Below are positions 1-32,610 of a stretch of 32,610 nt of DNA, piece by piece (the first letter of the stretch is position 1; the number at the start of each line of letters is the position of its first letter). The notes below the pieces were generated by a model. It ran no database searches, had not been told where the DNA came from, and saw only the letters and a program-made list of their open reading frames with translations. Position numbers and translations under genes: made by a program. Source of the DNA: Cytophagales bacterium (lineage in GTDB: Bacteria; Bacteroidota; Bacteroidia; Cytophagales; CCMP332); assembly GCA_028279065.1 (NCBI GenBank), contig JANQSY010000140.1, positions 1 to 32,610 on the forward strand, in the 5' to 3' direction.

Positions 1-99
1 GATCTCCCCTACCACCCTATGGCCGGTCTGGCCCCAGGAATGAAGCCGATGAGTACAAAGGATAAAAATGGCGGTTATTAAAAGTGCTCTTAGTAGCAC
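1..99 (-). CDS. S1/P1 family nuclease, N-terminal fragment (runs off the left edge)
   Basis: Reading the minus strand from a GTG at 99 gives a hydrophobic signal peptide followed by SWGQTGHRVVGEI, open to the window edge. The WGxxGHR start of the mature protein is the hallmark of S1/P1 nucleases, whose N-terminal Trp and a nearby His bind catalytic zinc in the family. These are secreted or periplasmic zinc-dependent single-strand nucleases/3'-nucleotidases. Only about 33 codons are present. The GTG is the only usual start codon in this frame between the in-frame stop near 155 and the signal peptide, so the start is reasonable but not proven. The gene is divergent from the RND operon. The family call rests on this one motif, which is very distinctive. 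Confidence 0.8.
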   Translation of the reverse strand, partial: MLLRALLITAIFILCTHRLHSWGQTGHRVVGEI

Positions 100-133
100 A
101 ATAAAATTGTTTAGGATAAGGATTTTGTTGAAC

Positions 134-164
134 CAAAAATTAATAGTTTCACCAATTCAAAAAA
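134..164 (-). promoter_or_regulatory. possible promoter for the S1/P1 nuclease gene
   Basis: On the minus strand TTTTTTG (158-164) is followed 15 bases later by TAATTTTTG (134-142), which resembles the Bacteroidota -33 TTTG and -7 TAnnTTTG boxes with one extra base in the -7 element. It lies in the 80-base gap between two divergent start codons. This is a weak match seen by eye. Confidence 0.2.
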
Positions 165-179
165 GAGCATTTTTTCAGC

Positions 180-1343
180 ATGGAAAAAGCCACCCATACT
201 AAATCATTTTTTCTAGCTTTTACCTTACTTTTTATTTTCTCCTGCGGGAAAGAAAAGCAACCACCTAAACTTATTCTCGACATCCCTGTGATTGAAGCCA
301 TTCAGAAGGAAGTGCCAATCTTAAATGATTTTGTTGGTCAAACCTATGGGTATTTCGATATCGCGATAAGAGCCAGGGTTGAAGGTTTTCTGGTGGGACT
401 TCATTTTAAAGAAGGATCATTCGTAAAGAAAGGGCAGCTCCTCTATTCAATTGATCCTGAACCTTTCAAAGCTAAGGTTGCTGAAAAACAAGGCCATGTA
501 GCCGCAGCAAGAACAAGCCTGGCTCTCGCCAAAAGCGATCTGGACAGAATAAGGCCTCTGGCCAAGATAAATGCGGTTGCCCAAAGTGATCTTGATGCTG
601 CCGAAGCCCAACATGAAGCAGCCCAGGCAAGGTTGGATGCTGATCTGGCCGCACTCAGGTATGCAGAGATCGAGCTCAGCTATTGCAGGGTTAAATCTCC
701 GATTGACGGTTTGATCGGAAAAACTGAAGCCAAGGTTGGTGACTTTGTCGGTAAGTCTCCAAATCCCGTAGTGCTGAATGCGGTTTCAAGGGTTGATACA
801 ATTCAGGTAAGATTCTCTATTTCTGAGACAAAGTATATAAGATTGGCACGGATGGTAGCCTCTGAATTGGAAAAGACCGAAAGCGTCAAAAATGCTGACA
901 GAACTAATGAAAGGACGAATATCCAACTAATCCTGGCAGATGGATCTGTTTATGAGTATCCAGGTAAGTTCGACTTCTCCGACCGACAGGTTGATCCAAC
1001 AACCGGAACACTTCTCCTCCAGGTTTCTTTCCCAAACCCTCAGAGGATTTTGATCCCGGGTCAATTTGCCAGGGTAAGAGCCACATTAGATAACATAAAA
1101 GATGGTTTGGTGATTCCCCAGCGCTGCGTTATTGAAATGCAGGGCCAACATCAGGTATTTACAGTGGGAGAAGGAAACAAAGTAGAGCCCAGAAGAGTAA
1201 CGATTGCCAATAAAATGGACAGCATGTGGGTGGTCACATCAGGTTTGGAGCCAAAGGACAAGGTGATTTACGGAGCCGTCCAAAAAATTAGTCCGGGCAT
1301 GGAAATAAATCCTGTCCCTGTAACACAGACGAACAAGGAATAG
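180..1343 (+). CDS. RND efflux periplasmic adaptor (membrane fusion protein), lipoprotein
   Basis: This is the adaptor subunit that links the inner-membrane RND pump to the outer-membrane channel. The 387-residue protein starts with a lipoprotein signal peptide (hydrophobic residues 10-20, lipobox FSC with Cys22). It then shows the family's split biotinyl-lipoyl domain (IRARVEGFLVGLHFKEGSFVKKG, then SPIDGLIGKTEAKVGDFVG), an Ala-rich coiled-coil hairpin at about residues 97-165, and a C-terminal beta-barrel and membrane-proximal region (DPTTGTLLLQVSFPNP, IPGQFARV). Length and order match AcrA/MexA-type adaptors. It is first in an operon with the pump, whose ATG follows after 12 bases. The exported substrate cannot be read from sequence. 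Confidence 0.95.
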   Translation: MEKATHTKSFFLAFTLLFIFSCGKEKQPPKLILDIPVIEAIQKEVPILNDFVGQTYGYFDIAIRARVEGFLVGLHFKEGSFVKKGQLLYSIDPEPFKAKVAEKQGHVAAARTSLALAKSDLDRIRPLAKINAVAQSDLDAAEAQHEAAQARLDADLAALRYAEIELSYCRVKSPIDGLIGKTEAKVGDFVGKSPNPVVLNAVSRVDTIQVRFSISETKYIRLARMVASELEKTESVKNADRTNERTNIQLILADGSVYEYPGKFDFSDRQVDPTTGTLLLQVSFPNPQRILIPGQFARVRATLDNIKDGLVIPQRCVIEMQGQHQVFTVGEGNKVEPRRVTIANKMDSMWVVTSGLEPKDKVIYGAVQKISPGMEINPVPVTQTNKE

Positions 1344-1355
1344 CCCTGACGCTGA

Positions 1356-4300
1356 ATGTCTAAATTTTTCATAAACAGGCCCATAGTCGCAATGGTCATT
1401 TCCATCGTGACGGTAATAGTAGGAGTAGTCTCCCTTCTTGGTCTGCCTGTCGCCCAATATCCCGAGATCACCCCTCCTATTGTTAAGGTGACAACCACTT
1501 ATACAGGTGCAAATGCCGTCGCGGTTGAAAAATCTGTAGCTACACCACTTGAGGAAAAGATCAATGGGGTGGAAAACTCCATCTACATGCAATCCATTAA
1601 TTCCAATGATGGAAGGCTGACGATCAATGTATCCTTTGAAGTAGGGTCAGACCCGGATATGAACACGGTTTTTACCCAAAACAAGGTTTCGGCTGCAATG
1701 TCCAAGCTTCCAGAAGAAGTGAAGAAATTCGGGGTTGAAACCAAAAAAGCTCTGGCATTTCCTCTTGTACTCGTTACCCTGACCTCGCCAAATGGGACCT
1801 ATGACAAAAAGTTTCTTTCCAACTACGCCAAGATCAGGATCAACGATGAGCTTGCAAGGATACCTGGGGTCGGTGAGGTAACAATTTTTGGGGCCTCTGA
1901 CTACGCCATGAGGATATGGGTAAAGCCAGACCGACTTGCTTCTGTCGGGGTTACAGTCCCTGAGATCATTAGTGCTATTAGGGATCAGAACGTAATCGTT
2001 CCCGGAGGCCAGTTTGGAGCTGAACCTGCTCCACCGGGCACGGAATACACCTATAATGTTCTCCTTAAGGGAAGGCTGCAAACAGAGGAAGAGTTCGGTG
2101 AAATTGTGATCAGGACAAATCCGAATGGCTCCCAGATAAGGGTGAAGGATGTAGCCCGGATCGAATTGGGTGCGGAATTGTATAATGCCTTTACCAGGCT
2201 GAATGAAAAGGATGCTGCGGTTGTAACGGTCTACCAGACCCCTGGATCAAACGCTCTTGAAATTGCCGAAAAGGTAAAAGGGATCATGGCCGGTCTTGAA
2301 AAAGATTTTCCGGATGACCTTGATTATGTAATGAGTCTTGACACCACACTTGCTATCGAAGCAGGAATTGAAGAGATCATCATTACTCTCATTGAAGCTT
2401 TGATCCTGGTGATCCTGGTTGTTTTCATTTTTCTCCAGGATTGGAGGTCCACCGTTATCCCTTCTGTGGCTATTCCGGTATCCCTGATCGGTGCATTCAT
2501 TCTATTCCCGTTGTTGGGTTTTACCGTTAATGTCCTGTCACTCTTGGGGCTGGTTTTGGCCATTGGAATAGTGGTAGATGATGCCATCGTCGTTGTCGAG
2601 GCTGTTACTGTGAATATTGAAAAGGGTATGACTCCTAAGGAGGCAACCAAGGCTGCAATGGATGAAGTAAGTGCCCCGGTTGTGGCTACTACCTTGGTTG
2701 TGATAGCGGTATTTGTTCCTGTTGCATTCGTGCCGGGGATCACCGGATCCCTATATCAGCAATTCGCCATTACGATCGCTGTTTCTGTTGGGTTCTCTTC
2801 CATTAATGCCCTCACCCTATCCCCCGCCCTTTGTTCACTTTTACTAAGGCCAAAAAAGGAGTCCAAGGGCTTATTGGGAAAATTCTTTAGTGGGTTTAAC
2901 AATTGGTTCGAAAAAGCGACAAATTCATATATAAAGCTCGCAGGCGGCTTCCTCCACCAGCTCAAAAGAGTTGCCTTGTTCATAGCCATTATCGTTGGTC
3001 TTTTCATTTTCCTGGCCGGAAGAGTGCCTGGAGGATTCATACCAGAAGAGGATATGGGCTATTTCCTCATCAATGTCCAGTTGCCACCGGCTGCCTCGCT
3101 TCAAAGGTCCGATGAGGTGGCCAAGAAGGTAGAGAAGATCCTCGCAAATACCGAAGGCATTGAGTACTATACAACCGTTACTGGATTCTCACTTCTCACC
3201 AGTACATACGCTACCAGTTCTGCATTTATTTTCGTTTCCTGCAGCCCATGGGAAGACAGGCCTGGGCTGACCGCCAAACAGATAGCTGAAGGATTGAACA
3301 AGAAATTCTATGTTGGAATTCCGGATGCCATAGCTGTCGCTTTTGGTCCACCAGCTATTCCCGGTCTTGGAAATGGTTCTGGTTTTTCCATCTTCCTTCA
3401 GGATAAAGGTGGGAACGAGCCTCAATATCTTGAAGAGCACATAAAGGAATTTTTGGCTGCAGTTAATAGCAGACCTGAGATCTCCAGAGCATTCACCGTT
3501 TATAATTCAAATGTTCCTCAGAGGTTTATGGACATTGACCGGGACAAAGCTCTTAAGCTTGGCATTCCACTGGGTGATGTCTACAATACAGTAGGAGCCT
3601 TTTTGGGAGGATCCTACGTGAATGATTTCAACCGTTTCGGCCGGTTGTTCAAAACTTATGTTCAAGCAGAGCCAGAATACAGGGTGGGGCCAGAATTCCT
3701 TCCGATGTTCTTCTTACGGGGCTCTGAAAACGATAGGGTTCCCCTCTCTTCCATTGCCACTGTTTCCCCTACCTACGGCCCTGAATATACCAATAGGTTT
3801 AACCTTTACAGGGCAGCCGAAGTGACGGGTGCACCTGCTCCCGGATTTACCTCTGCCCAGGCCTTGAACGCTCTGGAAGAAGAGGCAAAGAGAGTTCTTC
3901 CTGACGACATGGGATATGCATGGAATGCTATGTCCTATCAGGAAAAGGCCGCAGAGGGAACCGCAGCAGTCATTTTTCTTTTCTCATTGGTATTTGTGTT
4001 CCTCATTTTATCAGCTCAGTATGAAAGTTGGTCCTTGCCTTTGTCAATTTTGATGGGGACCCCATTTGCTCTTTTTGGGGCATTCTTCGGACTATGGGTG
4101 GCAAGGTTTTTCAGCGAGAGTTATGAGAGCAATATCTTTTCGCAGATCGGACTTGTGCTTTTGATCGCCCTGGCTGCCAAAAATGCAATTCTAATTGTAG
4201 AGTTTGCCAAACAAAAATTTGAGGGTGGAATGAGTCTGATAGAAGCTGCAAGGGAATCTGCCTTGTTGAGATTCAGGCCGATCCTGATGACGGCTTTCTC

Positions 4301-4502
4301 CTTCCTCTTAGGAGTTATTCCTCTGTTAACTGCTTCAGGATCAGGGTCTGAAGCCAGAAAAGTAATGGGAATGGATGTGTTTTCAGGCCTTCTCTTTGCT
4401 ACCTTGTTTGGGGTGTTCTGTACACCCGCATTGTATGTTATCATCGGGAAACTGTTCGGGTATGAAAAGGCCAGGGATAAGCAAAAGGAGGTGGAAGGAT
4501 GA
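1356..4502 (+). CDS. RND multidrug efflux pump, HAE1 family permease (AcrB-like)
   Basis: This is the proton-driven inner-membrane transporter of a tripartite efflux complex. The 1048-residue length is typical of AcrB/MexB. It begins with the usual FFINRPIVAMVISIV first helix, and the TM4 motif GIVVDDAIVVVEAV places the proton-relay pair at Asp408/Asp409. The TM10 lysine is in LAAKNAILIVEFAK (Lys942). Two large periplasmic loops and a duplicated TM layout are evident. The stop overlaps the next gene's start as ATGA, so the three genes are translationally coupled. Likely substrates are hydrophobic drugs, detergents or dyes by family analogy, but a physiological substrate is also possible. Confidence 0.97.
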   Translation: MSKFFINRPIVAMVISIVTVIVGVVSLLGLPVAQYPEITPPIVKVTTTYTGANAVAVEKSVATPLEEKINGVENSIYMQSINSNDGRLTINVSFEVGSDPDMNTVFTQNKVSAAMSKLPEEVKKFGVETKKALAFPLVLVTLTSPNGTYDKKFLSNYAKIRINDELARIPGVGEVTIFGASDYAMRIWVKPDRLASVGVTVPEIISAIRDQNVIVPGGQFGAEPAPPGTEYTYNVLLKGRLQTEEEFGEIVIRTNPNGSQIRVKDVARIELGAELYNAFTRLNEKDAAVVTVYQTPGSNALEIAEKVKGIMAGLEKDFPDDLDYVMSLDTTLAIEAGIEEIIITLIEALILVILVVFIFLQDWRSTVIPSVAIPVSLIGAFILFPLLGFTVNVLSLLGLVLAIGIVVDDAIVVVEAVTVNIEKGMTPKEATKAAMDEVSAPVVATTLVVIAVFVPVAFVPGITGSLYQQFAITIAVSVGFSSINALTLSPALCSLLLRPKKESKGLLGKFFSGFNNWFEKATNSYIKLAGGFLHQLKRVALFIAIIVGLFIFLAGRVPGGFIPEEDMGYFLINVQLPPAASLQRSDEVAKKVEKILANTEGIEYYTTVTGFSLLTSTYATSSAFIFVSCSPWEDRPGLTAKQIAEGLNKKFYVGIPDAIAVAFGPPAIPGLGNGSGFSIFLQDKGGNEPQYLEEHIKEFLAAVNSRPEISRAFTVYNSNVPQRFMDIDRDKALKLGIPLGDVYNTVGAFLGGSYVNDFNRFGRLFKTYVQAEPEYRVGPEFLPMFFLRGSENDRVPLSSIATVSPTYGPEYTNRFNLYRAAEVTGAPAPGFTSAQALNALEEEAKRVLPDDMGYAWNAMSYQEKAAEGTAAVIFLFSLVFVFLILSAQYESWSLPLSILMGTPFALFGAFFGLWVARFFSESYESNIFSQIGLVLLIALAAKNAILIVEFAKQKFEGGMSLIEAARESALLRFRPILMTAFSFLLGVIPLLTASGSGSEARKVMGMDVFSGLLFATLFGVFCTPALYVIIGKLFGYEKARDKQKEVEG

Positions 4503-5977
4503 GAAGACTGATCAAATATCTTTTTATCGGAGCTCTTCCACTCTTGCTTTTCAGATGTAAGGTTGGACCCAACTACGAAGGTCAGGACATCAAACTGGAA
4601 ACCCAGTATAGGTTTGACTCACTCCAAACAGACTCACTGATCAATATTCCATGGTGGGACATCTATAAGGACTCCACCCTGGTCGGCCTTATTGATATTG
4701 CCCTTGAGGAGAATAAGGACATCAAAGTAGCGGCAGCAAGAATAGAGGAGTCCAGAGCAGCATTGGGTTATACCAAAGCGGATCTGGGACCTGCGATCAC
4801 TTATCAGGCCAATGTCGGAACCTCCAACCTGATCTTCGCATCCATGGAGCAGACCAGTAACAGGGATATCTATTTTCTTGCTCCCACCCTTTCCTGGGAG
4901 ATCGATTTCTGGGGGAAGATCAGACGGTCCAACGAAGCGGCCAGGAATGAACTCTTCGCCTCCGAATATGCTCATCGTATTGTGGCTATGAACCTGGTTT
5001 CTGATGTGGCATCAAAATACTTTTTGCTGCTGGATCTTAAGAACAGACTGGAGATCTCAAAAAAAAGAGCTGCATCGAGGACCCAATCCCGAGAGCTCGT
5101 CCAGGCAAGATTTGACGAGGGAACTGTTTCAGAGATGGACCTTGCACAGGCCCAAACCCAGGAGGCGATCACCCTTGCTCTGATCCCTAAGTTTGAACGG
5201 GAAGTCGCCAAATGCGAGAATTCATTGAGCATTCTTCTGGGAAGGAACCCCGGATCATTTGAGACCCCTAAATCGCTCTATGCGCAAAGTATTGACGTAT
5301 CCCTCCCGCCGGGGATACCTGCAAATCTTCTGACCAGGAGACCGGACCTGATGCAGGCGGAAGCAACCCTGGCAGCCCAAACCGCTAGAATCGGAGTCGC
5401 ACAAGCAATGAGGTTTCCTTCATTCAATATTCTTGGGGTCCTTGGAGTAGCCTCCAATACCCCTGCCGACCTGTTTACCCCGGAAGCGGTTGTGGGAACC
5501 ATTATGGGACAGATTATCGGACCTTTATTCCAATGGGGAAAGAACCAACGTCGTGTTGAGGTTGAAAGAAAACGAACTGAGGCGGCGGTATATAACTATG
5601 AAAACACAGTTCTGAATGCTTTTAGAGAGGTTGAGGATGCATTGATCTCCTTAACGACCTACAAGAAAGAACATGAAGCAAGGCTGTACCAAAGGAATTC
5701 CTCCGCAAGAGCAGTAGAGCTGGCGAATGAAAGATATCTGAAGGGAGTGACCAGTTTTCTAGAAGTCCTGGAGTCTGAGAAATTGGCTCTGATGGCGGAG
5801 CTAAGCGAATCCGAAACCAGACAGCTTGAATTGAATTCCATGGTTTTACTTTACAAAGCACTTGGAGGAGGCTGGGATGCTGTGAGTTCCCCAGTTCCTG
5901 AGACCGACAGGGAGTCAATAGACTACGAGGGAGATAAAGAACCAAGAGCTTCCCTCCTAAAGGAGAACGAAAAGTAA
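4499..5977 (+). CDS. RND efflux outer-membrane channel (NodT/OprM type), lipoprotein
   Basis: This is the TolC-like exit duct of the efflux system. It has 492 residues and a signal peptide ending at Cys20, followed by KVGPNY, the typical start of mature NodT-type channels (usually xVGPNY). Two outer-membrane efflux repeats are visible, each a long alpha-helical stretch with Ala/Glu-rich coiled coils and a short beta segment (for example LAPTLSWEIDFWGKIRRS and IIGPLFQWGKNQRR). The start ATG overlaps the pump stop. An AGGAGGT at 4486-4492, seven bases before it, is an unusually strong Shine-Dalgarno for this phylum and supports the start. The C-terminus has an extra charged tail of about 35 residues rich in Glu/Asp/Lys. 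Confidence 0.95.
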   Translation: MRRLIKYLFIGALPLLLFRCKVGPNYEGQDIKLETQYRFDSLQTDSLINIPWWDIYKDSTLVGLIDIALEENKDIKVAAARIEESRAALGYTKADLGPAITYQANVGTSNLIFASMEQTSNRDIYFLAPTLSWEIDFWGKIRRSNEAARNELFASEYAHRIVAMNLVSDVASKYFLLLDLKNRLEISKKRAASRTQSRELVQARFDEGTVSEMDLAQAQTQEAITLALIPKFEREVAKCENSLSILLGRNPGSFETPKSLYAQSIDVSLPPGIPANLLTRRPDLMQAEATLAAQTARIGVAQAMRFPSFNILGVLGVASNTPADLFTPEAVVGTIMGQIIGPLFQWGKNQRRVEVERKRTEAAVYNYENTVLNAFREVEDALISLTTYKKEHEARLYQRNSSARAVELANERYLKGVTSFLEVLESEKLALMAELSESETRQLELNSMVLLYKALGGGWDAVSSPVPETDRESIDYEGDKEPRASLLKENEK

Positions 5978-5986
5978 TAGAGGTCC

Positions 5987-6016
5987 GATCAATCAACTGA
6001 TCCAATAGGATTTTTT
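5987..6016 (+). terminator. possible terminator after the efflux operon
   Basis: A short stem GATCA/TGATC with a six-base loop (5987-6002) is followed eight bases later by six T (6011-6016). It sits between the last efflux gene and the GH109 gene. The stem is short and the T-run is not adjacent, so this is only a candidate. Confidence 0.25.
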
Positions 6017-6059
6017 CTGCCTTTCTCTCATTTTTATTCAGCATATAAAACCCATTGCC

Positions 6060-7412
6060 ATGAAGAGAAGGAATTTCATAAGGAATTCTGCCATCGGTGG
6101 AACAGGATTGGGAGTGATAGGCATGAGCCTCCCCTTATATTCATCCCCTAACTCAAAAATTAAGATCGGATTGATCGGAGTAGGACTCAGAGGCAGGAAT
6201 CATTTGAACCTGCTTTTGAGAAGGGATGATGTTGAGGTCAGCTGTGTCTGCGACATTGATCCAAGAGCCATTGAAGCCTCAAATTCTATGTTCGTGGAGC
6301 AAGCAAAGAAAAAACCCAAGTTATATGATAAGGATGAATACTCTTGGAAGGAATTGCTGTCTAAGGAAAAGTTAGATGGGGTAATAATTTCCACACCCTG
6401 GAAGTGGCATGCGGAAATGGCGATCGCTTCAATGAAAGCAGGCTTTTATGTGGGCCTTGAGGTTCCTGCAGCACTAACTGTAGATGATTGCTGGGCTTTG
6501 GTCAAAACATCTGAAGAATCAGGCATGCCATGCATGATGCTTGAGAATGTCTGTTATCGAAGGGATGTAATGGGAGTTCTGAATATGGTTCGGAACAATG
6601 TTTTTGGGGAACTCACCCATATGGAATGTGGCTACCAGCATGATCTAAGGTTCGTGAAATTCAATGATGGAAAAACACCTTATGGAAAAGGAGTTGAATT
6701 TGGAGAAAATGGATACTCAGAGTCTAAATGGAGGACGGATCATTCGGTAAAACGAAATGGAGACCTGTACCCTACCCATGGAATTGGTCCGGTCGCTAAA
6801 ATGCTGGGCATAGAAAGGGGAAACCGGTTCGATTACTTAACAAGCATGGCTACCAAATCCAGAGGCCTTCATAAATACATTATCGATAATGGTGGCCCCG
6901 ACCATCCCAATGCCAAGGTTGATTTTAAACTCGGGGACGTTGTCACAACCTTGATCCAAACTAGCAACGGAGAAACCGTTACCCTTCAACATGATACCAA
7001 CTTACCGAGGCCTTACTCGCTTGGTTTCAGAGTTCAGGGAACCCAGGGGATATGGATGGACCTGAATAAATCGATCTATATCGAAGGAAGCTCAGAAAAG
7101 GCGCATCAGTGGGAGGAGGCACAATCCTGGCTTGAAAAATTTGATCATCCTCTATGGAAAAAGTTTGGGGAAGATGCGGAAGGCGCCGGCCATGGAGGGA
7201 TGGATTTCTTCGTAGTTCATGCCTTTGTTGAATCTATAAAGAACGGATCACAAACCCCCTTGGATGTTTATGATGCTGCTACCTGGAGTGTCATCTCTCC
7301 CCTTTCTGAAATGAGTATTGCCCAGGGCAGTAAACCCGTAGAATTTCCTGACTTCACAAAAGGCAAATGGAAGGAAAGAATAGAGGTTTTTGCCCTTGAT
7401 GATTCGTACTAA
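6060..7412 (+). CDS. GH109-type glycosidase (Gfo/Idh/MocA fold), probable alpha-N-acetylgalactosaminidase, Tat-exported
   Basis: GH109 enzymes use a tightly bound NAD+ to cleave terminal alpha-linked GalNAc through an oxidation-elimination route. The 450-residue protein begins KRRNFIRNS, a twin-arginine signal, so it is probably exported folded with its cofactor. The Rossmann fingerprint is GLIGVGLRGRNHLN (about residues 37-50). EVPAA (134-138) replaces the EKP motif of ordinary Gfo/Idh/MocA dehydrogenases, and GYQHDLRF plus DLYPTHGIGPVA (His240) match characterised GH109 proteins, whose length is about 445-460. It ends tail to tail with the symporter gene, their stop codons overlapping by four bases. 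The family call is good; exact substrate specificity is inferred. The alternative is an uncharacterised exported oxidoreductase. Confidence 0.85.
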   Translation: MKRRNFIRNSAIGGTGLGVIGMSLPLYSSPNSKIKIGLIGVGLRGRNHLNLLLRRDDVEVSCVCDIDPRAIEASNSMFVEQAKKKPKLYDKDEYSWKELLSKEKLDGVIISTPWKWHAEMAIASMKAGFYVGLEVPAALTVDDCWALVKTSEESGMPCMMLENVCYRRDVMGVLNMVRNNVFGELTHMECGYQHDLRFVKFNDGKTPYGKGVEFGENGYSESKWRTDHSVKRNGDLYPTHGIGPVAKMLGIERGNRFDYLTSMATKSRGLHKYIIDNGGPDHPNAKVDFKLGDVVTTLIQTSNGETVTLQHDTNLPRPYSLGFRVQGTQGIWMDLNKSIYIEGSSEKAHQWEEAQSWLEKFDHPLWKKFGEDAEGAGHGGMDFFVVHAFVESIKNGSQTPLDVYDAATWSVISPLSEMSIAQGSKPVEFPDFTKGKWKERIEVFALDDSY

Positions 7413-9157
7413 TCCTTTTGGATCTTTATCCAAACGTTTGCCAGGAGGATCGCTCCAAAAACCAATAAACCTATCCCGTAAGGTACTTTGGAGAAGAGCA
7501 TTAAACCAAAACCAAATAGGGTGGCATAGATAGCCAAAGTACCCTGGATCATACTTAATATCCCTTTGGGGACCTGCCATGCTACTTCGGTCTCGGTAAA
7601 TCTCTTCCAGCCAGGTCCACCCGGTTTGATCCTGTTGACAAATCCGTTTAAAACGTCCTCTTCCGTAGGTTGCGTTAAGAAAGTCACCAAGACCCAGCAA
7701 AGAGTGGTTATTCCTACGCCGATAATAAGCTTAGTAGCCCCTGACAATTCAGGAAATCCAAAGCTCTCATGAGCAAATTGAAAATAAATGGCAACCAGGA
7801 AAGAGACCACCATGGCAGAGATCTCAGACCATGCATTTATCCTCCACCAAAACCATCTCAGTATGAAGATCAGGCCTGTACCAGCTCCTATCTGCAGCAA
7901 AATGTTGAACGCCTCAAGGGCATGGGAAAGCAACAGTGCAAACAAGGTTGCGATGATCATTAAAACCGCCGTAGTTATCCTTCCGATAAGAACCATTTGC
8001 TTTTCGGAAGCATCCTGATCCACAAAACGATGATATACATCATTGACCATGTAAGAAGAACCCCAATTCAGATGTGTGCTGATAGTTGACATCAGGGCAG
8101 CTATCAAGGATGCCATGACCAATCCTGCCCATCCTGACGGAAGGAAACTCAGCATGGCTGGATACGCCAGGTCATCATTCACCATCGCTTCCGGGACATC
8201 CGGAAATGCATTTTGAATGGAACTCATATCCGGATAGATAATAAGGGAGCAAAGGGCAACTATGATCCATGGCCAGGGACGCAGGCCATAATGGGCCAGA
8301 TTAAAGAATAATGAGGCCTTTATCGCACCTCTTTCGGTTTTAGAGGCAAGGATTCTTTGAGCGATATATCCCCCACCCCCAGGTTCGCTTCCCGGATACC
8401 ATACACTCCACCACTGAACAGCCAAGGGGATGATAAACAGCATCATGGCATTCTCCCAATTAGAAAAATCAGGTATAAAATCAGTGGAGGACTTAACAAG
8501 GTCATGAGCAAGAACATCGGAAAGGCCGCTCATTCCAGTAGATTCAATGGCGATATTCGCTGCATAGATCGCTCCCAGCATCGCAAGGAAGAATTGGAAG
8601 AAGTCGGTCAGGATAACCCCCCTGAAACCACCAAGGACACTATAGACAAGGGTAACCAGGGAAAGAAGAAAGATGCTTTGAAATGGGTCGAAACCAAGAA
8701 AAACCGCTCCTAGCTTTATCCCTGCAAGCAGGACAGTCGCCATGATCATACAATTGAAAAACACGCCCAAATAAATGGCCCGGAACAGTCGAAGAAATCT
8801 CGCCCCTTTGCCTGAATAACGCAATTCATAGAACTCAAGGTCGGTTGAGATCCCTGACCTCCTCCACAGATTCGCATAAACGAAAGTGGTAAGCATTCCG
8901 GTCAGAAGAAAAGCCCACCAGACCCAATTTCCTGCTATTCCATTTTTTCGAACAATGTCCGTGACCAGGTTCGGTGTATCTGCCGAAAAAGTAGTTGCAA
9001 CCATCGAAACTCCCAACACCCACCATGGCATATTCCTGCCTGAAAGGAAGAATTCCTTAAACCCTTTTTTTGCTGTTCTGGATGCATAGAGGCCAATCCC
9101 AAGCGACACCGCAAAAAAGGAAAAAATGATTGCCCAATCGATAAAATATAACTTCAT
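7409..9157 (-). CDS. sodium/solute symporter (SSS family)
   Basis: This is an inner-membrane Na+-coupled transporter of the SSF fold. With the ATG at 9157 it is 582 residues, starting directly in the first helix (IDWAIIFSFFAVSLGIGLYASR) and continuing with the conserved GRNMPWWVLGVSMVATTFSADTP loop of the family. About 13-14 hydrophobic segments follow. An upstream in-frame codon at 9238 would add 27 hydrophilic residues and overlap the divergent gene, so 9157 is preferred. It lies between a GH109 glycosidase and an anomeric kinase/nucleotidyltransferase pair, so a hexosamine such as GalNAc or GlcNAc is a reasonable substrate guess. That is context only; SSS members also carry sialic acid, sugars, amino acids and inositol. 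Confidence 0.9.
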   Translation of the reverse strand: MKLYFIDWAIIFSFFAVSLGIGLYASRTAKKGFKEFFLSGRNMPWWVLGVSMVATTFSADTPNLVTDIVRKNGIAGNWVWWAFLLTGMLTTFVYANLWRRSGISTDLEFYELRYSGKGARFLRLFRAIYLGVFFNCMIMATVLLAGIKLGAVFLGFDPFQSIFLLSLVTLVYSVLGGFRGVILTDFFQFFLAMLGAIYAANIAIESTGMSGLSDVLAHDLVKSSTDFIPDFSNWENAMMLFIIPLAVQWWSVWYPGSEPGGGGYIAQRILASKTERGAIKASLFFNLAHYGLRPWPWIIVALCSLIIYPDMSSIQNAFPDVPEAMVNDDLAYPAMLSFLPSGWAGLVMASLIAALMSTISTHLNWGSSYMVNDVYHRFVDQDASEKQMVLIGRITTAVLMIIATLFALLLSHALEAFNILLQIGAGTGLIFILRWFWWRINAWSEISAMVVSFLVAIYFQFAHESFGFPELSGATKLIIGVGITTLCWVLVTFLTQPTEEDVLNGFVNRIKPGGPGWKRFTETEVAWQVPKGILSMIQGTLAIYATLFGFGLMLFSKVPYGIGLLVFGAILLANVWIKIQKD

Positions 9158-9183
9158 TTCGGATTCGAATGGATGCAAATTAA

Positions 9184-10086
9184 ATGAATACTGAACTGCA
9201 TGATACCAGCCTGGTATTAATGGCTGCCGGATCCTCAACCAGGTTCGATGGTTTCAAGCAGTTTGCAGATGTAGGCCCAAACGGAGAGATGATCTGGGAA
9301 TACTCGATATTCGAGGCCCACCGGCAGGGGATCAATGTCGTTGTCATAGTTACCCGCAAGGAACTAAAGAATCATTTCTCAAAGCTTCTAAAGAAAAAGA
9401 TACCTTCAGAAATAGAGGTTCATTTATGCGTCCAGGAGTTACCGGACCAGCTAAAAAACCAGCGCTCAAAGCCATTGGGAACTGGTCATGCCGTGATCTC
9501 TGCTCTACCTTTCATGAGGTCGAGGAACATCATAATCAATGGCGATGATTTCTATGGAAGGTCAGCATTCACCGAAGCGGCAAAGATCCTTTCTTCTGAA
9601 AAAACGTTCTCTGAACCTCGATTGATCTCTTTCCCATTGGAGGGTTGCCTTTCGCTTTCAGGTGGAGTTTCAAGGGGCCTGTTGATCCTGGAAAAACAAA
9701 AACTAATTGAAATTGAGGAGTTTACAGAGATCAAAAAGGAAGGTGGTGGAATATCAGGTCTGGGGGACCATAGTGGACCAATGGATTTGGATCCCAAAGC
9801 ACAGGTTTCTATGAACTTTTGGCTGCTGGGAAGGGACTTCGTCAAAAAAATGGAATCGGGTCTTGGTGAATTCTTGAGTGAAATGGAAAACCCAATATCA
9901 GGTGAGTATCATATCGGTAGTTCTATCAAATCTGCCGCAGAAAAGAATGATATTGCTATCACCTGCATTCCAGGGAATTCTGAATGGGCGGGCTTGACCC
10001 ACCCTGCGGACCATTATATCGTTAGGTCATTTCTTTCGGGTAAGCACAAAAAGGCCGGTTATTCAAATCCACTTTGGAGCAAGTGA
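9184..10086 (+). CDS. sugar-1-phosphate nucleotidyltransferase family protein
   Basis: The 300-residue protein opens with LVLMAAGSSTRFDGFKQF (residues 10-27), the nucleotide-binding signature of NTP-sugar transferases. It is followed by the GPNGEMIWEYSI segment typical of a Bacteroidota subgroup, and by INGDDFYGRSAF, the metal-binding Asp region. The likely reaction is NTP plus sugar-1-phosphate to NDP-sugar and pyrophosphate. The next gene, a NahK-like 1-kinase, overlaps it by 13 bases, so the pair would turn a free sugar into a nucleotide sugar in two steps, like NahK with a uridylyltransferase or AmgK with MurU. Its ATG lies only 26 bases from the divergent symporter start. Which NTP and which sugar it uses is not visible. 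Confidence 0.85.
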   Translation: MNTELHDTSLVLMAAGSSTRFDGFKQFADVGPNGEMIWEYSIFEAHRQGINVVVIVTRKELKNHFSKLLKKKIPSEIEVHLCVQELPDQLKNQRSKPLGTGHAVISALPFMRSRNIIINGDDFYGRSAFTEAAKILSSEKTFSEPRLISFPLEGCLSLSGGVSRGLLILEKQKLIEIEEFTEIKKEGGGISGLGDHSGPMDLDPKAQVSMNFWLLGRDFVKKMESGLGEFLSEMENPISGEYHIGSSIKSAAEKNDIAITCIPGNSEWAGLTHPADHYIVRSFLSGKHKKAGYSNPLWSK

Positions 10087-11162
10087 TTCCCAGGGAGGTC
10101 ATAGATCTATATTTTCCAGCTGAGAAAGACTATGATGTTCGTCTCATTTCGCATGGGTTGATCAATGACTCCTTCCGCCTGATGCTAAGTTCTGGCAGAT
10201 CATTCTTTGTCCAAAAGATCAACACTTCGGTATTCCAGGAACCAGTGGAATTGGATAATAATCTGAAAAGATTCTTTAGTCATATGGAGAGAAAAAGATG
10301 GGAAGACGCTGGACTTGAATACCTGGATCTTATCCATGGCTCAAACAAGCAAACTATACAAACGATCAATGGAGATTATTGGCGCGTGATGAATTTTATT
10401 GAGAACAGCTCCACGCTTCACACAGCAAAAAACCCTCAACAAGTGTTTCAGCTTGGTACAGCCTATGCAAGGCTTCACAATCAGGTACAAGATCTGGATC
10501 CATCAGAATTCCAGACCATCCTGCCCGGGTTCATGGATACTTCCTACAGGAAACAACAACTTCAGAACTCGTCTTTAAATTCAAAACCAACAGACGCAGA
10601 GCAAAAGGTCATAGATCAACTGATAGAGCTTGAAGCCTCCCTCGAATGGGAAAAGCTTAAGCGTGAAAACTTGGCCCTGGGTTTCCATGACTGCAAGATC
10701 TCAAATGTGCTTTTCAACAGGAAAGAAACCACTATTAAGGCGATTGTTGATTTCGACACATTAATGAGAGGAAGCTACTATCTTGATTTTGGTGATATGG
10801 TCAGGTCTTCCTGCAGTCGACTGGAGGAACATGTCCTTGAATACAACTCAAGCCCATTTTCGATTGAGTATTTTGAGAGATTGGCTAAAAGCTTTTGGGG
10901 CACACTTTCTGTCAATGGGTTTTCAACAGAACCTGAACTTGTATATTTAGGGATCATCAATGTGATCTGGCAGCAAGCAACGAGATTCATGTCAGACCAC
11001 CTAAATCATGATGCTTACTTTAAAACAGATTATCGTGGTCAGAATCTTGACAGAGCCCAAAACCAACTCAAATTATTGATGGTTATAATGGGGCTTAAAC
11101 CACGTTTATTTTTAGTTTTGAAACCTGTTTTAAACGACACCAATGAAGATCCTTCTAACTAA
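10074..11162 (+). CDS. anomeric sugar kinase of the aminoglycoside-phosphotransferase fold, NahK-like
   Basis: The 362-residue protein resembles N-acetylhexosamine 1-kinase (NahK). HGLINDSFRL and FFVQKINTSVFQEPVELDNN (about residues 27-63) match the nucleotide-binding N-lobe, WRVMNFIE the hinge, and GFHDCKISNVLF the catalytic loop (Asp206, Asn211). AIVDFDTLMRG...LDFGDMVR supplies the metal-binding Asp227 and DFG-like element. It would phosphorylate a HexNAc at C1 with ATP in the cytoplasm, feeding the upstream nucleotidyltransferase. The start is a TTG at 10074 inside the end of that gene. Related AmgK-type kinases of cell-wall recycling are the alternative, but the QKINTSVF segment is closer to NahK. 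The 3' end overlaps the next lipoprotein gene by 20 bases. Confidence 0.82.
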   Translation: MEQVIPREVIDLYFPAEKDYDVRLISHGLINDSFRLMLSSGRSFFVQKINTSVFQEPVELDNNLKRFFSHMERKRWEDAGLEYLDLIHGSNKQTIQTINGDYWRVMNFIENSSTLHTAKNPQQVFQLGTAYARLHNQVQDLDPSEFQTILPGFMDTSYRKQQLQNSSLNSKPTDAEQKVIDQLIELEASLEWEKLKRENLALGFHDCKISNVLFNRKETTIKAIVDFDTLMRGSYYLDFGDMVRSSCSRLEEHVLEYNSSPFSIEYFERLAKSFWGTLSVNGFSTEPELVYLGIINVIWQQATRFMSDHLNHDAYFKTDYRGQNLDRAQNQLKLLMVIMGLKPRLFLVLKPVLNDTNEDPSN

Positions 11163-11790
11163 TCTTTTTCTTTCAATTCTTTTTTTGGGTATTTATGGAT
11201 GTTACCCAAAGGGCCCGGAATACATTCAGGAATTGGACCTGGTGCTCACCCAGTATGCCCCCGATTATGACTTCGGGGCTCAGAATACCTACTTTATGCC
11301 GGACTCGATAAGCTGGCAGACCAATGACCGCAATTTTGTTCCGGATGAAAGCTTTGAACGGGAGGTGCTGAAGCAGATCGAATCCCAAATGAACGCCAGG
11401 GGATATACCCGCCTGGATTCCATCGCTGACACTACTGATCTTCAAAACCCCAACAATCCCGATATGGTCATGATCGTGACCGGTATCTACAGTGAGAACA
11501 CTGGCGGCGGTTGGGTACCTGTTGGTGGATGTTGGTGGTACCCCTGCTGGGGATGGGGCGGTTGGTATGGCGGTTGGGTTCCATATACCTATTCATTTAC
11601 CACCGGAACCGTTGTCATGGATCTTGGAGATTTTCGAGAAGGAGATGAGATCACAAGAACCTTTCCCCTTAGTTGGGAAGGGCTGATGAACGGCCTCGCC
11701 GGGTCAAGCAGTTCCAGCAATCAAGACAGAATAGAAAGCGGAATCAATCAGGCCTTCCTACAATCACCATACCTACAATCGAACCAATAA
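11143..11790 (+). CDS. DUF4136 family lipoprotein
   Basis: This 215-residue protein has a lipoprotein signal peptide ending in the lipobox LGIYGC (Cys20). The body matches the DUF4136 pattern: an early DFGAQNTYFMPD segment, a middle DESFEREVLKQIESQMNARGYTR helix, an NPDMVMIVTGIYSE strand, and a C-terminal GTVVMDLGDF near the end. About residues 120-145 form a Gly/Trp-rich stretch with eight Trp (for example GGCWWYPCWGWGGWYGG), often seen in this family. Its function is unknown; it probably sits at the outer membrane. It starts inside the kinase gene and is one base from the next gene, so it is in the same transcript. Confidence 0.85.
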   Translation: MKILLTNLFLSILFLGIYGCYPKGPEYIQELDLVLTQYAPDYDFGAQNTYFMPDSISWQTNDRNFVPDESFEREVLKQIESQMNARGYTRLDSIADTTDLQNPNNPDMVMIVTGIYSENTGGGWVPVGGCWWYPCWGWGGWYGGWVPYTYSFTTGTVVMDLGDFREGDEITRTFPLSWEGLMNGLAGSSSSSNQDRIESGINQAFLQSPYLQSNQ

Positions 11791-11791
11791 G

Positions 11792-12379
11792 ATGAAGAAA
11801 CTATTATTCTCACTCGCACTCCTTTTACCGATTTTTTCCTTTTCGCAGGGATCATATTTCGGTATGTCTTACCAGGTTTCCCTTCCGGTTGGAAATACAG
11901 CTGATTATATCAGCACCGTCAGCGGAAGAGGCTTTGGTATCGATTACAAAGGTTTTGTTACTCCTGAAGTTGCCATTGGAGGCATGATCGGCTGGAATGT
12001 TTTTTATGAAGCCATCGATGCTGAACTTTATGATATCCCAAGTGGAAATGGCAGTGCATACGGACAGCAGTGGAGATACATTAACTCCTTCCCCTTCCTT
12101 CTGACCGCAGACTATTTCCTCGGTGACTATGGAGACAAGAGATTTTTTGCTGGATTGGGATTAGGTGCCTATAGAGTATATCAAAGATTGGATATGGGGA
12201 TCTATACCTACGAGCCCAGAGAATGGATGTTCGGATTGGCTCCTCAGGTTGGAGTACTTGTTCCTATGAACCGTGATGCCTATTTTCATACAACCCTCAG
12301 ATTCAATTATGGCTTTGAATCAGGAGACATTGACGCCTTGTCTTATCTGACCCTTGCTGCCGGTTTCGCTTGGAACTAA
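11792..12379 (+). CDS. small outer-membrane beta-barrel protein
   Basis: The 195-residue protein has a clear signal peptide (KKLLFSLALLLPIFSFSQG). Alternating aromatic/hydrophobic strands follow (YFGMSYQVSLPVG, GFGIDYKGFV, FFAGLGLGAYRVY, AYFHTTLRFNYGFES), ending with an aromatic-rich strand, TLAAGFAWN. This is the usual picture of an 8-strand OmpA/OmpW-like barrel in Bacteroidota. It begins one base after the DUF4136 stop, so the two cell-envelope proteins are co-expressed. No specific function is recognisable. Confidence 0.8.
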   Translation: MKKLLFSLALLLPIFSFSQGSYFGMSYQVSLPVGNTADYISTVSGRGFGIDYKGFVTPEVAIGGMIGWNVFYEAIDAELYDIPSGNGSAYGQQWRYINSFPFLLTADYFLGDYGDKRFFAGLGLGAYRVYQRLDMGIYTYEPREWMFGLAPQVGVLVPMNRDAYFHTTLRFNYGFESGDIDALSYLTLAAGFAWN

Positions 12380-12382
12380 TCT

Positions 12383-12496
12383 GATTTATGATTGTTAATT
12401 GTTGATCCATGATTGGCCTGGAATCAAGCCGGGTTAATCAAACATCACTGATCCCCTAATCAGCAACTACAAATCATCAATCCTTAATCACTGATC
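12383..12496. repeat. inverted heptanucleotide arrays, GATTNNT type
   Basis: The gap between two convergent genes is almost filled by 7-base-periodic sequence. The left arm reads GATTTAT GATTGTT AATTGTT GATCCAT GATTGGC (12383-12417). The right arm, from about 12434 to the NDH-2 stop, is the reverse complement of the same words (CTTAATC, ATCAATC, ACAAATC, CCTAATC). The two arms could fold into a long imperfect hairpin and may act as a bidirectional terminator. No transposase or gene is present. Confidence 0.7.
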
Positions 12497-13821
12497 TAAT
12501 CATCACCCTGCTTTAGGATCAACCTTAGGCTTTGGTCAAAGGTGAAGTAACTCCATGCCCAGTTCAGGAAAATGAACAGCCTGTTCTTAACTCCAAGGAT
12601 TTGCATTAGGTGGACCAATAACCAAAAGACCCAAGCGAAGAATCCATAAAAACTGAAGATCGGAAGATCACAAACCGCAAGATTCCGCCCTACTGTTGCC
12701 ATTGATCCAAGATCCTTATAGCTGAAGTCTTTCCATTTGGAAGTGTCCTTTTGCCTAAAGTTTCTGGCCATATGAGAGCCCTGTTGTATGGCCACCTGGG
12801 CAACCTGAGGATGGCCCTTCGGGAATTTTTCTTCTTCCATATATGCTATATCTCCCAGAGCATAGATATTTTCTGATCCTTCTACCCTATTCTTGAGATC
12901 AACCTTCAGCCTTCCACCCCGCACAACCGCAGACTCCATGCCCTTGATAGGCCTTCCTGCAACTCCGGCTGCCCAGATCAATGTCTTGGTTTCAAGATCC
13001 TTCCTACCTTCTACTTTTACAATTTTTCCGTCATAGTCGGTGACCCTGGCATTCAGTTCAACCCTCACGTTCATCTTTTCAAGGTACTTCTTTGCCTTGG
13101 CGGAGGATCTTTCTGTCATCCCGGGAAGCAACCTTGGGCCTGCCTCAAGCAAGGTGATATCCATGAACTTGAAATCCAGCTCGGGAAAATCAACTGGAAG
13201 AACATATTTCCGCATTTCTGAAAGGGCTCCGCATACCTCCACTCCGGTTGGGCCTCCCCCTACAACCACAATGTCAAAATATTGCTCACGGTCTCGTTGA
13301 TCTGGAAGATTGATCGCTTCTTCAAAATTTGAGAGGATACGGTTCCGAAGGTAGAGAGCTTCTCCAACACTCTTCATGGGAATGGCGTTCTTAGCCACAT
13401 TCTCAAGACCAAAAAAGTTGGTGCTCACACCTGTGGCCAAAACCAGATGATCATAGGAAAGTTTTCCAAGGCCTGTGAGGATGTAGTTCTCTTCGGGATG
13501 AACAGACTGGAGCTCAGTTAGACGGATGTGAAGGTCCTTTTTTTTATGGAAGACCTTCCTGAGCGGAAAAGATATGGAACTCGGTTCCAAACCGGCTGTA
13601 GCCACCTGATAATAGAGAGGTTGAAACTGATGATAATTATGCTTATCGATCAGAACGATCTGATAGCCTTTTCCAATCAGGTCCCAGATAAGCTTTAAGC
13701 CACCGAATCCGGCCCCTACGACAACTAGCCTGGGAAGCGAGGTATTGGGAATGTTTGGGAGAGAATATTTGTTTGACTGCAAAGGATTTAATGCTTGGAT
13801 TTCTCTTCTAAACAAAGTCAT
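12496..13821 (-). CDS. type II NADH dehydrogenase (NDH-2), NAD(P)/FAD-dependent oxidoreductase
   Basis: This is a non-proton-pumping, membrane-associated NADH:quinone oxidoreductase. The 441-residue sequence has the FAD dinucleotide motif VVVGAGFGG (about residues 33-41), the NDH-2 signature HNYHQFQPLYYQVATAGL, a second dinucleotide motif VVVGGGPTGVEVCGALSE for NADH, and the C-terminal FAD motif YALGDIAYM. A C-terminal hydrophobic/amphipathic region (FYGFFAWVFWLLVHL and following) is typical of the membrane anchor. The first 30 residues precede the Rossmann fold and are not conserved, so a later start is possible but no better ATG is evident. It is divergent from the acyl-CoA dehydrogenase gene, and both feed electrons to quinone directly or indirectly. 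Confidence 0.93.
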   Translation of the reverse strand: MTLFRREIQALNPLQSNKYSLPNIPNTSLPRLVVVGAGFGGLKLIWDLIGKGYQIVLIDKHNYHQFQPLYYQVATAGLEPSSISFPLRKVFHKKKDLHIRLTELQSVHPEENYILTGLGKLSYDHLVLATGVSTNFFGLENVAKNAIPMKSVGEALYLRNRILSNFEEAINLPDQRDREQYFDIVVVGGGPTGVEVCGALSEMRKYVLPVDFPELDFKFMDITLLEAGPRLLPGMTERSSAKAKKYLEKMNVRVELNARVTDYDGKIVKVEGRKDLETKTLIWAAGVAGRPIKGMESAVVRGGRLKVDLKNRVEGSENIYALGDIAYMEEEKFPKGHPQVAQVAIQQGSHMARNFRQKDTSKWKDFSYKDLGSMATVGRNLAVCDLPIFSFYGFFAWVFWLLVHLMQILGVKNRLFIFLNWAWSYFTFDQSLRLILKQGDD

Positions 13822-13909
13822 TATTCCTCAAGTTCTACAAAAGAGGAAATAGTTATTTTCGCTGCTCTTAGAGAGAAGCTCAAAACAGAACTCCTCGATT
13901 TTTGTTATC

Positions 13910-13925
13910 TTATTTGGTCAAATAA
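13910..13925. promoter_or_regulatory. perfect 7+2+7 inverted repeat upstream of acyl-CoA dehydrogenase
   Basis: TTATTTG-GT-CAAATAA lies 14 bases before the acyl-CoA dehydrogenase ATG, in the gap shared with the divergent NDH-2 gene. Its symmetry and position suit an operator for a dimeric regulator, though its AT-rich TATTTG words also resemble part of a Bacteroidota -7 box. No regulator gene is nearby. Confidence 0.35.
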
Positions 13926-13939
13926 CTAACTTTTAGAGA

Positions 13940-15064
13940 ATGAATGATCTTGGTCTGATCCGCCAAAGCGCGCGGGATTTTGCAGAAAAACATATTCGAC
14001 CCCATGTGATGGAATGGGATGAATCTCAAACCTTTCCCGTAGAGGTTTTCAAGGAAATGGGAAAACATGGGTTCATGGGTATCCTTGTCCCTGAAGAGTA
14101 TGGAGGAGCTGGCATGAACTATGAGGCATATATCACCATTCTCGTTGAGGTCTCCAGGGTTTGTGGAGGAATTGGGCTTTCCCTGGCAGCCCATAATTCA
14201 CTTTGTACAGGCCATATCCTTACCGAAGCCAATGAAGAGCAAAAGAAAAAATATCTCCCAAAGCTAGCGTCGGGAGAATGGATCGGGGCTTGGGGCTTGA
14301 CCGAGGTGGGAACCGGTTCCGATGCTATGAATATGTCCACAACAGCCAAAAAGGAAGGAAATGAATGGGTCCTCAATGGTTCAAAGAATTTCATCACTCA
14401 TGGGATCTCTGGGGATGTTGCCGTGGTCATAGCCAGAAATGGAGAAAAAGGCGATTCTCATGGAATGAGCGCTTTCATTGTTGAAAAAGGCACCCCTGGC
14501 TTCACCTCAGGTCATAAGGAAAACAAACTCGGAGTAAGGGCTTCCGAAACAGCAAGCCTCTATTTTGAAAATTGCAGGATCCCGGAAGGGAATCTGATCG
14601 GAGAGGTTGGTGAAGGCTTTATTCAGTCCATGAGGGTACTCGACGGAGGTAGGATCTCTATCGCATCACTTGCCCTTGGGATTGCGCATGGAGCATACGA
14701 TGCTGCGAGGGAGTACTCCAAAGAAAGAATGCAGTTCGGAAAACCGATCTCAAGCTTTCAGGCTATAGCTTTCAAACTTTCCGACATGGTCACCAAACTC
14801 AGTGCGGCGGATCTTCTGACCTACAAGGCAGGAAAGATGAAGGATCAAGGCAAGAAGGTCACTTTGGATTCCGCCATCGCAAAATACTACGCCTCGGAAA
14901 TAGCTGTTGAGATCAGCATGGAAGGCATACAAATCCATGGTGGTTATGGTTATACCAAGGATTTCCCAGCAGAAAAGTTCCTTCGAGACTCAAAGCTTTG
15001 CACTATCGGTGAAGGCACCAGCGAGGTCCAGAAGATGGTGATTGCGCGGGAGATTCTGAAGTAG
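13940..15064 (+). CDS. acyl-CoA dehydrogenase
   Basis: This FAD enzyme catalyses the alpha,beta-dehydrogenation of acyl-CoA in beta-oxidation or branched-chain amino-acid breakdown. The 374-residue length matches short-chain types. It contains the signature [17 protein letters not shown] (substrate/FAD loop), [21 protein letters not shown], and the C-terminal [22 protein letters not shown] followed by [10 protein letters not shown]. Glu358 there aligns with the catalytic base of the short- and medium-chain enzymes. Electrons would pass through ETF to the quinone pool. Chain-length preference cannot be fixed; the Glu position argues against the isovaleryl-CoA type. It is transcribed alone. Confidence 0.95.
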
Positions 15065-15118
15065 AGGCCCTATTTCATCAAAATATAAACCTTGAAAACT
15101 GCAACTTGGAAGGGACCT

Positions 15119-15149
15119 GAAGTCCGGAGTTGGTAGTTTGAAGTTTGAG
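15119..15149 (-). repeat. heptanucleotide array A (RRACTYC family, reverse orientation)
   Basis: Plus-strand units GAAGTCC GGAGTTG GTAGTTT GAAGTTT GAG are in exact 7-base phase; on the minus strand these read AAACTTC, AAACTAC, CAACTCC, GGACTTC. The array ends three bases from the stop codon of the four-helix-bundle gene and is inverted relative to arrays B and C. Confidence 0.75.
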
Positions 15150-15152
15150 CTA

Positions 15153-15500
15153 TTATGACTCCAATTTCTTAATCATCGAATATAGGATTCTGGAAATTTC
15201 TTCAAGATCAGAAGTCAACTTATCCCTAAGGCTCTGTTCAAGAATTGAGACTTCTTGCATGTAATCAAGGATGCTGAAACATTCAAATACACTGCCTCTG
15301 GATATTATATAAAACCTCCGTTGGTCAGCTCTGGTGAACCTGGCTGAGCCCTCTGCAATGTTTAGCATAATGCTCATTGTTGCTCGAGATAATTGGTCCG
15401 AAGCGGAGTAATCAAGTTTCAGCCTCTGCCTTAATTTCTGAATTTCAATGGCAAAGGATTTTGCCTTTTGATAGACGGTCAAGTCATTGAATTTGAACAT
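15153..15500 (-). CDS. four helix bundle protein (S23/IVP-like family)
   Basis: The 115-residue protein is entirely helical in appearance. It carries the family pattern: FNDLTVYQKAKSFAIEIQKL at the start, DQLSRATMSIMLNIAEGSAR in the middle and an SVFECFSILDYM segment later. This family (TIGR02436 type) was first noted as ORFs inside intervening sequences of 23S rRNA genes and is related in fold to the Avd accessory protein of diversity-generating retroelements. Its biochemical role is unknown. Here there is no 23S gene and no reverse transcriptase. Instead the gene is closely bracketed by inverted heptanucleotide arrays A and B, with a tRNA-Leu just outside B. The start at 15500 matches the usual family N-terminus. 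Confidence 0.88.
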   Translation of the reverse strand: MFKFNDLTVYQKAKSFAIEIQKLRQRLKLDYSASDQLSRATMSIMLNIAEGSARFTRADQRRFYIISRGSVFECFSILDYMQEVSILEQSLRDKLTSDLEEISRILYSMIKKLES

Positions 15501-15533
15501 TTTAAAAGGAATTTGTGAGTTAATAAGTTACAT

Positions 15534-15580
15534 AACTCTAACCTCAAATCAAACTCCAAACTTCGGACTCCAAACTCTTC
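15534..15580 (+). repeat. heptanucleotide array B (RRACTYC family)
   Basis: Perfect 7-base phasing at 15551-15578: AAACTCC AAACTTC GGACTCC AAACTCT, then TC; looser copies (AACTCTA, TCAAATC) lie just upstream. It ends three bases before the 3' end of tRNA-Leu and is inverted relative to array A across the four-helix-bundle gene. Confidence 0.75.
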
Positions 15581-15583
15581 TAG

Positions 15584-15667
15584 TGCCCAGGGCGGGAGTC
15601 GAACCCGCACGCTCAAATGAACACATGGCCCTCAACCATGCCTGTCTACCAGTTCCAGCACCTGGGC
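15584..15667 (-). tRNA. tRNA-Leu, anticodon GAG
   Basis: On the minus strand a complete class II tRNA folds. The acceptor GCCCAGG pairs with CCTGGGC and the discriminator is A. A D-arm with GGTAGAC is followed by anticodon stem CATGG/CCATG around the loop TTGAGGG (anticodon GAG, reading CUC/CUU). The long variable arm has stem GTTC/GAGC, and the T-arm is GCGGG-TTCGACT-CCCGC. The length of 84 with a long variable arm fits leucine. CCA is not encoded (the next bases are CTA). Heptanucleotide arrays lie on both sides. Confidence 0.93.
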
Positions 15668-15730
15668 AAATGGACGGCAAAACTAGAAAATATTCCCATC
15701 CAAGATCAATATATCCTACTCAATAAAAAT

Positions 15731-15763
15731 CTCAAACTTCAAACTCCAAACTTCAAACTCTTC
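15731..15763 (+). repeat. heptanucleotide array C (RRACTYC family)
   Basis: Units AAACTTC AAACTCC AAACTTC AAACTCT followed by TC are in exact 7-base phase at 15734-15761. It shares the terminal word AAACTCTTC with array B and with the array inside mnmE. It lies between tRNA-Leu and the metal permease gene, in direct orientation to B. Confidence 0.75.
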
Positions 15764-15793
15764 TCCTCCCTTCACTTCCTTCTTTTCTTCATA

Positions 15794-15801
15794 TATTTTT
15801 G
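15794..15801 (+). promoter_or_regulatory. -7-like box TATTTTTG before the metal permease
   Basis: TATTTTTG fits TAnnTTTG exactly but sits only five bases before the ATG at 15807 and has no clear TTTG at -33. If used, the mRNA would be nearly leaderless. Weak candidate. Confidence 0.22.
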
Positions 15802-15806
15802 CCCCA

Positions 15807-17030
15807 ATGTCCCCCACCCTCTTAATAGTATCCAGTGGAATCTTAATTATGTCCCTGACTTCTTCTTTAGCGGGCACCTTCGTGTTCCTGAGGAAGGAAT
15901 CCCTCCTTGGAGACGTTCTTTCTCATGCGGTCTTCCCAGGGGTTTGCATCAGCTTTCTTATTGCTGGTGAGAAGGACAACTTCGTTATTCTGATCGGCGC
16001 AACCATTACCGGGATCATAGCCATATCCTTGATCCAATACCTAGGCAATAAACCCAAGGTGAAGCAGGATGCTGCCTTGGCTTTTGTGCTTTCTACATTC
16101 TTTGCCTTGGGGATCGTGATACTTGCCTATATGCAAAATTTGGGAATCAGCGGGCAATCAGGTTTGGAGACATTTCTTTTTGGATCAGCCGCCTCCATTC
16201 TTTTAGAGGACTTTTGGTTCTTCATCCCTGCATTCATTTTGGTGTTGACCCTTTTTGGATTATTCTACAAAGAACTCAAGTTGGTCTCCTTCGACCGAAA
16301 ATTTGGGATCATCTCAGGGATCTCATCCAGGACCACGGACATGGTAATAGGTATTATGGCCCTCTTGGCAATTGTTACCGGAATCCAGGCTATGGGGGTC
16401 GTTTTGATGGCCTCACTTATGATCATCCCACCGGCTATCGGAAGGACCATGTCGGTGACGCTGAAAAAGATGATCATCATTGCAATGCTTACCGCATCCC
16501 TTGGAAGTATTGCAGGGACCTATTTCTCAAGCACAATGACCGGAGCACCGACCGGGCCATGGATAGTTCTGTTTCTTGGATGCATAGCGATCATTGCATT
16601 CATTTTCTCCCCTACCCGAGGTTTGATCTCAAGACGAATTAGCGCCTTGCGGCAGGAGACCAAGATCCGTTCGGAGCATATACTCAAATCCATGTATAAG
16701 GGTCAGGAGGATGGAAAAATGCCTGAATTCAAAGGATCAAAAGATAGCCGAGGATTAAACAGCCTGAGAACAAAAGGTTTGGTTGAACGGGTCGAAGGCC
16801 GCTTCAGGCTAACTGAGAGTGGAAGAGAAGAAGGGAGAAGACTGGTCCGTTTGCATAGGCTATGGGAATTGTATCTGACCAAGAAAATGGGAATCCAAGC
16901 GGATCATGTCCATGAGGACGCCGATTCGGTTGAGCATATAATCAGCGGGGATGTGGAGGAACTGCTCCTGGAAGTATTGGATCATCCTCAAAAGGATCCT
17001 CATGATCAGGAAATACCATACGGAAAATGA
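15807..17030 (+). CDS. metal ABC transporter permease (ABC-3 family) fused to a DtxR/MntR-like C-terminal metal-sensor module
   Basis: Residues 1-272 are an ABC-3 permease for Mn/Zn/Fe with about eight helices and the family motifs FLRKESLLGDVLSHAVFPGV and MGVVLMASLMIIPPA. Ordinary family members stop near 280 residues. Here about 130 more follow: a winged-helix-like part (285-345, GLNSLRTKGLVERVEGRFRLTESG) and a dimerisation/metal-binding part (346-405, LHRLWELYLTKKMGIQADHVHEDADSVEHIISGDVEE given here in outline). His350, Glu354, His369, Asp373, Glu376 and His377 align with the two metal sites of DtxR; Asp replaces Cys102, as fits Mn-type sensors. The cytoplasmic tail could gate transport by metal or bind DNA. 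The next gene overlaps by four bases. No ATPase or binding protein is adjacent. Confidence 0.9.
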   Translation: MSPTLLIVSSGILIMSLTSSLAGTFVFLRKESLLGDVLSHAVFPGVCISFLIAGEKDNFVILIGATITGIIAISLIQYLGNKPKVKQDAALAFVLSTFFALGIVILAYMQNLGISGQSGLETFLFGSAASILLEDFWFFIPAFILVLTLFGLFYKELKLVSFDRKFGIISGISSRTTDMVIGIMALLAIVTGIQAMGVVLMASLMIIPPAIGRTMSVTLKKMIIIAMLTASLGSIAGTYFSSTMTGAPTGPWIVLFLGCIAIIAFIFSPTRGLISRRISALRQETKIRSEHILKSMYKGQEDGKMPEFKGSKDSRGLNSLRTKGLVERVEGRFRLTESGREEGRRLVRLHRLWELYLTKKMGIQADHVHEDADSVEHIISGDVEELLLEVLDHPQKDPHDQEIPYGK

Positions 17031-17926
17031 GCGATGCATTCTGGATCATAGGGACAGGTTTCTTGGTAGCAGCAAGTTGCGGCCTTTTGGGGGTCTTTCT
17101 GTTGCTAAAAAAAGTTACCATGATAGGTGACGCCATCTCCCATTCGGTCCTGCCAGGAATAGTGATCGCTGTAATGCTCAGCGGTAGCCTTAGTTCGATC
17201 TGGGTTTTTATCGGAGCAGGTTTAGCAGGGTTTGTTGCGGTTCTGATCATAGACCTGCTCAAAAACAAATTCAAACTTCAGAATGATGCTTCTCTGGGTT
17301 TGACTTTCACCGTAATGTTTGCCCTGGGTGTTGTACTGATCTCATCGTATGTAGGTGATGTTCATATCGATCAGGAATGTGTTCTTTATGGCGAGATCAC
17401 CTTCCTGCCACTTTCCGAATCTGTGGTATGGAATGGGAAAGAACTTGGACCCAAGACCTTTTTTAACCTCTTAGGAAACTTTGTCTTGGTGGGGATAATG
17501 CTGATCTTCTTTTTCAAGGAGTTTAAGGTCAGTTCCTTCGATCCGGGATTTTCGGCTCTTTCGGGGATCGGACCGCATAGATACCATCTGCTACTGCTCG
17601 GCCTTGTTTCTTTGACCACAGTGGCTTCTTTTGAGGCTGTCGGATCCATCTTGGTTGTTTCATTTTTGGTTGGACCTCCACTTGCAGCATACCAGATAAG
17701 CAGGAATTTGAGCCAAATGTTGGTTTTTACCCTTGGATTTGGTCTTCTGGCATCGATTTTTGGCTATTTCTTTGCTCTAAAGCTCAATTCTTCAATTTCA
17801 GCCTCCATGGCTTTGTTTTCGGGCATTATTTTTGCTTTGATCTATCTAATAAAGGGCCTTTTTCTAAGCAACTGGAATCCTTTTATGAAAAGGGACGTTG
17901 TAGAGAGTGGGTTTTTTGAACCTTGA
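17027..17926 (+). CDS. metal ABC transporter permease (ABC-3 family), second subunit
   Basis: The 299-residue inner-membrane protein has about eight helices and the ABC-3 signatures LLKKVTMIGDAISHSVLPGI near the start and FEAVGSILVVSFLVGPPLAAY near the C-terminus. It overlaps the preceding fusion permease as ATGA and most likely forms a heterodimeric channel with it for manganese, zinc or iron. Unlike its partner it has no C-terminal sensor domain. Between about residues 105 and 145 a longer loop (DVHIDQECVLYGEITFLPLSE) matches the extended loop of one branch of the family. The ATP-binding and solute-binding subunits must be encoded outside this window. Confidence 0.92.
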   Translation: MSDAFWIIGTGFLVAASCGLLGVFLLLKKVTMIGDAISHSVLPGIVIAVMLSGSLSSIWVFIGAGLAGFVAVLIIDLLKNKFKLQNDASLGLTFTVMFALGVVLISSYVGDVHIDQECVLYGEITFLPLSESVVWNGKELGPKTFFNLLGNFVLVGIMLIFFFKEFKVSSFDPGFSALSGIGPHRYHLLLLGLVSLTTVASFEAVGSILVVSFLVGPPLAAYQISRNLSQMLVFTLGFGLLASIFGYFFALKLNSSISASMALFSGIIFALIYLIKGLFLSNWNPFMKRDVVESGFFEP

Positions 17927-17929
17927 TAG

Positions 17930-17937
17930 TAATTTTG
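17930..17937 (+). promoter_or_regulatory. -7-like box TAATTTTG before the thioredoxin gene
   Basis: TAATTTTG fits TAnnTTTG exactly, five bases before the preferred ATG at 17943. A TTTTTTG lies only 11 bases upstream, shorter than the usual spacing. This would again give a nearly leaderless transcript. Confidence 0.22.
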
Positions 17938-17942
17938 TAACC

Positions 17943-18443
17943 ATGAAGAAAATTTTATTTCTGTTGATAGTACCTGTCCTGATGAGCTACGCAACAGATC
18001 CTAAAACCGAAGCAGCAGAGGCACAGGTGAAATGGTATTCCTTTGAGGAAGCCGTTAAAAAAGCAGAAGCTAACCCCAAGAAGATCTTTATTGATGTTTA
18101 CACCGATTGGTGTGGCTGGTGTAAGAAAATGGATAAGTCCACCTTCAAAAATGAAAAGGTTGTAAGGATCCTGAACAAGGATTATTACGCGGTCAAACTG
18201 AATGCGGAAAGCAAGACGCCAATCGAAGTGAAAGGGAAAAGCACCACTCCCAAAGCTGTGGCTCGGGGCTTCAATGTGAGTGCCTACCCCACCACCGTTT
18301 ACCTTGATGAAAATCAGAATTTGATCCAGGTGGTACCGGGTTACCAGAATGCTGATAATCTGGATATGATCCTCAATTTCTTTGGTGGGGATTTTTATAA
18401 GAACACCAACTGGAAGGATTTCCAGTCCAATTATCAGAAGTAA
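17943..18443 (+). CDS. periplasmic thioredoxin-fold protein (CGWC)
   Basis: This is an exported thiol-disulfide protein. From the ATG at 17943 it has 166 residues, with a signal peptide (KKILFLLIVPVLMSYA). A DUF255/thioredoxin-like domain follows: KIFIDVYTDWCGWCKKMD (Cys57, Cys60), a long central helix, and the cis-Pro loop SAYPTTVYLD. An upstream GTG at 17907 would put 12 non-hydrophobic residues before the signal and is rejected. The stop TAA directly abuts the TTG start of mnmE, so the two are probably co-transcribed. The role is likely reduction of periplasmic or outer-membrane protein thiols; the partner is unknown. Confidence 0.88.
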   Translation: MKKILFLLIVPVLMSYATDPKTEAAEAQVKWYSFEEAVKKAEANPKKIFIDVYTDWCGWCKKMDKSTFKNEKVVRILNKDYYAVKLNAESKTPIEVKGKSTTPKAVARGFNVSAYPTTVYLDENQNLIQVVPGYQNADNLDMILNFFGGDFYKNTNWKDFQSNYQK

Positions 18444-19853
18444 TTGACCGACGGGAACAGCCCGCAGGAAGAAACGATAATAGCATTGGCTACCCCCGAG
18501 GGAACCAGTGCTATTGCTGTTTTAAGGCTCAGCGGAAAGGATACAATCTCTATTGTAAATGATTTTTTTCCTTCCAAGGACCTTCTCGCATCTCAATCTC
18601 ATACCCTCCACTTCGGAAAACTGAAAACGGAAAACGGAATCATTGATGAGGTTCTGGTATCGGTATTTAGGGCACCAAATTCTTATACAGGTGAAGATGT
18701 TATTGAGATCTCCTGCCATGGCTCCCCCCATGTGGCTAAAACCATTATCCAGCACTTCCTGGCCAGTGGTGCAAGACATGCCTCAGCAGGGGAATTTACC
18801 AAAAGGGCCTTCCTGAATGGAAAGCTCGACCTGAGTCAGGCAGAAGGGGTTGCTGATCTGATCCATTCGGATAGTGAGGCATCCAGAATTGCTGCGGTGA
18901 ATCAATTGAAAGGGGGTATCAGAGACGAGATATCGGGCCTTAGAGATGAGTTGTTAGAAATTTCAGCATTGCTTGAATTGGAGCTCGACTTCAGTGAAGA
19001 GGATGTTGAGTTTGCCGATCGCACTCAGTTGAAAGACCTGGCAGATAGAATAGAAAAAAAGATCTCCTCACTTCTGACCTCTTTCAACTACGGGAACGCC
19101 ATCAAAGATGGGATCTCTGTGGTTATTGCAGGCCCTCCCAATGTTGGTAAGTCAACCTTACTCAATGCCTTGTTGAAAGAAGAAAGGGCTATAGTATCCG
19201 ATATTCCCGGAACGACCAGGGACTTTATCGAGGACACCATTCACATTGATGGGATCAAGTTCCGCTTTACTGACACGGCTGGCATCAGGGAAACACAGGA
19301 TCAAGTAGAATCCATCGGCGTCGCCAAGACCCATGAAAAGGTCAGAGCAGCTTCTCTTGCACTATATCTTTTTGATGCCTCATCCGAGTTCAGTCCTGAG
19401 AGGATCGAAGAAGAGGTTCATACACTGGAGGGTACAAGGAATATTTTCATTCTTGGCAACAAGATTGATGAAAGCGAAGCAGATCTACCAAAGGAGATCG
19501 GGGGGTATTACGTGCTGGGAATCTCTGCAAAGGAGGGATTGGGCCTTGAGGATCTCAAGCAGGATATCTCCGACTGGATCCAAAAAGAAAAACCCCAGGG
19601 CAACCAAACCCTGGTGACCAATGCCCGGCACTACGAAGCATTCAAGAAAGCTCAAGATTCGGTAAAAGATCTTTTGGAGGGATTGGGTTCTACAAACTCC
19701 GAACTTCAAACTACAAACTCTTCAATTCGGACTTCGGACTTACTTTCAGAGGACATTCGCCAGGTATTAATGCATTTGGGGGAGATTACCGGTGAAGTTA
19801 CCAATGAAGAAGTGCTCGGAGCGATTTTCTCGCGGTTCTGCATAGGTAAATAA
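18444..19853 (+). CDS. mnmE: tRNA modification GTPase MnmE (TrmE)
   Basis: MnmE, with MnmG, installs the carboxymethylaminomethyl group at wobble U34 of several tRNAs. The 469 residues contain the N-terminal folate-binding domain (NSYTGEDVIEISCHG, about 79-93), the G domain with G1 GPPNVGKS (230-237), G2 GTTRD (256-260), G3 DTAG (277-280) and G4 NKID (339-342), and the invariant C-terminal FCIGK with Cys466. The start is a TTG at 18444 immediately after the thioredoxin stop; no ATG gives a complete N-terminus. Residues of about 417-433 are an insertion encoded by a 7-base repeat array (19694-19742) that is in frame and low in complexity (S/T/N/Q). It falls in the C-terminal helical domain before LLSEDIRQVL. 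Confidence 0.97.
   Translation: MTDGNSPQEETIIALATPEGTSAIAVLRLSGKDTISIVNDFFPSKDLLASQSHTLHFGKLKTENGIIDEVLVSVFRAPNSYTGEDVIEISCHGSPHVAKTIIQHFLASGARHASAGEFTKRAFLNGKLDLSQAEGVADLIHSDSEASRIAAVNQLKGGIRDEISGLRDELLEISALLELELDFSEEDVEFADRTQLKDLADRIEKKISSLLTSFNYGNAIKDGISVVIAGPPNVGKSTLLNALLKEERAIVSDIPGTTRDFIEDTIHIDGIKFRFTDTAGIRETQDQVESIGVAKTHEKVRAASLALYLFDASSEFSPERIEEEVHTLEGTRNIFILGNKIDESEADLPKEIGGYYVLGISAKEGLGLEDLKQDISDWIQKEKPQGNQTLVTNARHYEAFKKAQDSVKDLLEGLGSTNSELQTTNSSIRTSDLLSEDIRQVLMHLGEITGEVTNEEVLGAIFSRFCIGK
19694..19742 (+). repeat. heptanucleotide array inside the mnmE reading frame
   Basis: Seven units in exact phase: AAACTCC GAACTTC AAACTAC AAACTCT TCAATTC GGACTTC GGACTTA. It is the same RRACTYC family as arrays A-C near tRNA-Leu and shares AAACTCTTC with B and C. 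The 49 bases are read through in frame as a Ser/Thr/Asn-rich stretch. Confidence 0.8.
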
Positions 19854-19966
19854 GTCAGAAACGAGATTGAGAAACGAGATAACTCAATTTGTCACCCCCG
19901 AATCCCAATCCCGCCTCCCGATTCTGCACGCCCGCCGTAGCCTTTGGCGGCCGATGGAAGCTACGC
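19854..19966. repeat. intergenic inverted repeats after mnmE
   Basis: A heptad-like left arm (CAGAAACGAGATTGAGAAACG and on, 19856-19883) faces a right arm CCCGAAT CCCAATC CCGCCTC CCGATTC (about 19897-19924). A second GC-rich hairpin follows with perfect CGTAGC/GCTACG arms (19936-19941 and 19960-19965) and an inner CCGCC/GGCGG pair. They may act as a terminator for mnmE and as an element end. A long reading frame crosses here from an ATG at 19889, but its codons look non-coding. Confidence 0.5.
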
Positions 19967-20047
19967 GAAAGCGATGAAGGAGGGTATAGGAAAGTAAACT
20001 TAAATCTTCCACCAAACTATTGTTGGTCAATTGCCGTAATTTATAAT

Positions 20048-20917
20048 GTGAAACTTCCATGGCTGATCATACTGGTTCTTTTCTCATATGCTTGCAGTAA
20101 TACTAACAACCCCTCTCCCTCCACCAATTGTAATAGCTCCTCAAACTCGCTACGCCCAAAAAGGATTGGAGAATGGAATTTTGTATGGGATGGGAACTGT
20201 CTTCGAAAAATTGAGAAGACAAAAAAAGCTTGGAATTATTGGGCAAATGGCTGCTTAGACGTCAGGTATCGAATAAACTATGGAGCTAATGAAAAGATTT
20301 CATCGATTGGACTTACACACACCATTCAAAGAGATGCTCCTGATGCTCCATTTAAAACTGATTCCAAAACAATTCCATTTATATACAGCCTGAATAACTT
20401 AATCCAAATCGGGGACACTCCTGTAACCATAAACACGAATTCTACCGGCCAGGTGACTGACGTAATTCTGGGACAAAGTCATCTCTATTTTGATAGCCTG
20501 AGGAACTTGATTTCATGGGATTATAAGGGCATTGAATTTCTTGCTTTCTATGATTCCCTTGAGAAAAGTCCATTTGAGGGATTTCCATTTGAGCTTGCCC
20601 TCTACCTTTTTACCCATCGCCCATTAAGTCATGAATGCCCCTACGCCAATTTTAGTTCTCCATTTGTTCCCACCCTACCAAACTCAATTCAGATATTTTT
20701 AAATATGCAATTTGGGCCCTATTGCTTAAAAACCTGGAGAAGCAAGGATTCTACAGGATGGGGATTAAATCAGCCAAGACCCTTTATCATAGAAGGGAAT
20801 ATTTTAAAGTCAGCCCCTCAGCCTGGAAGTTTAATGGTAAACATTTCTGAAAATCTAAAAGAAGTTTTAGATGGAAGTTCAGTAAACACCCAATACTCAT
20901 TTGAGATAGGCTTTTAA
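20048..20917 (+). CDS. hypothetical lipoprotein
   Basis: I do not recognise this protein. From a GTG at 20048 it is 289 residues, with a lipoprotein signal (KLPWLIILVLFSYACSN; lipobox Cys about residue 16) and then an Asn/Ser-rich linker. The rest is polar, with GEWNFVWDGNCLRKIEKT and repeated short strand-like segments (INYGANEKISSIGL, NTNSTGQVTDVIL, HLYFDSLRNLISWDYKG) that recall the YD/RHS-like or DUF4595-type repeats of Bacteroidota lipoproteins, though this is only a resemblance. The ATG at 19889 would add 53 residues translated from repeat DNA and bury the signal peptide, so it is rejected. It lies inside the candidate island and is AT-rich. Confidence 0.7.
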   Translation: MKLPWLIILVLFSYACSNTNNPSPSTNCNSSSNSLRPKRIGEWNFVWDGNCLRKIEKTKKAWNYWANGCLDVRYRINYGANEKISSIGLTHTIQRDAPDAPFKTDSKTIPFIYSLNNLIQIGDTPVTINTNSTGQVTDVILGQSHLYFDSLRNLISWDYKGIEFLAFYDSLEKSPFEGFPFELALYLFTHRPLSHECPYANFSSPFVPTLPNSIQIFLNMQFGPYCLKTWRSKDSTGWGLNQPRPFIIEGNILKSAPQPGSLMVNISENLKEVLDGSSVNTQYSFEIGF

Positions 20918-20997
20918 TTCACAATCAAAAACCAAATGGACATTGGAATTTTCAGGATCTGCCCAAAACCATTATGGTCCTTGTATTATTCATTCCC

Positions 20998-22074
20998 CTA
21001 AAACTTGTTCTTGTTTTTTTGATCCACGAATTGCTTTACCATTTTGCCAAAAGCCTTCTCCTTTCTGCGTTTTTCGTATACTGAAGCTGAGAAGTGGGCC
21101 TGTTCGCGCTCCAACTTCATAAAATTCTTGTAGGTTTCTGGGCTAACTTCCCCGGATTCCATAGCAGCAAGCACTGCACAACCTTCTTCATTTTGATGGC
21201 TACAATCCTTGAACTTACAATCCTTCGCCAGTTCATAAATTTGATCAAAGGTCATTTCAAGGCCGGCTGCATCGTCAGTAATACCAACTTCGCGCATTCC
21301 AGGGTTATCTATGATCACTCCGCCTGATTCCAGGACTATTAATTCCCGATGGGTGGTGACGTGCTTTCCTCGATCAATGGATTCGCTAATGGCTGCTGTT
21401 TTCATGATTGAATCGCCTGCTAAGCTGTTTATTAAGGTTGATTTTCCAACACCCGAAGAACCAAGCAGGCAATAGGTTTTTCCTGGATTGATTAACGATT
21501 TTACTTGGTCTAATCCATCTCCTGTCAGGTTACTTATTGTGAGTAGTTCTACTCCTTTGATGCGATTGCTGACTTCCTGAATAATCTCATTTAACTGCTC
21601 CCGCCCAATCAGATCAATCTTATTCAGGATTAGCAAAGGCTCAATATTGGTAGAGTTGCAAATCGTTATGTAGCGTTCAAATCGATTGGGGCTGTAATCC
21701 CGATTTACCGATTGGACGATAAGCCCATAATCAATGTTGGAAGCAATGATTTGTTTTTCACCATATCTGGCCACTGCCTGTCGCTCCAATACATTCCTTC
21801 TTGGGTAAACTGCATGGATCAATCCTTTTTGCTCTTCATATTGAATCACAGCCACCCAATCGCCAACGACTGGCAAATCGGATCTACCTTGCGCAGTGAA
21901 TCTTAGATTTCCAATAAGCTCACACTCTATCTCACCTTGCTCTGTGAGTACCTTATACCGCTCTTTATGCTCAAGAACAACCCTGCCCACGCCAAAAGAA
22001 TCAAGGTTATTCTCTATTCTGTTTCTATCGAAAAACTCGTCAAATCCTAGGTCCTTTATACCGTTCTGTTCCAT
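20998..22074 (-). CDS. rsgA: RsgA-family ribosome small-subunit-dependent GTPase
   Basis: RsgA is a circularly permuted GTPase that acts late in 30S maturation. The 358-residue protein has the family order: an N-terminal OB-fold (GRVVLEHKERYKVLTEQGE, VVGDWVAV), then G4 NKID (151-154), G1 GSSGVGKST (205-213), G3 DNPG (256-259), and a C-terminal zinc site (Cys286, Cys291, His293, Cys299). The N-terminal extension IKDLGFDEFF and the length near 355 fit a second RsgA subgroup rather than the roughly 310-residue form common in Bacteroidota. It may therefore be an extra paralogue, which suits its position in the candidate island. A paralogue elsewhere in the genome would settle this. Confidence 0.9.
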   Translation of the reverse strand: MEQNGIKDLGFDEFFDRNRIENNLDSFGVGRVVLEHKERYKVLTEQGEIECELIGNLRFTAQGRSDLPVVGDWVAVIQYEEQKGLIHAVYPRRNVLERQAVARYGEKQIIASNIDYGLIVQSVNRDYSPNRFERYITICNSTNIEPLLILNKIDLIGREQLNEIIQEVSNRIKGVELLTISNLTGDGLDQVKSLINPGKTYCLLGSSGVGKSTLINSLAGDSIMKTAAISESIDRGKHVTTHRELIVLESGGVIIDNPGMREVGITDDAAGLEMTFDQIYELAKDCKFKDCSHQNEEGCAVLAAMESGEVSPETYKNFMKLEREQAHFSASVYEKRRKEKAFGKMVKQFVDQKNKNKF

Positions 22075-22454
22075 TGATATTTGCTTTTGTAAATACGACT
22101 TAACGTTAATGGACTCATTTATGAAATCTGCAATTCATGATTTTTGAATCTAGGAAAATTAGAGAAAACTCCAGGCAACATCAGCCCCTGTTTCTGCATC
22201 GGAAAGTGAAAGGACTCTAAATTGCTGTTTTTGAATGGCTTATATTCCTGATTTCACATCCTATCAAAGATGTTGATCGCTTGGAGGGCCGCTTTCCGAA
22301 AATACTGGCTCTTTTTTGGGAATTGCTGCATCACTTAGAATTTACCCACTAAAAGGGACTCTTTCAGAAAACAATGATCATAGATTTAGCTCAGGACCAA
22401 TCAAAGTCGATCCTTCATCTCCTAAAAATGTAATTTGGTCTCCCATGTCAGCAT
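22075..22454. other. intergenic gap between divergent genes, no gene seen
   Basis: This 380-base stretch separates the divergent RsgA and beta-barrel genes. I see no supported reading frame, no heptad array and no RNA fold. A box TAATTTGG at about 22432-22439, roughly 16 bases before the beta-barrel ATG, is one base short of the TAnnTTTG promoter consensus. Short minus-strand coding-like fragments (see rejected items) may be remains of a decayed gene. Confidence 0.5.
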
Positions 22455-23075
22455 ATGAGTAATACCATTCCTAGGATTTTCTCAGTTTTTTTGACGCTCA
22501 CGTTTGTTCTGCTTCTTTCAGCAAAATCATTCTCAGTGGGAACAGACTCAACCAGGTCCTTCATGAAGTTCCCCATTATTGCGGGGATTCAATTTCAAAA
22601 TTTTGCACTTCCTTTTGGGGATATGTCAAGCAACTTCAGTCATCCAGGCTTTTTTGGTGGGTCGGAGATCTCCTATAACCAATCAAATTCCCTCCTTCAA
22701 CAAGGCATGATCGGGTTTTATAGAAACCGGGAAATTGGAAATGGAATTTTTGTTAATACCCAGTTCTGCTACAGGCCTAAGCTAGCCAAGGAGCTGTTTG
22801 GTGAACTTAAAGGTGGAGTCGGAATTTTACGGGTCTTTCATCCCACACAGGCTTATAGATATGAAAATGGGACCTGGGAAGAAATATCTGGGGGCAAAAC
22901 CCAATTGTATCTGCCTTTTGAATTTGGTTTTGGATATTCCTTTGATACATCCATAGGGAAAGTATCTCCTTTCGCAAGTTATCAAATCGGCCTTGCCTTT
23001 TTTTATAACCTAACACTACCTTATAATTTTTATACCAGCTTCTTATTTGGTTGCCGAATTAACTTGTTGAAATGA
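22455..23075 (+). CDS. predicted outer-membrane beta-barrel protein, unknown function
   Basis: The 206-residue protein has a signal peptide (IFSVFLTLTFVLLLSAKSFS). Aromatic, alternating strands follow (FGGSEISYNQ, GIFVNTQFCYRP, TQLYLPFEFGFGYSFD, SPFASYQIGLAFFYN) and the protein ends TSFLFGCRINLLK, consistent with a small barrel. I do not recognise the family. Its TGA overlaps the ATG of the following serine hydrolase, so the two are translationally coupled and may act together at the cell surface or in the periplasm. Confidence 0.75.
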   Translation: MSNTIPRIFSVFLTLTFVLLLSAKSFSVGTDSTRSFMKFPIIAGIQFQNFALPFGDMSSNFSHPGFFGGSEISYNQSNSLLQQGMIGFYRNREIGNGIFVNTQFCYRPKLAKELFGELKGGVGILRVFHPTQAYRYENGTWEEISGGKTQLYLPFEFGFGYSFDTSIGKVSPFASYQIGLAFFYNLTLPYNFYTSFLFGCRINLLK

Positions 23076-24256
23076 AGGTCAAAAATTTATGGATTATTGC
23101 CGTCCATTCGATCCTGTTCCTGATCTCATGTGGGAAAATGGAAATGGATTATTCGCAGGGCGGGTGCCAAAATTCGGACACAGTTTTCTCAGGTCACCCA
23201 AAGGGTATTCGCTTGACACAGATAATTGACAAAATCGTAGATCTAGGTGTACCTGGGGTAACCATGGCTCTCCGAGATCATGACGGTACCTGGGCCTATG
23301 CTTCCGGGCTGGCTAAAATCGAAAGTGGTACCAGGCTGGAAATTTGTCACCTTCAGTTTGGTCAAAGCGTGGCCAAGACATACATGTCAACCGCAATACT
23401 CCTGCTATGGGAACAAGGATTGATATCACTTGATGAGAAAATCAATAAATACCTTCCTAGAAGCGTGATCGAAGACATTGAAAACTCTGATCAGGCAACT
23501 GTTAGAATGTTATTGAACCATACATCTGGTATCGCCGAATACAATGACAAACCAAAATATGTAACCTTTCTTCTTCAGCATCCACTGCACAATTTCAGCA
23601 CTGATGATTACCTGGATTTTGTAAGAGGAAAGCCGGCTAAGTTTAATCCGGGTGAGAAATACAGCTATACAAATACAAATTATATTCTCCTGGCCTTGAT
23701 AGCGGATGAAATTACCGAAGATCATAAGGCTTTCATTCGAGATGAGATTCTAAAAGACCAGGGCTTGTTCAATTCATACTACCATGATCCGGGATTTATG
23801 GAATTCCCTGAGTTGGTAAATACCTATTGGGACCGTTACAGCAACGGCAAGATCGAAAACTGTTCAGAAATGCATAGAACAAATGTAGGCTCCCTTATCG
23901 GTGACGATGGCATTATTGCGACTCCGACCGATTTTGTCTTCTTCTTGGAAAAACTGTTAAAAAATCAAATTCTCTCTGATTCTTCCATGGATGAAATGTT
24001 AGAGTTCGTACAGCAGAAGCCCGATAGTCCTGATGGGTACGGCCTTGGAATTCACCAGGAATTCTATAAGGGATTCGAAGAGCTAGGCCACACGGGTGGT
24101 GGTATCGGCGCTGGATGCATTTTGGCCGGGTTTACCCATAATGAAACCTACTTTTTCATCGGAATGAACCTTGGCACTTCCATTACTCCCACTTCCAACA
24201 TTTCCGAACCATTTGAAGACTACATAGACGAGATATACGATATTCTAATAGAGTGA
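23072..24256 (+). CDS. serine hydrolase of the beta-lactamase/DD-peptidase (class C-like) family, lipoprotein
   Basis: This 394-residue protein has a lipoprotein signal ending at LISC (Cys20), then a beta-lactamase-related fold. The nucleophile motif SxxK is SVAK (Ser99, Lys102) within FGQSVAKTYMSTAILLLWEQG. The YxN motif is YTN (199-201) in PGEKYSYTNTNYILLAL, and the KTG-equivalent is HTG (340-342) in LGHTGGGIGAG. It could be a D-Ala-D-Ala carboxypeptidase, a D-aminopeptidase or an esterase; true beta-lactamase activity cannot be claimed. It overlaps the beta-barrel gene as ATGA and lies in the candidate island, so cell-wall or peptide processing cargo is a fair inference. Confidence 0.9.
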   Translation: MKVKNLWIIAVHSILFLISCGKMEMDYSQGGCQNSDTVFSGHPKGIRLTQIIDKIVDLGVPGVTMALRDHDGTWAYASGLAKIESGTRLEICHLQFGQSVAKTYMSTAILLLWEQGLISLDEKINKYLPRSVIEDIENSDQATVRMLLNHTSGIAEYNDKPKYVTFLLQHPLHNFSTDDYLDFVRGKPAKFNPGEKYSYTNTNYILLALIADEITEDHKAFIRDEILKDQGLFNSYYHDPGFMEFPELVNTYWDRYSNGKIENCSEMHRTNVGSLIGDDGIIATPTDFVFFLEKLLKNQILSDSSMDEMLEFVQQKPDSPDGYGLGIHQEFYKGFEELGHTGGGIGAGCILAGFTHNETYFFIGMNLGTSITPTSNISEPFEDYIDEIYDILIE

Positions 24257-24275
24257 TAATCGGTTCGTTAGCTAA

Positions 24276-24560
24276 AACCCGTACAAATTCCGCATTTCGA
24301 CAGAAGACCTGCTTATCACAAGAACTGCGAAAGCCCTTCGTCCTCAGATGATTGAATGGGCGCATAAAAAACGGCGAGCTTCCACACCAGTGGATTACAA
24401 TTACCCATTGAGCTACGGCTACTTTCCTGAGGATATTTCCGAGTCAGTGAAAATCCTTTATTTGATTCCGCCACCCTATGATCTTGGAAGGGGTTTAGAA
24501 TTTTGGGCGATGTTCTCTGGATTCTTCATCAGATGTAAAGAATTCGGGAATCTAGTGTAA
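24276..24560 (+). pseudogene. headless open frame, possible gene remnant
   Basis: An open frame runs from just after an in-frame stop at 24273 to 24560. Its only ATG is at 24348, giving 70 residues (start IEWAHKKRRASTPVDYNYPL), but the sequence before it (ISTEDLLITRTAKALRPQ) also looks coding-like and has no ATG, GTG or TTG. This suggests a 5'-truncated gene. No family is recognised. It overlaps the end of the convergent lipoprotein gene by nine bases. It could also be non-coding. Confidence 0.3.
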
Positions 24561-25277
24561 TTCTGAATGCACCACGATCACTTCAGGTATTCCGATCTTA
24601 ATTTTTAAACCTCTAATTAACCCAAGGTGTATCATTTGGTATCCATGCCGATCACTATAAATAAAGCGGAAAAAAGAATAATAGAGCTCGTTTTTATCGA
24701 AATTTTTTGAAGAATACCTTAATTCCACATTTCGAAAGCTTGAAAAATGCAAGGTATCTGAAAATTGGCTTTGATGCAGGTATTTCGAGTCATGAAGAAC
24801 CACTGCCATGCTATCTTCCCATTGATCATATAAGATTGACTCTACTGTGTCAATAAACTTAAGAATGAAATGGTCCGGCTTTGCACCAGAAACAAGCGCC
24901 TGTCTTTTTATTGTGGGATTCCGATGCAAATACTCAATTTCCTTTTCTTTGACTCCGCTAACCTTTATGGGAACTGTACCGACATCGTAGATTACGGCGG
25001 TTGTAGCAACACCACTTTTATCGTACCTCATTTGTATTTCAATCTGGTCCTTTTCTGAAGAAATCCTTCTTTTTCTACCCCCTACCATAGAATGGTGACC
25101 GCTTGGAGCGGACGCATCAAACTTAGCATCCAGAAAAGTAACTCCAATTGGAATTGTATCCGGGAAGATTGTAAATGAATTGGGCTCCACATAATAGTAC
25201 TCAACATCTTCTTTGCTTGTCAACAGGTTGCAAGCACAGCAAAAAGCAAGGAGGGAAATCAAAGAAAGAATCTTCAT
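24552..25277 (-). CDS. hypothetical lipoprotein
   Basis: I do not recognise this family. The 241-residue protein has a short lipoprotein signal (KILSLISLLAFCCAC, lipobox Cys about residue 16). A beta-rich soluble domain follows, with strands such as DQIEIQMRYDKSG, TTAVIYDVGTVPIKV and HFILKFIDTVESILYDQW, ending in LGLIRGLKIKIGIPEVIVVHS. It would be membrane-anchored in the periplasm or on the surface. It is transcribed towards the headless frame and is the last gene before the stacked repeats at 25.3-25.7 kb. Confidence 0.75.
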   Translation of the reverse strand: MKILSLISLLAFCCACNLLTSKEDVEYYYVEPNSFTIFPDTIPIGVTFLDAKFDASAPSGHHSMVGGRKRRISSEKDQIEIQMRYDKSGVATTAVIYDVGTVPIKVSGVKEKEIEYLHRNPTIKRQALVSGAKPDHFILKFIDTVESILYDQWEDSMAVVLHDSKYLHQSQFSDTLHFSSFRNVELRYSSKNFDKNELYYSFFRFIYSDRHGYQMIHLGLIRGLKIKIGIPEVIVVHSELH

Positions 25278-25547
25278 ATCAGTTTGCCACAGGTCAATGC
25301 AGAATTCAACTATCCAATTCCATGATGACTACATATTCCCTAATCTAACGAGAAATTCGAAGAACCGGTGCGGTTGGCCTAAGCTTTAGCGAAGTCAGGT
25401 ATAGGGAAATAGACACGGGAAACGGGATTGCCGTGCCTGCATCACTTTTGCATAGCCGCAGCGAAGCAAAGCCGGCAGGCAGGAGAGCTGAGATTTCCTT
25501 GTCCTGTTGTCCCGTATCCTAATCTCGCTTCTCGAGTCTGGATTAGT
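25278..25547. repeat. repeat-filled intergenic region with a long palindromic element
   Basis: No gene is supported here. From about 25401 a left arm in 7-base phase (GGAAATA GACACGG GAAACGG GATTGCC) and a right arm TTTCCTT GTCCTGT TGTCCCG TATCCTA ATCTCGC TTCTCGA (about 25494-25535) enclose a perfect TGCCTGC/GCAGGCA pair (25434-25440 and 25475-25481). The whole is a nested palindrome of roughly 140 bases. Bases 25371-25410 also hold a small CTAAGCTTTAG palindrome. The right arm leads directly into the second mnmE tail. Confidence 0.6.
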
Positions 25548-25592
25548 GAGGTGCTGGAGGCGATCTTTAGTCGATTTTGTATAGGTAAATAG
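25548..25592 (+). pseudogene. duplicate mnmE 3' tail, copy 2
   Basis: Fourteen codons read EVLEAIFSRFCIGK then TAG. The true MnmE end is EVLGAIFSRFCIGK then TAA, so 13 of 14 residues agree, yet many codons differ synonymously (ctg for ctc, atc for att, agt for tcg, ttt for ttc, tgt for tgc). The preceding in-frame codons do not match MnmE. This is a gene-end fragment, not a gene, and looks like an old attachment-site copy. Confidence 0.8.
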
Positions 25593-25596
25593 GGCC

Positions 25597-25660
25597 GACT
25601 CGGGACTGGGAAACTAGATACGAGTTTATTTCTCGCTTCTCAATCTCGTTACTCGAGTCA
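25597..25660. repeat. inverted heptad arrays between mnmE tail copies 2 and 3
   Basis: The left arm GACTCGG GACTGGG AAACTAG ATACGAG (25597-25624) and the right arm TCTCGCT TCTCAAT CTCGTTA CTCGAGT (25631-25658) form an imperfect palindrome with a six-base loop. The reverse complement of the right arm is close to the sequence just after mnmE at 19859-19878. It looks like an empty, cargo-free version of the same arrangement. Confidence 0.65.
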
Positions 25661-25665
25661 GGATT

Positions 25666-25713
25666 GAGGAGGTTCTAGCTGCGATCTTCAGTCGGTTTTG
25701 TATTGGGAAGTGA
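25666..25713 (+). pseudogene. duplicate mnmE 3' tail, copy 3
   Basis: Fifteen codons read EEVLAAIFSRFCIGK then TGA, matching the true MnmE end EEVLGAIFSRFCIGK at 14 of 15 residues but using different codons at most positions and a third stop codon. The 62 bases from 25652 are a direct repeat of the stretch from 25531, including CTCGAGTC and GGATT upstream of the tail. It ends eight bases before the stop codon of the convergent T9SS gene. Confidence 0.8.
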
Positions 25714-25721
25714 AAGGCTCC

Positions 25722-27464
25722 CTACTCGATCAATACCTTCTCTACAAACTCGGTCTCCCCATCCGAGATCCTTAGAACATAAAGCCCTGGGGATAGTTGA
25801 GATGTGTTGACAACCAGATTCTCTCCTTCTTGCCAGTATTGGAAACTGAACTTCTTTCCGAATGAGTCATGAAGAGTTAATGAAGGGTCAGATTTTGACT
25901 TCCAGGAGATGGTGAGTCGGTCAGCGGCTGGATTTGGGTATATGGCAATATCTCCAACTCCAACTTCCAAACCGAGGGCAATTCCAAAAAGCAATTTTTG
26001 AACGAAAATATCGAAACCGCCATTGCTATTGATCTTGGCTTCCCCCGGGCCGGGGTCGAAATCAACGTTTTTCTTAAAATTTCCTGTAAGAAATACTTCA
26101 TCTCTGGAGTTCACTTCCAAGTCCCTTGGATAATCCTCATCACCAGCCCCCATTGACCCAGCCCAAATGAAGTCACCAGAACTGTTTACACGTAGCAGAA
26201 ATATTTCACTGGAACCATTAGAAGATAAACTGAATGTCCCTGACCCCCGATCAAAATCCACAGAACCCGTAAAATCTCCAGCTAAAAATACTGTTCCTGA
26301 ATTCTCATATGCAAGAGATAAACCACGATCCCAATCACCTCCTCCATAAAGATCTGCCCATACCACTTTACCGTTAGAATCGAGTTTATGCAGAAAAATA
26401 TCATTCTTACCCCTGGGTGTGTCCGACAAAATACCGTTAGTGGGGTCGAGATCCCCAGTCCCTCTGAAATATCCTGTCCAAAAAATATTATTTGAATTGT
26501 CCACCGCGTGCGAATAACCATAACTTTCAACACCGGCTTCCAGGTTCCCTGCCCAAATGAAATCTCCAGAATCCGTCAATTTTAGAATAAAGGCATCGCT
26601 TGTGTTTGAAGTAGACAAAAAATAGGTGCCTGGACCTGGGTCAAAATCGGCACTATCCGAAAAACCCCCTGTGACAATAACATTTCCAGAATGATCAGTA
26701 ATAATTGATTCACCCCTTCCGTAGCCCGGTCCCTGGATCTGCTTTGCCCAAACAAAATCACCAAAATTATCAAGCTTTAGAATATAAGCATCTCCATCAA
26801 AATTGGCTGTCAAGGAGTAAACCCCCGGCCCAGGATCAAAGTCGGTTGTATTTCTGAAATAACCAGTGAGCAAAACACCTCCATCTTGAGATTCGTTTAG
26901 TCCAAAGACCCTTTCATCCCCGCTTCCTCCAAACTGCTCTGCCCAAACAAGGCCTCCATTCTGATCTAGTTTTACTATATAAACATCCTCTCCGGGTATT
27001 GCAGCGGTCAGGTTTAGTACGGCGGGACCTGGATCGAAGTCTATGGTACCAGTGAATGTACCGGTGACATAAACTGATCCATCGATTCCAATCTCAGAAT
27101 AAGCGTCGAAAATATAGCCATCGCCTCCAAGAATACTGAGCCAGATCAAATTGCCGTTTGGATCAAGCTTTTGAATAAATGCATCGGTAAAGTTTTGGGC
27201 TGCCACGGTCAAGGTACCTGAGGAGGGATCAAAATCAACAGTATCACGGAAGTAACCGCTAATGATCAGGTTGCCACTTGAATCCGTATTTATCGAATGA
27301 CCGGTATCCCAGGCATCCCCTCCCATTCCTATCGCCCACCCAAACTGAACATTTTGGGACACCAATGCAGTCGAACTTAAAAGTGCCATATAAAAGAAAG
27401 CAAGAAAAAGGAATTGCTGAAAAAGCTGAGGGCTTCTTAAAGGAGCCATAGAAGTTGAACTCAT
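25722..27464 (-). CDS. T9SS-exported seven-repeat (SBBP-like) propeller protein
   Basis: The 580-residue secreted protein has a signal peptide (about residues 12-37, ending near VSQ) and a C-terminal type A T9SS sorting domain of about 75 residues (IAIYPNPAADRLTISW ... GLYVLRISDGETEFVEKVLIE). In between, seven repeats of roughly 57-65 residues each carry a G[YTN]F..xVDFDPGPG core and a DxFIxKLDxxGxxxWA strand. The cores are FDPSSG, FDPGPA, FDPGPG, FDPGPG, LDPTNG, FDRGSG and FDPGPG. Seven repeats suggest a seven-bladed beta-propeller, and the Asp-rich loops may bind calcium. It is probably on the surface or released; the ligand is unknown. Confidence 0.9.
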   Translation of the reverse strand: MSSTSMAPLRSPQLFQQFLFLAFFYMALLSSTALVSQNVQFGWAIGMGGDAWDTGHSINTDSSGNLIISGYFRDTVDFDPSSGTLTVAAQNFTDAFIQKLDPNGNLIWLSILGGDGYIFDAYSEIGIDGSVYVTGTFTGTIDFDPGPAVLNLTAAIPGEDVYIVKLDQNGGLVWAEQFGGSGDERVFGLNESQDGGVLLTGYFRNTTDFDPGPGVYSLTANFDGDAYILKLDNFGDFVWAKQIQGPGYGRGESIITDHSGNVIVTGGFSDSADFDPGPGTYFLSTSNTSDAFILKLTDSGDFIWAGNLEAGVESYGYSHAVDNSNNIFWTGYFRGTGDLDPTNGILSDTPRGKNDIFLHKLDSNGKVVWADLYGGGDWDRGLSLAYENSGTVFLAGDFTGSVDFDRGSGTFSLSSNGSSEIFLLRVNSSGDFIWAGSMGAGDEDYPRDLEVNSRDEVFLTGNFKKNVDFDPGPGEAKINSNGGFDIFVQKLLFGIALGLEVGVGDIAIYPNPAADRLTISWKSKSDPSLTLHDSFGKKFSFQYWQEGENLVVNTSQLSPGLYVLRISDGETEFVEKVLIE

Positions 27465-27491
27465 CAGTTAAGGTTTTTCACGATTGTTAAC

Positions 27492-27499
27492 CAAAATTA
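27492..27499 (-). promoter_or_regulatory. -7 box TAATTTTG of the T9SS propeller gene
   Basis: On the minus strand TAATTTTG fits TAnnTTTG exactly and lies 27 bases before the ATG, a normal distance. No convincing -33 box was found. It is in the 221-base gap between two divergent T9SS-protein genes. Confidence 0.4.
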
Positions 27500-27685
27500 G
27501 CAAAACAGATGTTTATGAAGGAAATATGGAGATCTCAATTTTTAGGTCTTAAGCTGGATAAAATGGTGTCTCGGGGAACAGGACTGGCTCATTCTATTTA
27601 GAGCTTTTGCCATCACCTTCAAAGCCCTTGAAAGGAATGCTTTTTTCTTAAAGATTTTTTTTCTTGATTCACAAAAACATTTGAT

Positions 27686-28969
27686 ATGGTCATTAGATAC
27701 ATTCTGCTTCTTATCCTTTCACTTTTTTCTTTAAATGCTATGTCCCAATGGACCAGAGTAGGCTTAGGAAGCAATGGATACCCATATGGGGGGAGATTCG
27801 ATGATATCTTCTTCACCCAATGGAACAATGGATGGATATGCCGAAATGATGGTTCAATCTATAATTCCAAAGATGGTGGTGATTCCTGGACATTGCAGGC
27901 ACGCATGCCAAAATATTTAAGGTGTATTGAGTTCGCTAATGACTCCCTGGGTTTTTGTGGCAGTCTGGACAAAGACTTTTATATGACAACCGATGGAGGG
28001 ACGAATTGGGTGGATATTTCCAATAACCTACCGCAAAATGTTCCCGGTATATGCGGCCTTTCAATCCCCGATGAAAATACCGTCTATGGCGTCGGGATCT
28101 GGACCGCACCGGCATATATGATCAAAAGCACGGATGGTGGAAATAGTTGGATCCATAAGGATATGGCCCCCTGGGCTCATAAACTGATCGATGTCCATTT
28201 CGTTAATGCTGACACGGGATTTGTGATAGGAACCGCCAATCCGGACAGCCTGGGAGCGGCGATCCTCTATACCGAAGACGGTGGAGACAACTGGGTCGTA
28301 AAGCATCACACCAATTACCCAATGGAGAACGCATGGAAGATCCAGACCCCGGATGGTAAGAATATGTTCGTCTCACTTGAATTTGGACCTACCTCTCCTC
28401 CGGTTAGGATCCTTAAGTCCACCGATTATGGAAATACCTGGAATGATGTAACCGTAGATACCGGCCTGGCTTACATTCAAATGGTTGGATTTATCGATTC
28501 CCTTCATGGTTGGACTGGATACGAACATGCCTTTTATGAAACCACTGATGGGGGGACTTCCTGGACCCTACAACCCTGGGGTGATCGATTCAACAGATTT
28601 TTTAAGATCAGCGATTCCGTGGCATACCTTTCCAGCACGGCGATACATAGATTTGGCCCGGCCTATGTTTCCTCACTTCCAAACCATTATTTTGACCAGG
28701 CTGAGGTGCATGATTTCAGGGTATCTCCAAATCCTGCCTCTGATGAGTTGAACATAAATCTGAAGCTTAGTTCTGCTGGATTTGCCAATATCGAGGTTTG
28801 GACCAGGGATGGAAGGTTTTTTCAGCGGGTGCATAATGCCCGCTTAGGCGAGGAAGACAAAAAGTTTAAGGTTTCACTTAGTGAGGCTCCCCCTGGAATA
28901 TTGTACATCGTCCTCAAAACCAATGAGGGGAATATTGTAAGAAAGGTGGTTCATCAGTCTGGAAAATGA
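27686..28969 (+). CDS. T9SS-exported Asp-box (BNR/YCF48-like) repeat protein
   Basis: The 427-residue secreted protein has a signal peptide (VIRYILLLILSLFSLNAMSQ). Six Asp-box-like repeats follow: KDGGDSW, TDGGTNW, TDGGNSW, EDGGDNW, TDYGNTW and TDGGTSW, spaced about 45-65 residues apart, as in sialidase/VPS10/YCF48-type beta-propellers. The last 85 or so residues (FRVSPNPASDELNINL ... GILYIVLKTNEGNIVRKVV) are a type A T9SS sorting domain. Asp-boxes are structural, so no catalytic activity is implied, and no sialidase catalytic set is visible. It is divergent from the other T9SS propeller protein. Confidence 0.9.
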   Translation: MVIRYILLLILSLFSLNAMSQWTRVGLGSNGYPYGGRFDDIFFTQWNNGWICRNDGSIYNSKDGGDSWTLQARMPKYLRCIEFANDSLGFCGSLDKDFYMTTDGGTNWVDISNNLPQNVPGICGLSIPDENTVYGVGIWTAPAYMIKSTDGGNSWIHKDMAPWAHKLIDVHFVNADTGFVIGTANPDSLGAAILYTEDGGDNWVVKHHTNYPMENAWKIQTPDGKNMFVSLEFGPTSPPVRILKSTDYGNTWNDVTVDTGLAYIQMVGFIDSLHGWTGYEHAFYETTDGGTSWTLQPWGDRFNRFFKISDSVAYLSSTAIHRFGPAYVSSLPNHYFDQAEVHDFRVSPNPASDELNINLKLSSAGFANIEVWTRDGRFFQRVHNARLGEEDKKFKVSLSEAPPGILYIVLKTNEGNIVRKVVHQSGK

Positions 28970-29247
28970 GGTTTTCTTCGGGACAGTTGGAACTCTGAGC
29001 ACAATTCCTAAGAAGAAATTTGGAGAATCTCCGGGCAATGTCCTCTTCCATCTTGACCAAGGCCACTGAAAACTAATTAGGCAAACGTCCGGTTTACCTA
29101 TTACCGTTTTGAACATTCCCAAAAATTGGAAGGGAAATAGGATCAACTCTTTGTTTGGGTCAGTGGAAAGACCATTGGGCATACTCGGATCAGGGTCCTT
29201 ATTCCAATTTCATTTTTAGGCTAATTTGGAGCGTAAAACCCGATCAA

Positions 29248-30435
29248 TTGGATCTCCATATTCTGTTTAACATCTTCGTTCTGTTCAGCCTGACACTGTT
29301 GGTGATCATCATCTGCAACTTCTTCAAGATCCCTCACTTGGTCGGTTATCTGATCGCCGGGATCATCCTCAGTCCCAACACCACTTCCCTTTTGAGTGCA
29401 GCACATGAGGTTGAGACCTATGCTGAAATTGGTGTGATCCTTCTTTTGTTTACAGTTGGACTTGAATTTTCCTTTGGAAACCTGAAAAAGATCCAACGCT
29501 ATGTCCTTCTCGGGGGGTTAATGCAGGTCTTTTTTACTATTCTGATCACCTCTGCTCTGATCATGCTGATGGGAAGACAGGTACAGGAAAGTATCTTTTG
29601 GGGCTTCGTTACCGCCCTCAGCAGCACCGCCATAGTGATCAAGATCCTTCAGGACAAAGTCAAGTTGAATACACCGCATGGTAAACTCATTCTGGCCATT
29701 TTGCTTTTCCAGGATATCATCATTGTTCCGCTTATGCTATTCACTCCTCTTCTTGCAGGTGAAGGTGAAAACCCCTTGATGGAAATGGGCATGCTTATCC
29801 TGAAGATCGGTTTTATCGCACTTTTTGCCTGGTTCCTGGCAAGGTTCATTATCCCAAAGCTGCTCTATCAGGTCATGAAGATCCAAAGCCAGGAAGTATT
29901 TCTGATCACTTCAATCGCTATAGTTGCGGGAATTGCTTTGCTGACTTCATGGATGGGATTATCTCTTGCATTGGGCGCCTTTATTGCTGGATTGATCATC
30001 GCCGAGACCGACTACAATCGCCTGGCCATATCCTGTTTTCTTCCTTTCAGATATGTTTTCATCAGCTTCTTTTTCATCTCTATGGGAATGCTTTTGGACT
30101 ATATGGTATTTGTCAATCATCTTCAGGGCATACTGTTCTGGTTGGTTTTCATCCTGATCGTCAAGATGGTCGCTGTCTTTTTTGCCGGGAAGGTGCTAAG
30201 GGTCAATAACCGCACCTCGTTGATGGCAGGACTGGCCCTGGCACAGATCGGGGAGTTTTCATTCCTACTGGCTAAGTATGGACTTGACTATAAGCTCATT
30301 TCAGAAGTGAACTATCAGATATTCCTTGCGGTTTCCATTATTACCATGGCCATCACACCATTTGTGCTGAACAACCTTGAAAGGGTGGCCGGCTGGCTTG
30401 AAAAGCAAAAAGGCAGAATATGGAAAACAACCTGA
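29248..30435 (+). CDS. Kef-type cation:proton antiporter (CPA2 family)
   Basis: This inner-membrane monovalent cation/H+ antiporter domain has about 12-13 helices. Family motifs include IPHLVGYLIAGIILSP near the start, AEIGVILLLFTVGLEFS, LSSTAIVIKIL, LFQDIIIVPLML with the conserved Gln-Asp, LGAFIAGLIIAE, and FFISMGMLLD. The TTG at 29248 gives 395 residues starting in the first helix (DLHILFNIFVLFS), as in relatives. A TTG at 29155 would add 31 polar residues and is less likely. There is no C-terminal RCK/TrkA-N domain, so regulation by NAD or glutathione adducts is not expected from this polypeptide. It overlaps the glutaredoxin-like gene by 16 bases; KefB/C systems are known to respond to glutathione, so the pairing is suggestive. 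Confidence 0.9.
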   Translation: MDLHILFNIFVLFSLTLLVIIICNFFKIPHLVGYLIAGIILSPNTTSLLSAAHEVETYAEIGVILLLFTVGLEFSFGNLKKIQRYVLLGGLMQVFFTILITSALIMLMGRQVQESIFWGFVTALSSTAIVIKILQDKVKLNTPHGKLILAILLFQDIIIVPLMLFTPLLAGEGENPLMEMGMLILKIGFIALFAWFLARFIIPKLLYQVMKIQSQEVFLITSIAIVAGIALLTSWMGLSLALGAFIAGLIIAETDYNRLAISCFLPFRYVFISFFFISMGMLLDYMVFVNHLQGILFWLVFILIVKMVAVFFAGKVLRVNNRTSLMAGLALAQIGEFSFLLAKYGLDYKLISEVNYQIFLAVSIITMAITPFVLNNLERVAGWLEKQKGRIWKTT

Positions 30436-30662
30436 AAGTCTATGGCGCCGATTGGTGTCCCAAAACCGCAGAAATAAAGAATTTTCTTCAGGCGGAGTGG
30501 ATAGATTTTGACTACTTCAACGTAGAGACAGATGAGGAAGCCCAGCAAAGAATGAAGGACATTTATGATGGAAAGGTCAAGTTCCCAACAGTCACCAAGG
30601 GAGATGCCCATCTAAAAAATCCAAAGATCGCCGATATCCGAAGGTTTCTTAAGGAGGAATAG
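30420..30662 (+). CDS. glutaredoxin-like protein
   Basis: The 80-residue thioredoxin-fold protein has the glutaredoxin layout: KVYGADWCPKTAEIKNFL with the active-site segment CPKT, a central FDYFNVETDEEAQ strand, and FPTV carrying the cis-Pro. The second active-site Cys is replaced by Thr, so it would use a monothiol mechanism or serve only for binding. The ATG at 30420 lies inside the end of the antiporter gene, so they are translationally coupled. The closest named relatives are NrdH/Mrx1-like glutaredoxins, though the reductant is unknown. Confidence 0.85.
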   Translation: MENNLKVYGADWCPKTAEIKNFLQAEWIDFDYFNVETDEEAQQRMKDIYDGKVKFPTVTKGDAHLKNPKIADIRRFLKEE

Positions 30663-30673
30663 GGCCTATTTTT
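30658..30673 (+). terminator. possible weak terminator after the antiporter/glutaredoxin pair
   Basis: AATAG-GGC-CTATT followed by TTT overlaps the stop codon of the glutaredoxin-like gene. The stem is short and AT-rich, so activity is uncertain. Confidence 0.25.
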
Positions 30674-30739
30674 CCCAGATCAAAAAGAATTAGTCTAAGA
30701 TCACTTAATATTTCAGGCTTTTCCTTTCCCGGAATACTA

Positions 30740-31948
30740 TTGGATGAATTACTTTCAGAACTTGGGACCCTGATCAAGAAATGCATCAAAGCAGTGAACA
30801 ATAGGAAACGCCAACTTTTGATCTTGCTCTACATACTTAGCGGAATTCTTGCAGGAATGGGAGCGATCATAATGACCGACCTCGGACAGGTTTTCGGGAT
30901 CTCAAAATCTACCGTCCTGTGGTATTTCCGCAACAGCTCCTTCATTCTGTTTGCTTCCTTTCTCTTTCTAGTTGGGGCCTTCTTGCTTGCTATTAAGCAC
31001 AAGCTCCAGGCACGAAAGTCGATGGTATTTTTGGCGGTTGCCTGGTTGTTGGCAGTACTTACTTCCAAGTACATGACCCCATATCTCATGTTTAGAACCC
31101 AGCAGGAGAATGCAGAATACATTAGTATTAAAGAGGCAAAGGGCTATCTAAAAAATGAGGATCGGGTATTGGTGGTGGACTATAATGGGGTCCAGCGCGC
31201 ATATCCTCCTGAAACCATCTGGCAGGCCCATATACTGGGGGGTGATTTCAATGGAAAGGAGGTGATATTCACCTACTGCGTAATGACAAACCTCGCAAGC
31301 CCTTTTTTGAATGATCTCAATGGCGAAAAGGTAAACTTCAAGGTACTGGCCCAAACCAATAATAATCTATTGATCTGGGACACGAAAAGCGATGAGGTCA
31401 TTCAACAAATAACACAACAATGTGAGTTCTCCGGCACACAACTTGAACCCATACCGGTGCTGGAGATGACCTGGGCTGGTTACAAAAAGCTGTTTCCTAG
31501 TGGCACCGTTCTTTTTAATACCTGGAATGATCCCATTGAGATCATGATCAGCTCTTTGTTTTCCACCGAGGAGACCTGGCATAGTTCGAAATGGATGTTC
31601 AACACGGCAAATCTGGATGACAAAAGGCTACCCGAAAAGGAGCACATCATTGGGATCAGGGATCCCTATGCAAACAAACAATTGGCCCTGACCAAGGATT
31701 ATATTAAGTCCGCCGGAATTCTAAACCTAACAGTGGGAGATAAATTCCTGACGCTTGCATATTTCCCAGAATATGAGACCATTATGGCATTTGACCGATA
31801 CAAGGATGGAATTGATTTAGTAGTTGAGCAGATCGATCCCTTGGGGAATACTCCCGAATATGGGCTGTTGAAAAGAGCCTATATCTATAACAGTGCTCTT
31901 TGGGCTGTCTGGGCCTATTACTATCCCAATTCTGAGGTCCTTAAGTAG
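30740..31948 (+). CDS. DUF3179 domain membrane protein
   Basis: From a TTG at 30740 the protein has 402 residues. Three N-terminal membrane segments (about residues 25-45, 67-85 and 94-112) anchor it. The rest matches the DUF3179 domain: VDYNGVQRAYPPETIWQAHILGGDFNGKEVIFTYCVMTNLASPF, given in outline, then LLIWDTKSDEVIQQITQQCEFSG and a C-terminal ALWAVWAYYYPN. In typical members the TYC..C motif has a second Cys; here it is TYCVMTN, so that Cys is absent. No function is established for the family. The TTG is the only start that keeps the cytoplasmic head before the first helix. Confidence 0.82.
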   Translation: MDELLSELGTLIKKCIKAVNNRKRQLLILLYILSGILAGMGAIIMTDLGQVFGISKSTVLWYFRNSSFILFASFLFLVGAFLLAIKHKLQARKSMVFLAVAWLLAVLTSKYMTPYLMFRTQQENAEYISIKEAKGYLKNEDRVLVVDYNGVQRAYPPETIWQAHILGGDFNGKEVIFTYCVMTNLASPFLNDLNGEKVNFKVLAQTNNNLLIWDTKSDEVIQQITQQCEFSGTQLEPIPVLEMTWAGYKKLFPSGTVLFNTWNDPIEIMISSLFSTEETWHSSKWMFNTANLDDKRLPEKEHIIGIRDPYANKQLALTKDYIKSAGILNLTVGDKFLTLAYFPEYETIMAFDRYKDGIDLVVEQIDPLGNTPEYGLLKRAYIYNSALWAVWAYYYPNSEVLK

Positions 31949-31980
31949 ACCTATAGAACTCTTCTACGGCTTTAATAGGC

Positions 31981-32610
31981 TTATTCACTGACCTCAATCC
32001 ATTCTGATCTTGCTGAAGCGCATATCTCGTTGGTCCTTTTCTTTTTCACCTCGTGAAGAAAGCAGTTTGGGTTATCGGGACATCGTTGTGTCAACGAGAT
32101 CAATTTATCCCCCTGATGGGCTTCTCGAAGAAAGCGACCATCGATCGAGTGAAGTCTAAATTTTGAAATAATCCTTTCAGGAAGAGATTCCAATGCCCAT
32201 TGAAGATATTTGATATTGTTGAGGTGTTTGATCATATCTGTATCAAATCGGTTGACCTTGAAATCGATCTTGAAGTCCGGCCTTTCAATAGACTGGATCT
32301 TCTTTGAAATGTTATGATCTATACTATCCTTGGGCCAAAAGGACCATCTTCTAATAATGTTCTGGAAGATCTCTCTTGGCCTTCTGGTTTTAATATCGAA
32401 GAATACCCAAAGACCTTTTGCTCTGCCAATAATTCTGCCTTGCTGATCCAGGATCAGGTTCTCTCGAAATCCCTTAATGCTTGAGTATTTTGACAACCAC
32501 GTTCTAACCTTGATCCTTTCCTTGTACAATGGATAGCGATCGATCTTCATGAAGCCTGAAACCAAAACCCAACCAATTCCTTGATCTGCTAGCTTGTAAA
32601 GCCCTTCTTC
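31981..32610 (-). CDS. acyl-ACP thioesterase (double hotdog), 5' end cut by the window edge
   Basis: This enzyme hydrolyses acyl-ACP to free fatty acids in the cytoplasm. The frame is open to the right edge: the residues before the TTG at 32565 (EGLYKLADQGIGWV) continue the family's first hotdog domain, so that TTG is internal and the gene is truncated here. Visible motifs are IDRYPLYKERIKVRTWLSKY, then AKGLWVFFDIKTRRPR, and the second hotdog start FKVNRFDTDMIKHLNNIKYLQWALESLP with the conserved Asp-x-x-x-His-x-Asn-Asn pattern of plant and bacterial FatA/FatB-type enzymes. About 210 codons are present out of a usual 245-260. It converges with the DUF3179 gene. Confidence 0.9.
   Translation of the reverse strand, partial: EEGLYKLADQGIGWVLVSGFMKIDRYPLYKERIKVRTWLSKYSSIKGFRENLILDQQGRIIGRAKGLWVFFDIKTRRPREIFQNIIRRWSFWPKDSIDHNISKKIQSIERPDFKIDFKVNRFDTDMIKHLNNIKYLQWALESLPERIISKFRLHSIDGRFLREAHQGDKLISLTQRCPDNPNCFLHEVKKKRTNEICASARSEWIEVSE

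What the first reader, a model, noticed from the sequence alone, without database searches (positions are those of the whole stretch)
15119..15580. Four-helix-bundle gene packed between inverted heptanucleotide arrays beside tRNA-Leu
The S23/IVP-like gene is bracketed by array A, three bases from its stop, and array B, 34 bases before its start. They are built from the same RRACTYC heptads in opposite orientation. Array B ends three bases from the 3' end of tRNA-Leu. The compact unit (array, gene, inverted array; about 460 bases) resembles a cassette. The family is known from 23S rRNA intervening sequences, also mobile insertions with base-paired ends, and its function is unsolved. A link between this protein and heptad arrays could be an undescribed repeat-spreading system, loosely like RAYT with REP.
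Basis: partly seen in the sequence, partly recalled or inferred. Interest (0 to 1): 0.78.

Follow-up and report, generated by a model that had tools for sequence, protein, structure and literature searches.

The report
Bacterial genes framed by mirrored heptad arrays
A small bacterial gene of unknown function, known mainly from ribosomal-RNA inserts, turns out to be framed in many bacteria by two mirrored arrays of 7- or 8-letter repeats, which points to an undescribed type of spreading genetic element and may explain the puzzling heptad repeats scattered through bacterial genomes.

Summary
The window gene (15153-15500, minus; PF05635/TIGR02436, Avd-like fold) lies between inverted arrays of CRRACTY heptads; shuffles give none. 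Among 77 relatives from other genomes, 70% have inverted arrays of one word on both sides of the gene, against 2-5% of control genes and 5% of mismatched pairs. The period is 7 or 8 in 100 of 106 array pairs. The word differs between loci. Period and word follow protein relatedness, also between unrelated genomic sites. Period-7/8 arrays were absent from 760 kb of Bacteroidota genomes lacking the family, and 25 were found in 734 kb of genomes having it. One operon junction in eight species of one genus shows every state: empty, solo array, gene-less hairpin, and full element. Elements sit co-directionally between the stop codon of one gene and the start of the next. Named cyanobacterial plasmids show the same, some inside cas operons. 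Best explanation: an IVS-like element family outside rRNA genes, whose array ends pair in RNA and are probably read unit by unit by the pentameric protein. Reverse transcriptase and RAYT are not required. Binding, RNA excision and the mode of movement are inferred, not shown.

The parts
15153..15500 (-). Four-helix-bundle (23S rRNA IVP / S23) gene, 115 aa
   Evidence: PF05635 2e-25, TIGR02436 2.7e-24; AF2 model pLDDT 95.3, four helices; Foldseek 2RLD TM 0.87, 2GSC 0.86-0.88, DGR Avd 4DWL 0.80
15550..15577 (+). Array B = upstream array of the element (gene-sense reading RAGTYYG): four clean CRRACTY heptads; paired part 15543-15572
15120..15147 (-). Array A = downstream array of the element, inverted relative to B; paired part 15118-15149
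   Evidence: pairs with array B in the MFE RNA fold of the element, z = -4.0
15583..15667 (-). tRNA-Leu (GAG); the element begins just after its 3' end, in the same direction
   Evidence: elements elsewhere begin a median 2 nt after the stop codon of a same-strand gene
15733..15760 (+). Array C: solo array of the same word on the other side of the tRNA
19693..19741 (+). Array D: same word inside mnmE (18444-19853); part of it is a clean 11-aa in-frame insertion against 13 relatives

Best explanation
SHOWN: the gene and its two inverted arrays form one recurrent unit, [upstream gene stop]-array-4HB gene-inverted array-[downstream gene start], in many Bacteroidota and in named plasmids of Cyanobacteria, Gemmatimonadota and Alphaproteobacteria. 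The unit is present or absent at one and the same site in related species, occurs also as gene-less hairpins and solo arrays, and its array period and word track the protein subfamily. INFERRED: it is a family of selfish elements that work like 23S rRNA intervening sequences but live mostly at operon junctions. Transcribed from the host's promoter, the arrays pair into a long stem with the gene in the loop. RNase III-type cleavage could then release the flanking RNAs, which would explain why operon junctions, tRNA ends and rRNA loops tolerate it. The protein, a pentameric Avd-like bundle without known catalytic residues, probably binds the array one 7/8-nt unit per subunit (AG-type core, typically 4-5 units per array). 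That would explain the fixed period and the co-inheritance of period, word and protein. Solo arrays and gene-less hairpins would be derivatives or copies mobilised in trans. The two arms of one element stay alike, probably by template switching in the hairpin. The strand-transfer step is unknown; it needs neither a reverse transcriptase nor a Y1 transposase encoded in the same genome.
For: Lag spectrum: 4HB flanks peak at 7, 14, 21, 28 and at 8, 16, 24, control genes are flat. Inversion: score >=14 in 70% of same-locus pairs vs 5% cross-locus, 2% of 330 control genes and 5% of 112 size-matched genes. Larger set of 166 genes: 57% vs 1.8% permuted; period 7 or 8 in 100 of 106 array pairs. Anchors per array peak at 4-5, and (5,5) is the commonest pair. 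Period on the protein tree: 8 changes vs 16.7 shuffled, 0 of 500 as low. Word vs protein Mantel r=0.26, and 0.13 for non-syntenic pairs, p=0.001 each. Genomes lacking PF05635: 0 arrays in 760 kb, vs 25 in 734 kb. One site, eight species, all states. Orientation 83 co-directional vs 3 opposed between co-directional genes; array start a median 2 nt after the stop codon. RNA folds: upstream and downstream arrays pair in 66% of elements vs 2% with swapped arms. Avd fold. No RVT_1 or Y1_Tnp match in the window's genome or in G031, which has 9 copies. Genuine Coxiella 23S IVS has GACAGAT heptads just before S23p (PMC4990558).
Against: About 30-43% of the genes show no paired arrays at the thresholds used, and divergent members (L005, L041, L043) show none. 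Word-protein correlation is significant but modest. Protein-array binding, RNA cleavage and movement are not observed; presence/absence could partly reflect loss. No target-site duplication could be defined. The genome comparison is not corrected for phylogeny, and several loci from other phyla come from MAGs that may be mis-binned. Unit counting depends on the alignment thresholds.
Confidence: 0.68

Rival explanations
1. Post-transcriptional regulator: the 4HB protein binds its own mRNA and dispersed arrays on other mRNAs (like TRAP on (G/U)AG repeats or CsrA), and the arrays are a regulon rather than ends of a mobile element.
For: AG-type cores at fixed spacing and 4-5 units per array fit a ring protein on single-stranded RNA; arrays are C-poor in gene-sense and sit next to start and stop codons; MacGregor proposed translational regulation for TAACTGA arrays (PMC4679880).
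Against: The same junction is empty, solo, hairpin or full in species of one genus; arrays also lie inside coding regions (mnmE; G001); each genome amplifies its own word.
Confidence: 0.15
2. Passive association: heptad arrays arise by replication slippage or template switching at tolerant intergenic sites, and 4HB genes merely land or survive there.
For: Heptads are reported as the commonest unit among longer bacterial simple repeats, and DNA polymerase slippage has been proposed (Mrazek 2007 as cited in PMC4679880).
Against: Control genes on the same contigs lack them; arrays absent from genomes without the family; period and word track protein clades; the two sides of one gene share a word in inverted orientation.
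Confidence: 0.07
3. Retroelement-type mechanism: the Avd-like protein works with a reverse transcriptase in trans, as in diversity-generating retroelements, and arrays are copied from RNA.
For: Fold of DGR Avd (TM 0.80); strong co-directional bias with host transcription; paper note that PF05635 resembles Avd (PMC10053308).
Against: The window's genome and G031 (9 copies) have no RVT_1 match.
Confidence: 0.08

Closest known systems
23S rRNA intervening sequences with S23p (Leptospira, Coxiella)
   Same: Same protein family; gene in a loop closed by complementary ends; sporadic distribution; Coxiella IVS has GACAGAT heptads just before S23p (PMC4990558).
   Different: These elements lie outside rRNA genes, mostly at operon junctions; ends are 7/8-periodic arrays with locus-specific words; gene-less hairpins and solo arrays are dispersed through the genome.
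RAYT / REP (BIME) systems
   Same: One protein gene flanked by inverted repeats of a kind also dispersed through the genome as solo copies and inverted pairs, with genome-specific words.
   Different: No Y1/HUH transposase in the element or, in the window's genome, anywhere; the unit is a short tandem array, not a REP palindrome.
Diversity-generating retroelement Avd
   Same: Same fold, TM 0.80; pentameric crystal structures of the S23 family (2GSC, Lin 2006 as cited in PMC3936711; 2RLD has five chains).
   Different: No reverse transcriptase, template repeat or variable repeat seen; no RVT_1 match in the window's genome.
TAACTGA heptamer arrays (Beggiatoaceae, Cyanobacteria, Bacteroidetes; PMC4679880)
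   Same: Intergenic heptad arrays with the same AACT-type core, strain-specific, near start codons, rarely inside ORFs; the author found no transfer mechanism evident.
   Different: Described as direct repeats; not linked to any protein family.
Geobacter metallireducens paired octad/heptad sites (PMC2700814)
   Same: Four or five tandem 8- or 7-mers, mostly in pairs on opposite strands, dispersed.
   Different: Interpreted as binding sites of an unidentified global regulator; link to PF05635 not tested here.

Membership tests
23S rRNA intervening sequence (IVS) | Encodes an S23p / 23S_rRNA_IVP protein | tested here: met
   PF05635 2e-25
23S rRNA intervening sequence (IVS) | Lies inside an rRNA gene | tested here: not met
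   Window: between an acyl-CoA dehydrogenase gene and tRNA-Leu; elsewhere mostly operon junctions
23S rRNA intervening sequence (IVS) | Ends complementary, forming a closing stem | tested here: met
   Inversion tests; RNA folds
23S rRNA intervening sequence (IVS) | Excised from the transcript by RNase III without ligation | not testable with these tools
   Needs RNA work
RAYT/REP | Y1 (HUH) transposase, PF01797 | tested here: not met
   Gene matches PF05635 only; no PF01797 match in the genome
RAYT/REP | Dispersed solo and paired copies of the flanking repeat | tested here: met
   About 17 CRRACTY places in the genome, several as inverted pairs; G001 solo arrays
Diversity-generating retroelement | Reverse transcriptase | tested here: not met
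   No PF00078 match in the genome
Diversity-generating retroelement | Avd-fold protein | tested here: met
   4DWL TM 0.80, 8UBE 0.79; sequence identity only 8-10%
Insertion sequence / MITE | Transposase, terminal inverted repeats, target-site duplication | tested here: inconclusive
   Inverted ends present; the protein matches no known transposase; no duplication could be defined at fadB-fadA

The most novel reading that the evidence does not exclude
A categorically new class of mobile element: without a transposase or reverse transcriptase, a pentameric four-helix-bundle protein recognises a short-period array, one unit per subunit. Through it the array spreads as full elements, hairpins and solo arrays, the protein clade setting the period and word. 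This would be a common source of heptad and octad repeats in bacteria, with 23S IVSs as the members that landed in rRNA.
Probability: 0.4. Interest if true: 0.95.

Novelty: new variant of a known kind. Interest (0 to 1): 0.87.

Why it matters
It gives the first general context for a very common protein family of unsolved function (found in 90 of 118 Bacteroidota genomes sampled). It also offers a cause for dispersed heptad and octad repeats, for which no mechanism was evident, and makes both testable with one binding assay. It suggests that reported 'cas-associated' 23S_rRNA_IVP genes are hitchhiking elements, links 23S IVSs, heptad repeats and the Avd fold, and warns annotators that arrays add peptides such as NSELQTTNS to conserved proteins.

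Tried and rejected
Passive slippage: disfavoured by control genes, by genomes lacking the family and by period-protein co-inheritance. One universal word: rejected; CRRACTY is amplified only in the window's genome. Dependence on RT or RAYT: not supported. Phage carriage: no match in viral contigs or phages. An empty site for the window locus itself could not be found because no close enough relative is held; a site in another genus was used instead. Alignment A1 was too diverse for the genome-contig scan, so A2 was used. A one-word scorer (CRRACTY) at first suggested that only one of five 4HB genes in the genome had arrays; the word-free period scan corrected this. The alternative reading frame of 4HB genes is not generally open; only the three nested cases are. 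Word preference of solo arrays in G001 for resident elements (mean percentile 0.75) is suggestive only, being confounded by AT content.

Full report
CHECK OF THE OBSERVATION. The gene at 15153-15500 (minus) is a 115-aa member of PF05635/TIGR02436. Two arrays of CRRACTY heptads flank it in opposite orientation, 15120-15147 (minus) and 15550-15577 (plus); 20 Markov shuffles of the window gave no such array. In gene-sense orientation the upstream array aligns with the reverse complement of the downstream one at score 17.2, against 7.4 for the direct orientation. The upstream array begins just after the 3' end of tRNA-Leu(GAG), which is on the same strand. Two more arrays of this word lie at 15733-15760 and, inside mnmE, at 19693-19741.

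THE WINDOW'S OWN GENOME. It has five PF05635 genes and about 17 places with CRRACTY arrays; the pattern with one mismatch gives 30 hits against 5 for the reversed control. Several are bare inverted pairs without a gene (L009, L011, L012, L023). A word-free period scan showed that the four strong 4HB genes each have period-7 arrays nearby but with different words: AATTAGG, a GAAAACT-like word, CRRACTY and TGTGATG. The complete genome of the same family (G001) shows the same for L036 and L038-L040. The three-unit CRRACTY word has 15 exact hits in the window's genome and at most two in any of 117 other Bacteroidota genomes, so a genome amplifies its own word.

GENERALITY. 80 PF05635 loci were drawn from GTDB genomes by protein similarity only. 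In 130-bp flanks of 77 of them, base identity at lag 7 is 0.373 upstream and 0.355 downstream, against 0.297 and 0.291 for 330 control genes on the same contigs. Further peaks fall at 14, 21, 28 and at 8, 16, 24, and the controls are flat. Upstream flank against reverse-complemented downstream flank scores 14 or more in 70% of loci; this happens in 10% in direct orientation, 5% of cross-locus pairs, 2% of control genes and 5% of 112 size-matched genes. With loci from further genomes (166 genes), 57% pass against 1.8% permuted. Of 106 array pairs, 80 have period 7 and 20 period 8. In gene-sense the arrays hold only 9% C against 24.5% G, so an array hardly pairs with itself but pairs with its partner. 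The commonest fully conserved dinucleotide is AG, and anchors per array peak at 4-5 with spacing 7 or 8.

NAMED RECORDS. tblastn found the family on 29 plasmids, mostly cyanobacterial. All 11 loci inspected have period-7 or -8 arrays nearby, most of them inverted pairs, in Nostoc, Calothrix, Anabaena, Geminocystis, Stanieria, Pseudanabaena, Picosynechococcus, Gemmatirosa and Azospirillum. Two sit between cas6 and cas4 and one between cas10 and cmr3. This offers a plain reading of the report of 23S_rRNA_IVP genes in cas loci (PMC3936711), which includes a Cmr3/Cmr2 junction in another cyanobacterium.

PROTEIN AND ARRAY GO TOGETHER. On a tree of 95 proteins the period label needs 8 changes against 16.7 in shuffles, with 0 of 500 as low. 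One octad clade, 6 of 6, holds loci from Bacteroidota, Nitrospirota, KSB1 and Lambdaproteobacteria; the non-Bacteroidota ones are MAGs and may be mis-binned. Word similarity rises with protein identity (Mantel r 0.26, p 0.001), and still does among pairs without homologous neighbours (r 0.13, p 0.001).

DEPENDENCE ON THE FAMILY. In samples of 18 Bacteroidota genomes lacking PF05635 (760 kb) no period-7/8 array reached the threshold; samples of 21 genomes having it (734 kb) held 25 after merging, in 9 genomes (Fisher p 0.0016). Arrays of other periods were no rarer in the genomes lacking it. This was not corrected for phylogeny. In 800 kb of G001, period 7 had 17 segments and other periods 0-7 each.

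EVIDENCE FOR INSERTION. The fadB-fadA junction in eight species of one genus is empty in G071, has a short solo array in three species, a bare inverted pair in two, a full element with a broken 4HB gene in G102, and a full element with an intact gene and a different word in G067. In mnmE of the window, part of array D is a clean 11-residue in-frame insertion relative to 13 relatives. In L048, L063 and L071 the 4HB gene lies inside a DNA-methyltransferase ORF that stays open across it in another frame. That frame is open in exactly these three of 165 genes, against a mean of 10.4 stops; clear arrays flank two of the three. Of 93 elements with near neighbours, 83 lie co-directionally between two co-directional genes and 3 opposed; the upstream array starts a median 2 nt after the stop codon and the downstream array ends a median 8 nt before the next start codon. 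Selection against other positions could contribute to this bias.

HOW IT MAY WORK. The RNA of the window element folds with the two arrays paired (z -4.0). In 59 sampled elements, 66% pair at least half of the upstream array with the downstream array in the MFE fold, against 2% with swapped arms; this restates the inversion test at RNA level and is not independent of it. The AF2 model (pLDDT 95.3) matches S23-family structures 2RLD and 2GSC, five chains each, and DGR Avd (4DWL, TM 0.80). XCC0516 (2GSC) was described as an assembly of five bundles (Lin 2006, cited in PMC3936711). Inference: a five-fold ring reads a 4-5-unit array, one unit per subunit. Real 23S IVSs are closed by complementary ends and cut out by RNase III, and the Coxiella IVS carries tandem GACAGAT heptads just before S23p (PMC4990558). 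IVP genes also occur in 16S and 23S inserts of CPR bacteria (PMC11270868). Operon junctions, tRNA ends and rRNA loops share one property: cutting out the insert leaves working RNAs. The window's genome and G031 (9 copies) have no reverse transcriptase or Y1 transposase match, so neither is needed in the same genome. The DNA-level copying step stays open.

RELATION TO WHAT IS KNOWN. The held literature (20 papers found by the family's names; heptad papers) describes IVS inserts, cas-locus copies and heptad arrays separately. No paper found links the family to dispersed arrays; subscription papers and preprints were not searchable. TAACTGA arrays were reported with no transfer mechanism evident (PMC4679880), and Geobacter inverted octad/heptad pairs were assigned to an unidentified regulator (PMC2700814).

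LIMITS. 30-43% of the genes show no paired arrays at these thresholds, perhaps through decay or divergence; members such as L005, L041 and L043 show none (L005 has only a short one-sided purine run). Binding, cleavage and movement are untested. MAG loci are weak evidence for the range of phyla; the plasmid records are firmer.

Noticed in passing
L048, L063, L071: 4HB gene nested inside DNA-methyltransferase ORFs; the host frame stays open across the insert, always in the same relative frame (+2), in three genomes.
   Followed up: partly
window 19693-19741 (mnmE 18444-19853): A heptad array adds an 11-residue in-frame stretch (TNSELQTTNSS) to the conserved MnmE protein.
   Followed up: yes
L301, L308, L309: 4HB elements between cas6 and cas4 (two plasmids) and between cas10 and cmr3 (one plasmid); Pseudanabaena L301 has very long GCTAAAA-type arrays.
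   Followed up: partly
L215-L222, L094, L104: The fadB-fadA operon junction carries 4HB elements or arrays in several genera: a possible insertion hot spot.
   Followed up: partly
L039 (G001 C1:3181218-3181526): In G001 a different 4HB element with a different word lies about 1 kb upstream of the orthologue of the gene that follows the window element (15807).
   Followed up: no
L004 (G000 C145:16338-16643): Perfect 11-copy TGTGATG array beside another 4HB gene of the window's genome: a likely variable-number locus.
   Followed up: no
L120, L103, L101, L165: Arrays with a TTAGA core and mixed 7/8/9 spacing, suggesting that core identity matters more than exact period.
   Followed up: no
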